Below, in pieces: positions 1 through 64,000 of a DNA stretch of 64,000 bases. Position 1 is the first letter of the stretch; each line of letters opens with the position of its first letter. Under the pieces are notes generated by a model. It saw only the letters and a program-made list of their open reading frames with translations, was not told where the DNA came from and did not search any database. The DNA lies in the NCBI RefSeq assembly GCF_018623055.1, contig NZ_CP076019.1, positions 682,001-746,000 of the forward strand. The letters run 5' to 3'. The DNA is from Halorubrum sp. 2020YC2 (lineage in GTDB: Archaea > Halobacteriota > Halobacteria > Halobacteriales > Haloferacaceae). Both the position numbers and the translations under genes were made by a program.

Positions 1-1
1 T

Positions 2-1954
2 GAAACCGAGGGGCGGCGCAGCGATGGGAGCGGCGTCCCCCAAGACGTCTCGCTCTCGCTTCTGGACGACGGCACCCTCGTCTGCGTGAACAAGGACATC
101 ACCGAGCGGAAGGCCCGCGAACGGGAGCTCGAACAGACCCGCGAGTTCCTTGAGCGCGCGCAGGCGAGCGCCGCCGTCGGCGGCTGGGAGGTCGATCTCA
201 CGACCGAATCGTTACACTGGACCGACGAGGTGTATCGGATCCACGAGTTGCCCGTCGACGCGCACATCAGTCTACAAGACGGGTTCGACTTCTACCACCC
301 CGAGGACAGGGGGGTCGTCACCGACGCGTTCGACCGCCTCGTCGACGAGGGGGAGTCGTACGACCTCGAACTCCGGATCGTTACCGCGGCGGACCGGACG
401 CGGTGGGTCCGGACGGTCGGCGAACCCCGGACCGACGCGAACGGGGACGTGGTCGCGGCGGTCGGCGTGTTTCAGGATATCACCGAGCGAAAGCGGCGCG
501 ACGAACAGCTCGACCAACTCCGCGAGCGGCTCGACTTGGCGGTCGAGGGCGCTAACCTCGGCGTCTGGGACTGGGACATGACGACCGACGAGGTCGTGTT
601 CAACGACCGGTGGGCGACGATGCTGGGCCTCTCGCCGGACGCTATCGAACCCAGTCTCGACACGTGGGAAGACCGCGTTAATCCCGATGACATCTCGCGT
701 GTGAAGGCGGCTCTCAACGCTCACATCGAGGGCGAGACCGAGATGTACGACTGCGATCACCGGATGCGCACGGCCGAGGGCGACTGGCTGTGGATTCGGG
801 ACGCCGGGAAGGTCGTGGACCGCGACGCCGACGGCCGCCCGACGCGGGCCGTCGGGATCCATCTCGATATCTCCGCACAGAAGGAACAGGAGGCGGCGAT
901 CGAACGCGCCCGGAACGAGCTCCGGCAGGTAATCGACCTCGTCCCCGACCTGATCTTCGCAAAACGTGACGACGGAACGTACCTCCTCGCCAACGAAGCG
1001 ACCGCGGAGGCGTACGGGCTGACGGTCGCCGAGACGGAGGGGAGCACGGACGCTGAAATCCTCCCGGACAGCGCCCAGTCCACTCACTTCCGGGCCGACG
1101 ACCAGCGGGTGATCGAGTCGGACGAACAGCTCGAGATCCCTGAGGAAGAGTTGACGACGGCCGACGGCGAGACGCGGCTGTTTCAGACGACGAAGATTCC
1201 GTACCGGGTCGCGGGCACGGACGACGACGCCATGTTGGGATACGCTCGGGACATCACGCCGCTCCGTCGATACGAGCACCGTCTCGAACGGCAGCGGGAC
1301 AGTCTCTCCGTCCTCAACAAGATCGTTCGCCATGACATCCGCAACGCGCTCCAAGTCGTCAGCGGAAGCGCGGAACTCCTCGAGCACCGTCTCGATGCCG
1401 AGAACCACCGGCTTCTCGAGGCCATCCGGACGGCCGCCGACGAAGCGGTCGATATCACCGTCTCGGCCAGGGAAGTCACGGAACTCCTGATGGAGGCCGA
1501 CAGGGACCCCGTACCGGTGCCGCTGTCCCCCGTACTCACCCGGCAGATCAGTGCCGTCCGCTCGGGCGATCGGTCGGTCAGCGTGACGAGAGTCGGCAGG
1601 TCCGACGAGAAGCCCGTACTCGCCGACGAGATGCTGAAATCCGTCTTCAGAAACCTGTTACGCAACGCCGCGATTCACAACGACAGCGACAGCCCGTCGA
1701 TCCGCGTCTCGACGGAGGCGCTTCCGGACCGGGTCCGCGTCGCCGTCGCCGACAACGGTCCCGGGGTGCCGGACGAGTTGAAGCGGACCATCTTCAACGA
1801 GGGTACGCAGGGGATCGACAGCGACGGGACGGGGCTCGGATTGTACCTCGTCAAGACGCTCGTCGACCGCTACGGCGGCGCCGTGTGGGTCGAAGACAGC
1901 GAAAGCGGAGGGGCTCGGTTCGTCGTCGAACTGCCGCGTGCCGACGGGGAGTGA
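2..1954 (+). CDS. PAS-domain sensor histidine kinase, 5' end outside window
   Basis: The reading frame is open from the first bases of the window, so the gene starts upstream; a GTG at 86 is only an internal codon. At least three PAS/PAC units are visible, each closing with a DITERK-like motif (around 90, 480 and, more divergently, 870), followed by another PAS unit before the kinase core. The phosphoacceptor is in IVRHDIRNAL (His codon at 1331). The ATP-binding domain has the N box (RNAAIHN), DNGPGVPDE and GTGLGLYLVK. No membrane segment is seen in the part present, so it is probably a soluble sensor. Its GC content matches the core chromosome, unlike what follows. Ligand unknown. Confidence 0.93.
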   Translation, partial: ETEGRRSDGSGVPQDVSLSLLDDGTLVCVNKDITERKARERELEQTREFLERAQASAAVGGWEVDLTTESLHWTDEVYRIHELPVDAHISLQDGFDFYHPEDRGVVTDAFDRLVDEGESYDLELRIVTAADRTRWVRTVGEPRTDANGDVVAAVGVFQDITERKRRDEQLDQLRERLDLAVEGANLGVWDWDMTTDEVVFNDRWATMLGLSPDAIEPSLDTWEDRVNPDDISRVKAALNAHIEGETEMYDCDHRMRTAEGDWLWIRDAGKVVDRDADGRPTRAVGIHLDISAQKEQEAAIERARNELRQVIDLVPDLIFAKRDDGTYLLANEATAEAYGLTVAETEGSTDAEILPDSAQSTHFRADDQRVIESDEQLEIPEEELTTADGETRLFQTTKIPYRVAGTDDDAMLGYARDITPLRRYEHRLERQRDSLSVLNKIVRHDIRNALQVVSGSAELLEHRLDAENHRLLEAIRTAADEAVDITVSAREVTELLMEADRDPVPVPLSPVLTRQISAVRSGDRSVSVTRVGRSDEKPVLADEMLKSVFRNLLRNAAIHNDSDSPSIRVSTEALPDRVRVAVADNGPGVPDELKRTIFNEGTQGIDSDGTGLGLYLVKTLVDRYGGAVWVEDSESGGARFVVELPRADGE

Positions 1955-2051
1955 GACGGGCCGGGGCAAGCGAGTGAGATCGATCGAGGCAGACGGTCGC
2001 CGCTCGGGCCCTAACCCCGGATTAAGTGGGAAATTGGGCGAATCGGTTGGA

Positions 2052-2965
2052 AAGCTGCCTGCGCCGACGAGGTTTGGCTACGAACAGGATGAACTACTCG
2101 GGAACGATATTTCACTAGTCACGGACGAGACAGCCATGGAATAGGGACGAGCAAATCTCAGGCAGATATTATCCGCTGAAGGGGCTGACAATGTATACTT
2201 TGAGACGGAAATACGAGCAAAAAGTGACAAATAGACTTATGTGAAGATCATACGACCGCTCTTCCATACGAAAGAGACTATTTCAACGGTTCTGCTGGAA
2301 TCTTACGAGACATCTCTGAACGGAAAGTCCGAACGCAGAAACTCAAACGCCAGAATAAACGACTCGACAAGTTTGTAAGCGTCGTGAGTTACGACCTCCG
2401 CAATCTATTGTCTGTCGCAGAGAGGAATCTGGAACTACTGCGGGAAGGATGTAACAGCGACCGAATCGAGACTATCGAGTCAGCACTCGCTCGGATGGAT
2501 GACCTCATTGAGGATCTCCTCCAGTTGGCCCGTACAGATGAACACCTGAATGACACGGAGTCGGTCAACCTCGCCGAGCTATTCCAGAACTGCTGGCGAA
2601 ACATCAAGACGACCGACGCAACGATACAGCTCGATATTACTGGCACAGTTGAGGCTGACCAAGGACGACTGGCACACGTGTTCGAGAGCCTGATACGGAA
2701 TGTGATTGAACATACAGAACAGACTGTGACGGTCACTATCGGTGAAGTTACGGACGGAATCTATATCGCAGACGACGGAGACGGCATCCCCGAAGACGAG
2801 CGAGACGATGTGTTTGAGGCAGGCTATACGACTGCTGACGACGGCATCGGATTTGGGCTCTCAATCGTGAGTGACATTGTTGAAGCACACGGCTGGGAGA
2901 TACACCTCACGGAGAGTGCCGAGGGTGGGGCGCGGTTCGAGATTACTGGAATAGAAAACAGTTGA
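2052..2965 (+). pseudogene. Decayed PAS sensor histidine kinase
   Basis: Pieces of one protein lie in two frames. Codons from about 2052 give a PAS start (FGYEQDELLGNDISLV) interrupted by TAG at 2142. The same frame continues with a PAS middle (VYFETEIRAKSDK) up to a second TAG at 2232. A frameshift near 2230 then restores CEDHTTALPYE, GILRDISERK and the kinase core. The H box reads VVSYDLRNLL: the phosphoacceptor histidine expected in VVSHDLRNPL is a tyrosine (TAC at 2390) and the proline is leucine. The ATP-binding motifs DDGDGIPEDE and GIGFGLSIV are intact. The longest open stretch (2384-2965) could be misannotated as a small kinase. It is AT-rich compared with the kinase just before it, suggesting a different origin. 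Confidence 0.85.
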
Positions 2966-3325
2966 GTGGCCGATACGCGCATTATATTGATATGTTCCTG
3001 AGAACTTAGATCAGGTATACAATTCTCATTGGTGGATTCGCAAATCTCATCAACCGGCTGTTTCAGGTGAGAATATGTCTGAAGAGTGGTGTTTCAACAG
3101 AGCCATACAACGTGTTCTTTGTTATCAGAGGACGCGCCAGATATAGAGTTGGAACATCAGGGACAGTCTCAGCTGCTAATCTGAGTAACACTACTGGCTT
3201 GTTTGATCGAATTCGATCATGGTTCAACTAACTCCGGCAAGTGGGTGGTACGTCTACTGTGAGGTTGGATCATCTCTTTAGTCGGGTTTCAAAACCCTTC
3301 TTACCGAAAGCCTCTATTCGTATGT
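2966..3325. other. Gene-free AT-rich stretch
   Basis: I see no convincing reading frame, RNA gene or repeat. The last 30 bases before the photolyase remnant are AT-rich and could carry its old promoter. Confidence 0.5.
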
Positions 3326-3952
3326 ATGCAGTTGTATTGGCACCGTCGCACGCTCCAACCAAGTCCGAATCCGGGGCTTTCGACTGCCTTCATCGGTGCT
3401 AAACGGGATGATAGCGGTGTGGTGCCAGTGTTCGTGCTGGATGACTCGATTTTGTCACGGGCCGACGGCTTAGGAGTCGCGTTCATGCTCGGTTCTCTCC
3501 GCAAGCTTCGAGACTGGTATCGAGGCTATGGTAGTGACCTCGTGATACAGCACGGAGACCCGACCGACATCGTGAGTCGTATCGCGAGAACTATTGGAGC
3601 CGAACGGGTCGTGTGGAATCAAGATCACTCACAACTGGCTCGTCAGCGTGACCGTGCGGTTCAGCGTGCTCTCACTCGCACTGGAGTCACCTACACGTCC
3701 GTTCCTAACGATCGGGCGACCGATATGAGACCATCTACAACGCTGCCCTCGGACCCAGAGGCGTATCTGGCTAACCCACATACACTCGGTATTGAGACTA
3801 GAGAGGTGCCACGAATTTCAGACTTTGATGAACACGAATACGGCGCAGCGCCCCTCACCGCTGGTACTGAATCTGCTCGAAAGCGATTACGATCTCTGTC
3901 AAACGGAACGACGTATCGTCGGTGTGACGACACTAGATCGTTTGTACCTTAG
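3326..3952 (+). pseudogene. DNA photolyase N-terminal (antenna) domain, truncated
   Basis: The first 200 residues match the alpha/beta antenna-binding domain of class I cryptochrome/photolyases: the start MQLYWHRRTLQP resembles the usual WHRRDLR opening, followed by PVFVLDDSIL and LRDWYRGYGSDLVIQHGDP. The frame stops at 208 residues, whereas family members run to roughly 450-500. The whole FAD-binding, DNA-binding domain is missing, and no continuation is visible downstream in other frames. Residues around 130 also look shortened. It cannot repair DNA as it stands. A hairpin of insertion-sequence type lies about 95 bases downstream and may mark the event that removed the rest. A separate cryptochrome/photolyase gene lies 3 kb away. 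Confidence 0.8.
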
Positions 3953-4045
3953 TATGATACAGCGCTCTATCGGATCCAAAGAGTGGAATTCACATAGCTA
4001 AGACCTCGTACGTCTGGCCAGCAAGAGTGTTTAGGTGGAATTAGG

Positions 4046-4120
4046 CGCTAAACCCCCTTCCTCAAGGAGCAACGCAAAAAGCGAAGCGACCGAGTAGCGC
4101 AGTAGGGAGGGGGCTTAGCG
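4046..4120. repeat. Inverted repeat resembling an IS200/IS605-type element end
   Basis: Arms at 4046-4063 (CGCTAAACCCCCTTCCTC) and 4102-4120 form a long imperfect hairpin; the second arm reads as CGCTAAGCCCCCTCCCTA on the other strand. The interior contains GCGAAGCGACCGAGTAGCGC. This layout is like the terminal hairpins left by IS200/IS605-family elements in haloarchaea (recalled, not searched). No transposase gene is next to it, so it would be a solo end or a miniature element. Confidence 0.45.
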
Positions 4121-4167
4121 AGTGGACGCAATACGTTCCAGCGACTGTGCTGAATATGGTCTGAGAA

Positions 4168-5604
4168 TCACACACTGGCAAGTGACTGTTGTTGTTCACC
4201 CCTGCTTGGGAGTTGAAACTGGATTGCGGTCCCGCTATCGAGGTCATCAACTGAGATATTGCCGCCCGCTTGCCTGACTGCCATCCGAATTTTCCAGATT
4301 CCTAGGGCGCTACCGTGCATTAATGCCGATTCTTGCCCTGTCTCTAATACCGCAGCTTCTGTAGGTGGGATTCCGGGTCCATCATCCGCAATCGTAATCC
4401 TGATCCAATCGTTGTCCGGGTTCGACACGGTCACACCTACTGTTGGTGTTTCTTCAGTGCTTGCCGCCACGGCATTATCAATTGCTTCGATGATTGCTTT
4501 CGTTACATACCTTGGGATGCGCCCAGCGAGTGGAGTGTCTAGTGTCAACGAGATCTCGGCGTCAGGATGTTTAGATTGTTGGGACTCAACGATATCTGGT
4601 AATAACTCACCGGGCGGTTCATGATCTGGTTGTCCCGTTTCTGACTCAACTATATATTGGATTTCTTTCATATCATTTGTTATTTTTTCCCATGAGTCCA
4701 AAGTATTCTTGACTCTATTTGCGTGAGACACACGCTTCTCACGAGAGACCGCTGTCGCAGCCATCTGTGTCCAGCCATTAAGTTTCATCAAATCGTTTCG
4801 TATGTTATGACGCATCAAACGGTGGAGAACTCGGAGGTGCTCTCTTTGCCGTTGTTTGTCAGTTATATCGTAGCCAGCCACGATGAGCTGTATGACCTCA
4901 CCGTTCTCATCAGTAACTGGCTTCGCTGAAACCTCAATAGTTCGAAGGCCATCGGCTCCCCTCGCTTCAGTTTCGTAACGAACAAATCCACCGTCTCTTG
5001 CTTGTGCTATCGCATCTTGAATACGTTCTTGGACCTCTTCAGAGTGCGTCCACCACGAGATCTCGTCGAACTGGTTATCTATGACGTTGTCACGCTCAAG
5101 CCCACCAAACTCTAGTGCCGTATCGTTGACCTCGATAATGCTCCCGTCTAATCGTAAGAGGCCGGTTATTTGAATCGTGTTATTGAACAGGGTTTCGTAT
5201 CGGTGATTGAGCGTTTGTTGACGGGCCGCGTAGTATCCGGCAGTAAACAGTACTAACGCGCCACCACCCGCAGAAACGAGTACCCTAAACTGCGGTTCTA
5301 TGAGAGGCCGACCCTCAATTACCTCCACTACAAGTGTCATTCCCGCAATAGTAGCTCCTACAAGACCACCCAAAATCGTCCAAATACCAACGGACCATTC
5401 CGTTGTAGGGGTCAAATTTTCCTGACGAAGCCAGTATCCTGCGTATATTAATCCGAGACTGAGGCTCCCGTCTAAAAATAGTGCGATCATCGGTCCAAGT
5501 TGAGTGGAAAGTGCAGCAATCTCTCGTACATGGTGGCCAACGGATAGGGTTAACAGCAGACCACCGAATGTCATGACCACGGCTGATCCTCGCAGTCTAG
5601 ACAT
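4168..5604 (-). CDS. Membrane-bound PAS sensor histidine kinase
   Basis: About 478 residues from the ATG at 5604. The N-terminal 130 residues contain about four hydrophobic segments (for example SAVVMTFGGLLLTLSV and LVLFTAGYYAARQQ), so the protein sits in the membrane. One PAS domain follows, ending in VAGYDITDKQRQ. The kinase core has the H box HRLMRHNIRNDLMKLNGW, N box IEAIDNAVAAS, DDGPGIPPTE and a G2 region HGSALGIWKIRMAV. The frame stays open upstream to 6075, but those codons look like another gene (separate entry), so I start at MSRLRGSAVV. Strongly AT-rich relative to core genes. No response regulator is adjacent. Confidence 0.85.
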   Translation of the reverse strand: MSRLRGSAVVMTFGGLLLTLSVGHHVREIAALSTQLGPMIALFLDGSLSLGLIYAGYWLRQENLTPTTEWSVGIWTILGGLVGATIAGMTLVVEVIEGRPLIEPQFRVLVSAGGGALVLFTAGYYAARQQTLNHRYETLFNNTIQITGLLRLDGSIIEVNDTALEFGGLERDNVIDNQFDEISWWTHSEEVQERIQDAIAQARDGGFVRYETEARGADGLRTIEVSAKPVTDENGEVIQLIVAGYDITDKQRQREHLRVLHRLMRHNIRNDLMKLNGWTQMAATAVSREKRVSHANRVKNTLDSWEKITNDMKEIQYIVESETGQPDHEPPGELLPDIVESQQSKHPDAEISLTLDTPLAGRIPRYVTKAIIEAIDNAVAASTEETPTVGVTVSNPDNDWIRITIADDGPGIPPTEAAVLETGQESALMHGSALGIWKIRMAVRQAGGNISVDDLDSGTAIQFQLPSRGEQQQSLASV

Positions 5605-6039
5605 ACATATTACTGTAGGCGCACCCACATATTGCTTGTTACTCACTTCGTCACACCAGTCTAAGCAGCCGGTCGTGTGGCAGTGAAGACGACGGCACAG
5701 CGCTGCTGACGGCGTTCCGCTTACAGAAACAGTTGGGTCCGTTCGTTGCTCCCATGAGAGCGTCCACGAGGCGTCCGGCTCGATCCGAAGATACGTTGTA
5801 GTGTTACTCACGCTTTCGAGGTCCGAGACTGAGTGGTGCTGCCGCCCGGCAACGGCCGTGTCGTTGACGACTACTGACGCCGTTGACGGCACTACGTCAA
5901 GCGCACGGACCGCTTCGACGAACTGCGCCCGAGTCCCAGATTTCCACGGTAACGTCCGATGAGTAGCAAACGTTTCGACATGGATTACCGGATCGACAGG
6001 AATCCTCTGTGACTCGTCAGGTGACGTGTTTCCCGGCAT
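5605..6039 (-). pseudogene. Unidentified coding remnant fused in frame to the kinase
   Basis: The open frame of the kinase extends upstream through about 145 further codons beginning MPGNTSPDESQRIP. This part is less AT-rich than the kinase, has no membrane segment, and holds a cysteine/histidine cluster (ALCRRLHCHTTGCLDWCDE) near its end. I do not recognise it. The simplest reading is the front of an unrelated gene whose 3' end was lost and which happens to stay in frame with the kinase. A true N-terminal sensor extension is the alternative. Confidence 0.4.
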
Positions 6040-6096
6040 CTGTCTTTGGTCGGTTACACCGGTGAGGCATCTCAATTGTGGCGCACGCCGATCGAT

Positions 6097-6234
6097 TCAA
6101 CTGTCGAACTCAGGCATCCGTCCGCCATCGACCGCCACGTTCTTTCTGCTGATGTAGTCGGCCGCATCACTGAAAAAGAACCACAGCGGAGCAGCAACAT
6201 CATCGAACGAGGCGGGACGCCCTCGCGGTAACGT
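6097..6234 (-). pseudogene. Short-chain dehydrogenase C-terminal remnant
   Basis: The last 45 residues before the TGA read RGRPASFDDVAAPLWFFFSD, then ADYISRKNVAVDGGRMPEFDS. This is the conserved C-terminus of classical SDR oxidoreductases (GRPEDVA...LASDxAxYITGxxxxVDGG). Nothing resembling the NAD-binding glycine motif or the YxxxK active site is present upstream. The gene is reduced to its tail. Confidence 0.65.
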
Positions 6235-6298
6235 GTCCACGCCTGCCTCTGTGTTTGAGACCCGCAAACGGCGCGACTGGCAGCTGATGTTCGGTTCA

Positions 6299-6733
6299 CT
6301 AGCCCAGACGGCTGTCACCCTTCGAGAGTAATTTGTAGTCACTAGTGAGCTTGTCGTGCCGGTACACCCTACAGCTGGGGCCGCTCCCAGTTTGTCTGTT
6401 CGACTGGATGACCACGCCCGGCCGACTTGGTGTCTCTTCACGAACAACCCGTCCAATTACCGGAAGTCCGCGCATGGCCGCGTAATAAACCCTGTCAGCG
6501 TCGAACTGCGATATTTCGGCGGTGAATTCTGACGAGAAGTGATCTGGAAGCGCGTCGTTAGTGGTCACGCGGCTGCCCTCGATTGAATCCGACACCGTGC
6601 CCGTCAGGTGTTGGACGTCGCTGATGTCGGGCGCTAGTCCGTACTCGAAAAACGCTGCCTCAGCGTCATCGATGACATCTAGTAGTGCGTTCCGATCGGG
6701 CGAGACGAGACTGAGATGCGTCGTTACTGGCAT
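6299..6733 (-). CDS. Hypothetical protein, 144 aa
   Basis: An open frame of 144 codons from ATG at 6733, with haloarchaeal-style acidic composition in the first 90 residues and no membrane segment or recognisable motif. The C-terminal 40 residues (after VVREETPSRPG) are basic and serine-rich and look less like coding sequence, so the true gene may be shorter or damaged at its end. It lies between an SDR remnant and the cryptochrome gene. Function not recognised. Confidence 0.5.
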   Translation of the reverse strand: MPVTTHLSLVSPDRNALLDVIDDAEAAFFEYGLAPDISDVQHLTGTVSDSIEGSRVTTNDALPDHFSSEFTAEISQFDADRVYYAAMRGLPVIGRVVREETPSRPGVVIQSNRQTGSGPSCRVYRHDKLTSDYKLLSKGDSRLG

Positions 6734-6983
6734 GGGCGGAAGTGAGGAGGCCGTTTCGCGTCGATATCGCCTTTCGTTGGCGAGTCGTGTGACGCCCCGA
6801 GGCTGGAAGTCGAGCGCCAGTTCATATTATGATATCCGGCGCCATGCGGATACTCGTTACGACCTGCCAATCGATACGCCAAGCCCCGACCGCGCGACTG
6901 ACACGCTGACAGCCGATATCGCCGGGAATTCGGTTCGCCGGTCGACGGATTAAAATTCTGTCTCTGTAATATTATCATTGTGA

Positions 6984-9038
6984 ATGACGGGCGACATCGA
7001 TCGCGAGACCGAGCGCTCGGCGTCCGTAGATAGCGGCAAACTGTCACAGCCAACGAGTCCGCTGCCGGCAGAGATCCCGCCGCCAGACGCGATCTGTGAT
7101 GCCGTCAACCCGACTGGTATCGTCGTGTGGCATCGGAAACACCTTCGCCTGAAGGATCAGCTGGCAGTATCACGTGCGGTCGCTGACGGTGACGTGTTCT
7201 GCCCGTTGTTTGTGTTCGACCCGACGTTCTACGCAGACAGCGGCCTTGCGTGCGACGCTCGGATCCGCCTGTTCGAGGAAGCAGTTGCGAGCCTTGACCG
7301 GCTGTACGCCGCGACACCACCTAGCGCGACGCATGTGGGCACAACGGATTCAGCAGCACAATTCGCTGACACTCTGGATTCGAATACGTCTACGGCTGGG
7401 GCTGCCAGCGAGTCGCCGGAGGCGCTCCAACGACCAGACCCACCGGGTTTGACTCTTGGGTACGGCAATCCGGTCAATATCTTGTCTCGCTTCGTCGACC
7501 GCGGCTGGCAAATCATCACGATGGCGACGCCAACAAGCCGCTACGGTCAGCGACGGGACGAGCGTGTGCGGGACACTTGTGGCGACGCAGTTACGTTCGT
7601 CTCTGGTGACGGACTCGTTCGCGACGAAGAGTGGCCGCGGTCAGCCTGGCAGACACAAATCACCGAGTGGCTCGCGGCCGAACAACACACGCCAGGGTGG
7701 GGCGACCGCAATCCGCTTCGAGCTACAATCCGCACCGGCGTCACGCCGGCAGCGATTGACCGTCACTTCGATATCTCCCCCACAAAGACCCAAGTTCCGG
7801 TGGGTACCCACCGAGCGGCGATGACTGCGTTACGAGAGTTCGCCGACCGCGTCCGATCGTACCCGAGCAACATCTCAGCACCGCAGGACGCTCGGGACGG
7901 CACAAGTGGACTCTCGCCGTACCTCAATTTTGGGCTGCTCTCAGTCCGGCAGGCACACCAGTACGTTGTCGATAATGCGCCGTCGTGCCGGGGAGCAGAT
8001 ATGTTCGAGAGTCGGCTCGTTTGGAACCTCCATTACAATCAGAAACTCGTCGACTGGCCGGGTTGGACTGAGCAGGCGGTTAATCCGGTGTTCGAAGGCC
8101 GCAATGAGGCGTTTCACGACCCAGATCTCGTTACCGCGTGGAAACGCGGACAGACGGGGTTTCCAATGGTCGACGCATCGATGCGGTGTCTCCAAGAAAC
8201 CGGGTGGCTCAACTTCCGGATGCGTGCGATGTGTGCGTCATTTTTCACGCATATTCTCCACCAACCGTGGTGGATCGGGGCGGACTGGTATCACCATCAC
8301 CTCATCGACAGCGATGTCGGAATCAACTACACACAGTGGCAGAGTCAGGCGGGGCTCATCGGGAAACCGTCACAGCGGGTGTACAACCCTCGAAAGCAGG
8401 TTCGCGATCAAGACCCTAATGGCGACTGGATCACGCGATGGGTTCCCGAGCTTGCTGACCTGCCCAGTGAGTTCCTTGATCAACCTGAGAAGGCGCCGCT
8501 TGCCGTCCAGCAGGAATGTGGGGTCCACGTCGGTGAGATGTACCCGCGTCCGGTTGTCGACTTTGAGGCGCGCCGCGAACAGTTCTGGTCACGGTATGAA
8601 GATCGGCGGTCTGAGGCCGCGCGAAAGCTTCGACAGCCAGCGATCGCAAAACGGGCCTCATTCTCTGGCGGGTATGACGCTGCTCGAGCCATCGCGGACA
8701 AACACGGGGCAGTTGACGCTGACACGCCGGACGGAACGCAGATCTCGCTCGGCGAACTCACTGACACGGATGGTGCTGCTAAGGTGGAGGAAGGGAGGTT
8801 GAGGCCACCGAAACAGACGAACGCGACAGAATCGACCGACTCAACACCGGCTGATCCGCGCGAGTCGAATACGCAGATGACCATCCCGACTGGAGCGGGA
8901 CAAAATGCTGGTGAGCCGTCACCGGACGACCGCGCGGCAGCCTCGGGACCACGCGGAGATAGCGACGAAGATGCCGAGTCTGATGAAGAAATAGACATAC
9001 AGCACACCGGACAGACTCGATTCCGCGACTTCGAATGA
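6984..9038 (+). CDS. Cryptochrome/photolyase-family flavoprotein with long acidic C-terminal tail
   Basis: 684 residues from ATG. The N-terminal antenna-like domain begins near residue 45 (IVVWHRKHLRLKDQLAVSRA) after a linker rich in Ser and Pro. The FAD-binding helical domain starts near 306 (GTSGLSPYLNFGLLSVRQ) and includes ESRLVWNLHYNQKLVDWPG, TGFPMVDASMRCLQETGWLN and a C-terminal block ending WVPELADLP near 490. The segment that in photolyases reads NNGGWQW here reads INYTQWQSQAG, so DNA repair should not be assumed. From about residue 560 a low-complexity acidic tail of about 120 residues follows, a feature more typical of cryptochromes. Start supported by an AT-rich stretch just upstream (TGTAATATTATCATTG). 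Role: blue-light sensing or DNA repair. Confidence 0.85.
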   Translation: MTGDIDRETERSASVDSGKLSQPTSPLPAEIPPPDAICDAVNPTGIVVWHRKHLRLKDQLAVSRAVADGDVFCPLFVFDPTFYADSGLACDARIRLFEEAVASLDRLYAATPPSATHVGTTDSAAQFADTLDSNTSTAGAASESPEALQRPDPPGLTLGYGNPVNILSRFVDRGWQIITMATPTSRYGQRRDERVRDTCGDAVTFVSGDGLVRDEEWPRSAWQTQITEWLAAEQHTPGWGDRNPLRATIRTGVTPAAIDRHFDISPTKTQVPVGTHRAAMTALREFADRVRSYPSNISAPQDARDGTSGLSPYLNFGLLSVRQAHQYVVDNAPSCRGADMFESRLVWNLHYNQKLVDWPGWTEQAVNPVFEGRNEAFHDPDLVTAWKRGQTGFPMVDASMRCLQETGWLNFRMRAMCASFFTHILHQPWWIGADWYHHHLIDSDVGINYTQWQSQAGLIGKPSQRVYNPRKQVRDQDPNGDWITRWVPELADLPSEFLDQPEKAPLAVQQECGVHVGEMYPRPVVDFEARREQFWSRYEDRRSEAARKLRQPAIAKRASFSGGYDAARAIADKHGAVDADTPDGTQISLGELTDTDGAAKVEEGRLRPPKQTNATESTDSTPADPRESNTQMTIPTGAGQNAGEPSPDDRAAASGPRGDSDEDAESDEEIDIQHTGQTRFRDFE

Positions 9039-9116
9039 CGAACGTCCCGGTGGCTCGTCGACAGCACGCGCTGTTGGGACGTTCTCGTCAACAAAGCAGC
9101 CGACCGGGCCTCGCCG

Positions 9117-9443
9117 TCAGAGCACTCGAAGTCGGTACCCGGTAGCGGCGGTCTCGTCCGTGACTCGTCCAGCTTCAGTAGCAGCGTCTAGAACCTCCTC
9201 GACGAATCCCTTCGGTACTTCGACGCCAATGAAATCGGCCCCGTCGCGGGCCGTGGTCAACCGCGCCATCGTCCGGTCGGTCCCCTTGTCATTATAAATA
9301 CTGCCGACACGCTCACCGTCTCGGCGAAATCTAAGCGTCACGTCAGTCGGCTCAAGGGCGTCGAAGCTCACCTCGAACACGCGGTCGCTGCTCTCGAACC
9401 GAGCCAACATGAGCCCGTCGTGCTCCGTCACAATCGTACTCAT
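9117..9443 (-). CDS. Hypothetical protein, 108 aa
   Basis: Starts MSTIVTEHDGLMLARFESSD and has alternating beta-strand-like segments (VFEVSFDALEPTDVTLRFRR) with balanced haloarchaeal composition and no membrane segment. It looks like a small soluble single-domain protein. It converges on the cryptochrome gene. No family recognised. Confidence 0.6.
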   Translation of the reverse strand: MSTIVTEHDGLMLARFESSDRVFEVSFDALEPTDVTLRFRRDGERVGSIYNDKGTDRTMARLTTARDGADFIGVEVPKGFVEEVLDAATEAGRVTDETAATGYRLRVL

Positions 9444-9661
9444 ACAGTAGTTACGAGCCCACGACGGATAAGAGTAAAATTGCCGTCAGTCCCACACCAA
9501 CAGCGATGCTAACCCCGACCGCTGAACGGTGGATGTTCGCCCTCGGTAGCCCGAGCTACCTCGTGCCGATTCCGCTACCAAGCCGTGGGACTCTGCCGGT
9601 GATTGGGTGTCTGGCTGAACGACGCCGACACCGGTTTGTGCGTGAAAACCCAACAAATTGT

Positions 9662-9985
9662 ATGTCAAATACAACTGTCGCAACGGCAGCCAACCCGCAG
9701 ATGCTGATCGACAAGCTTCCAGCAGCACCAGGTAACTGGGAACGGAACGAAGAGCCCGGTGGCATCGTCGAGTACCGACTTCCAGACAAAAACAGTCCCT
9801 GTACTGCGGCGAAAATCGCAGTTCGTCCTGATATCCTGAGCGATGCAACCGTCCGACTTGTCCGTAAGCGCGGCTGTAGTGATGCGGGGAGCAACACATT
9901 CGATTCACTCGATGCCGCCGTAGACGCAGTCAGCCGAGAACTCAATCATGTTCTCGCGGCTGTCAACGAGGACGAGGCGCGGTAG
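9662..9985 (+). CDS. Hypothetical protein, 107 aa
   Basis: The frame is open from 9506, but the ATG at 9662 (MSNTTVATAANPQMLIDKLP) lies directly after an AT-rich promoter-like stretch and begins the part with protein-like composition. It contains a pattern reminiscent of small haloarchaeal regulators (NWERNEEPGGIVEYRLPD), one Cys in SPCTAAK and one in KRGCSD, and no membrane segment. Function not recognised. Confidence 0.6.
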   Translation: MSNTTVATAANPQMLIDKLPAAPGNWERNEEPGGIVEYRLPDKNSPCTAAKIAVRPDILSDATVRLVRKRGCSDAGSNTFDSLDAAVDAVSRELNHVLAAVNEDEAR

Positions 9986-10224
9986 GATCAGCTGCGGGTT
10001 CGGCTGCGGTTTTATCTCTAGCACTAGTGGGTACAGCGTGTGACGCCGGTCAGGTCGGTCACGATCAACATCGAGACTCAAAGAGCCGATAGAGTATGAA
10101 CCATGTCGACACGACGTAGTGACGCCGCTTCGGCTACGTTGGTCGCACTCGTCGTCTGGCTCGCCAGACGACAGGAGGGGCTGCCTCCACGGTTGATGTT
10201 CGGCCGGTCCCATTCTTTGGCGGT

Positions 10225-10458
10225 GTGGTCGTCGTAGTGCTCGTTGAGGTCGTGTTCGCACGGTGGCCGGAGCGGATGGCTCGCCGCTGGCGCCGTCTAG
10301 TGATTCGCTTCGGCTCACCTATCGCACTTCTCGTCGCGACCCTGTCAGTAGACCGTCGCAGCGGCACGCCCCACGCGGTGACACTCGGGGACCTCGCCGG
10401 ATACTTCGTGCTGCTCATTGAGATTACGATGGACATTGTTCCTGAGTCGAAACAGTAG
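10225..10458 (+). CDS. Small membrane ORF, possibly the end of a broken gene
   Basis: 77 codons from GTG; the first ten are nearly all hydrophobic (VVVVLVEVVF) and a second hydrophobic run follows (SPIALLVATL). The frame continues upstream without a start codon to 10123, and an ATG at 10103 in another frame runs into TAG at 10235. That pattern would fit a frameshifted small membrane protein. Weak call. Confidence 0.3.
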   Translation: MVVVVLVEVVFARWPERMARRWRRLVIRFGSPIALLVATLSVDRRSGTPHAVTLGDLAGYFVLLIEITMDIVPESKQ

Positions 10459-10605
10459 TTTCGACGCACTAACCAACGCACGACGGGACCGCGACGACAG
10501 TGGTCACGGCCGCGACGAATCGGCTCTCGTATCGAGATTCAACTCAGGTAAAGTCCGTCTCAGCGGACGCTTGATGCCGCTCGCGACCCTAAGTCCGGTA
10601 TCAAG

Positions 10606-11007
10606 ATGTCTGAGCAGTACCCGATAGCGGAGCTCCCAACGCCGAGCCCCACGTACGGACCCGGCCGAGTGGTCTCAGTCCAACTCGAGGCACTAGCAAC
10701 CAACGACGAGCCGTTCGAAGACGCTGGCATTGGCACCGCGTACAACTTCGCATCCCCGGCGAACAGGCGAGCGACAGGCCCGTTTGACCGCTTTCGACAG
10801 ATGGTACACAATCCACGGTATGCCCCGATGATCGACCACGTCGAGGCGACGACAGGCCCTGTTGAGCGCGACGACGATAGCGCCACACAGCGCGTCACGC
10901 TGACCGGTCCCAACGGTCGGACGGTTACATACGCTTTCAGGTTATCGCGACGTCGACGCGGCGAATTCGATGAGCACTGGCTGACAGACAGCGTCGTTCA
11001 AGAGTAG
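10606..11007 (+). CDS. DUF4864-domain protein
   Basis: 133 residues. The centre reads GTAYNFASPANRRATGPFDR followed by FRQMVHNPRYAPMIDH, which is the signature of the DUF4864 family (small proteins known mostly from cyanobacteria, proteobacteria and plants). The end contains VTYAFRLSRRR, a strand-like continuation. Biochemical role unknown. It shares the AT-richer island with the cryptochrome gene. No signal peptide or membrane segment. Confidence 0.75.
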   Translation: MSEQYPIAELPTPSPTYGPGRVVSVQLEALATNDEPFEDAGIGTAYNFASPANRRATGPFDRFRQMVHNPRYAPMIDHVEATTGPVERDDDSATQRVTLTGPNGRTVTYAFRLSRRRRGEFDEHWLTDSVVQE

Positions 11008-11042
11008 CCTGACCGACCGTCTAGTGAGCGCTTGTGTCCGAG

Positions 11043-11363
11043 TCAGTGATCCCGCCATTCGAGCGACTGCCGATTTAGGGACTCAACGGTGGGCTCTCCA
11101 TTTTCGAGCATCCTATCAGCGATTTCGATCGCCTCCCGCAGTTCCTCGATTGACAGTTGCTCGTACGCGGGAGTCCCATCGATGTGGTCATACCAGACGC
11201 CTTGGAACAGCGTGTCCAGCACCACACGGGCAAAACAGTGGTCTTGGTGGATTGGCCAGTCGCCGGCTTCGGATGCCGCCTCGGGGAGTGCTTCGGTAAC
11301 CCGTTGAAGATATCTCCCGCGTAACGAAGTTATATTGTCGCCGCCGAGCGTTCGCTGGTCCAT
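11043..11363 (-). CDS. Conserved haloarchaeal hypothetical protein
   Basis: About 106 residues from ATG at 11363 (MDQRTLGGDNITSLRGRYLQ); a TTG at 11381 would add six. The pattern ending IHQDHCFARVVLDTLFQGVW and IEELREAIEIADRMLENG looks like a helical, conserved haloarchaeal protein. I recall relatives only as hypothetical proteins. It converges on the DUF4864 gene with 35 bases between their stops. Confidence 0.65.
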   Translation of the reverse strand: MDQRTLGGDNITSLRGRYLQRVTEALPEAASEAGDWPIHQDHCFARVVLDTLFQGVWYDHIDGTPAYEQLSIEELREAIEIADRMLENGEPTVESLNRQSLEWRDH

Positions 11364-11451
11364 TCGCCACTTGAGATACAAGCCTCAGTACGCATACGGC
11401 TTTCCCCACTACCCAACCGTATTCCTCTACCGGACAAGCGGTCCGTTGCGA

Positions 11452-11607
11452 TCAATAGATCCCGGCACCGTTGATTTTTCCATCCCGTAGGGACTCTCCC
11501 AACTGTCTCAGTGTCTCTTTATACTCAATGAAATAGCCTTCCCGCTTCTCCCCTTGTCTAGTAATGTTGAAAACGCCATCACAACCTGTTTGAACTCCGT
11601 TTGATTT
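11452..11607 (-). pseudogene. C-terminal remnant of an unidentified protein
   Basis: 51 codons without a start lie between an in-frame TGA (upstream) and a TGA at 11452: GVQTGCDGVFNITRQGEKRE, then GYFIEYKETLRQLGESLRDG and KINGAGIY. The composition (Lys, Glu, Tyr, Asn) is plainly protein-like but less acidic than the haloarchaeal core. I cannot name the family. The surrounding 400 bases (11364-11789) hold nothing else except the promoter of the next gene. Confidence 0.45.
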
Positions 11608-11744
11608 TCAGCGGATGTATTGTCGTCAACACGGTCGCCTCCCGTCCCCTAGTCACCAACCCCTAAGAGAGAAATTTTGGAGGGTACGTACTGTGTGTCC
11701 GCTCCTGATTCACCGTAATAGTGGTTCCGGCCGCGTCCGGTATT

Positions 11745-11765
11745 ACTTTATTATTTATAATTAGG
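11745..11765 (+). promoter_or_regulatory. TATA-type promoter for the alpha-hydroxy-acid enzyme
   Basis: A pure A/T block around TTATTTATAA (11751-11760) lies about 30-40 bases before the GTG at 11790, the spacing expected for a leaderless archaeal transcript. Confidence 0.5.
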
Positions 11766-11789
11766 TATACTGAACTACCCTGTTACTTT

Positions 11790-13031
11790 GTGACTAAACC
11801 TGAGGAACAGATGGACACAGGAGAGCCAGGCGATTCGAGAGAAAGCGGCGATGTTCATGCTGAGCAATTCGGAGTGAAGCGGATTCGTGAGGCGTATCGT
11901 CGCGGCATGTACAACGGGGAAACGCCTGATTTCCCGCTTTCGTACGACGAACTCCGGGAAGCGGCCTTCGAGCGGATGTCAGAGAACGCGAAGGCGTACG
12001 TCCACGGCGGAGCGGGCACCGAAGAGACATTCGAGCGGAATAAGGATTTTTCGCGGTGGCGAATCGTGCCGCGGATGCTACGGGGGGTAGCCGACCGTGA
12101 CCTCTCGGTCAACGTGCTCGGAACCGAACACGAGTATCCGCTCATGGTCACGCCCCTCGGTGTCCAGACGCTACTACACGAGGAGGGAGAGACCGCGACC
12201 GCTCGTGCGTGCGAGGAACTGAACGTGCCGTTCGTGCTGTCGTCGCTGTCGTCGACGCCACTTGAAGAGGTGGCGGAGACGCTAGGAGACACCCCGAAGT
12301 GGTTTCAGTTCTACTGGTCTTCGGATCGTGAGGTCGCCGCGTCGTTCCTTGACCGCGCGGAGGCAGCCGACTACGACGCTATTGTTGTCACGGTCGACGC
12401 GCCAACGCTTGGGTGGCGCGAGCGCCTGTTAGAGCGCGGGTATTACCCCTTCCTGGAAGGAGAGGGGATGGCAAACTACTTCTCTGATCCCGCATTCCGT
12501 GAATCGCTCGACGCCCCACCCGAGGAAGACGCGCAAGCGGCTGTCGACCACTTTTTGGAGGTGTTTGGTGACGCGTCGCTCACATGGGACGACCTCGAGT
12601 TCGTCTTCGATCGGACGGACCTCCCGGTGGTTATCAAGGGTGTGCTCCACCCCGAGGACGCCAAGACAGCGGTCGAATACGGTGCCGATGGGATCCAAGT
12701 GTCAACCCACGGCGGTAGGCAGGTCGACGGATCGATCTCGGCAGTCGAAGCGCTGCCAGAGGTCGCGGACGCAGTCGGCGACAGGACGGCCGTGCTGTTC
12801 GACTCGGGCATCCGACGCGGCGAAGACGCGTTCAAGGCGATGGGGCTGGGAGCCGACGCCGTCATGATCGGACGCCCGTTCGCGTACGGACTCGCTCACT
12901 CCGGTGAGGCTGGCGTGCGAAATGTCTTAGAGAACACGCTCTCGCAGTTCGACCTCACGATGGGATTAGCTGGTATCGACGAAGCGAAATCGATCGGGTC
13001 CGAGGCGATCCGCGACGAACGAACGCTTTGA
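11790..13031 (+). CDS. FMN-dependent alpha-hydroxy-acid oxidizing enzyme (lactate oxidase/dehydrogenase type)
   Basis: About 413 residues. This is a TIM-barrel flavoprotein of the LldD/glycolate oxidase/lactate 2-monooxygenase family: PLMVTPLGVQTLLHEEGE near the N-terminus, WFQFYWSSDREV, then the FMN/active-site block VVIKGVLHPEDAKTAVEYGA, VSTHGGRQVDGSISA (His and Arg of the active site) and FDSGIRRGEDAFKAMGLGA, VMIGRPFAYGL. The expected reaction is oxidation of a 2-hydroxy acid such as lactate; the acceptor cannot be told from sequence. Starts at GTG 11790 given the promoter; ATG 11811 is the alternative. The ORF continues upstream to 11721 but that would include the promoter. Confidence 0.88.
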   Translation: MTKPEEQMDTGEPGDSRESGDVHAEQFGVKRIREAYRRGMYNGETPDFPLSYDELREAAFERMSENAKAYVHGGAGTEETFERNKDFSRWRIVPRMLRGVADRDLSVNVLGTEHEYPLMVTPLGVQTLLHEEGETATARACEELNVPFVLSSLSSTPLEEVAETLGDTPKWFQFYWSSDREVAASFLDRAEAADYDAIVVTVDAPTLGWRERLLERGYYPFLEGEGMANYFSDPAFRESLDAPPEEDAQAAVDHFLEVFGDASLTWDDLEFVFDRTDLPVVIKGVLHPEDAKTAVEYGADGIQVSTHGGRQVDGSISAVEALPEVADAVGDRTAVLFDSGIRRGEDAFKAMGLGADAVMIGRPFAYGLAHSGEAGVRNVLENTLSQFDLTMGLAGIDEAKSIGSEAIRDERTL

Positions 13032-13075
13032 CGTCCTCCCCGCACTGAAGCGCGAAGCTTTCCTCTTGATTCCCC
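13032..13075. repeat. Possible solo IS200/IS605 end
   Basis: The bases after the stop (CTCCCCGCACTGAAGCGCG, then AAGCTTTCCTC) resemble the small terminal hairpin seen near tnpB at 16600 (CATCCCGCGCCTAAAGGCGC). Similarity judged by eye only. Confidence 0.25.
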
Positions 13076-13127
13076 GTAACAGCGCCATGTCACCGAATAC
13101 TTGTGCGCGAGCACACTAGCGAATCCA

Positions 13128-15032
13128 GTGACAGACGACCACGGCGGGTTCGAACACGCTCGGGAGAACGTCGACGGCCACCCGATGGTGAGTTTGCTCA
13201 GCTACGCCAAACCCTACTGGGTAACTCTCACGCTCGGCGTGCTCGCGGCGTTCCTCACGAGATTTGCCCGACTGATCCCACCGATTGTCGTCGCGGCCGC
13301 CATCGATCGAGCGATCCGCGGCTCGGCCGACGCGGGACTGTTGACCGACGTGGGCTTGCTGTCCCCGGGTGAGATCACCGGCGAAGCGGCTCGCCTCGCG
13401 GTGCTCGAACAACTCGTGCTCATCGCGGTTCTCGCGTACTTGGTCAGGTCGGTCGCTCGGTTTGTGTCCCGGTATCTGCTTCAAGCGACTGCGCAGAAGG
13501 TTCAGCGTGATCTGCGAAACGACACGTACGACCATCTCCAGCGGCTCTCGATGGATTTCTTCGCCGATCATCAGACAGGCGGCATGATGTCGATCCTCAA
13601 CAGCGATATCAATCGGCTTGAGCAGTTCCTGAACACGGAGTTTCGACAACTCATCCGCGTGATCGCAACGGTCGGCGGGATTGCGATCATCTTGTGGACA
13701 TACTCGCCGAAGCTGGCGCTCGTCGCGCTCGCACCGGTCCCGGTCATCGGACTGGCGAGTAGCCAGTTTCTCACCTGGATCGAGCCGCGGTATAAATCGA
13801 TTCGCGAGACCGTCGCTCGACTGAACACGCGGCTTGAGAACAACCTTGGTGGCGCTGCGGTGATTAAGTCGTTCGACCGGTATGGCTTTGAGAAGCATCG
13901 GGTTGCTGAGCAGAGCGAGGCGTACCACGATGAGAAGGTCGCGGCGCTGCGAATCCGACGTGGGTTCTTTGCGACGCTGCGGCTGTTAACCGGCGTCGTG
14001 TTCGTCCTCGTTCTCTACATCGGTGGCACTGATATCATCACTGGCGTTCCTGGCGAGGCAGGGGCACTGACCCTTGGTGGGTTCGCGCTCTTTTTCCTCC
14101 TGTTGCGGCGGCTGTACTCGCCGATGCGTCGTGTCGGGAAGTCAGCAAATAAGTACCAGCTTGCGAAGTCGAGTGCCGAGCGGGTGTTCGGGTTACTTGG
14201 CCGCGAGCCGACAATAACCAGCCCTGACTCGGCGTACGTCCCTGAGTCGGTCGACGGGAGGGTCACGTTTGACGATGTGACGTTCGCCTACGGGGACCGC
14301 GAGCCTGTCCTCCAAAACGTCTCGCTTGATGTTCCCGCGGGAACAACCATCGGGCTTGCCGGGGCGACCGGGGCCGGCAAGTCAACACTCCTGAAACTCA
14401 TTCCCCGCTTCCACGATGTCGATGACGGGGCAGTCCGGGTTGACGGGACTGACGTCCGGGAGTGTGATCTCCAGTCGTTACGGGATTCGATCGCGATTGT
14501 GGAGCAGAATCCGTACCTGTTCTCGGGGACTGTCGCAGAGAATATCGCGTACGGCGACCGCGAGATACTTGACGCCGAGTGGGCAGAAGACCCTGACAAA
14601 AGCGCCCGCGATCAGGTTGAGCAGGCGGCAGAGGCCGCCGCAGCTGACGAGTTCATTACAGACCTCCCGAATGGATACGACACGCAAGTTGGCGAGCGGG
14701 GTATCAAACTCTCGGGCGGCCAACGGCAGCGTCTCGCCATCGCCCGGGCACTACTCAATGATCCTGAGATCATCGTCTTTGATGAGGCCACATCAGATGT
14801 TGATACGGAGACCGAAGAGCTGATTCAAGAAAGTCTTGAGCGGCTGGTCGAGGAGCGAACCGCATTCATCATTGCGCACCGGCTCTCAACGATCCAGAAC
14901 GCAGACAAGATTATCGTAATGGATGAGGGCCAGATTGTCGAGCGGGGTGGGCACGAAGAACTGGTTGCGGGCGAGGGAACATATGCGAACCTCTGGCAGG
15001 GGCAGGCCGAGGTTTCTGCTGCCAACGACTGA
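13128..15032 (+). CDS. ABC exporter, fused permease and ATPase
   Basis: About 634 residues from GTG 13128; an upstream TTG is less likely. The N-terminal half is a six-helix ABC transmembrane domain (VTLTLGVLAAFLTRFARLIP, AVLAYLVRSVARFVSRYLLQ, YDHLQRLSMDFFADHQTGGM). The C-terminal ATPase has Walker A GATGAGKST, signature LSGGQRQRLAIARAL, Walker B IIVFDEATSDVD and the switch histidine in IIAHRLSTIQ. It is a half-transporter of the MsbA/LmrA type that would homodimerise. Substrate unknown; no substrate-binding protein is nearby, consistent with export. Confidence 0.92.
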   Translation: MTDDHGGFEHARENVDGHPMVSLLSYAKPYWVTLTLGVLAAFLTRFARLIPPIVVAAAIDRAIRGSADAGLLTDVGLLSPGEITGEAARLAVLEQLVLIAVLAYLVRSVARFVSRYLLQATAQKVQRDLRNDTYDHLQRLSMDFFADHQTGGMMSILNSDINRLEQFLNTEFRQLIRVIATVGGIAIILWTYSPKLALVALAPVPVIGLASSQFLTWIEPRYKSIRETVARLNTRLENNLGGAAVIKSFDRYGFEKHRVAEQSEAYHDEKVAALRIRRGFFATLRLLTGVVFVLVLYIGGTDIITGVPGEAGALTLGGFALFFLLLRRLYSPMRRVGKSANKYQLAKSSAERVFGLLGREPTITSPDSAYVPESVDGRVTFDDVTFAYGDREPVLQNVSLDVPAGTTIGLAGATGAGKSTLLKLIPRFHDVDDGAVRVDGTDVRECDLQSLRDSIAIVEQNPYLFSGTVAENIAYGDREILDAEWAEDPDKSARDQVEQAAEAAAADEFITDLPNGYDTQVGERGIKLSGGQRQRLAIARALLNDPEIIVFDEATSDVDTETEELIQESLERLVEERTAFIIAHRLSTIQNADKIIVMDEGQIVERGGHEELVAGEGTYANLWQGQAEVSAAND

Positions 15033-15142
15033 CACTTCAACTAGTCCCTGTCACCCAAAATTAGTCTCAGAATGACCCGATATTTGAGGTCGGTTTCTGG
15101 TGTCACTCCCATCTTTTTGGTTGCTCGTCCGATCAACTACGT

Positions 15143-16345
15143 GTGTCGCCAACACACGCGGATCGGCTCGGGACGCCCGGTGCGAACAGTTCGACGTCGG
15201 TACTGTTACTCGGGAGTGGAGAACTCGGCAAAGAGGTCGTGCTCGCGGCTCAACAGCTGGGTATTGAAACAATCGCTGTCGACCGGTACGAGGGCGCCCC
15301 GGCGATGCAGGCAGCCCACCGGTCACACACTATCGATATGACTGATGCGGTCGCCGTCCGAGATGTCGTATCGGCAGAAACGCCCGACTTGATCGTCCCA
15401 GAAATTGAAGCGATTGCGACAGATGAGTTGGAGCGACTCGAAGACGAGGGGTATGATGTCGTTCCTACTGCCAAAGCGACGCGGCTGACGATGGATCGCG
15501 AATGGATTCGTGAGTTCGCCGCAGAGGATATTGGAGTCCCGACGAGCGAGTACGCGTTCGCTGACAATTACGACGCGTACAGTGAGGCAGTTGCGGATAT
15601 TGGAGTTCCGGTCGTCGTCAAGCCGACGATGTCGTCGTCTGGAAAAGGCCAGTCGATCGTGCGCAACGCCGATACGATTGATAACGCTTGGGAGGCTGCT
15701 CGAGCTGGATCCCGCTCGGATACTGGACGGGTCATTGTTGAGGAGTTAGTCGATTTCGACGCTGAATTCACTCTCTTGACGGTCCAACACGCCGACGGAA
15801 CAACGTTTTGCCCACCGATAGGACACACACAGGAAGGTGGTGACTACCGGACAAGCTGGCAGCCTCACCGACTCACTAGCACGCAACTGGAGGCTGCTCA
15901 AGAAATGGCCCAGCAGGTTACTGCTGGGCTTGGCGGAAACGGAATCTTCGGGGTCGAATTTTTCGTCCGCGATGGAGAAGTGTTGTTTAGTGAGCTGTCG
16001 CCGCGTCCGCATGACACGGGGCTCGTAACTCTTGGGTCGCAACAACACAGCCAGTTCGAACTTCACTTACGCGCTATTCTGGGGCTTCCGGTCCCAGACG
16101 TGACCGTTGATGAACCTGGCGCGAGCGCGGCATTAGTCGCCGACGAATCGATCGAGATGCCAGCGTTCACCGGCGTTGCTGATGCGCTCAAGACACCAGC
16201 GACGGCTATCCGGTTGTTTGGCAAACCAGAGGCGTACGACGGTCGGCGCATGGGTGTCGTCGTTGCGACCGGTACGGATACGGAGGTTGCTCAAGGGCGT
16301 GCTAGCGACGCTCTTGATCAACTCTCTGTCGTCGAAGAGCAATGA
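15143..16345 (+). CDS. purT: Formate-dependent phosphoribosylglycinamide formyltransferase PurT
   Basis: 400 residues from GTG. ATP-grasp enzyme: VLLLGSGELGKEVVLAAQQL at the N-terminus is the PurT preATP-grasp opening, followed by VDRYEGAPAMQAAHRSHTID, IVPEIEAIATDELERLEDEG, KPTMSSSGKGQSIV (ATP loop), the metal-binding FGVEFFVRDGEVLFSELSPR, PHDTGLVTL, and the C-terminal domain with RRMGVVVATG. It formylates GAR with formate and ATP in purine synthesis. Monocistronic here, 110 bases after the ABC exporter. Confidence 0.93.
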   Translation: MSPTHADRLGTPGANSSTSVLLLGSGELGKEVVLAAQQLGIETIAVDRYEGAPAMQAAHRSHTIDMTDAVAVRDVVSAETPDLIVPEIEAIATDELERLEDEGYDVVPTAKATRLTMDREWIREFAAEDIGVPTSEYAFADNYDAYSEAVADIGVPVVVKPTMSSSGKGQSIVRNADTIDNAWEAARAGSRSDTGRVIVEELVDFDAEFTLLTVQHADGTTFCPPIGHTQEGGDYRTSWQPHRLTSTQLEAAQEMAQQVTAGLGGNGIFGVEFFVRDGEVLFSELSPRPHDTGLVTLGSQQHSQFELHLRAILGLPVPDVTVDEPGASAALVADESIEMPAFTGVADALKTPATAIRLFGKPEAYDGRRMGVVVATGTDTEVAQGRASDALDQLSVVEEQ

Positions 16346-16432
16346 GCGTCAATCACTCAGGAACCAACGTCTGTGCCTACGCCGATATAGATTTTCGGTG
16401 AAGTTTGGCGAACTCTCATACGTGGAGACGCC

Positions 16433-17124
16433 GGTTCGTGAATCGCCTCGGGGTCAAGCCCAAGGGCTTCCCATTCCCACGACGTGACTTACAGACACGG
16501 ACTCAGGATGAGTTTCTCTTGTAAAGGTTCGGCTGAGAGCGTGAAGTACCCGGCCTTGCCATCGGCGGTGGATTGTTGAACGAGTTGCCGGATTCATCCC
16601 GCGCCTAAAGGCGCAGGTATTCTCCTTGCGTTGTATAAGTCGTGTCCGTAGCGGTCACAGTCTCCACGGGCGTGTTTCCGGGCCATCCCAGCCCTAATTC
16701 AGAACATCCTCTCTGTAAGACGTTCATCGCCACATTCGCGTCTCTGTCCGTCTCAAATCTACACGACGGACAGGAGTGTTCCCTGACCCAGATGGGTTTC
16801 GCTGTCTCCACATCACACGACGCGCATTCTCTGGTCGTGCCTCGGGCTTCGACCTGTACGACGTGACTGCCGTACAGTTCTGCTTTGTATTCGAGCAGGG
16901 TCATGAACTGTCGCTACGCCGCATCCTGCTTGTTTCGAGTGTTGTGCGACTGTTCAAGAATCCCCTTCACGTTCAGGTCTTCGCCGAATACGGCGTCGTA
17001 CTCACGGACGAGCCATGTCGTTATCTTGTGCTGGTAGTCCAGCACCTTCCGACGGATCCGACGCTTGACTTTGGCAACTTCAACTCGTTGTTTCTCGTAG
17101 TTGTTCGACCCCTTCTCCGAGGTC
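16433..17124 (-). mobile_element. Truncated IS200/IS605-type (tnpB) insertion sequence
   Basis: The left part (16433-16485) reads, on the minus strand, GGAAGCCCTTGGGCTTGACC then CCGAGGCGATTCACG, an end sequence I recall from haloarchaeal tnpB elements. A second end-like hairpin is at about 16595-16620. The 5' part of tnpB and the other end are missing. The junction with foreign sequence is near 17124. No tnpA is present, so it cannot move by itself. Confidence 0.7.
16605..17124 (-). pseudogene. tnpB: tnpB remnant (RNA-guided nuclease of IS200/IS605 elements)
   Basis: Only the C-terminal part is left: GSNNYEKQRVEVAKVKRRIR, then YDAVFGEDLNVKGIL, a stop in NKQDAA*RQFMTLLEYK, and the zinc finger CASCDVETAKPIWVREHSC followed by PSC and TDRDANVAMNVL. 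The stop (TAG near 16915) stands where relatives have Trp, so it is a point nonsense mutation. The RuvC Glu (in GEDLN) and final Asp (DRDANVA) remain; the first RuvC Asp and the whole N-terminal wedge and REC part are gone. Inactive. Confidence 0.85.
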
Positions 17125-17204
17125 TTCCCGCAGCCCGTACAGCGCGCCGAGAGAAGCGGGCCGACGTGGCCCACGCCGGGCGCGGTGACCCGTTCACTCG
17201 ACAT
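17125..17204 (-). pseudogene. Small zinc-binding ORF cut by the tnpB fragment
   Basis: The ATG at 17204 begins MSSERVTAPGVGHVGPLLSA then RCTGCGK, after which the frame runs straight into the tnpB remnant. The CxxC and position (overlapping the end of the preceding small gene by 11 bases) suggest a third gene of a compact cluster, lost by the insertion. Confidence 0.45.
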
Positions 17205-17330
17205 CGTCCACCTCCTCGGTCTCGTCGTCCTCGCGTTTCTCTGCGAGCTCGTCGGGAAGGTTCCCGTCTCCTCCGCGACCCGGAGCTGTTCCGCGAGCGA
17301 ACTCGCATGACCAAGGTCGTCGTCGCTCAC
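17194..17330 (-). pseudogene. Small acidic protein gene with apparent frameshift
   Basis: GTG at 17330 overlaps the stop of the preceding gene (GTGA) and encodes MSDDDLGHASSLAEQLRVAE. The natural continuation NLPDELAEKREDDETEEVDD followed by VE and stop is found in another frame, reached if one base is restored near 17260. Joined, it would be about 45 residues. Read in the existing frame it becomes basic and runs into the next ORF. Confidence 0.5.
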
Positions 17331-17542
17331 GCGGACGCACCCCCGTCTGAGCCCTCGTCGGGACGGTAGCGCCGGCCCTCGGAGGTACCGATCTTGAACT
17401 CGTCGAGGCGCTCGGGACAGCCGACCAGGTGGCCGTACTCGAGGTCGCCGTTGATGCTGCGCGTACAGCGCGCACCGCAGGTGTCGCAGAAGAACTCGCG
17501 GTCCTTCTCGGCGGTGAAGCTCCCGGAGTAGCCGAGGCTCAC
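17327..17542 (-). CDS. Small zinc-finger protein, 71 aa
   Basis: From GTG 17542 (MSLGYSGSFTAEKDREFFCD). It has CDTCGARCTRS and a later Cys (HLVGCPERL), likely one zinc site. Its stop overlaps the next start by 4 bases, suggesting coupled translation. Small overlapping genes beside a tRNA gene are common in haloarchaeal proviruses and integrated plasmids. The longer frame to 17695 reads through tRNA-like repeats and is not credible. Confidence 0.55.
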   Translation of the reverse strand: MSLGYSGSFTAEKDREFFCDTCGARCTRSINGDLEYGHLVGCPERLDEFKIGTSEGRRYRPDEGSDGGASA

Positions 17543-17621
17543 GCGCCGACACCTCCGGTTACGGACCTGTTTTTCTCGAATACCTGTTACTAAGAAGTGA
17601 TACGTTAGGGTGAAAACCGCT

Positions 17622-17688
17622 ATGGGGCCGGAGGGATTGTGAACCACGCGGACTTCGCTCCGCTCGTCCGCTGGGTTCAAATCCCTCC
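17622..17688. repeat. Duplicate of the tRNA-Trp 3' end; attachment-site-like inverted repeat
   Basis: ATGGGGCCGGAGGGATT (17622-17638) is identical to 17734-17750, which is the 3' end of the tRNA-Trp gene plus one base. The copy also opens an imperfect inverted repeat: arm 17630-17653 pairs with 17666-17688, and the second arm again carries a T-arm sequence (GGGTTCAAATCCCTCC). Such repeats are what integrases leave behind on inserting at a tRNA gene. A further hairpin (GCTGCCGC / GCGGCAGC, 17699-17728) lies between it and the tRNA. Confidence 0.6.
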
Positions 17689-17734
17689 TCGGCATATCGC
17701 TGCCGCTCGCGACGTTGCTCGCGGCAGCAGAAAA

Positions 17735-17909
17735 TGGGGCCGGAGGGATTTGAACCCCCGATCGACTGATATCTCCGGTGCGCCTCGGAACTCCAGAGGG
17801 TCGTCAACACGACCGATGATCAGTCGGCCGCTCGGTATATCAGTCTGGAGTGTCGTCCCGGGCGCAAGCCTCTGGAGTCAGTCGCCATGCCTGGCTTGGC
17901 CACAGCCCC
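17735..17909 (-). tRNA. tRNA-Trp (CCA) with 101-nt intron
   Basis: The 5' exon starts GGGGCTGTGGCCAAGCCAGG (17909 downward) and carries anticodon CCA at 17875-17873. The 3' exon (17770-17735) contains the T arm GGGGGTTCAAATCCC and acceptor CGGCCCC with discriminator A. Acceptor pairing GGGGCUG/CGGCCCC is complete apart from one U-G. The intron is 17771-17871, between tRNA positions 37 and 38, as in other haloarchaeal tRNA-Trp genes. An intron segment (CCTCTGGAGT, about 17790-17799) is perfectly complementary to the anticodon region ACTCCAGAGG. In Haloferax this intron is a box C/D guide RNA acting on its own pre-tRNA. CCA is not encoded; a T run follows directly. Confidence 0.95.
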
Positions 17910-17942
17910 GCGTGATCTCGCATCAGACCGTTGCCGAAACGC

Positions 17943-17949
17943 GGATAAA
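17943..17949 (-). promoter_or_regulatory. TATA box of tRNA-Trp
   Basis: TTTATCC on the minus strand, 34-40 bases upstream of the first base of the tRNA, a plausible distance for a short-leader tRNA precursor. Confidence 0.45.
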
Positions 17950-18046
17950 GGGGTTTCGATCGAAGCCGTTCGGGGGACGGCGACGCGCTCTCGGTCCCGC
18001 GAAAACCGGCGCTCCTCGCGCCGGGCGACGAGGGCGGAGCGTACCG

Positions 18047-18271
18047 CTACTCCCGGTCGTCGTCGCTCCAGTCGCAGTCTTGGCACTTGTAGCCGGTGAC
18101 GAACTCGGTCACGCTCGGCATGTACCCGACCGAGATGACGTCGCCGCCGCACTCCGGGCAGTCGCGGTCGGCGTCCGTGATCGATTCGGCCTCCAGCACC
18201 GACTCTCCTTCGACCAGCTCTGCGAGCTTCTCGGGCGTCACCATCCGCCCCTGAACGACGCGGTTCGACAT
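18047..18271 (-). CDS. DUF5795 family protein
   Basis: 74 residues. MSNRVVQGRMVTPEKLAELV, then ESITDADRDCPECGGDV and VTGYKCQDCDW: a small haloarchaeal protein with two CxxC pairs forming a zinc ribbon. I recall the family as DUF5795. Role unknown. First gene of GC-rich core sequence after the tRNA. The longer frame to 18574 is a shadow. Confidence 0.85.
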   Translation of the reverse strand: MSNRVVQGRMVTPEKLAELVEGESVLEAESITDADRDCPECGGDVISVGYMPSVTEFVTGYKCQDCDWSDDDRE

Positions 18272-18329
18272 ACCGGCCGTTCGGGACCGAGTACCTAAAC
18301 CCCGGCGACACGCGCGGGGCGCGGACGGG

Positions 18330-19349
18330 TCACAGCCACGGCGCCCGCGAGTCGTCGTCCGCGAACGGGTCCGTTGCGTCGTCGTCGCTCTCTCGACCCT
18401 CGCCGCCGTTCGCGAGCACCGCCACGTCGTCGTCGACGACGGGAGACGGGCCCTCCGGCGGGGCGTCGAGCGGGGGTTCGCCCGGCGCGTCCGTGTCCGA
18501 CTCGTCGGAATCGGTCGACTCCGAGCCGTCCGTCTCCCCCTCGTCGGCGGACCCGTCCGCCGGCCCGTCGCCATCGTCCGGCGCGTCGTCGCCGTCGGCG
18601 GACCCCACGCCCTCCGCGTTCGGGTCGTACGCGAACAGGGTCGTCACCGCGAGCACCGCGAGCGCGACCGGGGCGTCGGTCTGCATGAGGTCGAACGGGC
18701 CGAGCAGGATCGGCAGCGCGAGTACGCCCAGCGCGACCGCGGAGCCGAACCGGAAGCGATCGATGTCGACGCGGCCGCGGAGGTGCGGCGACAGCAGCGC
18801 GATCGACAGCGCGAATCCGACGCCGACGGCGGCGGCCGCGGTGCCGTTGACCACGTACTCGGTCGACGTCTCCAACGCGAAGCCCGACGGGTCGAAGCTC
18901 GCGACGAGACCGAGCCCGATGATCACGCCCGGGCTCGGCAGGTACTCGCCGATCTCGGAGCTTGCGGTCTTGGCGGCGATCGTCAGGATGACCAGCCCGG
19001 CGAACCGCTCGAAGACGAGCAGGTCGAGGAGGCCTTGGAGGGTCGGCGCGAGGGCGGCCTCGACGGCGGCGACCGGGATGATCACCGCGCCGATCAGCAG
19101 CACGGAGGTCACCATCTCCCGGCGGGTGCCGTCCATCTCCGCGAGGATCACCGCGGCGGTCGCGGAGCCGCCGAAGATCAGGATTCCCGTCTCGACGACG
19201 CCGGTGGCCGACCCGAGGACGCCGGCGACGACTAACGCGGGGAAGATGCCGTCGACGAGCGGCAGGACCATCACGGTCGCGAGCAACCGCGTCGCGCTCC
19301 CGACCCGCTGTTCTAATCGGAGGGCGACCGGGTGGCGTGAAGTGCTCAT
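18330..19349 (-). CDS. DUF5794 family membrane protein
   Basis: 339 residues. About seven to eight hydrophobic segments fill the first 235 residues (ATVMVLPLVDGIFPALVVAG, IGAVIIPVAAVEAALAP, IIGLGLVASF), followed by a highly acidic, Asp/Ser/Gly-rich cytoplasmic tail of about 100 residues that ends SRAPWL. This is the haloarchaeal family DUF5794 as I recall it. Function unknown. It begins directly after the stop of a small upstream ORF. Confidence 0.85.
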   Translation of the reverse strand: MSTSRHPVALRLEQRVGSATRLLATVMVLPLVDGIFPALVVAGVLGSATGVVETGILIFGGSATAAVILAEMDGTRREMVTSVLLIGAVIIPVAAVEAALAPTLQGLLDLLVFERFAGLVILTIAAKTASSEIGEYLPSPGVIIGLGLVASFDPSGFALETSTEYVVNGTAAAAVGVGFALSIALLSPHLRGRVDIDRFRFGSAVALGVLALPILLGPFDLMQTDAPVALAVLAVTTLFAYDPNAEGVGSADGDDAPDDGDGPADGSADEGETDGSESTDSDESDTDAPGEPPLDAPPEGPSPVVDDDVAVLANGGEGRESDDDATDPFADDDSRAPWL

Positions 19350-19556
19350 TTAGGGACGATAGCCCTGACCGACGGGGCGGCGGTGGGACGCGTGCGACTC
19401 GCGATGGTCCGGGGACCAGCACGCGGAGTCCACGCCGCGGGAGGTCCGACGAGCCCATGTGAAGTGTTTGCGCGGATTGCCGGCTGTAAAGCGGACGCCG
19501 AGGTCGGCGTTCGACTGGCCGGCGATGCGCGCGTTCACGGGACTGTCGGAGTCCAT
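19350..19556 (-). CDS. Small hypothetical ORF upstream of the DUF5794 gene
   Basis: 68 codons beginning MDSDSPVNARIAGQSNADLG. Its TAA is immediately followed by the ATG of the DUF5794 gene with no spacing, and an AT-rich element (CTTTAACG) sits about 27-30 bases before its ATG, both consistent with a real leaderless first gene. Its second half is rich in Arg, Ser and His and not typical haloarchaeal protein, so it may be a leader or an artefact. Confidence 0.35.
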   Translation of the reverse strand: MDSDSPVNARIAGQSNADLGVRFTAGNPRKHFTWARRTSRGVDSACWSPDHRESHASHRRPVGQGYRP

Positions 19557-19880
19557 ACCTAATATACGTGTTTCGGTCGCGTTAAAGGTTGTGTGAGACG
19601 TGTCCGCACGACACGATGGATCGACGGCGAACGTCTCTCGTCGACGAGGATACGTCGGCTGACTCCGCGTTTTTCCGATCATTCCTCGGCAGTTGAACCG
19701 GTCACGCCCGGCCGGCCCGATTCTCACCCGAAGCGGCACGGGCGTCGAGTCGCTCCGAACGCGACCGCGTCTGCCCTCTGTGTACACATGAACGTGGGTA
19801 AAACACGTATTTGAATGTGAACAACCACCACGTCCGTGCCGTCTCGCAACGCTTTTCATCGGCCGTTCATGACGGATTAT
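19557..19880. other. Intergenic region upstream of guaB
   Basis: No gene seen. It holds divergent promoter material: CTTTAACG toward the left gene, and GCTTTTCAT (19849-19857) about 27 bases before the chosen guaB ATG. Confidence 0.4.
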
Positions 19881-21368
19881 ATGGCGACAGATTCTGGCCG
19901 ATTCTCCGAGAAGCTCGACGTTCCGGAAGCGCTGACGTTCGACGACGTGCTGCTCCGCCCGAAGGAGAGCCGGGTCGAGCCGGACGACGCGGACCTGAGC
20001 ACTCGTGTGTCGAAGACCGTCGAACTGACCGTCCCGGTGCTGTCGGCGGCGATGGACACGGTCACCGAGAGCGACCTCGCCATCGCGATGGCCCGCGAGG
20101 GCGGTCTCGGCGTCCTCCACCGTAACATGACCGTCGAGGAGACGGCCGCCGAGGTCGAGCGCGTCAAGCGCGCGCACGAACTCGTCATCCGCCGCGAGAA
20201 CGTCGTCACCGTCTCGCCGGACGACACCGTCCGCGAGGCCGACGCCGTGATGGAACAGCAGGGCGTCTCCGGCGCGCCGGTCGTCGCGGACGACGACACG
20301 GTCCTCGGGATCATCTCCGGGACCGACATCCGCCCGTACCTGGAGGTGGGCGAGGACGACGCGGTCCGCGAGGCGATGACCGACGAGGTCATCACCGCGC
20401 CGGAGGACGTCGACGCGCGCGAGGCGCTCGAACTGATGTACGACCACAAGATCGAGCGCGTCCCGATCGTCGACGACGCCGAGCGGCTGGTCGGACTCGT
20501 TACGATGCAGGGAGTCCTCCAGCGCCGCGAACACGAGGAGGCCGCCCGCGACGATGACGGCCGCCTGCTCGCCGGCGTCGCGGTCGGCCCCTTCGAGGAG
20601 GAGCGCGCCGTCGCGGCCGACGAGGCCGGCGTCGACATCATCTTCATCGACTGCGCGCACGCGCACAATCTCAACGTCTTGGACTCCGCCGAGGCGATCA
20701 AAGCGACCGTCGACGCCGACGTCGTCGTCGGCAACGTCGGGACGCGCGAGGCGGCCGAGGCCGCCGTCGACTTCGCGGACGGGCTGAAGGTCGGTATCGG
20801 GCCGGGCTCGATCTGTACCACGCGCGTCGTCAGCGGCGCGGGGATGCCCCAGATGACCGCGGTCGCGGAGGTCGCGGACGTCGCCGCCGAACACGGCGTG
20901 CCGGTCATCGCGGACGGCGGCATCCGCTACTCGGGCGACGCTATCAAGGCGCTCGCGGCGGGCGCGGACGCGGTGATGCTCGGCTCCTACTTCGCCGGCA
21001 CCGACGAGGCGCCGGGCCGCGTCATCACGATGAACGGGAAGAAGTACAAGCAGTACCGCGGGATGGGGTCAGTCGGCGCGATGAAATCTGGCGGCGGCGA
21101 CCGCTACCTCAAGGAGGAGGAGGAAGACGAGGAGTTCGTCCCCGAGGGCGTCGAGGCCGCCACTCCGTACAAGGGGAGCCTCGCCTCCGAGCTTCACCAG
21201 CTCACGGGCGGGATTCGCTCCGGAATGGGGTACGTCGGCGCGGAGACCGTCCCCGACCTCCACGAGCGCGCGGAGTTCGTCCGCGTCTCGACCGCGGGTC
21301 AGAGCGAGAGCCACCCGCACGACGTGATGATCACGGACGAGGCGCCCAACTACAGCCCGGACGAGTAA
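19881..21368 (+). CDS. guaB: IMP dehydrogenase
   Basis: About 495 residues, a usual length. [20 protein letters not shown] opens the barrel; two CBS domains are inserted (roughly residues 90-205, with [11 protein letters not shown] and [11 protein letters not shown]). The catalytic loop has [18 protein letters not shown] (active Cys), then [29 protein letters not shown] and the flap [10 protein letters not shown]. It converts IMP to XMP, the committed step to GMP. ATG at 19881 ([12 protein letters not shown]) is preferred over 19869 and 19836 because the likely promoter would give a leaderless transcript there. Confidence 0.95.
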
Positions 21369-21510
21369 TTCCGGACCGTCGGCTCGGCCGGGCGCGACCG
21401 GGCCCGAGCCCGACGGCGGGACCGATCCCGCGGCGCGTCGAAGAGGTATTTTAATATAGCCAGCGAAGAGAGGAAACGTGTGAGCGAACACCCCCTCGCT
21501 CCCGTCATCC

Positions 21511-22098
21511 ATGAGTGAGCAACCGCCGCTGGTCCTCGTGGTCGAGGACGAACCCGATCTGGCAGATCTGTACGCCGCCTGGCTCGGCGACGAGTACCGC
21601 GTCCGAACCGCGTACGGCGGCCACGAGGCCCTCGATCAGCTCGACGAGGCCGACAACGACGTCGACGCCATCCTCCTCGACCGACGGATGCCCGGACTCT
21701 CCGGCGACGAGGTGCTTACCGCCGTCCGCGAGCGCGGCATCGACTGCCGGGTCGCGATGGTCACCGCCGTCGAGCCGGACTTCGACATCCTGGAGATGGG
21801 GTTCGACGACTACCTCGTCAAGCCCGTCACCAGCGACACCCTTCGGGAGACGGTCGAGGGGCTGTTGCGGCGCGGCGAGTACGACTCGGAGGTTCAGGAG
21901 CTGTTCTCGCTGACCTCGAAGAAGGCGATGCTAGAGTCCGAAAAGAGCGCGAGCGACCTCGCGGACAACGAGGAGTACCAGCGGCTCACCGAGCGGATCG
22001 CCGACCTCCGAGAGCAGGCCGACGAGTCGCGGGACGCGGTCGCGACCGACGACGAGGACTACGAGAAGCTCTTTCAGGAGTTCGACGCCGACTCCTAG
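21511..22098 (+). CDS. HalX-domain response regulator
   Basis: 195 residues. Receiver domain with acidic pair in VEDEPDLADL (residues 11-20), phosphoacceptor Asp57 in AILLDRRMPG, Thr in AMVTAVEPD and Lys104 in YLVKP. The C-terminal third (LFSLTSKKAMLESEKSASDL and DNEEYQRLTERIADLREQ) is the coiled HalX domain found only in haloarchaea and unlike known DNA-binding output domains. No partner kinase is adjacent; the nearest intact kinases are at the left end of the window. Confidence 0.93.
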   Translation: MSEQPPLVLVVEDEPDLADLYAAWLGDEYRVRTAYGGHEALDQLDEADNDVDAILLDRRMPGLSGDEVLTAVRERGIDCRVAMVTAVEPDFDILEMGFDDYLVKPVTSDTLRETVEGLLRRGEYDSEVQELFSLTSKKAMLESEKSASDLADNEEYQRLTERIADLREQADESRDAVATDDEDYEKLFQEFDADS

Positions 22099-22176
22099 CT
22101 CCGACGCCGACGCACGGCCCGTTGCGAGGGGGATTCTGCCGACTCTTTATGACCGATCGAGCCGAACGAGCGGTAC

Positions 22177-24192
22177 ATGCGCGTCCGGGACCTGCCGCTC
22201 TCGCAGTCCGTCGTCGACCACTTTTCCGAGCGCGGCGTGCGCGAGCTGTACCCGCCACAGCGCGCGGCGGTCGAGGCGGGCGTCTGCGAGGGGACAGACG
22301 TCGTCGCCGCGGTGCCGACCGCGTCGGGCAAGACGTTCGTCGCCCAGCTGGCGCTGCTGACCGCGGAGGGCCCCGGGCTGTACGTCTGTCCGCTCCGCGC
22401 GCTCGCCCGCGAGAAGTACGAGACGTTCGCGGCGCTGCCCGGCGTCGACGTCGGCATCTCGACCGGCGACTTCGACGCGACGGGCGAGGCGCTCGCGGGC
22501 AATGACGTCGTCGTCGCCACGAGCGAGAAGGTCGACTCGGCCATCCGCAACGGCGCCTCGTGGGTCGACGAGCTGGCCTGCGTCGTCGTCGACGAGGTCC
22601 ACCTGCTCGGCGCGGAGCGGCGCGGGCCGACGCTCGAAGTGACGCTGGCGACGCTCCGCCGCCGGAACCCCGACCTCCAGACGGTCGCGCTGTCGGCCAC
22701 CGTCGACAACCCCGAGGCGATCGCGGACTGGCTCGACGCCGCCCTCGTCGAGTCCGACTGGCGCCCCGTCGAGCTGCGGACTGGCGTCGCCGTGGGCGGA
22801 GACGTCGCGTTCGACGACGGTACGAGCCTCTCCGTCGACGTCGCGGCCGACCGCGAAACGGGCGTCGACGACGTCGATCCCGACGCGGTCAACGGCGGCT
22901 CCGGGGGCGACGACGCCGGAGACGACGACGCGGAGACCGACCCGACCGAGGTCACGGCCGCTCTGGTCTCCGACGCGGTCGCGGACGGCGGCCAGTGTCT
23001 CGCGTTCGTCCGCTCCCGCCGCGAGGCGGTCGACCTCGCGGAGCGGCTCGCGGACGACGGGCTCGCGTCGGAGCTGGGGGTCGAGGACGCGGCGGCCGCG
23101 GCGGCGGACGAAGCCACCGAGGTGGACGGGACGCTCACGGGCCGGCAGCTCGCGGACTGCCTGCGCGCCGGCGTCGCGTTCCACCACGCCGGCCTCCGCT
23201 CGGGCCACCGCGCGGTCGTCGAGTCGGCGTTCCGCGAGCGCGACGTGGCCTGTATCTGCGCCACGCCCACGCTGGCCGCCGGCGTCAACGTCCCCGCCCG
23301 GCGGGTCGTGGTCCGCGACCAGCGCCGGTACGGGGAGGGCGGCATGTCGTGGATCCCGACGCTCGAGGTCCACCAGATGTGCGGGCGGGCGGGGCGCCCC
23401 GGACTCGACCCGCACGGCGAGGCGGTCCTCGTCGCGGACGCCGACACGCGCGAGGCGGTGCGCGAGCGGTACGTCGAGGGGGAGCCGGAGGCCGTCGAGT
23501 CGAAGCTCGCGGACCCGGGCGCGCTCCGCACCCACGTCCTCGCGGCGGTCGCGACGGGGTTCGCGGCGACCGAGACGGAGGTCCTCGACGTGTTCGAGGG
23601 GACGTTCTACGCGCGGGAGACCGGCGCGGGCGGCCTGGCCGACGCGGTCGCCGTCGCGGTCGACGACCTCGTCGCGGCCGGGATGGTCGCCCGGGAGACG
23701 GGCGGCGTCGAGGACTACCGGCTCGTCGCGACGGCCGTCGGCGAGACCACCTCGAAGCAGTACGTCCGCCCCGAGACCGGCGAGCGGATCGTCGCCGGGC
23801 TCCGGGCGGCCGCGGACCTGCCGGACGCGACGACGCTCACCGCCTTCGAGGTGATCTGCGACACGCCGGACATGCAGGACACCTACCTCGGAAACGAGGA
23901 GCGCGCGGACGTCTACCAGTTCGCGCGGACGAACGCCGCCCGCCTGACGACGGACATGACCGACCCCGACGACTTCGAGGGGTGGCTGGAGTCGGTGAAG
24001 ACCGCGCGCATCTTAGACGAGTGGATCGGCGGCGCGACCGTCGAGGAGCTGGTCGAGCGCTACCGGATCGGGCCGGGCGACCTCGACTCGCGGGTTGAGC
24101 GCGCGGAGTGGCTGCTGAGCGCGGCCGAGGCGCTGGGCGAGACGACCGGTATCAGCGTCCCCGCGGTGTCGCGGGCGCGGTCGCGGCTGTGA
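22177..24192 (+). CDS. Ski2-family (Hel308-like) DNA/RNA helicase
   Basis: 671 residues. Starts MRVRDLPLSQSVVDHFSERG like Hel308, with the Q-motif-like YPPQ. Walker A PTASGKT (47-53), DEVH (139-142), SAT (173-175), the second RecA domain with CLAFVRSRREAVDLA, HHAGLRSGHRAVVE, CATPTLAAGVNVPARRVVVR and QMCGRAGRPGLDP, then a winged-helix/ratchet part. An acidic, low-complexity insertion sits near residues 225-260. Hel308 itself is usually longer (about 750-830), so this is probably a paralogue rather than the canonical repair helicase. Six closely spaced bases of TATA-like sequence (CTTTAT) occur about 30 bases before the ATG. Confidence 0.9.
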   Translation: MRVRDLPLSQSVVDHFSERGVRELYPPQRAAVEAGVCEGTDVVAAVPTASGKTFVAQLALLTAEGPGLYVCPLRALAREKYETFAALPGVDVGISTGDFDATGEALAGNDVVVATSEKVDSAIRNGASWVDELACVVVDEVHLLGAERRGPTLEVTLATLRRRNPDLQTVALSATVDNPEAIADWLDAALVESDWRPVELRTGVAVGGDVAFDDGTSLSVDVAADRETGVDDVDPDAVNGGSGGDDAGDDDAETDPTEVTAALVSDAVADGGQCLAFVRSRREAVDLAERLADDGLASELGVEDAAAAAADEATEVDGTLTGRQLADCLRAGVAFHHAGLRSGHRAVVESAFRERDVACICATPTLAAGVNVPARRVVVRDQRRYGEGGMSWIPTLEVHQMCGRAGRPGLDPHGEAVLVADADTREAVRERYVEGEPEAVESKLADPGALRTHVLAAVATGFAATETEVLDVFEGTFYARETGAGGLADAVAVAVDDLVAAGMVARETGGVEDYRLVATAVGETTSKQYVRPETGERIVAGLRAAADLPDATTLTAFEVICDTPDMQDTYLGNEERADVYQFARTNAARLTTDMTDPDDFEGWLESVKTARILDEWIGGATVEELVERYRIGPGDLDSRVERAEWLLSAAEALGETTGISVPAVSRARSRL

Positions 24193-24222
24193 GAAGTCAG
24201 CGGGAGCGTCCGGCCGGGACGG

Positions 24223-25284
24223 TCAGTCCGCCGAGCCGACCGCGCGGTGGAAGGGGGTCCGCGCGATAGTCTGTCGCAGTTCCGCCAGCGAGTCGCGGCC
24301 CACGTCGCTCGCGGCTGACATCACCGCGAACACCTCCTGTCTGGACACCTTCACGCCCGTCTCGGTGAGCGCGTCCTCCGGGCGGCTCCCGAGTTCGCGG
24401 AGAGTGCCGACCGCGAGCAGGTACGGCACCGTCCACGCCTCCATCGTGTTTCCGTTCGAGAGCGGCATCGTCTCCAAGTACGCCTGCGCGTCGTCGAGGA
24501 ACGAGCGGGCGTAGTCGGCGGTGCGGTCGACGACGCGCGCGGACGACTCGCGGTTCTCGGGGTGGACGACGCGCTCCTGGTCGACGCCCTCCGCTTCGAG
24601 CCACTCGGCGGGGAGGTAGACGTTGTTCTCCTCGGTGTAGTCGTCGTAGACGTCCTTCGAGACGTTCACGAGCTGGAGGAGGAGGCCGAACTCCTCGGCG
24701 GTCTCGCGCAGGCGCTCCGCGCGCTCCTCGCCCACGTCGCCGCGGGTGAGCAGGTTCGTGATGAGGTTGCCGACGGTGCCGGCCGCGTAGTAGCAGTACT
24801 GCTCCAGCTCGTCGCGGTCGTCGATACGGAGGCCGCCCTCGGTGGCGTGGCGGTCGACGAACATCGCCATCCCGTCGACCATCTCCAACACCGGCGGGAC
24901 GATCGCCGCCTGCGCCTCCGGGTCGAGCTCCCCGAACGTCGCGGCGATCGTGGGCGCCTCCGCGACGACGGTCCAGTCGTCGTCGCGCTCGGCGGGCAGC
25001 CACTCGTCGACCGCCTCGCGGAACTCGCTGATCTCGGTGGCGTCGTCCGGATCGATCGCTCGCCGGTACGTCCGGAGCACGTCGCTCTGGGCGTCCGGCG
25101 GGATGTGGCCGGCGTCCTCGACCGTGTCGGCGACGCGACAGAGGAGGTAACCGACGCAGATCTGCGAGGCCATCGGCTCCTCTAACACGTCGACGGTCAG
25201 CGCGAAGGTCCGCGAGACCCCCTGGACCGCCTCGTGACACCACGCGAGGTCGGCCTCGCCGGGGCCGTGTTCTCGTCCGCTCAT
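24223..25284 (-). CDS. Squalene/phytoene synthase family, probably squalene synthase
   Basis: 353 residues. First aspartate-rich motif DTVED (53-57) in YLLCRVADTVEDAGHIPPD; second motif DVYDD (211-215) in LQLVNVSKDVYDDYTEEN, followed by NVYLP. The opening SRTFALTVDVLEEPM matches squalene synthase-type enzymes more than haloarchaeal phytoene synthase. It would join two farnesyl diphosphates head-to-head for squalene, an abundant haloarchaeal membrane neutral lipid and menaquinone-domain companion. No carotenoid genes are adjacent. Confidence 0.85.
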   Translation of the reverse strand: MSGREHGPGEADLAWCHEAVQGVSRTFALTVDVLEEPMASQICVGYLLCRVADTVEDAGHIPPDAQSDVLRTYRRAIDPDDATEISEFREAVDEWLPAERDDDWTVVAEAPTIAATFGELDPEAQAAIVPPVLEMVDGMAMFVDRHATEGGLRIDDRDELEQYCYYAAGTVGNLITNLLTRGDVGEERAERLRETAEEFGLLLQLVNVSKDVYDDYTEENNVYLPAEWLEAEGVDQERVVHPENRESSARVVDRTADYARSFLDDAQAYLETMPLSNGNTMEAWTVPYLLAVGTLRELGSRPEDALTETGVKVSRQEVFAVMSAASDVGRDSLAELRQTIARTPFHRAVGSAD

Positions 25285-25461
25285 TCAGTTGCCAGTCCTT
25301 ACGGCACAACGGGTAAAAAGCCTCGTGGAACGGTCGCCGGCCGCCGCGCGCCGGTCGCGGCGCCGAAACCGAACGACCCCGCCGCCGCTCGCGGCGACGA
25401 GCCGCCGACCCGTGTACAACCGTGTGGAAACGGCTAAGTCAGCCCGGCCGAACGTCCCGTC

Positions 25462-26652
25462 ATGGAGTTCACGCTCACCGAAGAGCAGCGCCAGATCCGC
25501 GACACGGTCGCGGAGTTCGTCGACGAGGAGGTCGTTCCGCGCGCGGCCGAGATCGACGAGAACGACGAGTTCCCCGCCGACCTGATCGAGGAGATGGCCG
25601 ACCTCGGTCTCATGGGGATGCCCTTCCCGGTCGAGTACGAGGGCGCCGGCCTCGACTACCACAGCTACGCGATCGGACTCGAAGAGATATCCCGCGGCTC
25701 CGGCGGACTCGGAACCGTCGTTGCCGCCCACACGTCGCTGGCCGGCAACATGCTCTACGAGTTCGGGAACGAGGCCCAGAAGGAGGAGTACCTCACCGCC
25801 CTGAACACCGGGGAGGAGATCGGGGCCTTCGCGCTCTCGGAGGCCGAGGCCGGCTCGGACGTGCCGGCGATGTCGACCACCGCGGAGCGCGAGGCGCAAA
25901 GCGCCTCGGAACGGAGCGGCGTCGCCGCGGAGCGGGACGGCGACGGCTACCTCGTCAACGGCGGGAAGCTCTGGATCTCGAACGGCTCCGTCGCGGACAC
26001 GGTCACCCTCTTCGCGAAGACCGACCCCGACGCGGGCCGGAAGGGCATCTCGTCGTTCGTCGTGCGTCCCGAGGAGGACGACGGGTTCGTCGTCGAGGGC
26101 ACCGAGGACAAGCTCGGTGACAAGGGGTGTCCGACCGCGGAGCTGCGGTTCGACGACATGTGGATCCCCGAGGACCGACTGCTCGGTGCGGAGGGCGAGG
26201 GGTTCGTCCACGCGCTGAAGACGCTCAACGGCGGCCGGATCACCATCGCCGCCCGGTCGGTCGGGATCGCGCGCGCCGCGCTCGACGAGGCGAAGTCGTA
26301 CGCGCAACAGCGCGAGCAGTTCGACCGTCCGATCAGCGACTTCCAGGCGATCCAGCACAAGCTCGCGGACATGGACACGAAGGCGCGCGCCGCGGAGCTG
26401 CTGATGCACGAGGCGGCCGACCTGAAGATGCGCGACGAGGAGTACATCAAGGAGGCCGCGCAGGCGAAGCTGTACGCCTCCGAGATCGCCCGCGAGGTCG
26501 CCAACGAGGGGATCCAGATCCACGGCGGCTACGGCTACACCAAGGACTTCCCCGCCGAGCGATACTACCGCGACGCGAAGCTCTCGGAGATCTACGAGGG
26601 GACGAGCGAGGTGCTGCGGAACACGATCGCACAGCAGCTGCTCGACGAGTAA
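25462..26652 (+). CDS. Acyl-CoA dehydrogenase
   Basis: 396 residues. MEFTLTEEQRQIRDTVAEFV, FALSEAEAGSDVPAMSTTAE (FAD-binding signature), WISNGSVADTVTLFAKT, EGFVHALKTLNGGRITIAAR, QFDRPISDFQAIQHKLADMD and the C-terminal IHGGYGYTKDFPAERYYRDA followed by IYEGTSEV, which holds the catalytic Glu. It performs the alpha,beta-oxidation of acyl-CoA, passing electrons to ETF. Between residues 140 and 160 about 19 codons are inserted relative to relatives, encoded in part by a perfect hairpin (25890-25908). Another family member is at 53438. Confidence 0.93.
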   Translation: MEFTLTEEQRQIRDTVAEFVDEEVVPRAAEIDENDEFPADLIEEMADLGLMGMPFPVEYEGAGLDYHSYAIGLEEISRGSGGLGTVVAAHTSLAGNMLYEFGNEAQKEEYLTALNTGEEIGAFALSEAEAGSDVPAMSTTAEREAQSASERSGVAAERDGDGYLVNGGKLWISNGSVADTVTLFAKTDPDAGRKGISSFVVRPEEDDGFVVEGTEDKLGDKGCPTAELRFDDMWIPEDRLLGAEGEGFVHALKTLNGGRITIAARSVGIARAALDEAKSYAQQREQFDRPISDFQAIQHKLADMDTKARAAELLMHEAADLKMRDEEYIKEAAQAKLYASEIAREVANEGIQIHGGYGYTKDFPAERYYRDAKLSEIYEGTSEVLRNTIAQQLLDE

Positions 26653-26670
26653 CGCCGCCCGTCCCGTCAG

Positions 26671-28794
26671 TCAGGGCCGCGAGTCGGGGTCGCCGTTCTC
26701 GGGGTCTTCGTCGTCGTTCTCGGGATGGTCGTCAGCGTCGGCGGCGTCCGCTCGTTGGTCCCCGTTGCGGTCGCCGTTCGTCCCGTCTCCGTCCCGGTCA
26801 TTTTCCGTCTCGCCTGCGTCGCCCGCTTCGTCGGCCCGGGGTCCGTGCGCCACGTCGGCGTCCGACGGGTTCTGGTCGACCGCGTACCCGCCGGTGTCGA
26901 TCCGCTCCGCGGGCTCCGAGTAGTCGCGGTCGCTCGGCGAGAAGTCCGGACGGACGACGCCGTCGTCCGGAACGTCGGGGGCGTCGTCGGTCGGTTCGTC
27001 GTCGGTCGGCGTGTAGTCTGTCGGTTCGTCGTCGGTCGGCGTGTAGTCTGTCGGTTCGTCGTCGGTCGGCGTGTAGTCTGTCGGTCCGTCATCGGTTTCC
27101 GGACCGCCGGTCGGCGCGTCGACATAGGTCTCGGCGCCAGAACTGGCGGACTCCGGCTCCGCGGCAGATTCCGTTTCGTCTGGCGCCGTGTCCGGTTCCG
27201 CGTCGACTCCGGCGCTCTCAGTGTCCTCGTCGCGGCCGACGCGCTCGTCGCTCCCGTTGCGGCCGTCCCGACCGTCGCCCTCGTCGACCCACTCGAAGCG
27301 GTCGCTCCCCTCGCTGCGCCGCGCCGCGATCGCGGTCGCGAGGCGATCGGTCAGCGTCTCCTTCAGGGCCTCGGCCTCCTCGATCTCGAAGTCCACGGCG
27401 GCGGCGTCGCTGCCGGTCAGCGACCCCGTCCCCGCCGTGTCCGCGACGATCGTCGCGACGTCCCACCGGCGCTGGAAGACGGTCCGGCTGTCGATCACGT
27501 TCTGGATCCGGTAGTACGGGACGACGGCGACGGTCCGGCTCCAGAACCCGTTCCGCGTGAGCAGGTGGTCCTCCCCGAGCCAGTAGCCGCGGTGCTTCCA
27601 CTTCAGATGCGCCGCGGGGGGCACGGCGAGGAGGAGCGCGGCGACCCCGTACCACGGGAGCGACGGCGAGACGTACCAGTTCACGCCGTACGCGATCCCC
27701 GTGAGGACGCCGACGACCATCGCGTACCGGATGACGTAGCGCCATCGGATCCGCTTCGGCGGCCGGTTGAACTCAGGGGTCCCGAACGACTCGATCTCGT
27801 GTGCGAGCCGGTAGACGCGGTCGGTCGCGGCGATCGGCACCGCGGACTGGTTGCCGGAGTCGCCCCCCTGTCCGGGGGCGTACCCCGCGGTCTCGATAGA
27901 GAGGCTCGCGTAGCCGAGCGCACGCTTGGCCGGGTTGTCCGTGATCCGCAGCGTCTGGACCTTCTCGGTCGGGATCGACCCGCTGTACCGGCGGAACAGC
28001 CCGCGCTCGTAGCGGAGTTCGTCGCCGGCGCGCGAGAGGCGGAACCCGTAGTAGTTCGAGAAGGCGACCCCCGCGCCGATGAGCCACGACGCGATGAAGA
28101 GGGCCGCCACGCCGACGATCGCCGTCGCGGTCAGCGCGGCGGCCGACGTCTCCGGCAGGAATCCCGAGAGCACCGGGAACGACCCGGAGCTGAGGAACGC
28201 TAAGAGCCCGATCAGGCGGCCGTCGAACGACAGCGCACCGACTAAGGCGAGTTCGCCGGACGAGATGGCGAACAGCTCCTCCTCGTCCGGCGCGAACGCG
28301 TCGTCGCGGCCGCGGTCGACCGCGTCGGCGCCGGTCGACGTCCCCTCGGCGGCGTCGTCCGGACGGCTCGCGTCGGACTTCCGCCGCTGGACCTCGCGCT
28401 GGAGCCGGGTCGCCTCGTCGGGCGTGACGTACCGGATCGACCCCTCCGTGCTGGAGCCGCCCGCGGTCTCTAGATCGACCGCGGCGACGCCGATGGCGCG
28501 CTGTAGCACGCCGCGGCTCACGTCGACGTTCTGGATGCGGCGGTAGGGGATCTCCCGCTCGCGCCGGGAGATGACGCCGGAGGAGATGTCGAGCGTGTCC
28601 TCGGTGAGGACGTACTCGAACCGCCGGTAGTACGCGACCTCGTAGGCGAGCATCGCGAGGAGGATCGCGACCCCGCCCCCGACCGCGAGCGGGAGGCCGA
28701 ACCCGCCGCTGTTCACGATCACGAACAGCCCGACGGCGGTCCCGGCCGCCTTCTGGAGCGCGCGGTACGGGACCGACTGCGGCGCCAGCTTCAC
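26671..28794 (-). CDS. Membrane PH-domain protein (YdbT-like) with repetitive acidic tail
   Basis: About 707 residues from GTG 28794, whose start overlaps the stop of the upstream gene by 4 bases. Hydrophobic pairs alternate with bacterial PH (bPH_2, formerly DUF304) domains: YVLTEDTLDISSGVISRRER with IPYRRIQNVDVSRGVLQRAI; RYERGLFRRYSGSIPTEKVQ; and DHLLTRNGFWSRTVAVVPYY with RIQNVIDSRTVFQRRWDV. After residue 510 there is an Asp/Pro/Thr-rich tail containing three 10-residue repeats (DEPTDYTPTD). The family is widespread but its cellular role is unknown; membrane association is certain from the helices. The N-terminal extension of the frame to 29217 overlaps the upstream gene and is not used. 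Confidence 0.85.
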   Translation of the reverse strand: MKLAPQSVPYRALQKAAGTAVGLFVIVNSGGFGLPLAVGGGVAILLAMLAYEVAYYRRFEYVLTEDTLDISSGVISRREREIPYRRIQNVDVSRGVLQRAIGVAAVDLETAGGSSTEGSIRYVTPDEATRLQREVQRRKSDASRPDDAAEGTSTGADAVDRGRDDAFAPDEEELFAISSGELALVGALSFDGRLIGLLAFLSSGSFPVLSGFLPETSAAALTATAIVGVAALFIASWLIGAGVAFSNYYGFRLSRAGDELRYERGLFRRYSGSIPTEKVQTLRITDNPAKRALGYASLSIETAGYAPGQGGDSGNQSAVPIAATDRVYRLAHEIESFGTPEFNRPPKRIRWRYVIRYAMVVGVLTGIAYGVNWYVSPSLPWYGVAALLLAVPPAAHLKWKHRGYWLGEDHLLTRNGFWSRTVAVVPYYRIQNVIDSRTVFQRRWDVATIVADTAGTGSLTGSDAAAVDFEIEEAEALKETLTDRLATAIAARRSEGSDRFEWVDEGDGRDGRNGSDERVGRDEDTESAGVDAEPDTAPDETESAAEPESASSGAETYVDAPTGGPETDDGPTDYTPTDDEPTDYTPTDDEPTDYTPTDDEPTDDAPDVPDDGVVRPDFSPSDRDYSEPAERIDTGGYAVDQNPSDADVAHGPRADEAGDAGETENDRDGDGTNGDRNGDQRADAADADDHPENDDEDPENGDPDSRP
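27001..27090. repeat. Three 30-bp tandem repeats inside the PH-domain gene
   Basis: Units at 27001, 27031 and 27061, the first two identical and the third with one mismatch; a partial unit precedes them. Because the unit is 30 bases, copy-number change keeps the frame and alters only the tail length. Confidence 0.9.
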
Positions 28795-29255
28795 ACCGCG
28801 TCCTCCCCGTCGGCGCGGATCGCCAGCCGCTTCAGCTCCTCGCGGAGGTCGCTCGCGCCGTCCGGCGTGAGCCCCGGGATCCGCACGTCCGCGCCCCGCG
28901 ACCCGGCGGTGTACACCACGCAGGAGGCGAGCCCGGCGGTCCGCTCGATCGGGCCGCGCCGGGAGTCGACGTGCTGGATCCGCACCAGCGGCACCGTGGT
29001 CCGCACCTGCGTGATCACGCCGCGGTCGAGGTAGATCGCGTCCTCGCGGATCTCGTAGCTCCAGCGGCGGTAGCGCAGCAGCGCGTGCGCGACCGTGAGC
29101 GTCAGGACGACGCCCCCGACGGCGACCGGCGCCCACCGCGGGAGGTACTCGAAGTACACGCCGCCGACGAACGGAGCGGTGACGAACGCCGAGAGCAGCA
29201 CCGCGCGGAGGACCCACACGACCTGGACTCGGGGGTGGAGCGTCTGTGCCGTCAT
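28791..29255 (-). CDS. Membrane PH-domain protein (YdbS-like)
   Basis: About 154 residues from ATG 29255 (MTAQTLHPRVQVVWVLRAVL). Two membrane helices in the first 70 residues and one bPH_2 domain (YEIREDAIYLDRGVITQVRT, then VPLVRIQHVDSRRGPIERTA). It is translationally coupled to the longer PH protein, the same YdbS-YdbT pairing seen in bacteria, so the two probably form a membrane complex. Confidence 0.87.
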   Translation of the reverse strand: MTAQTLHPRVQVVWVLRAVLLSAFVTAPFVGGVYFEYLPRWAPVAVGGVVLTLTVAHALLRYRRWSYEIREDAIYLDRGVITQVRTTVPLVRIQHVDSRRGPIERTAGLASCVVYTAGSRGADVRIPGLTPDGASDLREELKRLAIRADGEDAV

Positions 29256-29360
29256 CGACGGTCCCCCGTCGCGTGTCCGCGTGTCATGGCCGGCGGTTGA
29301 CGGTCCCGACGTATAAGTCCGGCCGGAAACGACCGGGAATTCCGGTCGAAAAATCATGGG

Positions 29361-29367
29361 ATATATT
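29361..29367 (+). promoter_or_regulatory. TATA box of glutamate dehydrogenase gene
   Basis: ATATATT. Transcription would begin about 25-30 bases later, after the ATG at 29376, which argues for ATG 29427 as the true start. Confidence 0.5.
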
Positions 29368-29426
29368 CTCTACCGATGGCGATACTTGCCGAAACCGATA
29401 TCACGGGTGATCGAGTCGTGCCAGCC

Positions 29427-30716
29427 ATGGCCGACGACCCGTTCGAGAACATGCTCGCCCAGATGGATCGCGCCGAGGAGTACGCAGACGTGGACCACGG
29501 GGTGTTCGAGCGGCTCAAACACCCGGAGCGCACGCTGAAGGTGACCCTCCCGGTCGAACTCGACTCGGGCGAGGTCGAGGTGTTCGAGGGGTACCGCTGC
29601 CAGTTCGACAGCGCCCGCGGGCCGTTCAAGGGCGGCGTCCGCTTCCACCCGTCGGTCACCCAGCGCGAGGTCGAGGCGCTCGCCGGGTGGATGACATGGA
29701 AGACCGCGCTGGTCGACCTCCCCTACGGCGGCGCGAAGGGGGGCGTGATCTGCGAGCCGAAGGACCTCACCCAGAACGACTTGGAGAGCCTCACTCGCCG
29801 GTACACCGAGGGGATCCGCCGGATGATCGGTCCCGAGACCGACGTGCCGGCCCCGGACATGAACACGAACCCGCAGACGATGGCGTGGATGATGGACACC
29901 TACTCGATGTACGAGGGACACTCCATCCCGCAGGTCGTCACGGGCAAGCCGCTTGAGATCGGCGGGACGCCCGGCCGCGTGGAGGCGACCGGTCGCGGCG
30001 TCTCGCTCGTCACCGAACGGCTCTTCGAGTACCTCGACCGCGACCTCTCCGACGCCTCCATCGCGATTCAGGGGTTCGGAAACGTCGGGTCGAACGCGGC
30101 CCGGCTCCTCGACGAGTCGGGCGCGAACGTGGTCGCGACCTCGGACGTCACGGGCGCGGCGTACGACCCCGACGGGCTCGACGTGGCGGCGCTCGGCGCG
30201 CACGTCGACGCCGGCGGGCTGATAGAGGAGTACGTCGCGGGCGAGTACCGGGGGAACGCGGACGGCTCCAGCTGGGACGACCCGGACGCGATCACCAACG
30301 CGGAGCTGTTGACGCTCGACGTGGACGTGCTCATCCCGGCCGCCGTCGAGGGCGTTATCACCGCCGACAACGTCGACGACCTCCGCGCGTCGGCTATCGT
30401 CGAGGCCGCCAACGGCCCGACGACGGTCGCCGCCGACAAGGCGCTCAGCGAGCGGGACATCCAGGTCGTGCCGGACATCCTCGCGAACGCGGGGGGCGTC
30501 ATCGTCTCGTACCTGGAGTGGGTCCAGAACGCACAGGAGTTCTCGTGGCCGCTGGAGACGGTCAACGCCGAGCTAGAGCGCCGCATCGGGAGCGCCTTCG
30601 ACAAGACCATCGAGCAGTACGACACGAAGGACCTCCCCGACCTGCGCACCGCCGCCTACACGCTCGCGCTGGAGCGCACCGCGAAGGCCCACGAGTACCG
30701 CGGGCTGTTCCCGTGA
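29427..30716 (+). CDS. Glutamate dehydrogenase (Glu/Leu/Phe/Val family)
   Basis: 429 residues from ATG 29427 (MADDPFENMLAQMDRAEEYA); the frame is open from 29376. Substrate-binding KGGVRFHPSVTQREVEALAG, the catalytic-lysine block VDLPYGGAKGGVICEP, TDVPAPDMNT, then the Rossmann domain GFGNVGSNAARLL and AIVEAANGPTT. It interconverts glutamate and 2-oxoglutarate plus ammonia; coenzyme preference cannot be read with confidence. Monocistronic. Confidence 0.93.
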   Translation: MADDPFENMLAQMDRAEEYADVDHGVFERLKHPERTLKVTLPVELDSGEVEVFEGYRCQFDSARGPFKGGVRFHPSVTQREVEALAGWMTWKTALVDLPYGGAKGGVICEPKDLTQNDLESLTRRYTEGIRRMIGPETDVPAPDMNTNPQTMAWMMDTYSMYEGHSIPQVVTGKPLEIGGTPGRVEATGRGVSLVTERLFEYLDRDLSDASIAIQGFGNVGSNAARLLDESGANVVATSDVTGAAYDPDGLDVAALGAHVDAGGLIEEYVAGEYRGNADGSSWDDPDAITNAELLTLDVDVLIPAAVEGVITADNVDDLRASAIVEAANGPTTVAADKALSERDIQVVPDILANAGGVIVSYLEWVQNAQEFSWPLETVNAELERRIGSAFDKTIEQYDTKDLPDLRTAAYTLALERTAKAHEYRGLFP

Positions 30717-30761
30717 GCGAACCGACCGCCGCCGGGCTCCCCGCGGACCCCCAGCCGGCCC

Positions 30762-31466
30762 TCAGGCCCGCCTGATCCGGTCCGCGGTGACCGCGATCGG
30801 CTCGCCGTAGTGGATCACCGGGTCGCCCTCGGGGGCCTCGAAGCCGTTGGCCGCGAACAGCGTGTTCGCCCGGATCTCCGCCTCCGCGGGCCGCAGCGTC
30901 CACGGCTCGTGGTCTATCTCACCGACGTACAGCCGCCCGCCCGCCCCCGCGGTGTAGAACCGGTAGTTCTCTAGGAGGAAGGCCGGCAGCGACCCCGGCT
31001 CGGGCGTGAACGCCTCGCCGGTCGGCGCGTAGGTCGCGTCGAACCGCGCGTGCGGGACGCCCTCGTGGACGCGGCGGCTCGCGAACCGCACGGTATCGAA
31101 CTCGCCGTCCGCGACGGTCCGCCGCACGTCGGTCTCGGCGCGGTAGTACGGGAGCCGGAACAGCCCGCGGGCGACCGCGACGCCGAGGCGGTCGTCGGCG
31201 TCGAGGCTGTGGAAGTAGACGCCGGGACCGTTCGGTCCCTCGACGTAGGTCCGGAGGTTGAGTTCGGGGAACGACAGCCCCATCGGGACTCCCCGAGGGC
31301 GGATGTCGTCCATCACGAACGGGACGACCCCGAGGTAGGCGTCGCCCTCGTGGGTGGCGACCGAGAGTCCGTCGGGCAGCGCCGCGGCGACGGTCGCCGG
31401 GTCGACGGGCCAGTGCGCGAACAGTCCGTCCCGCCACGTCATCTCCAGCCAGCGGCGACCGAGCAT
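30762..31466 (-). CDS. YqjF/DUF2071 family protein
   Basis: About 234 residues from ATG 31466 (MLGRRWLEMTWRDGLFAHWP). The pattern VDPATVAAALPDGLSVATHE, YLGVVPFVMDDIRPRG, ELNLRTYVEGPNGPGVYFHS, LFRLPYYRAE and LPAFLLENYRFYT is the DUF2071 signature. No catalytic function is established for the family. No signal peptide. It converges on the glutamate dehydrogenase gene. Confidence 0.85.
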   Translation of the reverse strand: MLGRRWLEMTWRDGLFAHWPVDPATVAAALPDGLSVATHEGDAYLGVVPFVMDDIRPRGVPMGLSFPELNLRTYVEGPNGPGVYFHSLDADDRLGVAVARGLFRLPYYRAETDVRRTVADGEFDTVRFASRRVHEGVPHARFDATYAPTGEAFTPEPGSLPAFLLENYRFYTAGAGGRLYVGEIDHEPWTLRPAEAEIRANTLFAANGFEAPEGDPVIHYGEPIAVTADRIRRA

Positions 31467-31535
31467 ATCGGATCGTCGGGGCCGGAGGGGCAAAACCCGC
31501 ACGCTGCCGGCGGTTTCGGCCCGGAGCGCACGGTC

Positions 31536-32459
31536 TCACTCGGCGGCGTCCGACCCCTCCGGCGAGTCCTTCCACTCCCCGAGTCCGGAGGGGTCGAGGT
31601 GGACGTGGACGTCGCCCACGTCCTCTAGCGCCCGGAGCGACGTGACGAGTTCCGTCTCCACGTCGTGGGCCTCGCGGAGGGTCATCTCCCCGTCGACCTC
31701 GACGTGGACCTCCACCTCTAGGTCGGTCCCGTCGTAGAACACGGTGAGGTCGTGGACCCCCTCGACGGCGGGCTGATCGCGGAGCGCGGCGACGACGCGC
31801 TCGCGGTCGCCCGGCGGCGGGGCACCCCCCACGAGGTAGGTGACGTTCTCGCGGCCGATCTCGACTCCCTGATACACGACGAGGACGCTGACGAGCGCCC
31901 CCGCGACCGGGTCGAGGATCGGGACGTTGAGGAACACGCCGAACACGCCCACGAGCGCCGCGATAGTGGTGTAGATGTCGTTGAGGCAGTCGGCCGCGAG
32001 GGCGGTCAGCGCGGTCGAGCCGAGGTCGGCGTTCACCAGTTCGGTGTACCAGTACAGCAGGTACATGTCGGCAACCGCGAACACGAGGGCCGCGACGAGG
32101 ACCGGGCTGGCGGTCACCTCCACCGGTCCGACGAACCCGAGCAGCGACTCGCGCAGGAGGATTAAGCCGAGGATACCGATCGTCGCGCCGACGAAAAGCG
32201 CCGTCAGCGGCTCGATCCGCTGGTGGCCGTGCGGGTGGGTCTCGTCGGCGCTCTCGTACCGCGAGCCCCCCCAGACGAACACGACCGCGCTGGCGACGAG
32301 GTCGGCCACGGAGTGGGCGGCGTCGGCCACCAGCGCGACGCTGCCGAACGCGAGCCCCGCCGCCCCCTCGACCGCGATCTTCACCGCGTTGCCGGCGACG
32401 TTCACCGCCGCCGCCCGCTGGAACCGAGCGCGGTCGCCGCTCCCGAAGGGACTCGACAT
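31536..32459 (-). CDS. Cation diffusion facilitator family metal transporter
   Basis: About 307 residues from ATG 32459. Six helices with metal-site motifs DAAHSVAD (HxxxD, helix 2) and DCLND (DxxxD, helix 5), GHQRIEPLTALFVGATIGIL after helix 2, and a C-terminal cytoplasmic ferredoxin-like domain (VEGVHDLTVFYDGTDLEVEV, HVHLDPSG). It exports a divalent metal, probably Zn, Mn or Fe, in exchange for protons. Confidence 0.9.
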   Translation of the reverse strand: MSSPFGSGDRARFQRAAAVNVAGNAVKIAVEGAAGLAFGSVALVADAAHSVADLVASAVVFVWGGSRYESADETHPHGHQRIEPLTALFVGATIGILGLILLRESLLGFVGPVEVTASPVLVAALVFAVADMYLLYWYTELVNADLGSTALTALAADCLNDIYTTIAALVGVFGVFLNVPILDPVAGALVSVLVVYQGVEIGRENVTYLVGGAPPPGDRERVVAALRDQPAVEGVHDLTVFYDGTDLEVEVHVEVDGEMTLREAHDVETELVTSLRALEDVGDVHVHLDPSGLGEWKDSPEGSDAAE

Positions 32460-32639
32460 AGACGCCGGTGTGCCCCCTATCCTGTTAAGCGTCCCGCGTC
32501 GCGCCGGGGGTGCCTCGTCGCCCGACGGCGGCCGCCGTCGGCGGCCGTCTCCGCCGGGAGACTCCGTCGTAACGCCTAAGACCGAAACGCTCCTCGGTGA
32601 CGGTAATGAATCACGATCTTTTCGCCCGAGGTGGTCCCG

Positions 32640-33332
32640 GTGGGCGTCGAAATTAAGGAAACGGAGGTGCGCGACGAGGATTTCGAGGAGATGAAGGGGT
32701 TCGTCCGCGACTACCTCGCGGCCAGCGTCGAGGGCGAGGACGACGGCGGACGCATGCGCTGGTACCCGTGGCACTCGTCGTCATACCGCTTCAACCACAT
32801 CCTCAACGTCGTCGACCTCGCGACGGAGATCGCGGAGGCCGAGGGCGCGGACGTGGACGTGGTCCGAGTCGCGGCCGTCTTCCACGACGTCGCCAAACTG
32901 GAGGCGGAACAGGACGTCCACGCGGAGGCCGGCGCGCGCGTCACCCGCGAGTACCTCCAGAGCCGCGGCAACTACCCCGAGTCGTTCATCGAGGAGGTGT
33001 GCGGCGCCGTCGTCGACCACTCGTACACCGGCGACCTCGCTAACGTGTCCTTAGAGAGCCGATGCCTGATCGAGGCCGACGTGCTCGACAAGGTCGGCGC
33101 AAACGGCGCCGTCCTCATGCTGTTGCGGATGGGATACGAGTCGCGCACGCACATGGACAGCGCGAAGATGGTCGACCGCGTGCTCCAGCGCGCGCACGAC
33201 CACACCGAGCGCGTCGTCTCCGACACCGCGGAGAGCATCGCGCACCAGCGAATCAAGCGCGTGAAGTGGATCCGCGAGTGGCTCGAAGAGGAGGTCTCGC
33301 GGATGGACGCCGAGGGCGTCACCGACCGCTGA
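32640..33332 (+). CDS. HD-domain phosphohydrolase-like protein
   Basis: About 230 residues from GTG 32640 (GVEIKETEVRDEDFEEMKGF); GTG 32631 is the alternative. The metal-binding residues are visible as FNHILNVVDLA (first His), VFHDVAKLEAE (HD), and VVDHSYTGD with EADVLDKVGA (further His/Asp). Soluble. Members of this HD group act on nucleotides or are uncharacterised; substrate unknown. Convergent with the TetR gene. Confidence 0.85.
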   Translation: MGVEIKETEVRDEDFEEMKGFVRDYLAASVEGEDDGGRMRWYPWHSSSYRFNHILNVVDLATEIAEAEGADVDVVRVAAVFHDVAKLEAEQDVHAEAGARVTREYLQSRGNYPESFIEEVCGAVVDHSYTGDLANVSLESRCLIEADVLDKVGANGAVLMLLRMGYESRTHMDSAKMVDRVLQRAHDHTERVVSDTAESIAHQRIKRVKWIREWLEEEVSRMDAEGVTDR

Positions 33333-33346
33333 CGGCGCCTCCGTCC

Positions 33347-34063
33347 CTACTCCCCCGAACCGGTAGTCTCCACGAGCGGCAGCGTCGCCTCCAGGTACCG
33401 ATCGATCCCCGCCCGCGACGACGCGACCCACTCCCGCTCGTTCGTCGTCGCCCACCGGAACATCGCTCCGGTGGCGAACGTCTGGAGCGTCGACGCGACC
33501 TCCGACGCGGGGACGGTCCGGTCGCCGTCCGCCCGCTCGGCGTCCCCGCGGGGCGTCTCGGCCGCCGCCTCGCGGACGAGCCGTTCGAGGTACTGGCCGA
33601 AGACGCGGTCGCTGCGATCGAAGTGCTCGCGGTACGCCTCGTCGCTGCCGGCCTGCGAGCGGAGTTCGGTCATCACGGTGACGAACCGGGCGTCCGGGGC
33701 GTACTCGTCGTCGAGCGACGCCGGGTCGACCGCGGCCGTGAGGTAGCCGTCGAGCTGCTCGCGCGCCGAGCGGTCGAACGCCTCTTCCGGAGCCATCTCC
33801 GGCACGTCGTCCGCCGCCGACGCCTCCGCGGGGGCGCCGTCCGCGATCGACGCCTCGAACTCGTCGAGGAGGTACTCCAACAGGTCGATAAGCAGGTCGT
33901 CTTTCCCGTCGTAGTGGTGGTACACGAGCGACGGGCTCTTGTCGAACTCGTCGCCGATCCGCTGGATCGTGACGTTCGCGTACCCGTGTTCACAGAGCGC
34001 GCGGAACGCCGCGCCGAGGATGGCCTGTCGGGTGTCCGACGGCTCCGCGAACGGGTCGTTCAT
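33347..34063 (-). CDS. TetR/AcrR family transcriptional regulator
   Basis: 238 residues from ATG 34063. N-terminal HTH: DTRQAILGAAFRALCEHGYA, VTIQRIGDEFDKSPSLVYHH, YDGKDDLLIDLLEYLLDEFE. The rest is the helical ligand-binding domain. It is divergent from a membrane-anchored protein and an RND exporter, with a palindrome between, so it very likely represses that pair and is released by an exported compound. A TATATA at 34086-34092 lies just upstream of its ATG. Confidence 0.92.
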   Translation of the reverse strand: MNDPFAEPSDTRQAILGAAFRALCEHGYANVTIQRIGDEFDKSPSLVYHHYDGKDDLLIDLLEYLLDEFEASIADGAPAEASAADDVPEMAPEEAFDRSAREQLDGYLTAAVDPASLDDEYAPDARFVTVMTELRSQAGSDEAYREHFDRSDRVFGQYLERLVREAAAETPRGDAERADGDRTVPASEVASTLQTFATGAMFRWATTNEREWVASSRAGIDRYLEATLPLVETTGSGE

Positions 34064-34102
34064 ACGAGGCTCGTAGGCGGCTGCGATATATAGCAGCCCT
34101 GA

Positions 34103-34118
34103 TTGAACGTTCATTCAA
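34103..34118. promoter_or_regulatory. Probable TetR operator
   Basis: TTGAACGTTCATTCAA contains the perfect palindrome TGAACGTTCA (34104-34113) plus outer TTGAA/TTCAA halves. It lies between the leftward TATA (34086-34092) and a rightward TATA-like TTATTT (34124-34129), so binding would block both promoters. Confidence 0.65.
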
Positions 34119-34231
34119 CACGCTTATTTCTCGGGCGACCCAGCGATCTGTATGACTCGTTCCGACGCGTCACGGTACGGCCGGTCGCCGCGGGCGACCA
34201 GACTCGCTCGCGGGACCGGCGGAGGGGATCG

Positions 34232-35944
34232 ATGAGTCGGTCGACGCGGATCGCGACCGTCGCGCTCGCCGTCGTCGCCGCGAGCGCGCTGCTCGTCGGC
34301 GTCTCGCTGGCCGGCGCCGCGGCGCCGAGCGCGGGGACGGCGGACGGCGGCGATGCGGCCGCGCTCTCCGGAATCGACGGCCCGCTCGCCGATGGCGCAG
34401 TCGCGCAGGCAGGTACCGAATCGGACCCGACTGACAGACAGGTCCGCGGGTCGCCCGTGTTGGAGCTGTTCGCCTCCCAGCGGTCGGTGCCGGCCGGAGC
34501 GGAGTCTACCGTCACGGTCGACATCGTCAACACCGGCGAGATGGAGATCGGTAACCAGCTCAACTCCCGGGTCACGACCGCGCGCGGGCTCACCCTTGAG
34601 ATCGACGACAGTGACGTGCCGATCGACGTTGAGGACGGCGAGATACCGGTCGGCGACGTCTCGACCGCCGCGAGCCCGGTCCCCGTCCAACTGGACGTGA
34701 CCGTGCCCGACGACGTGCCCGACGGCAGGTACGAGGTGGAGGCGACGGCCCGCTACCAGTACACCTTCGAGATAATCCCCGAGTTCAACGACCACAAGGA
34801 CCGCCGCGGCGTCGACGACTTCGACCTGACAATCGTCGTCGACGACGGCGCGCGCTTCGCGGTGCTGGAGACCGACACCGACGCGCAGGTGGGCGGGAGC
34901 GGCGACGTGACCGTCACGATGGCGAACGTCGGCGACGAGACCGCCCGCGACGCGGTCGTTTCGGGGACCACGACCGCGCCCGGCGTCCGCCTCGGAGAGG
35001 GCGGCGGCGAGTCGTTCGTCGGTAACTGGGCGCCCGGCGAGAACCGGACGGTGACGTTCGACTCCGCGGTCACGGAGTCGTTCGGCGGCGGCGCGTACGC
35101 GCTCTCTTCGACCGTCGACTACCGCGACCCCGACGGCGTCGACGCGACCGCGGCGGCCGCGCGCGCCGGGGTCGTCCCGATCCGCGAGCAGTCGTTCTCG
35201 CTGGAGGACGTCTCCGGGACGCTCGAAGTCGGCTACTCCGGAACGGTGTCCGGGACGATCACGAACGAGGGACCGCTCCCCGTCGAGGACGCCGTCCTCG
35301 TGGCCGACTCCGGGAGCAACCGCGTGAGCCTCGGAGAGAGCCGCTACGCGCTCCCGACGATCCCGCCCGGCGAGTCCACGGAGTTCTCGTTCGACGCCGA
35401 CGTGAGCGGGAGCGCGGACCCCGGACCGCGGCAGTTCCGGTTCACCACCGAGTACGACAGCGGCGACTCGACGGTCGCCGTCGAGGAGACCCGTCGCGTC
35501 GAGGTGGCGCCCCGGCAGCCCGAGTTCGAGCTCGCGGTCGACAACGCCACCGTCCCGGCCGGCGAGACCCGACGGATCAACGCCACGATCACGAACCAGC
35601 GGCCGGAGACCCTCTCGTCGATCAACGTCGGGCTGTACGCCGACAGCCCGCTGACGGCCGTCAACGACGAGGCGTTCGTCGACGAACTGGAGCCCGGCGA
35701 GTCCGAGGAGATCTGGTTCGAGGTGTCCGCCGCGTCGAGCGCGAGCGTCGAGGACCACCCGATCGAACTCGACTTCCGGTACGACGACGAGCGGGGCAAC
35801 GACCGCATCTCGGACGTCACGCAGGTCCCGGTGTCGGTGACCGCTCCCGTCGACGACGGGGGGACGCCAACCGGACTGATCGCCGTCGGCGTCCTGCTCG
35901 TCGTCGCTGCCGTCGGCGGCGCCGTCTGGTACCGACGGCGGTGA
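34232..35944 (+). CDS. Secreted, membrane-anchored CARDB/NEW3-type protein (COG1361-like)
   Basis: 570 residues from ATG 34232 (MSRSTRIATVALAVVAASAL, a signal peptide ending near VSLAGAAAPSAG). The body has repeated Ig-like segments with the pattern NTGEMEIGNQL, NVGDETARDAV, NEGPLPVEDAV and NQRPETLSSINV, each followed by a PGE turn. A C-terminal helix LIAVGVLLVVAAVGGAVWYR anchors it with the Ig-like part outside. Such proteins are regularly paired with MMPL exporters in haloarchaea and may act as their extracellular partner. The upstream in-frame codons cross the operator and are excluded. Confidence 0.85.
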   Translation: MSRSTRIATVALAVVAASALLVGVSLAGAAAPSAGTADGGDAAALSGIDGPLADGAVAQAGTESDPTDRQVRGSPVLELFASQRSVPAGAESTVTVDIVNTGEMEIGNQLNSRVTTARGLTLEIDDSDVPIDVEDGEIPVGDVSTAASPVPVQLDVTVPDDVPDGRYEVEATARYQYTFEIIPEFNDHKDRRGVDDFDLTIVVDDGARFAVLETDTDAQVGGSGDVTVTMANVGDETARDAVVSGTTTAPGVRLGEGGGESFVGNWAPGENRTVTFDSAVTESFGGGAYALSSTVDYRDPDGVDATAAAARAGVVPIREQSFSLEDVSGTLEVGYSGTVSGTITNEGPLPVEDAVLVADSGSNRVSLGESRYALPTIPPGESTEFSFDADVSGSADPGPRQFRFTTEYDSGDSTVAVEETRRVEVAPRQPEFELAVDNATVPAGETRRINATITNQRPETLSSINVGLYADSPLTAVNDEAFVDELEPGESEEIWFEVSAASSASVEDHPIELDFRYDDERGNDRISDVTQVPVSVTAPVDDGGTPTGLIAVGVLLVVAAVGGAVWYRRR

Positions 35945-36067
35945 TCGGATGACGGGACACGCCACCGCTCGACCGCGAGACGGAGTCCGCGCTCGGCCGG
36001 CCACGAGCGCGTCGGCTCGACCGGTACCGGGGCGCCCGACGGCGAGACGCCGGACAGCGGGGCGCCG

Positions 36068-38566
36068 GTGACCGCGGCCGACCGCCTCATCGAGGAGATC
36101 GACCGCGTCGTCACGGAGCGGCCGCTGGCGGTTCTGGCGGTCTTCCTCCTCCTCACGGTCGCCTTCGCGGGCGGCCTGACGGGCATCGAGACGAGCGCGG
36201 GCGCGGACCAGTTCACGCAGGACATCCCCGCGCAGCAGGCGCTCGACGAGATCGACGAGGAGTTCGAGACGTCGATCGGCGGCTCCGCCACCTCGGCGCA
36301 GGTGATCGTCTCCGACGACAACGTCCTCTCGCGGGACGCCCTGGTTCGGACCTTGGAGACGCAACACCGGTTGGAGTCGCGCTCCACCCTCCGGGTCGCG
36401 TCGACGTCGAGCCACGCGGACGCGATCGCGAGACAGCTGGACCCGAACGCCGCGAGCGCGGCCGAGCGGCGCGACGCCGTGGCGGAGGCGACGCCCGCCG
36501 AACTGCGGACGGCGATCGCGGACGCGGACGCCGCGGGCGCCATCGCGGCGCAGGTGTCCGTCGACTACAACCCCACCGCGCAGGCGGCCGACACCGCCAT
36601 CGTGGGGATCACCTACGACCTGCCGGACGCGGCCACGACGGCGCGGGTGACGGAGCTTCAGACCCGCAGCGTCGACATCGTCGACTCCGTCCCGGGCAAC
36701 GAGGCCGGCGAGAACGCGATCCTCTTCGGCGACGGCGTCCTCCAGTCGGAGATCACCGCCCTGTTGACCGACACCGCGATCATCGTCTTTCCGGCGGCGC
36801 TAATCCTGATCGTCGGGTTCCTGATCTTCTCGTACCGGGACCCGTTCGACATGGCGATCGGCATCTCGGCGCTGCTGCTGTCGCTCCTGTGGACGTTCGG
36901 CTTCATGGGGTACGCCGGGATTCCCTTCTCGGACTCGCTCGTGACCGTCTTCCCGCTCCTGCTCGCGGTCGGGATCGACTTCGGGATACACATCGTCAAC
37001 CGCTACCGCGAGGAGCGCGCGACCGGGACCGGGATCGAGGCGTCGATGCGGACCACGACGGACCAGCTGCTCATCGCCTTCCTCTTGGTGACTATCACCA
37101 CGGTGTTCGGGCTCGTCTCTAACGTGGTGAGTCCCTTCGACCCCAACCGCGACTTCGGCATCGTCGCGGCCGCCGGAATCATTTTCACGCTGGTGATATT
37201 CGGCGTCTACCTCCCGGCCGCGAAGGTGCTCATCGACCGGTGGCGAGAGGGACTGCCGATCCCGGAGTTCGGCACGAGCGCGCTCGGCTCCGGCGGCTCG
37301 CGGCTGGCGAGGGTCCTCCACGTCGGGGTCGACCTCTCGCGGATCGCCCCGGTCGCGGTCGTCGCCCTCCTCCTCGTCGGCGGTGCGGTCGGCGGCGCCT
37401 ACGGGACCGGCGTCAACACGGAGTTCTCGGAGGAGGCGTTCTTCCCCGACCAAGACCGACTGGAGACGTACTCGAACCTCCCGGAACCGTTCGCGCCGAC
37501 GGAGTACACCTTCCTCGACGTGTTGAACCTCTTCGAGGAGGAGTTCGAACAGGACTTCGTTGGGTCGGTGACGCTGTACATCGACCAATCGGTCAGAGAC
37601 GACGACTCCTTGGAGCTGATCGACCGGACGACGCGGAACCCGCCCGACACCTTCGCGACGACCGACGAGCGCCGGGCGCAGTCGACCAGCGTCGTCACCG
37701 TGATCGACGACCGGGCGGCGCAGGACCCCGAGTTCGCGGCGCTGGTCGAGCGCAACGACCGCCTCGGCAACGGCGTGCCGGACCGGAACGTCGACGAGGT
37801 GTACGACGCGCTGCTCGATTCGCCGGCGGGGGATCAGGCCCGCGGGTACGTGGCGGCCGACCGCGGCAGCGCGCGGATCGATTACACGATCGAGCCGGGC
37901 GTCGACAACTCCGAGGCGGTCGCGGACGTGCGCGCCCTCGCCGAGCGCACCCCGCTCGAAGCCGTGCCGACCGGCGACCTCGTCGTCAACGAGGCCGTGA
38001 TCGACCTGTTGACCGAGTCGGCAATCCGGAGCCTCTTCGCCGCCTTCGGGCTCACGGCGCTGTTCTTGGCGCTGTCGTACGCGTACCTCGAAGGGAAGGC
38101 GGTCTACGGCCTGTTGAACCTAGTTCCCGTCCTCGTCACCGTCGGGCTGCTCGTCGGGTCGATGCGGCTGTTCGACATTCCGCTGACGCCGATCAACGCG
38201 CCGATTCTCTCCGTCTCCATCGGCCTCGGGGTCGACTACACGGTCCACTTCGTCCACCGGTTCGTCGACGAGTTCAAGTCCGGCCTCCCGATCGACGAGG
38301 CGCTCGACGTCACCATCGCCGGGACGGGCGGCGCGCTCACCGGGAGCATGCTCACCACGGTGTCCGGGCTGGGTGTCCTGTTCCTGGCGGTTATCCCCCT
38401 GCTGCGCGACTTCGGTATCCTGCTCGCGCTCGGCGTGTTCTACGCCTACCTCTGTTCGATCCTGCTCGTCCCGTCGCTCGTCGTCGTGTGGGACCGGTAC
38501 GGCCCGCTCGTCGGGCTCGGCCTCGACGACGGGCTCCGCGGAGCGAACGCCGAGAGCGGGCGCTGA
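36068..38566 (+). CDS. RND superfamily exporter, MMPL type
   Basis: 832 residues from GTG. Two repeats, each with one helix, a large outer loop, then five helices: VLAVFLLLTVAFAGGLTGIE; FPAALILIVGFLIFSYRDPF; VGIDFGIHIVNRYREER in repeat one and VGLGVDYTVHFVHRF in repeat two, the last two carrying the conserved GxDxxxHxxxR-like relay. Proton-driven export of hydrophobic molecules is the expected role. It follows the anchored Ig-like protein by 123 bases and is probably cotranscribed. Confidence 0.92.
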   Translation: MTAADRLIEEIDRVVTERPLAVLAVFLLLTVAFAGGLTGIETSAGADQFTQDIPAQQALDEIDEEFETSIGGSATSAQVIVSDDNVLSRDALVRTLETQHRLESRSTLRVASTSSHADAIARQLDPNAASAAERRDAVAEATPAELRTAIADADAAGAIAAQVSVDYNPTAQAADTAIVGITYDLPDAATTARVTELQTRSVDIVDSVPGNEAGENAILFGDGVLQSEITALLTDTAIIVFPAALILIVGFLIFSYRDPFDMAIGISALLLSLLWTFGFMGYAGIPFSDSLVTVFPLLLAVGIDFGIHIVNRYREERATGTGIEASMRTTTDQLLIAFLLVTITTVFGLVSNVVSPFDPNRDFGIVAAAGIIFTLVIFGVYLPAAKVLIDRWREGLPIPEFGTSALGSGGSRLARVLHVGVDLSRIAPVAVVALLLVGGAVGGAYGTGVNTEFSEEAFFPDQDRLETYSNLPEPFAPTEYTFLDVLNLFEEEFEQDFVGSVTLYIDQSVRDDDSLELIDRTTRNPPDTFATTDERRAQSTSVVTVIDDRAAQDPEFAALVERNDRLGNGVPDRNVDEVYDALLDSPAGDQARGYVAADRGSARIDYTIEPGVDNSEAVADVRALAERTPLEAVPTGDLVVNEAVIDLLTESAIRSLFAAFGLTALFLALSYAYLEGKAVYGLLNLVPVLVTVGLLVGSMRLFDIPLTPINAPILSVSIGLGVDYTVHFVHRFVDEFKSGLPIDEALDVTIAGTGGALTGSMLTTVSGLGVLFLAVIPLLRDFGILLALGVFYAYLCSILLVPSLVVVWDRYGPLVGLGLDDGLRGANAESGR

Positions 38567-38623
38567 CGGCGGCGCTTTTCGCGACTCAGGGAGCGGGCAA
38601 CGAAGAAGCGGCGACGGGGCCGA

Positions 38624-39079
38624 TCAGCCGACGACGCCGACGACCAGCTGGACGGTGACGAGGACGAGGAACGCCGCGCCGGTCGCGAGGGTTCCGACGG
38701 CGACGCCGTGCGCGTTCCCGAGTCCGCGGCTCCGCGTCGCGAAGTAGGCGCCGAGGAAGACGAACCCCACGAGGAGGAGCCCGACGATCAGGTACGCGAC
38801 GCTCACCAGCGTCCCGGCGAGCCCCTCGGGGATCCCGAAGCTCCCGACGCCGAGGAGGATGCTCCCACCGACGAGGACGGTGATACCGACGAACGAGACC
38901 GCCCACACGACCGGCGTCCGGACGACGCCGGCGAGGGTCTCGACGAGCGCCTCGTAGCTTCCGCCGGCCTCGTCGCGGCCGGGAGCGACACGTTTCCCTC
39001 CGACCTCGGCGACCGCGATGAAGGTGGCGACGACGAGCAGGCCCATCAGGCCCGTACTCAAGAGGCTGAGTGATGTCAT
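38624..39079 (-). CDS. Four-helix membrane protein, unknown
   Basis: 151 residues with four hydrophobic segments: LLSTGLMGLLVVATFIAVAE, WAVSFVGITVLVGGSILLGV, VAYLIVGLLLVGFVFLGAYF and LATGAAFLVLVTVQLVVGVV. Convergent with the RND exporter and divergent from coxB. The location suggests, but does not show, a link to the oxidase. Family not recognised. Confidence 0.75.
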   Translation of the reverse strand: MTSLSLLSTGLMGLLVVATFIAVAEVGGKRVAPGRDEAGGSYEALVETLAGVVRTPVVWAVSFVGITVLVGGSILLGVGSFGIPEGLAGTLVSVAYLIVGLLLVGFVFLGAYFATRSRGLGNAHGVAVGTLATGAAFLVLVTVQLVVGVVG

Positions 39080-39296
39080 GGATATCCGTTGTTAGGGCGT
39101 CCGTTCGTGCGTACAAATACCCTTCGACGCGCGTCCTCCGCCCCTATCGACGGCTCCGTGTTCGACGCGTCGCTCGACCGCGTGCCGGGTCGCGTCCGGG
39201 GCGGAGGGTCGGCACTTCGACCCTTGACCGCCCGCCCCGCTACACAAGAGATAAGTGTACCATCGCCAAGGGAGAGACAAGAGCAGACAGACGAAC

Positions 39297-40073
39297 ATGA
39301 TAGACCCAGTTATCCTACAACAGGGGAGCGACTGGCGCGCACAGGCGGAGGTCTTCGACGAGATCTTCTTCGTCTTCCTCGCGCTCGGCACCCTCGTCGG
39401 CACCATCGTCGTGGCGTACACGCTGTGGAACGTGTACAAGTACCGCGACGACGGGAACCGGTCGGACGAGGAGTTCGACGCGCCGGTCGTCGGCGAGCTC
39501 CCGACGGGACAGGGCGGTCCGAAAGCGAAGAAGCTCTTCCTCTCGTTCGGGTTGAGCGCGATTGTCGTCATCAGTCTGGTCGTGTACTCGTACGGCCTGC
39601 TCCTCTACGTCGAAGAGGGACCAGACACCGGCGACGAGGGTGACATCGAGATCATGGTCGAAGGATATCAGTACGGTTGGGAGTACGAGTACCCGAACGG
39701 CCACACCGAACGGGGTGAACTGATCGTGCCTGCTGACCAGCGAATCGATATCAACGTGACCTCAAGGGATGTCTGGCACAATTTCGGCTCGTCGGATTTA
39801 CGAATAAAGACCGACGCTATTCCCGGTGACTACAACGAGAACTGGTTCTCCGTGAGCTCCGAGGACGTCGCAGCGCAAGGCGGTGAGGCGACGTACCCCG
39901 TCGAGTGCTTCGAACTGTGCGGTCCGGGTCACTCCGCAATGGATGGACAGATAACCGTTATTCCGGAAGACGAGTGGGAAGAGTGGTACGCTAACACCGG
40001 AAACGGCTCTGAAAGCGCCAGTATCGAGGCCTCCGAGCTCGGAGCTGTGACACCGAGCGGGGTGAGCGCATGA
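39297..40073 (+). CDS. coxB: Cytochrome c oxidase subunit II
   Basis: 258 residues from ATG 39297 ([20 protein letters not shown]). Two N-terminal helices ([20 protein letters not shown] and [20 protein letters not shown]), then the cupredoxin domain with the CuA ligands: His in DVWHNF, and [12 protein letters not shown] (Cys-x3-Cys, His, Met). WEYEYPNG is the aromatic electron-entry region. It accepts electrons, in haloarchaea probably from halocyanin, and passes them to subunit I. Stop and the next start overlap (ATGA). Confidence 0.95.
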
Positions 40074-42568
40074 GCGAACTACCGCCGACGACCTCGGTCA
40101 AGCGGTGGTTCGTCACGACTAACCACAAGGACGTCGGCATCCTCTACACGATCACCGCGCTGTTCTTCCTGCTGTTCGGCGGCGTGATGGCGCTGCTCAT
40201 CCGCCTCCAGCTGTGGGACCCGACGAGCCAGATCCTCTCCGGGCTGGCGTACAACGAGGCCGTCACCGCCCACGGGCTCATCATGGTGTTCTGGTTCCTC
40301 TCGCCGTTCGCGTTCGGCTTCGCAAACTACTTCGTCCCGCTCCAGATCGGCGCGGACGACCTCGCGTTCCCGCGGCTCAACGCCCTCTCGTACTGGCTGT
40401 ACCTGTTCTCGGGCGTGCTGCTCGGGATCAGCTTCTTCCAAGGCGGTACGCTGACCGCCGGCTGGACGATGTACGCGCCGCTCAACGTGCCGATGTACAC
40501 GCCCGGTATCGGGTCGACCGGCGCGATCCTCGCGCTCACAATGTTCATTATCGGCGTCACCGCGTCGACGGTGAACTTCCTCACTTCTATCCATCACTCC
40601 CGCGCTGAAGGGATGGGCATCATGGACATGCCGCTGTTCTCGTGGTCGATCCTCGCGACCGTGTGGATGATGCTGTTCGCGTTCGCGGCGCTGCTGGGCG
40701 CGCTGTTGATCCTCGGCTCCGACCGGGTGCTCGGGAGCGTCTACTTCTCCGCGACTGAGGGAGGGGCCCTGCTGTGGAGCCATCTCTGGTGGTTCTTCGG
40801 CCACCCGGAGGTGTACATCGTCTTCTTCCCGGCGCTCGGCGTCATGCTGGAGCTGTTCCAGACGTTCTCCGGCCGCCGCCTCGTCGGTCGTAAGTGGGTC
40901 ATCATCTCCATCTGTCTGATCGCCGTCCAGTCGTTCCTCGTGTGGATGCACCACATGTTCTTGACGACGATCAACCTGGAGATCAAGACGCTGATGATGG
41001 CGACGACGATCGGTATCTCGCTTCCCTTCGACCTGATCGTCTTCTCGCTGATCTACACGCTGATCAAGGGCCGGATCCAGTTCACGACGCCGTTCCTGTT
41101 CGCGTTCGGCGCGCTGCTCCTGTTCATCCTCGGCGGGATCACGGGCGTCTTCCTCGGCGCCATCGTGCTCGATTACGAGTTCCGCGGCACCTACTGGGTG
41201 GTCGCGCACTTCCACTACGTGATGTTCGGTGGGGCGACAGCGCTCGTCGGCGCGATCTACTACTGGTTCCCGAAAGTTACCGGGAAGATGTACGACGAGT
41301 TCCTCGGGAAGCTCCACTTCGCGATCTTCTTCCTCGGCTTCAACGCCGTCTACTTCTCGATGTTCCTCGCCTGGGAGACCCCGCGCCGGGTGTTCGAGTA
41401 CAATCCCGAGTTCCAGATCTACCACCAGTTCGGGACGATCGGGGCGTTCGTGCTCGGGTTCTCCTTCTTCATCATGTTCTACAACCTAGGGAAGTCCTAC
41501 GTCTCCGGCGAGCCGGCCGGCGACAACCCGTGGGACTACTCGCGGACCGCGGAGTGGGCGGTCTCCTCGCCCCCGCCGCTCGAGAACTGGCCTAACCGGC
41601 CGTCGTACGCCTCCGGGAAGCTGGAGTTCGTGAAAGACTACGTGCCGGACGGCGGCCCCGCGATGAAGACGGACGACAACGGCGACGTCGCAACCGACGG
41701 CGGCGACACCCACTCGTCGCACATCTCGAGATACGCTCACTGGGACAAACATCCGAGTCACGCGAGTATCTGGCCGTTCGCGCTGTCGCTCGCCCTCGGA
41801 GTGATGCTGTTCGGCCTCTCCGGCTTCGCCGACTCCGTCACCGTCGAACTGGGCGAGACGGCGCTCCAGAGCGACGTCGTCATCTCCAACCTGCTCTACC
41901 CGACCGCGATCTTGGCCGGGATCGGCGGACTCCTCTACACCGGCGTGAAGTGGGGGACTGAGGACTTCTACGCCCCGCCGACCGAGTTCGCCGAGCGCTG
42001 GCCGTTCAACGGCGTCGAGAAGGTCAAACTGGGGATGTGGTTCTTCCTGGCGTCCGACGTTCTCGTCTTCGGCGCCCTGCTGTCTGCGGCCATCTTCATC
42101 CGGTACAACGCCGGCTGGATGACGTGGGAGCCGCTGACCGACCCGCTACCCGGACTGATCAACACATTCGTGCTGCTCACGTCATCGTTCACGGTAATCT
42201 TGGCGCTGGTCGCGGCCCGCCGGAAGAGCCGGCAGGGCCTGCTGGCGTCGCTCGGGTCGACCATCCTGCTCGGGTTCGTCTTCATGGCGATCAAGATGTG
42301 GGAGTGGAACCACGAGGTCTTCGACAAGGGTGTGACGATCTCCGCGAACGCTCACGGTGACCCGATTCAGGCGTCGATCTACTACGTCACGACCGGACTC
42401 CACGGGATCCACGTACTGCTCGGATTAGTGGTAGCCATCTTCCTGTTCGTCAGGACCTACCAGGGCCACTACCTCGACGACGAGCGGCCGATCGAGTACT
42501 TCGGCCTCTACTGGCACTTCGTGGACATCGTCTGGGTGTTCGTCTTCCCGCTGTTCTACCTCTTCTGA
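40070..42568 (+). CDS. coxAC: Cytochrome c oxidase subunits I and III fused
   Basis: 832 residues. Subunit I part: His68 (low-spin heme), His245-Glu247-Tyr249 in [10 protein letters not shown] (CuB ligand, E of the D channel, crosslinked Tyr), His294-His295 in WMHHMF (CuB), His380/His382 in [18 protein letters not shown] (98-104) matches the D-channel entrance. After a charged linker (about 540-560) the C-terminal 200 residues are the subunit III fold ([59 protein letters not shown]). Fusion of I and III is known in this group. Terminal oxidase of respiration, in the membrane. Confidence 0.95.
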
Positions 42569-42585
42569 GGCGGTCCGCGGTTCGG

Positions 42586-42591
42586 TTTTTT
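42586..42591 (+). terminator. T-run terminator after coxAC
   Basis: TTTTTT 18 bases after the coxAC stop, between convergent genes. Confidence 0.4.
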
Positions 42592-42597
42592 GTTCTC

Positions 42598-43107
42598 CTA
42601 CGCGTCGCCTTCACCGACCGGTTCGGCGCACCACTGACAGAAGTCGAACGTCGGATCGGTCTCCTTCCCGCACTCCGGACAACGCACGGTCCCGTCGCCG
42701 TCCGCCGTCCCCGCGGACCGCGCGTCCGGTTCCGCTGTCATCCCCGCGGACTGCGCGCTCGGTTCCTCCGCAGTCTCGTGGTCGAGCGACTCCGTGCGGC
42801 CGGTTGCGCGGGCCGCTTCTCGCTCCTGCTCGTACGCCCGGTTGTTCCGGATCGCCACGACGTACGCGTCGATCACGCTGGCGCCCACGACCGCGGCGGC
42901 GGGCGCGACCTCCCGGACCGGCGGCGGGTCACCGGCGAGCGCGCCGGAGATCGCCGACTCGGGGACGAACACGAACACCGCCGCGGTGACCGCCACGTAC
43001 CAGCCGAGCCCGCGGGCCCACCGGCGGAGGTACGCGTGGCCGAGCCCGGAGACGACGAGCGCGAGCAGGGCGGCGAGCCAGGGCCGTCGACGAGTGTGCT
43101 CCGTCAT
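42598..43107 (-). CDS. Membrane protein with C-terminal zinc ribbon
   Basis: 169 residues from ATG 43107. Three hydrophobic segments (WLAALLALVVSGLGHAYLRR, GWYVAVTAAVFVFVPES, AAAVVGASVIDAYVVAI), then a charged linker and the zinc ribbon VRCPECGKETDPTFDFCQWC. The GLGHAYLRRW start recalls small TM2-like proteins. Function unknown. Convergent with coxAC. Confidence 0.8.
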   Translation of the reverse strand: MTEHTRRRPWLAALLALVVSGLGHAYLRRWARGLGWYVAVTAAVFVFVPESAISGALAGDPPPVREVAPAAAVVGASVIDAYVVAIRNNRAYEQEREAARATGRTESLDHETAEEPSAQSAGMTAEPDARSAGTADGDGTVRCPECGKETDPTFDFCQWCAEPVGEGDA

Positions 43108-43184
43108 AGGCCGCCGTACGGCCCCCCGGCCCGAGAAGCTACCTCTCTCGGAGCGTTTATGTGGCGGACGCGCTGAACTCGGGT

Positions 43185-43328
43185 ATGCTCGGAGTTCCGC
43201 TCGGCGATTTCCTCTCCGGGGCCGCGTTCGCGGTCTTCGGCGTCGGGACCTGGGGGATCGGCCTCGGCGTCGCCTACCTCCTGTACCGCCGGTGGCGGGG
43301 CGACGGTCCTCGCGACGGCGACGACTGA
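43185..43328 (+). CDS. Very small single-helix membrane protein, 47 aa
   Basis: MLGVPLGDFLSGAAFAVFGV, GTWGIGLGVAYLLYRRWRGD and a short acidic end. One long hydrophobic helix followed by RRW fixes the C-terminus in the cytoplasm. GC-rich, haloarchaeal codon use; stands between a divergent gene and the epimerase gene, 58 bases before it. Function unknown. Confidence 0.6.
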   Translation: MLGVPLGDFLSGAAFAVFGVGTWGIGLGVAYLLYRRWRGDGPRDGDD

Positions 43329-43386
43329 ACCGACGCTCGAATTCCGGTTCGGCCACGCTTTTCACCTCGCTCGTCCGATCACGAGT

Positions 43387-44376
43387 ATGACAGACACGGC
43401 GCTCGTCGTCGGCGGGACGCGTTTCATCGGTCGACACGCGGTCGGAGAACTGCTGGCGCACGACTACGAGGTCGCGATATTCAACCGCGGCAACCACGAG
43501 AACCCCTTCGACGACGATCGCGTCACCCGCGTCGAGGGCGACCGGAAAGACGAGACCGCGCTCCGCGCCGCGAAGCTGTCGGTCGAACCAGACGTCGTGA
43601 TCGACTGCGTCGCCTACCAGCCGGCCGACGTGGAGGCCGCCACCGAGATATTCTCCGACGTCGACGGCTACGTGTACATCTCGTCGGGGTCCAGCTACGC
43701 CGCCGAGGAGATCCCCAAGCGAGAGGGAGAGACGCCGCTGGAGCCGTGTACAGCCGAGCAGGCGACCGACGACTCCCACGAGACGTACGGCAACCGGAAG
43801 GCCGAGGGCGACCGCGCGGTGTTCGCGGCCGCCGAGGAGGGGGTCTCCGCGATGGCCGTCCGCCCGTGTATCGTCTACGGCCCGCACGACTACACGGAGC
43901 GGCTCGACTACTGGATCGACCGCGTGCTCAACTACGACCGCGTGGTGGTTCCCGGCGACGGGCAGAACCTCTGGCATCGGGCGTACGTCGAGGACGTCGC
44001 GAGCGCGCTGCGGATCGTCGCGGAGCGCGGCGAACCGGGCGCGGCGTACAACGTGGGCGACCGGCGCGCGCTTACGCTGCGGGAGACACTAGAGGCGATA
44101 GCCGACGCCGCCGGCGTCGACCCGGAAATCGTCCCGGCGAGCGAGGACGCGCTGGCGGCCGGCGGACTCGAACCCGACGACTTCACCCTCTACCGCGAGT
44201 ACCCGCACCTGCTCGACACCTGCGCGCTGGCCGACCTCGGCTGGGAGTCGACCCCGGTCGACGAGGCGATGGAACGCACCGTGAGCGAACACCGCGACTC
44301 GGACCGCGACGGGAGCGAGTGGGACCCCGGCCGCGAGGCCGAGGAACGCGTTATCGGCGTGAAGGAGACGCTCTGA
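43387..44376 (+). CDS. NAD-dependent epimerase/dehydratase (extended SDR)
   Basis: 329 residues. N-terminal LVVGGTRFIGRHAVGELLAH (GxxxxIG nucleotide motif), VDGYVYISSGSSYA (Ser), YGNRKAEGDRAVF (YxxxK), RPCIVYGPHDYTERLDYWID. The form resembles CSP41/isoflavone-reductase-like atypical SDRs as much as sugar-nucleotide epimerases. No sugar-pathway genes are near, so the substrate is open. Confidence 0.85.
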   Translation: MTDTALVVGGTRFIGRHAVGELLAHDYEVAIFNRGNHENPFDDDRVTRVEGDRKDETALRAAKLSVEPDVVIDCVAYQPADVEAATEIFSDVDGYVYISSGSSYAAEEIPKREGETPLEPCTAEQATDDSHETYGNRKAEGDRAVFAAAEEGVSAMAVRPCIVYGPHDYTERLDYWIDRVLNYDRVVVPGDGQNLWHRAYVEDVASALRIVAERGEPGAAYNVGDRRALTLRETLEAIADAAGVDPEIVPASEDALAAGGLEPDDFTLYREYPHLLDTCALADLGWESTPVDEAMERTVSEHRDSDRDGSEWDPGREAEERVIGVKETL

Positions 44377-44400
44377 GGGGGAAAGTCGCGACGACGACCG

Positions 44401-45150
44401 TCAGTACGCGGCGTCCCACCGGGTCGGCTTCCGCCGGTTCCCGCAGGCGCGACACTCCATCCGGTCCATCGTGTCGATCGCGACGTCGGTGCCCTCGCAG
44501 TTGCCACAGAGGTAGCCGTACCGCCGCTCGTGGTCCGGATCGGCGTACGCGACGTAGAACGGCGCCCGCGATCCGCGGTCGCTCTCGTCGAACGCGACGT
44601 GGACCGTCTCGTCCTCCTCGGTCTCGTAGGTCGCCTCGGAGATGCCGGTGAGGCGGCCGACCTGCTTGCGGTACTCCCGTTCCGCGAACCGCTCGCCGCC
44701 GATGTCGACGTCGCGCTCGCCGGCGAGTTCGTACCCCTCGCGCTCGTAGAACTCGGTCCCCGCCTCGTTGTCGACGAGAACGCGCGCCTCGATGCGGTCG
44801 ACGTCGGCCGAGCGGAGCGCGGACTCGACGCGTTCGAGCAGGGCGGAGCCGATGCCGGACTCACGGTGGTCGGGGTGGACGTGGAGCCAGTCGATCTCCC
44901 CGACCCGCTCGCGGCGCCCGACGACGTAGCTCTCCGCGAAGCCGACGACGACCCCGTCGACGAGCGCGACGGGGAACACCGCGTCGTCGTCGTTGACGTC
45001 CTCGCCGAGGTCGCCGGCGTCGTACCACTCCTCGACGGCCTCGTCCAACAGTTCCTCGTCGACGGCGTGTCCGTACGAGGCCACCAGCGACTCGCGGGCG
45101 ACCGAGCGGACCGCGTCGATGTCCGCGGCGGTTGCGGCGCGTAGGTCCAT
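44401..45150 (-). CDS. GNAT N-acetyltransferase with C-terminal zinc ribbon
   Basis: 249 residues from ATG 45150 (MDLRAATAADIDAVRSVARE). GNAT core with the acetyl-CoA motif HPDHRESGIGSALLERVESA and NEAGTEFYEREGYELAGERD. The last 60 residues hold CGNCEGTDVAIDTMDRMECR followed by ACGN, a four-cysteine zinc ribbon that is an addition to the usual fold. Target unknown. Confidence 0.88.
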   Translation of the reverse strand: MDLRAATAADIDAVRSVARESLVASYGHAVDEELLDEAVEEWYDAGDLGEDVNDDDAVFPVALVDGVVVGFAESYVVGRRERVGEIDWLHVHPDHRESGIGSALLERVESALRSADVDRIEARVLVDNEAGTEFYEREGYELAGERDVDIGGERFAEREYRKQVGRLTGISEATYETEEDETVHVAFDESDRGSRAPFYVAYADPDHERRYGYLCGNCEGTDVAIDTMDRMECRACGNRRKPTRWDAAY

Positions 45151-45214
45151 GCGGGTAGATCGCACCCCGGCTACAAAAAACTCGGTCGGCGTTCTCACCG
45201 CGACCCGGCGGACC

Positions 45215-46012
45215 TCAGAGGACGAACGGCCCGCGCTGGTCGATCGGCTCGCCGTGGGGACGCCCCGCGACCGCGACGGCGCGGAGCGACCCCTCGCTGC
45301 CGACGTCGACGGCGTCGGCGTCGGTCACCGGGAGCACCTCGCCCTCCGTAATCGAGTCGCCTCCCGCTCCGTCGTCCGCCGTTCCGTCGGTCGCTTCTCT
45401 TCCGCCGGCGCTCACCGTCCCCGCGCCGTCCACGGCGTAGAGGAAGCCGGTCCAGCCGTCCGGAATCGACCACCGCCACGAGCCGGTGACCTCGACGTCG
45501 AGGTACTCCAGCGGCGTGTGCGTCGCGAGCGGTGAGCCCTCTCCGATGACGGTGGTGACCGTCGCGCCGTCGACCCCCTTGGTCGGAAGCTCGCCGGCCG
45601 CGGCGTCCGAGTAGTCGGGATCCATCTCTTTGTCCTCGCGCGGCAGGTTCACCCAGAGCTGGAGGCCGTTACAGCCGGCGCCGTCCGCGGGGAACTCGGA
45701 GTGTCGGATCCCGCCGCCGGTCGTGATGTGCATCGCCTCGTTCTCGCGGGCGGTGTTCGTCACCCCGAGGCTGTCCTCGTGGTCCATCCCGCCCTCGATC
45801 ATGTACGAGACGATCTCGAACCCGCGGTGCGGGTGCATCGGGAACCCCTCGTTCGGCTCGATGTAGAACCGCTCGAAGAGGACGAACGGATCGAGGTGCC
45901 GCGGGAACGCCTCGGTGGGGAACGCTCGGTTCGAGTTCACCCCGGTGCCGTGGCGGACGGTCTGGCCCGAGCGGGGCGCCGTCCGGGCCGCGCTCGACTC
46001 GTGTTCAGTCAC
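45215..46012 (-). CDS. Pirin family protein
   Basis: About 265 residues from GTG 46012 (TEHESSAARTAPRSGQTVRH); the frame is open to 46048. RHGTGVNSNRAFPTEAFPRH, then the metal-site region GFPMHPHRGFEIVSYMIEGG (two His), ENEAMHITTGGGIRHSEF (two further positions) and NGLQLWVNLPREDKEMDPDY. The bicupin probably has quercetinase-like or regulatory activity. Near the superoxide dismutase gene and divergent from it. Confidence 0.88.
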   Translation of the reverse strand: MTEHESSAARTAPRSGQTVRHGTGVNSNRAFPTEAFPRHLDPFVLFERFYIEPNEGFPMHPHRGFEIVSYMIEGGMDHEDSLGVTNTARENEAMHITTGGGIRHSEFPADGAGCNGLQLWVNLPREDKEMDPDYSDAAAGELPTKGVDGATVTTVIGEGSPLATHTPLEYLDVEVTGSWRWSIPDGWTGFLYAVDGAGTVSAGGREATDGTADDGAGGDSITEGEVLPVTDADAVDVGSEGSLRAVAVAGRPHGEPIDQRGPFVL

Positions 46013-46214
46013 GTTCGACCCGAGCCGACCGCGGGCGATAAGCATCACGATTACGGAACCGAGAAATAGTCAATTTCCTTATTGTGAATTTGTGAACGCC
46101 GCCCAGTAACCTTATTGAGCTGCCCTTCGAGTATTCGCTAATAAACAGATAGTTTACTGGAACGCGCTACAGAGAATCTTCTTACCCGTGGCGCGAGTAC
46201 GACGGAACGCAACA

Positions 46215-46814
46215 ATGAGCTACGAACTCGATCCGCTGCCGTACGACTACGACGCACTCGAACCGCACATCTCCGAGCAGGTGCTCGAATGGCATCACGA
46301 CACCCACCACCAGGGGTACGTCAACGGCTGGAACTCGGCCGAGGAGACGCTCGAAGCGAACCGCGACGCGGGCGACTTCTCCTCGTCCGGCGGCGCCATC
46401 CGCGACGTGACCCACAACTCCTCGGGTCACATCCTCCACGACCTGTTCTGGCAGAGCATGTCGCCCGAGGGCGGCGCCGAGCCGGAAGGCGCCCTCGCGG
46501 ACCGCATCGCGAAGGACTTCGGCTCGTACGAGGCCTGGAAGGGCGAGTTCGAAGCGGCGGCCTCCGCGGCGAGCGGCTGGGCCCTGCTCGTGTACGACTC
46601 GTTCTCGAACCAGCTCCGTAACGTCGTGGTCGACAAGCACGACCAGGGCGCTGTCTGGGGCGGGCACCCGGTCCTCGCGCTCGACGTCTGGGAGCACTCC
46701 TACTACCACGACTACGGCCCGGCCCGCGGCGAGTTCGTCGACAACTTCTTCGAAGTCGTCGACTGGGACGAGCCGTCCGCCCGCTTCGAGCAGGCCGTCG
46801 AACTGTTCGAGTAA
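46215..46814 (+). CDS. sod: Superoxide dismutase (Fe/Mn)
   Basis: 199 residues from ATG 46215. MSYELDPLPYDYDALEPHIS, metal ligands in LEWHHDTHHQGYVNG, HNSSGHILHDLFWQSM, and LDVWEHSYYHDYGPARGEFV (Asp and His). Cytoplasmic detoxification of superoxide. A compact hairpin with three-base loop (GGACGCG TCA CGCGTCC, 46825-46841) follows the stop and may end the transcript. Confidence 0.95.
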   Translation: MSYELDPLPYDYDALEPHISEQVLEWHHDTHHQGYVNGWNSAEETLEANRDAGDFSSSGGAIRDVTHNSSGHILHDLFWQSMSPEGGAEPEGALADRIAKDFGSYEAWKGEFEAAASAASGWALLVYDSFSNQLRNVVVDKHDQGAVWGGHPVLALDVWEHSYYHDYGPARGEFVDNFFEVVDWDEPSARFEQAVELFE

Positions 46815-46824
46815 TCGGGTAATC

Positions 46825-46841
46825 GGACGCGTCACGCGTCC
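46825..46841 (+). terminator. Hairpin after sod
   Basis: GGACGCG-TCA-CGCGTCC, 10 bases after the stop. No T run follows, so the terminator role is uncertain. Confidence 0.35.
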
Positions 46842-47002
46842 AAGATGCCGGTTCCACGCTCCTCGTGCCCGGCCGCCGGCGACGGAGCGGGACTGTGGGC
46901 AGCCGCGGCGGCCTCTTTCTCTCTGTCTTCTCGATTCCGAAGCCGTTTCTCCGGATATCTCATCGCCCGTTTATATCTAGTTAACCACAGACCGGCAGCA
47001 AA

Positions 47003-47500
47003 CACCGCCAAAACCCCAGTCGCTCGGCTGTACGTAGATTACTGCTGATCGGTGGCCAGCACCGCCAAAGCCCCAGTCGCGAGCGCGGGCGTCGCGAGGC
47101 GCGCACGCTCGCTGTCGCCCGAAAATCTCCGATTTTCGGGATGACGAGAGAGCTTCGCTCTCTCGAACCACGCTCCTCGTCACTCGCTCCGCTCGTTCCT
47201 GCGGTGCTTACGTCGTCATCAGAACGCTTCGCGTTCTGATTGGCTCACGAGAGCTCCGCTCTCGTGAACGCCTGCGCCCGCCTCGCGACTGCCCCTTTGA
47301 GTCCCACCCCGCACAGCAACCGCACCCCACGCCTCCCCAGCCTCGTCAGTCGGCCTCCGCTACGCTCCGGCCGACTGACTCCAGCGAGGGACCGAAGGTC
47401 CCTCTGGCAGCCGGCGCGTAGCGCCGGCGACCTCGCGCGTGCTGCTCGGCCGCGAAGCGGCCTCGCAGGCACGCGCCACCGCAGTTCCTTTATAAATAGT
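47003..47500. repeat. Hairpin-array intergenic element
   Basis: No credible gene from 46842 to 47359. Within 350 bases there are at least eight near-perfect palindromes, most with loops of exactly three bases: 47118-47140, 47145-47165, 47218-47240, 47246-47266, 47346-47378 (longer loop), 47386-47404, 47410-47428, and 47448-47462 nested in 47435-47476. Loops are TTC, TCC, GAA or GTA. The left edge is doubled: a 21-base sequence at 47003-47023 recurs at 47060-47080 with one mismatch (core CCCCAGTCGC). The right edge abuts a TATA box. I recall similar sequence elsewhere in Halorubrum genomes. See findings. Confidence 0.8.
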
Positions 47501-48508
47501 CGTCACCGTTCCGCGGTCGTCGACCGCGGGCTGCGAGCGCAGGCGGTTACCGCGCGTCGAGTTCCGGGCCGTCGGTCTCGACGACCGTCCCGCTCTCGTC
47601 GACGCCACGCGCATCTCGTCGCCCGCACAGGCGACGGTCACTCGGACGCGGAGCGGGTCCCCGGAGACGACCGTCGTCGCGGCGTCGCTCACGCACCAGT
47701 CGAACTCCCAGAACGGCGCCGAACTCAGGTCGACGCCGCGGTCCGCGTGGAACCGGAGCACGTCGGCGTCGTCGAGCAGGAGGAGGCCGACGGTCGAGCG
47801 GAGGTCGTAGCTACAGCGCTGACAGGCGTGCTCGACCGCGACCTCCCGTCCGCCCTCCTCGGGCGTCCGGACGAGGTCGGTCTCGACGGTCCCGGTACAC
47901 TCGGGGCAGACGCCGTCGGCGGCCAGGCAGTAGTGGTGGCGGACGTAGTGGTGGAACGCCTCGAGCAGGTCGTCGGTCGAGCGCCCGTCGAGCGCGCCCG
48001 CGGGGAACGGGTAGCTCACCTGGATCGCGCCGCAGTCGGCGCAGCCGATAGAGAGCGTGTCGTCGACGTACCAGGCGTGGAGGTCGCCCCCGCAGGCGTG
48101 ACACGACCCCTCCGCCGGGAAGAAGCCGAGCTGCGCCCGCTCGGTCAGGGTGCCGGTGAAGATGGAGCTGACGACCTTCCGCCCGGGGGCGCGGAGCTCG
48201 TACCCCTCGTCGCGCCGCCGAACGAAGTGGTCGGTGAGCTGGTCGAGGTGGTAGCTGAAGTTCGCGCTGTCCGTCGCGCCGACCCGCTCGAACAGGTCGG
48301 TGAAGCTCACGGGCGACTCGTCGCCGCCGAGTTCGAGCAGCGCGTGGAGGACCGCGACCCGCGTCTCGTTGCCGAGGACGGCGAACACCTCGGCGGGCGG
48401 GATCCGGGATTCGGTCCGCGGTGTCGCGGCCGTGGCGTCGGCGCCGTCGATGCGGTCCGCGCGCTCCCCGTCGGAGGCGACGCCGCCGGACCGGTCGAAC
48501 TGACTCAT
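47360..48508 (-). CDS. HTH transcriptional regulator with zinc-ribbon domain, 3' end frameshifted
   Basis: N-terminal winged HTH after a 35-residue linker: PPAEVFAVLGNETRVAVLHA, then DLFERVGATDSANFSYHLDQ and LTDHFVRRRDEGYELRAPG. It continues with a zinc-ribbon region (CHACGGDLHAWYVDD, IGCADCGAIQ, CPECTGTV, ACQRCSYDL). The genuine C-terminus (VDESGTVVETDGPELDAR, stop at 47547) is in another frame, reached if one G is restored near 47610. As sequenced, translation runs about 60 residues further into the hairpin array. It faces the aldehyde dehydrogenase gene, with two inverted repeats between, and probably controls both. Confidence 0.82.
   Translation of the reverse strand: MSQFDRSGGVASDGERADRIDGADATAATPRTESRIPPAEVFAVLGNETRVAVLHALLELGGDESPVSFTDLFERVGATDSANFSYHLDQLTDHFVRRRDEGYELRAPGRKVVSSIFTGTLTERAQLGFFPAEGSCHACGGDLHAWYVDDTLSIGCADCGAIQVSYPFPAGALDGRSTDDLLEAFHHYVRHHYCLAADGVCPECTGTVETDLVRTPEEGGREVAVEHACQRCSYDLRSTVGLLLLDDADVLRFHADRGVDLSSAPFWEFDWCVSDAATTVVSGDPLRVRVTVACAGDEMRVASTRAGRSSRPTARNSTRGNRLRSQPAVDDRGTVTTIYKGTAVARACEAASRPSSTREVAGATRRLPEGPSVPRWSQSAGA
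47489..47498 (-). promoter_or_regulatory. TATA box facing the hairpin array
   Basis: On the minus strand TATTTATAAA, followed about 20 bases later by the first large hairpin (47476-47435). No ORF starts there, so if used it would make a structured non-coding transcript running left. Confidence 0.4.
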
Positions 48509-48521
48509 ACGTCACCCCTCG

Positions 48522-48537
48522 TTTACCACCCGGTAAA
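48522..48537. promoter_or_regulatory. Operator copy 1 (TTTACC-N4-GGTAAA)
   Basis: TTTACCACCCGGTAAA, a perfect 6+4+6 inverted repeat 14 bases before the regulator's ATG. Confidence 0.6.
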
Positions 48538-48635
48538 GTCTGTTGGAGCGTCGGGGGCGGTGGGGCGGCGTCTCGGTCGGCCGATTCCACCGATCCGGCG
48601 GGCATCTCCGCTATCTGTCCGCTTTTTGCTTTTTC

Positions 48636-48647
48636 TACCGTTTGGTA
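48636..48647. promoter_or_regulatory. Operator copy 2 (TACC-N4-GGTA)
   Basis: TACCGTTTGGTA followed by AAA, eight bases before the aldehyde dehydrogenase ATG. Same half-sites and spacing as the copy at 48522. Confidence 0.6.
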
Positions 48648-48654
48648 AAACGCA

Positions 48655-50142
48655 ATGACTGACCTATCGATCGACGCGGACTGGGACCGCCTCTACGTGG
48701 ACGGCGAGTGGCGGGCCAGCGAGAGCGGCGAGACCATCGCCGTCGAGGACCCCTCGACGCGCGAGACGGTGACGGAGGTGGCCTCGGGGACCGAGGCCGA
48801 CGTGGACGCCGCCTACGAGGCCGCCGCCGAGGCGCAGGAGTCGTGGGGCGAGCAGCCGCCCGCGCGCCGACAGGCGGTCGTCGAGCAGTTCCACGAGGCG
48901 CTCGACGCCCACGCCGACAAGATCATCGAGCTGTTAGAGTACGAGGTCGGCGGCTCGGCCATCATGGGCGAGACGTCGATCCAGATCGCGAGCGACCACG
49001 CCAGCGAGGCCGCGACGCTCCCGCGCCGGATGAAGGGCGAGCACGCCGCCTCGAACATCCCCGGCAAGGAGAACCAGCTTCAGGTCGGCCCGAAGGGCGT
49101 CGTCACGGTGATCTCGCCGTGGAACTTCCCGCTGAACCTCTCGATGCGGGCGGTCGCGCCCGCCATCGCGGCCGGCAACGCCGTGGTGCTCAAACCCTCG
49201 ACGAACTCCCCGGTCACCGGCGGGCTGCTGTTCGCGAAGCTGTTCGAGGAGACCGACCTCCCGGACGGCCTGATAAACGTCGTCACCGGTCGCGGCTCGG
49301 AGATCGGCGACCGCGTCGCGAGCCACCCCGAGAGCGACGTCGTCGCGTTCACCGGCTCGACGAGCGTCGGCAAGCGCGTCGCCGGCCTCGCCGGCGAGAA
49401 CCTCGCCGTCCCGGCGATGGAGCTGGGCGGAAACAACGCGCACGTCGTCACCGCGGACGCCGACCTCGACCGCGCGCTCGACGCCGCCGCCTTCGGCTCG
49501 TTCGTCCACCAGGGACAGGTGTGCATCTCGATCAACCGCCACGTCGTCCACGAGGACGTCTACGACGAGTACGTCGCGGGGCTCGTCGACCGCGCCGAGT
49601 CGCTGCCGACCGGTAGCGTCCACGACCCCGAGACGATCGTCGGGCCGATCATCGACGAGTCGCAGCGCGACGAGATGCTCGGCTACGTCGACGAGACGGT
49701 CGACGCGGGCGCGACGCTGGAGACCGGCGGCCACGCGGTGGACGTCGACGGTGTCGACGACTCGCTCGTCGTCGCTCCGACCGTCCTCTCGGGCGTCACC
49801 AACGACATGCCCGCCGCGGCGAACGAGCACTTCGGTCCGATCGCGCCGGTGATCCCGTTCTCCGACGTGGACGAGGCCGTCGAGATCGCCAACGACACGG
49901 AGTACGGTCTCTCCGGCGCGGTCCACTCCGGCGACCTCGGCACGGCGAAGGAGATCGCCGACCGCATGGAGACCGGCAACGTCCACATCAACGACCAACC
50001 GATCAACGACGAGGCGCACGTCCCGTTCAGCGGCATCGGCGCCTCCGGCGTCGGCCACTACAACAGCGACGCCTTCCTCGACGAGATCACCGAGACGAAG
50101 TGGATCTCGATCCAGCACGAGCCGCGCGAGTACCCGTTCTGA
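48655..50142 (+). CDS. Aldehyde dehydrogenase, under a dedicated regulator
   Basis: 495 residues. VISPWNFPLNLSMRAVAPAI, KPSTNSPVTGG, FTGSTSVGKRVAGLAGENLA, catalytic Glu in MELGGNNAHVV, catalytic Cys in FVHQGQVCISINR, and GPIAPVIPFSDVDEAVEIAN. The sequence is nearer the benzaldehyde/vanillin/succinate-semialdehyde group than to betaine aldehyde enzymes, but the substrate cannot be fixed. Gene starts eight bases after an inverted repeat also found before the divergent regulator, so substrate-induced expression is likely. Confidence 0.92.
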   Translation: MTDLSIDADWDRLYVDGEWRASESGETIAVEDPSTRETVTEVASGTEADVDAAYEAAAEAQESWGEQPPARRQAVVEQFHEALDAHADKIIELLEYEVGGSAIMGETSIQIASDHASEAATLPRRMKGEHAASNIPGKENQLQVGPKGVVTVISPWNFPLNLSMRAVAPAIAAGNAVVLKPSTNSPVTGGLLFAKLFEETDLPDGLINVVTGRGSEIGDRVASHPESDVVAFTGSTSVGKRVAGLAGENLAVPAMELGGNNAHVVTADADLDRALDAAAFGSFVHQGQVCISINRHVVHEDVYDEYVAGLVDRAESLPTGSVHDPETIVGPIIDESQRDEMLGYVDETVDAGATLETGGHAVDVDGVDDSLVVAPTVLSGVTNDMPAAANEHFGPIAPVIPFSDVDEAVEIANDTEYGLSGAVHSGDLGTAKEIADRMETGNVHINDQPINDEAHVPFSGIGASGVGHYNSDAFLDEITETKWISIQHEPREYPF

Positions 50143-50198
50143 GCGGGCCTCCCCCGTCACCCGGCCGCTGACCGAGCCGCCTCGGTCGGCGCGTCGCC

Positions 50199-50858
50199 TC
50201 AGACGCTCCACGCCTCCTCGGTGTAACACATCTCCCAGAACGCGTTCTCGAGGCGGGCGCTCCGCAGGAACGCCGCCCGCATCGCGTCGCGCTCGCCGGG
50301 GGACGCCTCGCCGTACCGGTCGACGAGGTCGCGCATCCACCCGACCGTCTCGCGGAACTCCTCGCTCGTGTACTTCTCGATGAACGGCGTGTACCGGTGG
50401 TCCTCGGTCGCGAGGGCGGCCATGTGGTCCGCCACGTCGAGGTACCCCTGTCCGCACGGGTAGACGGCGGCGGCTATCTCCGCGATCGACCCCTCGTGGG
50501 CCGTCCGGACGAGGAAGTCGGTGTAGGCGGCGCAGGTCGGGGCCTTCTCGACGGCCTCCAACTCCGCGGGCGAGAGCCCGCACTCGGCGGCGAGCGACCG
50601 GTGGAGGTCCATCTCGTCGTCCAGCGTGGCGTGGGCGGTCGCCGTCAGCCGCCGGGTCGTCTCCTCGTCGTCCGCCTTCGCGCCCGCGAGCGCGAAGACC
50701 CGCGCGTAATCGAGCAGGTACCGGTAGTCCTGTTTCACCCAGTGGCGGAACGCCGCCTCGTCGAGGCTTCCCTCCGCCAGTTCGACGACGAACGGGTGTT
50801 CCTTCTGTGCGTCCCAGACGTCCGATCCGGCCTCGAGGAGTCGGTCGCTGAATCCCAT
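50199..50858 (-). CDS. tenA: TenA family protein (thiaminase II-like)
   Basis: 219 residues. All-helical TenA fold: HPFVVELAEGSLDEAAFRHW, VKQDYRYLLDYARVFALAGA, DEMDLHRSLAAECGLSP, YTDFLVRTAHEGSIAEIAAA, VYPCGQGYLDVA (active-site Cys in PC) and FIEKYTSEEFRETVGWMRDL. In thiamine salvage TenA hydrolyses an aminopyrimidine breakdown product. No TPP riboswitch is visible upstream and no other thi gene is near. Confidence 0.9.
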   Translation of the reverse strand: MGFSDRLLEAGSDVWDAQKEHPFVVELAEGSLDEAAFRHWVKQDYRYLLDYARVFALAGAKADDEETTRRLTATAHATLDDEMDLHRSLAAECGLSPAELEAVEKAPTCAAYTDFLVRTAHEGSIAEIAAAVYPCGQGYLDVADHMAALATEDHRYTPFIEKYTSEEFRETVGWMRDLVDRYGEASPGERDAMRAAFLRSARLENAFWEMCYTEEAWSV

Positions 50859-50971
50859 CTCGTCGGAGCCTCGTTTCGGGGAGTGATATAACTAACTGAT
50901 ACCACCTACTAATAACATCTCGGACGGCCGCCGTCGAGGACGCGGATCGCGGGCGGGACGAAACGGGGTCG

Positions 50972-50979
50972 AAAAAAAA
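50972..50979 (-). terminator. T-run downstream of the subunit IV gene
   Basis: Eight consecutive T on the minus strand, about 60 bases after the stop at 51040. Confidence 0.4.
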
Positions 50980-51039
50980 CGGGGTCGGGAAGACAGCGTA
51001 CTTCGAGAGGGCTTCGAGGGGAGCGCGGACGCGGAGTCG

Positions 51040-51315
51040 TTACGAGATGGAGTACGTCGCGGCCGCCATCAGCAGCATGGTGAGCGCGAGTGCGAGTCCC
51101 ATCAGGTAGGTGAGCGAGCGGTTCTCCCAGCGGAGGTGCTGGAAGTACGCGACAATGAGCAGCGTCTTGACCGTCGCGATCAGCAGCGTGCCGCCGACCG
51201 CTTGGGCGTACGTGAACTCGACGAAGGCCGACTCGAAGAGGAGGAAGTTCAGCGTCGCCGCCGCGAGAAGGGCGACGTATATCGCCGTATACAGCTTCAC
51301 GGAGTCGTGCGCCAT
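51040..51315 (-). CDS. Cytochrome c oxidase subunit IV-like
   Basis: 91 residues from ATG 51315 (MAHDSVKLYTAIYVALLAAA). Three helices: AIYVALLAAATLNFLLF, GTLLIATVKTLLIVAYFQHL and LTYLMGLALALTMLLMAAAT. KTLLIVAYFQHLRWENRSL matches the caa3-type subunit IV (CtaF/CyoD-like) family. It lies 8.5 kb from coxB-coxAC and likely belongs to that complex. Confidence 0.8.
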   Translation of the reverse strand: MAHDSVKLYTAIYVALLAAATLNFLLFESAFVEFTYAQAVGGTLLIATVKTLLIVAYFQHLRWENRSLTYLMGLALALTMLLMAAATYSIS

Positions 51316-51494
51316 CTTACACCCCACTTCGTCCCTGCGCTTAAAGAATTAACCATCCGGGGGTCCCGGTGTCGCTCCCGAACGAGTCCCGCGGGGGCGC
51401 CGAGCGGGCCTGTGACGACGTTTCGGATCCCGAAACGCCTATCCGCGCGACGGCCGGACCTCCGGCCGGTCGCAGTACGCGATCGGGACCCCAC

Positions 51495-52013
51495 GTGACT
51501 CCGCTCGAACCGACGGACGACCTGCTCGAATCGCTGTACGTCGTCAACAAGGTCGCGAAGCAGTTCGCCGACGAGGCCACCGCCGCCTACGAGCGCGGCG
51601 ACGTCACCGAGAGCAACGTCCGCTCGGCCCGGAAAGACGCGCTCTACCGCCTCAAGACCGCCGTCCTCTCGCGGATGGTCGCGTACGACGCGGACCGGGT
51701 CACCGGCGAGTACCACGCCATCAACGGCGACGTGTGGCTGTTCCTCACCGTCGGTGACTGGCACTTCCACCAGCCGCCGCACGCGATCGGCGGCGACCTC
51801 ACCGACGCGATCGCGATCTCGAACTCGCGGGCGGACCCGATCGACGCCCCCTACGAGCGCGACGCCAGCGTGAAGCGCTCGGACCGCACGCTCGACGAGG
51901 CGCTCGCTCACCTGGCCGACGCCGGCGCCAACGCCAACGACCACCTCGCCCGGCCGACGGTCACCAGCGAGCGCGACCGGATCGTCGACGTCCGCTGGTC
52001 GTTCCTCTCGTAG
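51495..52013 (+). CDS. Conserved haloarchaeal hypothetical protein
   Basis: 172 residues from GTG 51495 (TPLEPTDDLLESLYVVNKVA). Helical first half (KQFADEATAAYERGDVTESN, VRSARKDALYRLKTAVLSRM), then ADRVTGEYHAINGDVWLFLT and WHFHQPPHAI with two His in a WxFH pattern that could bind metal. The upstream open frame to 51369 is not haloarchaeal-like. Role not recognised. Confidence 0.7.
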   Translation: MTPLEPTDDLLESLYVVNKVAKQFADEATAAYERGDVTESNVRSARKDALYRLKTAVLSRMVAYDADRVTGEYHAINGDVWLFLTVGDWHFHQPPHAIGGDLTDAIAISNSRADPIDAPYERDASVKRSDRTLDEALAHLADAGANANDHLARPTVTSERDRIVDVRWSFLS

Positions 52014-52049
52014 CTCGGGTCGTTCCTCTCGTCGGTCGAACCGTCGTCG

Positions 52050-52055
52050 AAAAAA
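52050..52055 (-). terminator. T-run after halocyanin
   Basis: Six T on the minus strand following a GC-rich stretch (CGAACCGGC), 36 bases after the stop. Confidence 0.35.
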
Positions 52056-52090
52056 GCCGGTTCGCGTCCGAACGGTCCGCCGAAGGCGGC

Positions 52091-52625
52091 TTACGCCTCG
52101 ACGACTTCGATCGCGCCGAGCATCCCGTTCGCCTGGTGGGGCGTACACTGGTACAGCTGGATCCCCGTGTTGTCGAACGACTGCTCGAAGGTCGTCCCCT
52201 CCTCGGCGACGGAGTCGCCGCTGCTGAAGTCCGACTCGGAGTCCTCGACCGACTCGACGTTGTGGGCGCCGCCGTTCCCGGTCCACTCCCAGACGACGGT
52301 GGTGCTGGAGTCGATCCGGATCGCCGCGGGCGAGAAGCCGAACCCGACGTCGCCGGTGCCGACCTCGACGGTGACCTGGTCTTCGCCGGTGTGGTCCTCG
52401 ATCGCCCCGTCGTACTGGTTGGCGTCGGAGAGGTACTCGTCGATCTCGCCCGGCACGTCTCCGGACCCGCTGTCAGAGCCGTCAGAGCCGTCAGAGCCGT
52501 CAGCCATCGCTTCCGTCCGACCCGTCGCCGCCGTCCCCGCCGCCGGAACAGCCGGCGAGGGTTCCGATGGTCAACGCGGCTCCGGTTCCGGCGAGATACC
52601 GCCGTCTGGACAGTTTATCAGACAT
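52091..52625 (-). pseudogene. Halocyanin gene frameshifted within a 9-bp repeat
   Basis: ATG at 52625 encodes a twin-arginine lipoprotein signal: MSDKLSRRRYLAGTGAALTI then LAGCSGGG (lipobox Cys). The frame closes at GSDGSDG*. The mature domain continues in another frame, which has its own ATG at 52507. It carries the type 1 copper ligands: His in GGAHNVESV, and Cys, His, Met in YQCTPHQANGM. The shift lies in a Gly-Ser-Asp linker of GTCAGAGCC units (plus-strand; 52472, 52481, 52490); a fourth unit at 52499 is short by two bases. Restored, it would be 178 residues, the usual size. Electron carrier, probably to the oxidase. Confidence 0.8.
52472..52505. repeat. 9-bp tandem repeat with a 2-base deletion
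   Basis: Three exact GTCAGAGCC units followed by GTCAGCC. Slippage here switches the halocyanin frame. Confidence 0.85.
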
Positions 52626-52804
52626 CAGCGAAGGTAGGGGACGAAGCCTTACAAACCCCGTGACGGCTTTCGGCTCGTGGGAACGCCTCCCCGTCTCGCC
52701 GTGCGCCCGATTCGCACCGGAGCCTTCCCGGTTGGCACCCGATCCGCCCCGCTGCGCGCGCGCCGAGAGTCGGGTTTATCGCCCTTCGCTCCCTCCGGAG
52801 ACGC

Positions 52805-53395
52805 ATGCGCGAAGACGCGCTGGCGACCCGGCTCGTCGAGCACTACGAGGCGACGGCCGACGACCCGGCGATCCGGCTCGAAGAGCCGTACGACGCCGAC
52901 GGGCGAGAGGGCGTGGCGGACCTGTTCGTCCGGACGCGGACGCCCGAGCCGGTCGACCGAGTGATCGAACTCAAGTCGGACGCCGCGGTCCGCCGCGCCA
53001 CCGGCGCGAACGAGGTCCTCCGGCAGTACCGTCGGATGGAGCGGTACTTCCACGCCGACGAGCGCCACGCCCTCCGACCCAAACTGGGTCGCACCGAACC
53101 GGGCGCCCGCTACCTGCTGTGTTTCGCGCCGACGCCGACCTGCGTCCACCACGTCGCGACGAACCGGACGCTGTACGGCTCCGTCGACCCGGAGGGGCGG
53201 GCCGGCGACGTGCCCGCGGTCCGCACCGTCGCGTTCCTGACGGGACTCGACGGCGACCCGGCCGCGCTCGGGTTAGTCTCCGTCAACGGCGAGGTCCGAT
53301 TCGGGTCGAAGCCGTTCCGGCGGGCGGTACCGGCGGACTCGCGGCTCGCGGAGAGCTTACGCGGCGTCGACGACGACCTGATCGAGTTCCACTGA
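52805..53395 (+). CDS. Haloarchaeal protein with PD-(D/E)xK-like motif
   Basis: 196 residues. MREDALATRLVEHYEATADD, then GVADLFVRTRTPEPVDRVIE with LKSD directly after: an Asp followed about 17 residues later by ExK, the spacing seen in PD-(D/E)xK nuclease-fold proteins. NEVLRQYRRMERYF and LCFAPTPTCVHHVATNRTL follow. Soluble. I recall relatives only as hypothetical. Function inferred from the motif alone. Confidence 0.65.
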   Translation: MREDALATRLVEHYEATADDPAIRLEEPYDADGREGVADLFVRTRTPEPVDRVIELKSDAAVRRATGANEVLRQYRRMERYFHADERHALRPKLGRTEPGARYLLCFAPTPTCVHHVATNRTLYGSVDPEGRAGDVPAVRTVAFLTGLDGDPAALGLVSVNGEVRFGSKPFRRAVPADSRLAESLRGVDDDLIEFH

Positions 53396-53437
53396 CGCGG
53401 CCCGAAAATCAGCTCCCCAGTCCGAGGCTGCGACCGC

Positions 53438-54586
53438 TTACAGCCCCAGTTCGCGACCGATGACGACGTGTTGGATCTCGCTCGTCCCCTCGCCTATCTC
53501 CATCAGCTTCGCGTCGCGGTAGAACCGCTGCGGGGCGAAGTCGGTGGTGTAGCCGTAGCCGCCGAGCGTCTGGACCGCCTCCTCGGCCACCTCGCGGGCC
53601 GCCTCGCTGGCGTCGAGCTTCGCGAGCGCCGACTCCCGGGTGACCGACTCGCCGGCGTCGTACCGCGACGCGGCGCGGTGTGTGAGGAGCCGGGCACGCT
53701 CGATCTGGCGGTGCATATGAACGACCTTGTCGCGAACCGCGTCGAACTTCGCGATCGGCTTGCCGAACTGCTCGCGCTCGCCCGCGTACTCCTTCGCCGC
53801 CTCGTAGGCGCCCTGCGCGAGGCCGACGGAGAGCGCGGCGATGGATATCCGGCCGCCGTCGAGCGTCTTCATCGTCTGTGTCCACCCGTCGCCCTCCTCG
53901 CCCAGCAGCCGGTCCTCCGGGATCCGCACGTCGTCGAAGCTGATCTCGCAGGTGGGCGAGCTGTTGAGCCCCATCTTGTCCCAGACGGTCGTCACCTCGA
54001 AGCCGTCGTCGTTCTCCGGGTCGACGATGAACGTCGATATGCCGTCGTAGCCGGCCTCTCGGTCCGTCACCGCCTTCACGAGCACCGAGTTGGCGACGTT
54101 CGCGTTCGTGATGAACTGCTTGGTGCCGTTCAGCACGTACTCGCCCGCGTCGGCGTCGTACTCCGCGGTCGTGTCCATGTCGGAGGCGTCCGAGCCGCTG
54201 CCCGGCTCGGTGAGCGCCCACGCGCCGAGCCCCTCGCCCTCCGCGAGCGGGCGGAGCCACTCCTCCTTCTGTTCGTCGGTGCCGAACAGGTCGATCGGCT
54301 TCGCGCCCAGCGAGGTGTGCGCGGCGTACGAGAGGCCGATGCCGCCGGAAACGCGGCCCAGCTCCTCGGTGACTAGGGCGTACATCAGCTGGTCGCCGCC
54401 CAGCCCGCCGTACTCCTCGGAGACCGGGATCCCCATCACGTCGAGCTCCGCGAGCGAGTCGAACACCTCCTCGGGGAAGCGGTGTTCGTCCTCGATATCC
54501 TGAGCGACGGGCGCGATCTCCGCCTCGCAGAACTCCCGGACGGTGTCTCGTATCATCCGGTGTTCTGCGGGTACCTCGAAGTCCAT
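53438..54586 (-). CDS. Acyl-CoA dehydrogenase
   Basis: 382 residues from ATG 54586 (MDFEVPAEHRMIRDTVREFC). AWALTEPGSGSDASDMDTTA, QFITNANVANSVLVKAV, DKMGLNSSPTCEISFDDVRI, TMKTLDGGRISIAALSVGLA, QFGKPIAKFDAVRDKVVHMH and the end LGGYGYTTDFAPQRFYRDAK then EIGEGTSEIQ with the catalytic Glu. A clean family member without the insertion seen in the gene at 25462. Fatty or branched acyl-CoA substrate. Confidence 0.93.
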   Translation of the reverse strand: MDFEVPAEHRMIRDTVREFCEAEIAPVAQDIEDEHRFPEEVFDSLAELDVMGIPVSEEYGGLGGDQLMYALVTEELGRVSGGIGLSYAAHTSLGAKPIDLFGTDEQKEEWLRPLAEGEGLGAWALTEPGSGSDASDMDTTAEYDADAGEYVLNGTKQFITNANVANSVLVKAVTDREAGYDGISTFIVDPENDDGFEVTTVWDKMGLNSSPTCEISFDDVRIPEDRLLGEEGDGWTQTMKTLDGGRISIAALSVGLAQGAYEAAKEYAGEREQFGKPIAKFDAVRDKVVHMHRQIERARLLTHRAASRYDAGESVTRESALAKLDASEAAREVAEEAVQTLGGYGYTTDFAPQRFYRDAKLMEIGEGTSEIQHVVIGRELGL

Positions 54587-54696
54587 GGGCAAGAATTGCG
54601 ACCCGCGGACATAAACGATGCGAACGACCGTGACAGACCGCGGCACGGGCCCGCCGCGAGCCGACGACTTATGAGGCGCCGCCGCGTTCCGCCGGT

Positions 54697-55527
54697 ATGG
54701 AGTTCCGACAGCTCGTCCGCGGCCGCGTCGACTGGCCCGACGTCGAGCGGGTCGCCCGCGAGCTGGCGGCCCGGTACGACCGCGACGAGGTGCGCGTGCG
54801 GTTCCTCGACGCCGACAACTGGCTGTCGACCCCGATGGTCGTCGACGACGACCTCTTCGTGAAGGTGATCACCCGACAGAACACGCTCGTCCACGCGCTG
54901 TTCACCACCGGGCGGAACCTCGGGGCGTTCTCGGCCGGCACCGAGGGCTTCTTCGAGCGCTACGAGACGCCCTACGAGATGGCGCGCCACGAGCTGGAGG
55001 CGACCGGACGCGTCCGCGAGCTGGGCGTCAACGCGCCAGCACCGGTCGAGGCGTTCGAGGTGGACGGCCTCGGCGTCCTCGTGTTGGAGTACCTCCCGGA
55101 GTTCCGAACCCTCGGTGAGCTCGACCGGGCGGCCGTCGCGGGGCTCGCGCCCGAGCTGTTCGCGACGCTGCGGACGGTCCACGACGCGGGGATGGCGCAC
55201 GGCGACCTCCGCGCCGAGAACGTCCTCGTCGCGGACGGGGAGCTGTACGTCATCGACGCGACCCGCGTGAGCGACGACGGCCGCGAGGCGGCGCGCGCCT
55301 ACGACCTTGCGAGCGCGCTCGCGGCGCTGGAGCCGCTGATCGGCGCGGCCGACGCGGTCGAGGCCGCGCTGACGAGCTACTCGACCGAGGACCTGCTCGC
55401 CGGCGAGCGGTTCCTCGACTTCGTCGCGATCCGTCCCGACCACGAGTTCGACGCCGCGGAGCTGCGCGGCGAGTTCGACAAGCGGGCCGGCGAACTCCGG
55501 TCCGGCGAGGAGTCGCGGGCGGAGTGA
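54697..55527 (+). CDS. RIO/Bud32-like protein kinase
   Basis: 276 residues. Atypical kinase: VVDDDLFVKVITRQN (ATP lysine), ARHELEATGRVRELGVNAPA (Glu of helix C), VLVLEYLPEFRTLG (hinge), MAHGDLRAENVLV (catalytic loop HGDxxxxN) and VIDATRVSDD, where the metal-binding Asp stands in ID rather than DFG. It lies divergent from an acyl-CoA dehydrogenase and 70 bases before an aldehyde dehydrogenase; target unknown. Confidence 0.82.
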   Translation: MEFRQLVRGRVDWPDVERVARELAARYDRDEVRVRFLDADNWLSTPMVVDDDLFVKVITRQNTLVHALFTTGRNLGAFSAGTEGFFERYETPYEMARHELEATGRVRELGVNAPAPVEAFEVDGLGVLVLEYLPEFRTLGELDRAAVAGLAPELFATLRTVHDAGMAHGDLRAENVLVADGELYVIDATRVSDDGREAARAYDLASALAALEPLIGAADAVEAALTSYSTEDLLAGERFLDFVAIRPDHEFDAAELRGEFDKRAGELRSGEESRAE

Positions 55528-55596
55528 ACGCCGGCGTTCGCGCGACCGCGCCGACGGAGAGGTGACTTTTTACCCGGACACGCAAATATTGCGTCC

Positions 55597-57117
55597 ATGG
55601 CGCAGCCGTACCAGCACTACATCGACGGCGAGTGGGTCGACGGCGACGGGTCCGAGACGTTCGAGAGCGAGAACCCCGCGACGGGCGAGTCGCTCGGGGA
55701 GTTCCGACGCGGTACCCCCGACGATGTCGACCGCGCGGTCGAGGCCGCGGACGCGGCGTTCGAGGAGTGGCGCGAGCTCTCCCGGATCCAGCGCGCGGAG
55801 TACCTCTGGGACGTGTACCACGAGCTCCGCGAGCGCACCGACGAGCTGGGCGAGATCGTCTCGAAGGAGTGCGGCAAGGAGATATCGGAGGGGAAGGCGG
55901 ACGTGGTCGAGGCCGCGCACATGGTCGAGTGGGCCGCGGGCGACGCCCGCCACCCGAAGGGCGACATCGTCCCCTCGGAGATCCCGTCGAAGGACGCGTA
56001 CATGCGTCGGAAGCCCCGCGGCGTCACCGGCTGCATCACGCCGTGGAACTTCCCGGTCGCGATCCCGTACTGGCACATGGCCATCGCGCTGGTCGAGGGG
56101 AACACCGTCGTGTTCAAGCCGGCGGAGCAGACGCCGTGGTGCGCGCAGGTCGTCGCGGAGATGTTCGACGACGCGGGCATCCCGGACGGCGTGTTCAACA
56201 TGGTACAGGGCTTTGGCGACGCCGGCAACGCGATAGTCGAGAACGACGACGTCCCGACGGTGCTTTTCACCGGCTCCGCGGAGGTCGGTCACCACATTCA
56301 GGACAAGCTCGGCGGCGTCCCCGGCAGGCGGGCCGCCTGCGAGATGGGCGGGAAGAACGCGGTCGTCGTCACCGAGGCGGCCGACCTCGACGTCGCGGTC
56401 CACTCCGCGGTGATGTCCTCGTTTAAGACGACCGGGCAGCGCTGCGTCTCCTCCGAGCGCCTGATCGTCCACAGCGACGTGTACGACGAGTTCAAAGAGC
56501 GGTTCGTCGAGGTCGCGGAGTCGGTCGCGGTCGGGGACCCGCTCGACGAGGACACGTTCATGGGCCCGCTGGTCGAGGCGGAGCACCAAGAGAAGGTCAC
56601 GGAGTACAACGAACTCGCCCGCGAGGAGGGCGTGAACGTCCTCGTCGACCGGACCGAACTCGCTCCCGACGAGATTCCGGACGGCCACGGGGACGGCCAC
56701 TGGGTCGGCCCGTTCGTCTACGAGGCGGACCCGGACGCGGACCTGCGGTGTACCCACGAGGAGGTGTTCGGTCCTCACGTCGCGCTCCTCGAGTACGACG
56801 GGGACATCGAGCGCGCCGTCGAGATCCAGAACGACGTCGACTACGGGCTGGCGGGCGCGATCATCTCCGAGGACTACCGGCAGATCAACTACTACCGCGA
56901 CCGCGCCGAACTGGGGCTGGCGTACGGGAACCTCCCGTGTATCGGCGCTGAGGTCCAGCTCCCCTTCGGCGGCGTGAAGAAGTCCGGCAACGGCTACCCC
57001 TCCGCCCGCGAGGCGATCGAGGCCGTCACCGACCGCACCGCGTGGACCCTCAACAACTCGAAGGAGATCGAGATGGCGCAGGGCCTCTCCGCGGACATCA
57101 AGACGAAAGACGAGTAA
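55597..57117 (+). CDS. Aldehyde dehydrogenase
   Basis: 506 residues. MAQPYQHYIDGEWVDGDGSE, GVTGCITPWNFPVAIPYWHM, KPAEQTPWCAQVVAEM, FTGSAEVGHHIQDKL, catalytic Glu in CEMGGKNAVVV, Cys in TTGQRCVSSER, GPHVALLEYDGDIERAVEIQ and FGGVKKSGNGYPSAREAIEA. The form fits NAD(P)-dependent aldehyde or semialdehyde oxidation; substrate open. It is not closely related to the enzyme at 48655. An AT-rich element (CTTTTTACC) is about 30 bases upstream. Confidence 0.92.
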   Translation: MAQPYQHYIDGEWVDGDGSETFESENPATGESLGEFRRGTPDDVDRAVEAADAAFEEWRELSRIQRAEYLWDVYHELRERTDELGEIVSKECGKEISEGKADVVEAAHMVEWAAGDARHPKGDIVPSEIPSKDAYMRRKPRGVTGCITPWNFPVAIPYWHMAIALVEGNTVVFKPAEQTPWCAQVVAEMFDDAGIPDGVFNMVQGFGDAGNAIVENDDVPTVLFTGSAEVGHHIQDKLGGVPGRRAACEMGGKNAVVVTEAADLDVAVHSAVMSSFKTTGQRCVSSERLIVHSDVYDEFKERFVEVAESVAVGDPLDEDTFMGPLVEAEHQEKVTEYNELAREEGVNVLVDRTELAPDEIPDGHGDGHWVGPFVYEADPDADLRCTHEEVFGPHVALLEYDGDIERAVEIQNDVDYGLAGAIISEDYRQINYYRDRAELGLAYGNLPCIGAEVQLPFGGVKKSGNGYPSAREAIEAVTDRTAWTLNNSKEIEMAQGLSADIKTKDE

Positions 57118-57178
57118 GATAGCCGGACGCGCGCCTCTCTCGCCTCCGTCACGTCCCGCACCGCCGCGACGCCCGGCG

Positions 57179-58066
57179 TCACTCAGTTACGCCCCGAACC
57201 GCCGCGGCGGTCTCCTCGGGCGTCTCAGTCGCCGCGAGCGCGCCGTGGGCCGCGAGCCGCTCCCGCGGGCGTCCCACCGGCTGTGGCTCGGAGACCGTCT
57301 CGATCAGGTCCGCCTCCCGCAGGAGCCGTTTTATCCGCGTGAACGTCGACGGACTCCCGAGTCCGGCGTCCTCGCAGGCCCGCCGGAGGGAGCGGTCGAG
57401 GACGCCCTCGCGAGCGCCGACCGCGTAGGCGCGGACCCGAGTCTCCTCCGCGTCCGGACCCGACGACTCGGGGGAAGCCGACTCGACCTCGGCGTCGAGC
57501 GCGCGGAGCACCGCGGCGGCGACCGACTCGTCGCACCGCGACGCGAACCCCTCGTACGCGCGCCGCCGGCTCGGGGTTCGGAGCCGGTACGGCTCGGCGT
57601 CCGCGAACCCCGACGCGTACCGTCCACGGAGCGACGCGTCGTCGCCCACGCGGTGCCATCGGGTCTCGTCCTCGGTCGTCTCCCGACCCTCGATCAGCGC
57701 GAACCCCGTCTCGGAACCCGCCAGCACCGAGTTCGGCTGGGGGGCGTCGAGGACCCGGAGGTCGACGGCGTCGCCGTCCGCCAGCGCCGCGAGCCGGCTC
57801 GCCGGTCGGAACCCCGCGGTCGCGGCGTCGAGCGCGGCCTCGCCCGCGAACACCTTCAGCGCGGGAAGATCCGAGGACCGGTCGAGGGGAGTTTCCCCGT
57901 CCGCCAGTTCCGCGACGCTCGGGTCGACGAGCGCCGGCGCGGCCTCGCGGTACGCCTCGACGACGGCCCGGAGCAGCCGCGGCCCGGGGTCGACGAGGAG
58001 CGGGTCCGAGAGCGCGCCCAGCGGGAGCGGCTCCGGGGACGAGGGGAGTGCGGGACCGGTCGCCAT
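57179..58066 (-). CDS. DUF5821/TbsP-like transcriptional regulator
   Basis: 295 residues. The last 90 residues form a winged HTH: GVLDRSLRRACEDAGLGSPS then TFTRIKRLLREADLIETVSE and PQPVGRPRERL. The front is an alpha/beta domain (VDPGPRLLRAVVEAYREAAP, ALKVFAGEAALDAATAGFRP). The arrangement matches the haloarchaeal family I know as DUF5821 or TbsP; recall, not search. Likely metabolic regulator. Confidence 0.65.
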   Translation of the reverse strand: MATGPALPSSPEPLPLGALSDPLLVDPGPRLLRAVVEAYREAAPALVDPSVAELADGETPLDRSSDLPALKVFAGEAALDAATAGFRPASRLAALADGDAVDLRVLDAPQPNSVLAGSETGFALIEGRETTEDETRWHRVGDDASLRGRYASGFADAEPYRLRTPSRRRAYEGFASRCDESVAAAVLRALDAEVESASPESSGPDAEETRVRAYAVGAREGVLDRSLRRACEDAGLGSPSTFTRIKRLLREADLIETVSEPQPVGRPRERLAAHGALAATETPEETAAAVRGVTE

Positions 58067-58229
58067 CGACCGATCCTACGGACGCGACGGATTAAGTCTG
58101 CGGGACGTGGCGGGGCGACCGCGGCGCACCGGAGCGCGGGAGACCGAGACGCACCGTAGCGGGAGAGATCGCGGCTCCCGACCTGCCGGCTCGCACGCCT
58201 TTTTCACCTCGCGCTCGGAACCCGGAGGC

Positions 58230-59027
58230 GTGCCACCGCTCGACCTGTCGATCGGGCTCGGAACGTCCGGGCTCGACGACCCCGAGACCTGTACCGACAC
58301 CGTCGCCGCGGCGCTCGAGGCCGGCTACCGCCACGTCGACACCGCGCAGATGTACGACAACGAGGCCGCGGTCGGCGCGGGGATCGCGGAGAGCGACGTC
58401 GACCGCGAGGACGTGGTCGTCGCCACCAAGGTCCACCCGGAGAACCTCGCGCCCGACGACGTCCGCGAGACGGCGCGCGCGAGCTTGGACCGACTCGGTC
58501 TCGACCGCGTCGACCTCCTGTACGTCCACTGGCCGATTCGCGCGTACGACGCCGAGGCGACGCTGCCCGCGTTCGACGACCTCCGCGACGCGGGGGTCAC
58601 GGACCACGTCGGCGTCTCGAATTTCACCCCCGACCTGCTGCGCGAGGCCCGCGAGATCCTTGACGCGCCGATCGCGGCCCATCAGGTCGAGTGTCACCCG
58701 CGGTTCCGGCAGCCGGAGCTTCGCGACCTCGCCGCCGAGTTCGACCACCGCCTCGTCGGCTACTCCCCGCTCGGCCGCGGCGAGATCATCGATGACCCCG
58801 AAATCGCCGAGGTCGCGGAGCGGAACGATCTCTCGCCGGCGGTCGTCGCGCTCGCGTGGGCGCTCGACCGCGGGGTCGTCCCGATCCCGAAGGCGCGCGG
58901 CGACCACCTCCGGGAGAACCTCCGCGCGGTCGACGTCGACCTGCCCGACGCCGACCTCGATAAGATCGACGCGCTCGACCCGGGCGACCGCCGGATAGAC
59001 CCCGACGACGCGGCGTGGAACCGCTGA
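58230..59027 (+). CDS. Aldo/keto reductase
   Basis: 265 residues from GTG 58230 (PPLDLSIGLGTSGLDDPETC). Catalytic tetrad visible: Asp and Tyr in HVDTAQMYDNE, Lys in VVATKVHPEN, His in LLYVHWPIRAY. GVSNFTPDLL, HQVECHPRFRQPEL and GYSPLGRGEI follow, with the NADPH motif IPKARGDHLRENL. Short for the family (usually 270-320). Carbonyl reduction, substrate open. Confidence 0.9.
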   Translation: MPPLDLSIGLGTSGLDDPETCTDTVAAALEAGYRHVDTAQMYDNEAAVGAGIAESDVDREDVVVATKVHPENLAPDDVRETARASLDRLGLDRVDLLYVHWPIRAYDAEATLPAFDDLRDAGVTDHVGVSNFTPDLLREAREILDAPIAAHQVECHPRFRQPELRDLAAEFDHRLVGYSPLGRGEIIDDPEIAEVAERNDLSPAVVALAWALDRGVVPIPKARGDHLRENLRAVDVDLPDADLDKIDALDPGDRRIDPDDAAWNR

Positions 59028-59057
59028 GAGGGCCCGGTTTCCGGTTCGTCGCCGCCT

Positions 59058-60113
59058 TCAGACCGCGTCGAGCCGCGCCCGAAGCTCCGCGTCCGCGCGC
59101 TCGACTAAGTCGTCGAGCGGCTCGTCGAGGTGCGTCGCCCACTGGTCGACGAACCCGGAGCGGCCGAGGATCCTGACGACCTCGTAGACCGGGCGGCGGC
59201 GCTCGAACCCCTCCGGAAGCCCCCCGGCGCGGTCGCGGTACCCCTCGCGGAGGGACGCTGCGAACCGGTCCGGGCCGGTCGAGTCGAACCCGTTGAGAAG
59301 CTGGTCCTCCGCGCGCACCAGGTCCCGCGCCGGGTCTCCGACGTGGGACAGCTCCCAGTCGATCGGCGAGACGCCGAGACCGCACCCGCCGAGCGAGCCG
59401 TCCTCGTCCGGGTCGCTCGTCACGAAGAGGTTCGGCTTGGCGACGTCGCCGTGGAGCAGCGCGGCCGGCGCGCCGTCGAGCAGGTCCCGGTTCGCGCGGA
59501 CGCAGTCGACGACCGCGTCGTAGTGGCCCGCGAGCCGCTCCGCGGTGCCGATCTCGCGCGTCCGCTCGATCGTCGCGAGCAACACCTCCGTCCACGACGC
59601 GAACTCGACCGAGAGTCCGGTCGGCTGGTTGTTCTCCCCGATCGCGCCCCCGCTAGCGGCCGATCCGGTCTCCGTCCCCGGGCCGACGATCTCCCCGTGC
59701 GCCGCGAAGCGGTCGGCGTGGAGCGCGGCGAGCGCGCCGCCGACGCGCCGGAGGAGGCGTTCGCGTTCGTCGTCGCTCGCGGCCTCGTAGGCGCCCAGCA
59801 GCTCTCGCCCGGGCGCCGGCGCGGTCGCGAGGTACGCCGGGTCGCCGTCGGGGTCGGCCGCCAGCACCTCCGGGACCGGGAGCGGTCCGTTCGCCCGCAG
59901 GTACCGGAGGACGGCGCACTCGCGGGCGAGCCGGTGGCTCTCGTCCGCGAGGGCGACCTTGAGGAACGCCCGCCCGCCGTCGACGAAGACGACCCCGACG
60001 GTCTCGTTGGCGCCGTTCCACGACGGGCCGACGCCCGTCACCCGGTCGACGGGTCGGCCCGGGAACGCCTCGCGGAGCGCCCGTGCGACCGTCGTCGACT
60101 CGACGCCGTCCAT
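59058..60113 (-). CDS. Aminoglycoside phosphotransferase (APH) family kinase
   Basis: 351 residues. GRAFLKVALADESHRLAREC (ATP lysine and Glu), YLATAPAPGRELLGAYEA (hinge), ALLHGDVAKPNLFVTSD (HGDxxxxN catalytic loop) and PIDWELSHVGDPARDL (metal Asp). Such kinases usually phosphorylate small molecules; no resistance role should be inferred. Convergent with the aldo/keto reductase. Confidence 0.88.
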   Translation of the reverse strand: MDGVESTTVARALREAFPGRPVDRVTGVGPSWNGANETVGVVFVDGGRAFLKVALADESHRLARECAVLRYLRANGPLPVPEVLAADPDGDPAYLATAPAPGRELLGAYEAASDDERERLLRRVGGALAALHADRFAAHGEIVGPGTETGSAASGGAIGENNQPTGLSVEFASWTEVLLATIERTREIGTAERLAGHYDAVVDCVRANRDLLDGAPAALLHGDVAKPNLFVTSDPDEDGSLGGCGLGVSPIDWELSHVGDPARDLVRAEDQLLNGFDSTGPDRFAASLREGYRDRAGGLPEGFERRRPVYEVVRILGRSGFVDQWATHLDEPLDDLVERADAELRARLDAV

Positions 60114-60195
60114 GCGACACCCTCCGGACGGGGCGTTGTTAAGATTATTGTCACACGTTCGTTTACCCCACGTGAAGTCTTAGACGCGGGGCAGC

Positions 60196-62370
60196 GTGTC
60201 GCTCGGCGCCGTTTCACCGACACGCTCATACGTGTTGGCGAATCAAACTAATCTAGTGAACGACTGGTCAGCCGACGGACGGATCGGGTTCGAGGTCGAC
60301 GGGACGACGCTCACCGTTCGCGACGCGATCGAGGGCAAGCGGATGCGGATCCGGGTCGACCGAGAGCCGGACCTCTCGTCGGCGCTCACGGCGCTTTTCC
60401 CCCTGCCCGTCGACCGGGCGGTCAGCTTCGAGGCGGAGTCGGTGTCGGTCGCGGAGTACTCCAGTATAATCCTCCGCGACGACGAGGGCGAGTTCGTCGG
60501 GCGTACCAACGAGGCGACGGAACTCCCGCGGGGGTCGTACTATATCGAGATCACGGGGACGACGAAGGCGTACGTCCGGGTGAACGACGTCGAGATCGCG
60601 ATGAGCGGGATGCGCGGTTCCGACCCGATCGAGTTCGCGTTCGACCGGCCGCGCACCGTGACGGTCGGCGCTCGGTCCTTCCACACGCGCCCCGAAGCGA
60701 CGATCACGGTCCCCGACGACCCGAGCGCCCTCGCGGAGGCGGTGTCGGTGCTCGGGTCGTCGATCCGGGAGTTCTCGCCGGAGCGGTCGTGGCCGACCCT
60801 CCGCGGGTACCCGCCGCGGATCGAGCGCGGCGACGCGCTCGACATCCCGAGCCCCCTCGTCGCGCCGGACACCGGTATCGAGGTGATCGTCCGCCCGACG
60901 TACGCCGACGTCTACCGGCTCTCGACGCTCTCGTTCTATCTCGGTGCTCGGATGCGGACCGGTGACGCGCCGGCGATCCGGCTCGACAACGGCTACGAGG
61001 AACGGCTACCTACCGAGCGTCGTGCGCTCGAAGCGCGCGTCGAGGAGCTGTCGCGGACGTGGTTCTTCCTCGACACGCTCGCGCGGATCGAGGGGTACAC
61101 GCCGTCGAACCGGTACGAGTACGAGGCCGTCGGATCGGACCTCCCCTTTTACCCGCCCAATCTCGCAGACCTGTCGATGAGCGAGCGGCTGATGGAGTAT
61201 CTGGAAGTCGACGCGGAGACGGTCGCACCGTACGCCCCCGCGTGGCCGACCGAGGCGACCCTACGTCCCACGCCCGCCGCCGCGGAGTTGCTCCCGCATC
61301 TCGCGCGGGTCCTCGCACCGGTTCGCGTCCGCGGTGCCGCCAAGCCAACGCGGTCGGACGCGCCCATCGGACTAGCGACGCCGGGCTGGGACTCCCCGCC
61401 CGACCCGGCTCCGAATCCGGAAACGGACCCGATACCGGCGGGAACGTCCGTCTTGACGCCCGCCACCTACGAGACTCGGTTACGCAGAGAGCTAGCTGAC
61501 CGAGGGGAGGTACGCGTCGCGTTCCTGCTCGACGATGACGAGCGGGCCCGGAAACTCCGACACTCGCTGACGACTCCCGCGGTCCCCGACGGGATCGGTT
61601 CCTGGTCCGTGGATGTTTCTCCGAACCGGAACGCGGTCGCCGGAACGCTGTCCGACCCGTCGCTCGACCTCGTTCTCTGCGGGCTCCCGACGCGGAACGG
61701 CGTCGTTGAGGCGGCCGACGGACCGGTCGAAATTCAGAGCGGATCCGCCGGATCGGACCTCAGTGCCCCGGCGGTGTCCGTCTTCGAGGGAACTGACGAC
61801 GTCACTCCCGTCCTCGACTCGGTCGATCGGGGCGGGATCGGAGGGGCGACGTTCGACAGCACCATCGCACCGGACCGAATCCGGTCGTTCGTTGGACTGC
61901 TTGCCGCGGGGTGCCCGGTCGTCGCCGCGGCTCGGTTGGCGCTCGACTCGACAGGTCCGGCGGCACGGTTCGTCGGTGACTCGGGAATGGCGGTTGCCAC
62001 CGACAGGAGACTCCCGACGCAGGTGTTCCCCTGTCACCCTACCGCACCGGACTCGTTCCAAGTTCGATCCCGGACGTTCCTCTCGACAGAGGTACTGCTC
62101 GGGACAGATTATCAGGTGGTCTCCGAGTTGTTCGACTCGACGCCGTCTCTGGCCGGCAAAGAGCGCACCGTCGGGGAAACAGACGCTTCTGGAATTCTCC
62201 GTATTCACGACGAAAAAGGGCCCGTGCTTCACCTGTTCGGTGACATCTTCCTCCAGAACGATGGACTCACCGTCGAGGAAATCGAGGCCTCGGCCCGCCG
62301 TGCGCTCGCCGCCGACGATCCGCCGGAATCAAATTCCGGGTCGGGCGTCGAATCGCAGTGCCGGGATTGA
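60196..62370 (+). CDS. Large haloarchaeal protein of unknown function
   Basis: Up to 724 residues from GTG 60196; GTG 60232 is also possible. No membrane segment or signal peptide. Beta-rich first half (GRIGFEVDGTTLTVRDAIEG, YYIEITGTTKAYVRVND, IEVIVRPTYADVYRLSTLSF). A helical middle contains ERRALEARVEELSRTWFFLD. After a Pro-rich linker near 400 comes an alpha/beta C-terminal half ending HLFGDIFLQNDGLTVEEIEA. I cannot place it in a family. Slightly less GC-rich than its neighbours toward the 3' end. It stands alone between promoters. Confidence 0.75.
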   Translation: MSLGAVSPTRSYVLANQTNLVNDWSADGRIGFEVDGTTLTVRDAIEGKRMRIRVDREPDLSSALTALFPLPVDRAVSFEAESVSVAEYSSIILRDDEGEFVGRTNEATELPRGSYYIEITGTTKAYVRVNDVEIAMSGMRGSDPIEFAFDRPRTVTVGARSFHTRPEATITVPDDPSALAEAVSVLGSSIREFSPERSWPTLRGYPPRIERGDALDIPSPLVAPDTGIEVIVRPTYADVYRLSTLSFYLGARMRTGDAPAIRLDNGYEERLPTERRALEARVEELSRTWFFLDTLARIEGYTPSNRYEYEAVGSDLPFYPPNLADLSMSERLMEYLEVDAETVAPYAPAWPTEATLRPTPAAAELLPHLARVLAPVRVRGAAKPTRSDAPIGLATPGWDSPPDPAPNPETDPIPAGTSVLTPATYETRLRRELADRGEVRVAFLLDDDERARKLRHSLTTPAVPDGIGSWSVDVSPNRNAVAGTLSDPSLDLVLCGLPTRNGVVEAADGPVEIQSGSAGSDLSAPAVSVFEGTDDVTPVLDSVDRGGIGGATFDSTIAPDRIRSFVGLLAAGCPVVAAARLALDSTGPAARFVGDSGMAVATDRRLPTQVFPCHPTAPDSFQVRSRTFLSTEVLLGTDYQVVSELFDSTPSLAGKERTVGETDASGILRIHDEKGPVLHLFGDIFLQNDGLTVEEIEASARRALAADDPPESNSGSGVESQCRD

Positions 62371-62475
62371 GCCGCCCCCGCGTGTTCTCCCTACGATGCC
62401 GACCGTGCTTGCCCGCGTTCTCTGAGTCTTACGCCCGCCGACATCCTTTATTTCCCGGCCGACGAACCGCCGCGT

Positions 62476-62625
62476 ATGCCCCAGATCCACCTCGACGAGG
62501 AGACGGTCGAGCGACTCGACGCGCTCCGTGTCGACGACGAGGAGTACGACGAGATAGTCAGCGAACTCATCAACATCTACGAGGCGGAGGAGCTGACCCT
62601 GTTCCGCGGTAGCGACCTAGAGTAA
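62476..62625 (+). CDS. Small VapB/ribbon-helix-helix-like protein, 49 aa
   Basis: MPQIHLDEETVERLDALRVD, EEYDEIVSELINIYEAEEL and a short tail. The pattern (strand, then LDxLRxxDExYDEIVxxLI helices) is the short antitoxin-like ribbon-helix-helix family common in haloarchaea (DUF7557-like, from memory). No toxin gene is adjacent, so it may be a free-standing DNA-binding protein. Confidence 0.7.
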   Translation: MPQIHLDEETVERLDALRVDDEEYDEIVSELINIYEAEELTLFRGSDLE

Positions 62626-62669
62626 CGGGAGCCGAACGGACGCACCGGGTCGGCGGGACCCGACGGCGG

Positions 62670-63119
62670 CTACTCCTGATAGGCGACGCGGACCTGCTCC
62701 CACTTGCCGACCTCCTCTAGGTGGGCCTGTAGCTCGTCGGCATACTCCTGTACGAGCCGTTCCGCGGCCTCCAGTTCCTCGTCCGAGGTCCCGCCGCCGC
62801 CTCCGCCGAGACCGAGCGCGCCCTTGATCGAGTCGACGAGGCCGCCGCCTGACCCCCCGGCGTCGCCACCGGGAGCGCCGCCCATCCCCGCCATCTGCGA
62901 CCGGAGGTTCTCCAGTTCGGGCATGATCGCGGGGAGGCTCGACGTGTCCGCCACGACGCGGGCGGCCTCCGGGTCGTCGGCGTTTTCGATCTCCAGTTCG
63001 GTCGCCGTCATGATCAGTCCCCACTCCTGGCTGGAGAAGCGCGACGAGGCGACGCGCTCGTTGAACTGGTTGTCGACGGTCATCCGCTCGCCGACGATGG
63101 CGTCGGTCCACTCGCTCAT
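62670..63119 (-). CDS. DUF5799 family protein
   Basis: 149 residues. MSEWTDAIVGERMTVDNQFN, RFSSQEWGLIMTATELEIEN, DTSSLPAIMPELENLRSQMA, a Gly-rich linker (GAPGGDAGGSGGGLVDSIKG) and a final helix RLVQEYADELQAHLEEVGKW. This is haloarchaeal family DUF5799 as I recall it. Function unknown; cytoplasmic. Confidence 0.82.
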   Translation of the reverse strand: MSEWTDAIVGERMTVDNQFNERVASSRFSSQEWGLIMTATELEIENADDPEAARVVADTSSLPAIMPELENLRSQMAGMGGAPGGDAGGSGGGLVDSIKGALGLGGGGGGTSDEELEAAERLVQEYADELQAHLEEVGKWEQVRVAYQE

Positions 63120-63244
63120 ACGCCTCCGTTCGACGGTCGCGGTGAAAAGTCCGTTCCCCCGCGGCGAGCCGTCGGCCGCGAACCGGTTCCCGTCGCGGGC
63201 GACGACGCGGAGGAGTTTATACGCCGGAGTCCCTCAACCGAGGT

Positions 63245-63679
63245 ATGAGAGACAGCAGCCGTCGCGCGCTCCTCGCCGCCGCGGGGACCGCGGGCGCGAC
63301 CGCCCTCGCGGGCTGTGCCGACGCCGTCCTCCCCGGCGCGGGAGGCGACGACGCCGGCGGGTCGGGCGACGAGCGGGTCGACCGGACCGGCGAGGAGACG
63401 GTCGCGGTCGACGTCGGCGCGGACGACGGGTTCGCGTACGCGCCGGCGCACGTCCGGGTCGACCCCGGAACGACCGTCGTCTGGGAGTGGACCGGGAAGG
63501 GCGGCGGCCACAACGTGTACGCGGTCGACGGCTCGTTCGAGTCCGAACTCGTGGCCGAGGAGGGCCACACCTACGAGCGCGCGTTCGAGACGCCGGGGAC
63601 CCACGAGTACGTCTGTACGCCCCACCAGACCCGCGGCATGCGCGGCAGCGTGAAGGTCGTTTCGCCCGGCGACGGCTGA
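63245..63679 (+). CDS. Halocyanin, intact
   Basis: 144 residues. Tat lipoprotein signal MRDSSRRALLAAAGTAGATA then LAGCADA (lipobox Cys), an acidic Gly linker, and a plastocyanin-like domain with His in GGGHNVYAVDG and the Cys-His-Met group in YVCTPHQTRGM. Blue-copper electron carrier tethered outside the membrane. Paralogue of the frameshifted gene at 52091. Confidence 0.93.
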   Translation: MRDSSRRALLAAAGTAGATALAGCADAVLPGAGGDDAGGSGDERVDRTGEETVAVDVGADDGFAYAPAHVRVDPGTTVVWEWTGKGGGHNVYAVDGSFESELVAEEGHTYERAFETPGTHEYVCTPHQTRGMRGSVKVVSPGDG

Positions 63680-63756
63680 CCCCGGTCGATCCCCCTCTCC
63701 GACCGGTCGCTCACCCATCTCCGCCGGCCGGTCGCCCGCCCCAGAGCGGTGACCGC

Positions 63757-64000
63757 CTACGAACGGCGCAGTTCGTCGAACGCCCCGCCCGCGAGCCCCG
63801 GACCGGACGGGACCGTCGCCCGGCCCGCCGCGACCGGACACGGATCGGGCGCTAAGTCCTCGTCGAGCAGCGACCCGGTCGCGAGCCCGCAGGGCGACAC
63901 CTCGGGGACCGCGGCCGCGACGTGGACGGCGGCGGCGCGCGCGACGACCGCGTCGACGGTGGTGGTGACGACCGGGTCGACGCCGGCCGACCGCGCCCGG
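63757..64000 (-). CDS. MR/MLE enolase-superfamily enzyme, C-terminal part (o-succinylbenzoate synthase-like)
   Basis: Open frame from the window edge to TAG at 63757, 81 codons: DPVVTTTVDAVVARAAAVHV, CGLATGSLLDEDLAPDPCPV and GPGLAGGAFDELRR. The CGLATGxLLxEDLAPDP block is the C-terminal capping of MenC-type enzymes in haloarchaea. It would act in menaquinone synthesis. The start lies outside the window. Confidence 0.65.
   Translation of the reverse strand, partial: RARSAGVDPVVTTTVDAVVARAAAVHVAAAVPEVSPCGLATGSLLDEDLAPDPCPVAAGRATVPSGPGLAGGAFDELRRS

Follow-up and report, generated by a model that had tools for sequence, protein, structure and literature searches.

The window, a 64-kb stretch of DNA covering positions 682001-746000 of a single 3.06-Mb contig, contains a TetR-family regulator gene on the minus strand that is divergent from a plus-strand gene for an Ig-like protein, which is followed on the same strand by a gene for an MMPL/RND pump. 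The initial annotation had proposed a module of a TetR regulator, an anchored Ig-like protein and an MMPL exporter, and all three genes are indeed present at 33347-38566. Two small frames absent from that annotation occur at 34152-34235 and 35949-36071. Among named relatives Halorubrum is closest, and the H. trapanicum pump is 96% identical over the pump. The genome carries a second, diverged Ig-like/pump pair elsewhere.

Proteins and divergent promoters

The regulator gene (33347-34063, minus strand, probably leaderless) encodes 238 amino acids with the TetR helix-turn-helix (Pfam TetR_N, 37.4 bits versus a cut-off of 24). Relative to 27 other loci of the genus, mean identity is 88% in the helix-turn-helix part and 62% in the rest. 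The palindromic operator within its own promoter region that marks the family is also predicted, here by sequence alone.

The Ig-like partner (34232-35944, plus strand, 570 aa) has a signal-peptide-like N-terminus, read by eye, and its model places a C-terminal helix at residues 547-569, ahead of a basic tail; both agree with the signal peptide and C-terminal anchor first described. It matches CARDB at 41 bits (cut-off 22.7). In its AlphaFold2 model (mean pLDDT 81.3) we read four putative beta-sandwich domains. Foldseek searches with the full-length model returned generic multi-domain matches only, with TM-scores by query length of ≤ 0.32 among the best 50 rows.

The pump (36068-38566, plus strand, GTG start) has 832 amino acids, 12 helices and two porter domains, and belongs to Pfam MMPL (PF03176; 110.2 versus 20.5 bits). 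Its AlphaFold2 model (pLDDT 84.2, pTM 0.76) finds its best PDB matches in MmpL5/MmpS5 and MmpL4, and is consistent with the 12-helix, two-porter RND fold with acidic membrane-core residues in both halves. D304, H308, R312, Y724, H727 and R731 are invariant and D723 is at least 90% conserved (25 aligned rows); we take these residues to lie in helices 4 and 10 and to have a role there. HAE3 is the nearest named subfamily, but the pump is not a member by its transporter model (NCBIfam TIGR00921; 206.5 versus 351.9 bits).

The regulator and exporter genes are separated by the predicted TetR operator TGATTGAACGTTCATTCA, an 18-bp palindrome at 34100-34117. A shared palindrome had been proposed here before, and there is one, although the string given, TTGAACGTTCATTCAA (34103-34118, 0 mismatches), is not perfectly palindromic; it is TGAnTGAACGTTCAnTCA, at 34100-34117, that is conserved. 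Searched with ≤ 3 mismatches, TTGAACGTTCATTCAA gave two matches in the window (one place, both strands) versus 0.07 expected, and TGAnTGAACGTTCAnTCA is unique in the 3.06-Mb genome, with all other sites found carrying 3 mismatches. The operator occurs with ≤ 1 mismatch in 44 of 52 genomes of the genus, whereas a reversed control pattern occurs in none of the 52. Across 44 loci picked by their near-match to the site, its information content is 1.96 bits per position versus 0.96 and 1.23 in the flanks.

TATA-like boxes, read by eye, precede both genes: that of tetR is at 34087-34092 (minus strand) and that of the Ig-RND promoter at 34123-34129 (plus strand), each ~ 26 nt ahead of an ATG. In the 44 aligned loci the A/T-rich block at the former is partially conserved, and ACAcGCTTAt at the latter is conserved. 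The operator was initially said to overlap both promoters; it does lie between them, centred between the TATA-like boxes, but abuts these rather than covering them. Given the ~ 26-nt spacing, and given that 72% of protein-coding transcripts are leaderless in H. volcanii (PMC4983044), the exporter transcript likely starts leaderless at 34152.

Short frames between the genes

Position 34152 is the first nucleotide of micro-ORF 1 (34152-34235, plus strand), a frame of 27 codons whose ATG lies 34 nt past the operator, in leaderless position, and whose TGA overlaps the ATG of the Ig-like gene by 4 nt. This architecture is kept in 28 of 30 loci of the genus, the window included; the exceptions are one locus in which the stop is lost (L060) and another in which the overlap is 1 nt (L067). 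Among 17 further genus loci, 15 chosen for the operator and two (L130 and L131) already known, the 4-nt overlap occurs in all 15 scored; L126 was missed by the script's motif but has the overlap (as L196), and L130 is without an Ig-like hit. In 56 operator-bearing loci of named organisms, an ATG or GTG 26-45 nt past the site opens a micro-ORF with a 4-nt overlap in 42 cases and a 1-nt overlap in one, is the Ig-like start itself in three, and was not found in ten. For micro-ORF 1 a functional peptide is unsupported, as its codon positions show no bias: the entropies are flat, at 0.59/0.48/0.54 for 17 loci and 0.84/0.80/0.92 for 12.

Micro-ORF 2 (35949-36071, plus strand) spans the 123-nt gap between the Ig-like and pump genes. 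It has 40 codons, with its ATG 4 nt past the Ig-like stop and its TGA overlapping the pump GTG by 4 nt. Of 29 genus loci scored, the window's among them, 28 have such a bridge (the exception is L053), as do 14 of a further 15, the miss, L131, coming from a 79% complete genome with fragmented genes (G025). In L182, which is the same locus as L053, a short tandem duplication moved the pump start off the bridge end and broke the bridge. Only one stop interrupts the 899 codons of the bridge frame, and all 28 in-register loci are open in it, compared with 21.0 ± 2.2 (maximum 27) in 2000 base shuffles. Frame 2, with 28 stops, was left out as a control because the TGA within the conserved ATGA probably accounts for many of these.

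The pattern extends to 80 loci of named organisms, in which the pump start falls -8 to +10 nt from the Ig-like stop in 38, the gap is bridged in another 38 (33 Halorubrum-like and 5 Natrialba), neither applies in two (L182 and L241), and no Ig-like gene was found in two (L244, at a contig end, and L251). Contact or a bridge thus joins the two genes in 76 of the 78 loci with both. These counts are not independent, since the loci share ancestry and 34 of them lie on contigs equal in length to ones in the earlier sets.

Are the bridges simply what G+C-rich DNA throws up, with ordinary intergenic gaps and a pump that is initiated independently? We think this unlikely, though it deserves real weight. 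A single occurrence proves nothing, since 2 of the 6 wide gaps in the window itself could accommodate a bridge (2 of 8 under an earlier filter). Over 400 kb of the same genome, with genes called by a simple composition filter (~ 81% coverage) and similar criteria, 7 of the 111 wide gaps between same-strand genes are bridgeable versus 8.3 when shuffled; bridging as a genome-wide device is unsupported. That chance rate elsewhere, and the lack of third-position bias in micro-ORF 1 peptides, are what a by-product would give. The same rate means, however, that bridging is a property of the Ig-pump locus and not a general habit of the genome, and several features of the locus are at odds with by-products. 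A bridge is found in 38 of the 40 Ig-pump gaps without a direct start, and 19 of the 20 distinct gap lengths in the first genus set are multiples of 3. The Natrialba loci L229 and L230 have a gap of 94 and start the bridge in the other matching frame (bridge starts lie at -4 or +8, whichever frame fits). Only 13 of 30 pump starts have a GGAGG-type motif (≥ 4 nt) ahead of them, versus 40 of 42 Ig-like starts.

We lean, if only slightly, towards selection of the peptide-unconserved micro-ORFs as frame-locked bridges, which would have kept the hand-over of ribosomes as the Ig-pump gap widened. Widening with bridging apparently happened more than once, in Halorubrum-like loci and in Natrialba. The 4-nt and 1-nt stop/start overlaps are those expected of termination-reinitiation, in which translating the second gene depends on translating the first, and are the same as those of overlapping H. 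volcanii genes for which that process is described (PMC6728339, PMC10666635). Those are overlaps between genes, whereas in the present locus the gap has widened and non-conserved micro-ORFs provide the overlap across it. In H. volcanii, coupling is nearly abolished when ~ 20 nt separate the genes, and complex subunits show an 8.1-fold enrichment of short overlaps (PMC10666635), which would explain why a bridge might be needed. Short upstream ORFs that deliver ribosomes have also been described (PMC12548453); micro-ORF 1 fits that description, but micro-ORF 2 differs in bridging two structural genes. We found no report of bridging micro-ORFs in the literature searched, which was mostly open access and included PMC10666635, PMC12548453, PMC4983044 and PMC6728339 as far as these were accessible.

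Pairing of the Ig-like and pump genes

The pairing was surveyed in 59 genomes, comprising the window's own, its genus and its order, which gave 144 RND loci and at least 122 Ig-like loci after merging of hits. An Ig-like gene lies immediately upstream on the same strand in at least 93 of the 102 RND loci scoring ≥ 500 bits, and upstream in at least 1 of the 42 scoring below. Absence of co-occurrence across genomes had been named as the outcome that would sink the proposed module; with at least 93 of 102 close RND loci paired, the opposite holds. Of 50 unpaired RND loci, 40 were fetched, selected for being unpaired; when these were searched with a profile, none had an Ig partner on the same strand within 1.5 kb. 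In ten of these 40, porter domain 1 contains or is preceded by 150 or more additional residues, part of which may precede the true start since the frames were taken stop-to-stop; the other 30 do not, and a coiled-coil insert is at best a partial, not an exact, alternative to an Ig partner. More widely, the RND profile (E ≤ 1e-60) has hits in 16 of 80 genomes of the phylum, 14 in the window's order and 2 in one other family.

CARDB-type domains are widespread in cell-surface proteins. The Ig-like protein could accordingly be an independent surface or glycan-binding protein that is merely co-regulated with the pump, and among the matches listed 94 of 122 Ig-like loci adjoin a pump while 28 have no neighbouring RND hit. 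We nonetheless regard independence as rather improbable. Among the same matches, close RNDs rarely lack an Ig-like gene (9 of 102, two of them fragments, in G008 over a contig end and in G025) and distant RNDs are seldom paired, and 76 of 78 named loci have the Ig-like stop either in contact with the pump start or bridged to it.

A role of the Ig-like protein as an outside adaptor was initially thought undescribed in archaea. This does not stand: a 2024 study reported that, in 21 selected haloarchaeal genomes, RND permeases are encoded next to C-terminally anchored Ig-fold proteins, and it proposed a functional interaction in the pseudoperiplasmic space (PMC11349517), so that the pairing is not new. 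The example from Haloferax volcanii, HVO_A0466/HVO_A0467, resembles the window pair by description: HVO_A0466 has four Ig-folds and a C-terminal membrane helix and is encoded directly upstream of the RND permease, and pairs of this type are widespread in haloarchaea. The two loci differ in that the H. volcanii genes have a 1-nt stop/start overlap, where the window pair instead has its bridged gap. There is more of the H. volcanii pump under iron starvation, while the window locus is marked by its bridging micro-ORFs and by a predicted TetR switch with an operator common to both promoters. A word search of the main text of PMC11349517 found none of "TetR", "operator", "uORF" and "intergenic".

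A proposed repressor switch and its implications

The operator is mostly absent where the regulator is absent. Among 29 fetched genus loci, tetR is present in 27, of which 26 have a perfect site and one (L067) a site with 2 mismatches; in the two TetR-less loci, L053 and L059, a search with ≤ 4 mismatches found no site. Of 78 named loci with an Ig-like gene, 51 have TetR and site, 3 TetR only, 5 the site only and 19 neither, an association with a Fisher p of 7.5e-11 (6.1e-10 without L218 and L232, two of the 19 that are contig ends with little upstream sequence) when related loci are treated as independent. The three with TetR only (L212, L239 and L226) lack a site within 2 mismatches, although L226 has one at 3, and the five with a site only are Halobiforma or Natrialba loci in which TetR was not found in the fetched flanks. 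The predicted operator tracks TetR across genera, which adds to the known pairing.

L053 and L059 have one common junction, which we read as a natural deletion, a single event in two species. The tetR gene and operator are gone, but the Ig promoter AACACGCTTAT is retained, with its TATA-like box and leaderless ATG, and so are both exporter genes. A deletion that removes tetR and operator but spares the exporter fits a repressor, not a required activator. Archaeal activators can bind upstream of a TATA-like box, which is where the operator sits relative to the Ig-RND promoter, so TetR might activate the exporter; since the loss of tetR and operator spared the core promoter, the leaderless ATG and both exporter genes, albeit in one event, we consider this improbable. 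Read-through or frameshifting at the Ig-like stop, giving an Ig-pump fusion or extended pump and hence gaps in multiples of 3, is rejected as very improbable: the two genes share a frame in 28 of 29 genus loci, but Ig-like genes end in all three stop codons, 6 of 29 loci have in-gap stops in the common frame (8 stops), and the pump GTG is retained in 29 of 29.

Our preferred reading, which we hold to be fairly probable, is a TetR-repressed, translationally coupled two-protein exporter that works like MmpS-MmpL. A TetR dimer on the palindrome between the promoters would bar basal factors from both, repressing its own gene and the exporter until a ligand releases it. Because the exporter mRNA is proposed to begin at micro-ORF 1, ribosomes would load there without a leader, terminate at the TGA of this frame and reinitiate on the Ig-like start that overlaps it; past the Ig-like stop, micro-ORF 2 would carry them to the pump GTG. 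What counts would be the frame and the stop/start overlaps, not the micro-ORF peptides. Coupling of this kind could set how many anchored four-domain stalks are made per MMPL pump, the latter presumably driven by protons or sodium. By analogy with MmpS and MmpL, stalk and pump may assemble outside the membrane, with the Ig-like partner as an outside adaptor, and the substrate exported is probably amphiphilic.

The closest working analogue, by this comparison, is MmpS5-MmpL5. In MmpS-MmpL pumps a small partner with an N-terminal helix joins the pump in a direct 3:3 complex on which efflux depends. MmpS5-MmpL5 and MmpS4-MmpL4 of mycobacteria likewise consist of an MMPL pump and a single-helix, membrane-anchored, Ig-like operon partner, and MmpS5-MmpL5 needs that partner to form trimers and to carry out efflux (PMC12501195). 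MmpS5, however, is a ~ 15-kDa protein with one C-terminal Ig-like domain (PMC12501195), whereas the window partner has 570 residues, four predicted domains, a signal-like N-terminus and a C-terminal anchor, that is, the opposite topology, and the window pump is without a long insert like the MmpL5 coiled coil. Since topology and size differ, the archaeal partner is not an MmpS, though it may work like one.

The conserved, predicted repressor switch and the bridging micro-ORFs look new. If the bridges are what we propose, they would be genetic evidence that the Ig-like protein and pump have to be produced jointly, probably as a single complex, and selection for bridging would be a form of operon wiring absent from the literature examined, to the extent that it was accessible. 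An uncharacterised haloarchaeal pump family would become a testable system, with a defined candidate repressor and operator and natural regulator-less strains, and with the prediction that one stop codon in a micro-ORF silences the pump. De novo initiation within operons is considered rare in haloarchaea (PMC6728339), and the locus may bear on how these organisms keep partner proteins in step.

Regulators and palindromes around the Ig-RND genes

The operator, at 0-2 mismatches, lies close to Ig-RND genes at five loci of Halobiforma and Natrialba (L207, L227, L229, L233 and L235), and no TetR gene was found in the fetched flanks of these loci; their regulator gene is possibly located elsewhere in the genome. 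A second Ig-RND pair is present in the same genome as the window (locus L039), and its divergent gene reads like a TrmB-type regulator in place of TetR; this arrangement covers 8090-8971 and 3469-7941 of the locus.

A sister palindrome, TGACTGAACGTTCAGTCA, is present at other loci (L127 at 2613, L128 at about 5022, and L129 at about 4980, the last with 1 base changed) and probably marks another regulon. The copy in L127 adjoins an ORF that reads like a MATE transporter, and that in L129 adjoins an ORF that reads like an acyl-CoA dehydrogenase. Palindromes of the TGACTGACTGGTCAGTCA type have 2 copies in the window's genome (G000:C1:1734489 and 2112041, fetched as loci L040 and L041).

A candidate further bridge

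On the minus strand of the window (30762-32774), another bridging micro-ORF could fit between the cation-efflux gene and the ORF that follows it on that strand. The gap there is 93 nt up to an ATGA start, and the candidate begins at an ATG 4 nt past the stop and has 30 codons.

Stalk length and pumps lacking an Ig-like partner

Ig-like partners at loci L062-L065 are ~680 aa long and contain an inserted segment resembling a single additional beta-sandwich domain; the length of the stalk is therefore variable. Despite this variation, the C-terminal part is the most similar region among the partners. Among the 40 fetched RND frames without an Ig partner, 10 (L133, L135, L136, L138, L139, L141, L144, L146, L147 and L148) are extended by 150 residues or more, placed either within porter domain 1 or ahead of it; part of this extra sequence may precede the true start, as frames were taken stop-to-stop. 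Perhaps these residues form a built-in projection of the partnerless pumps.
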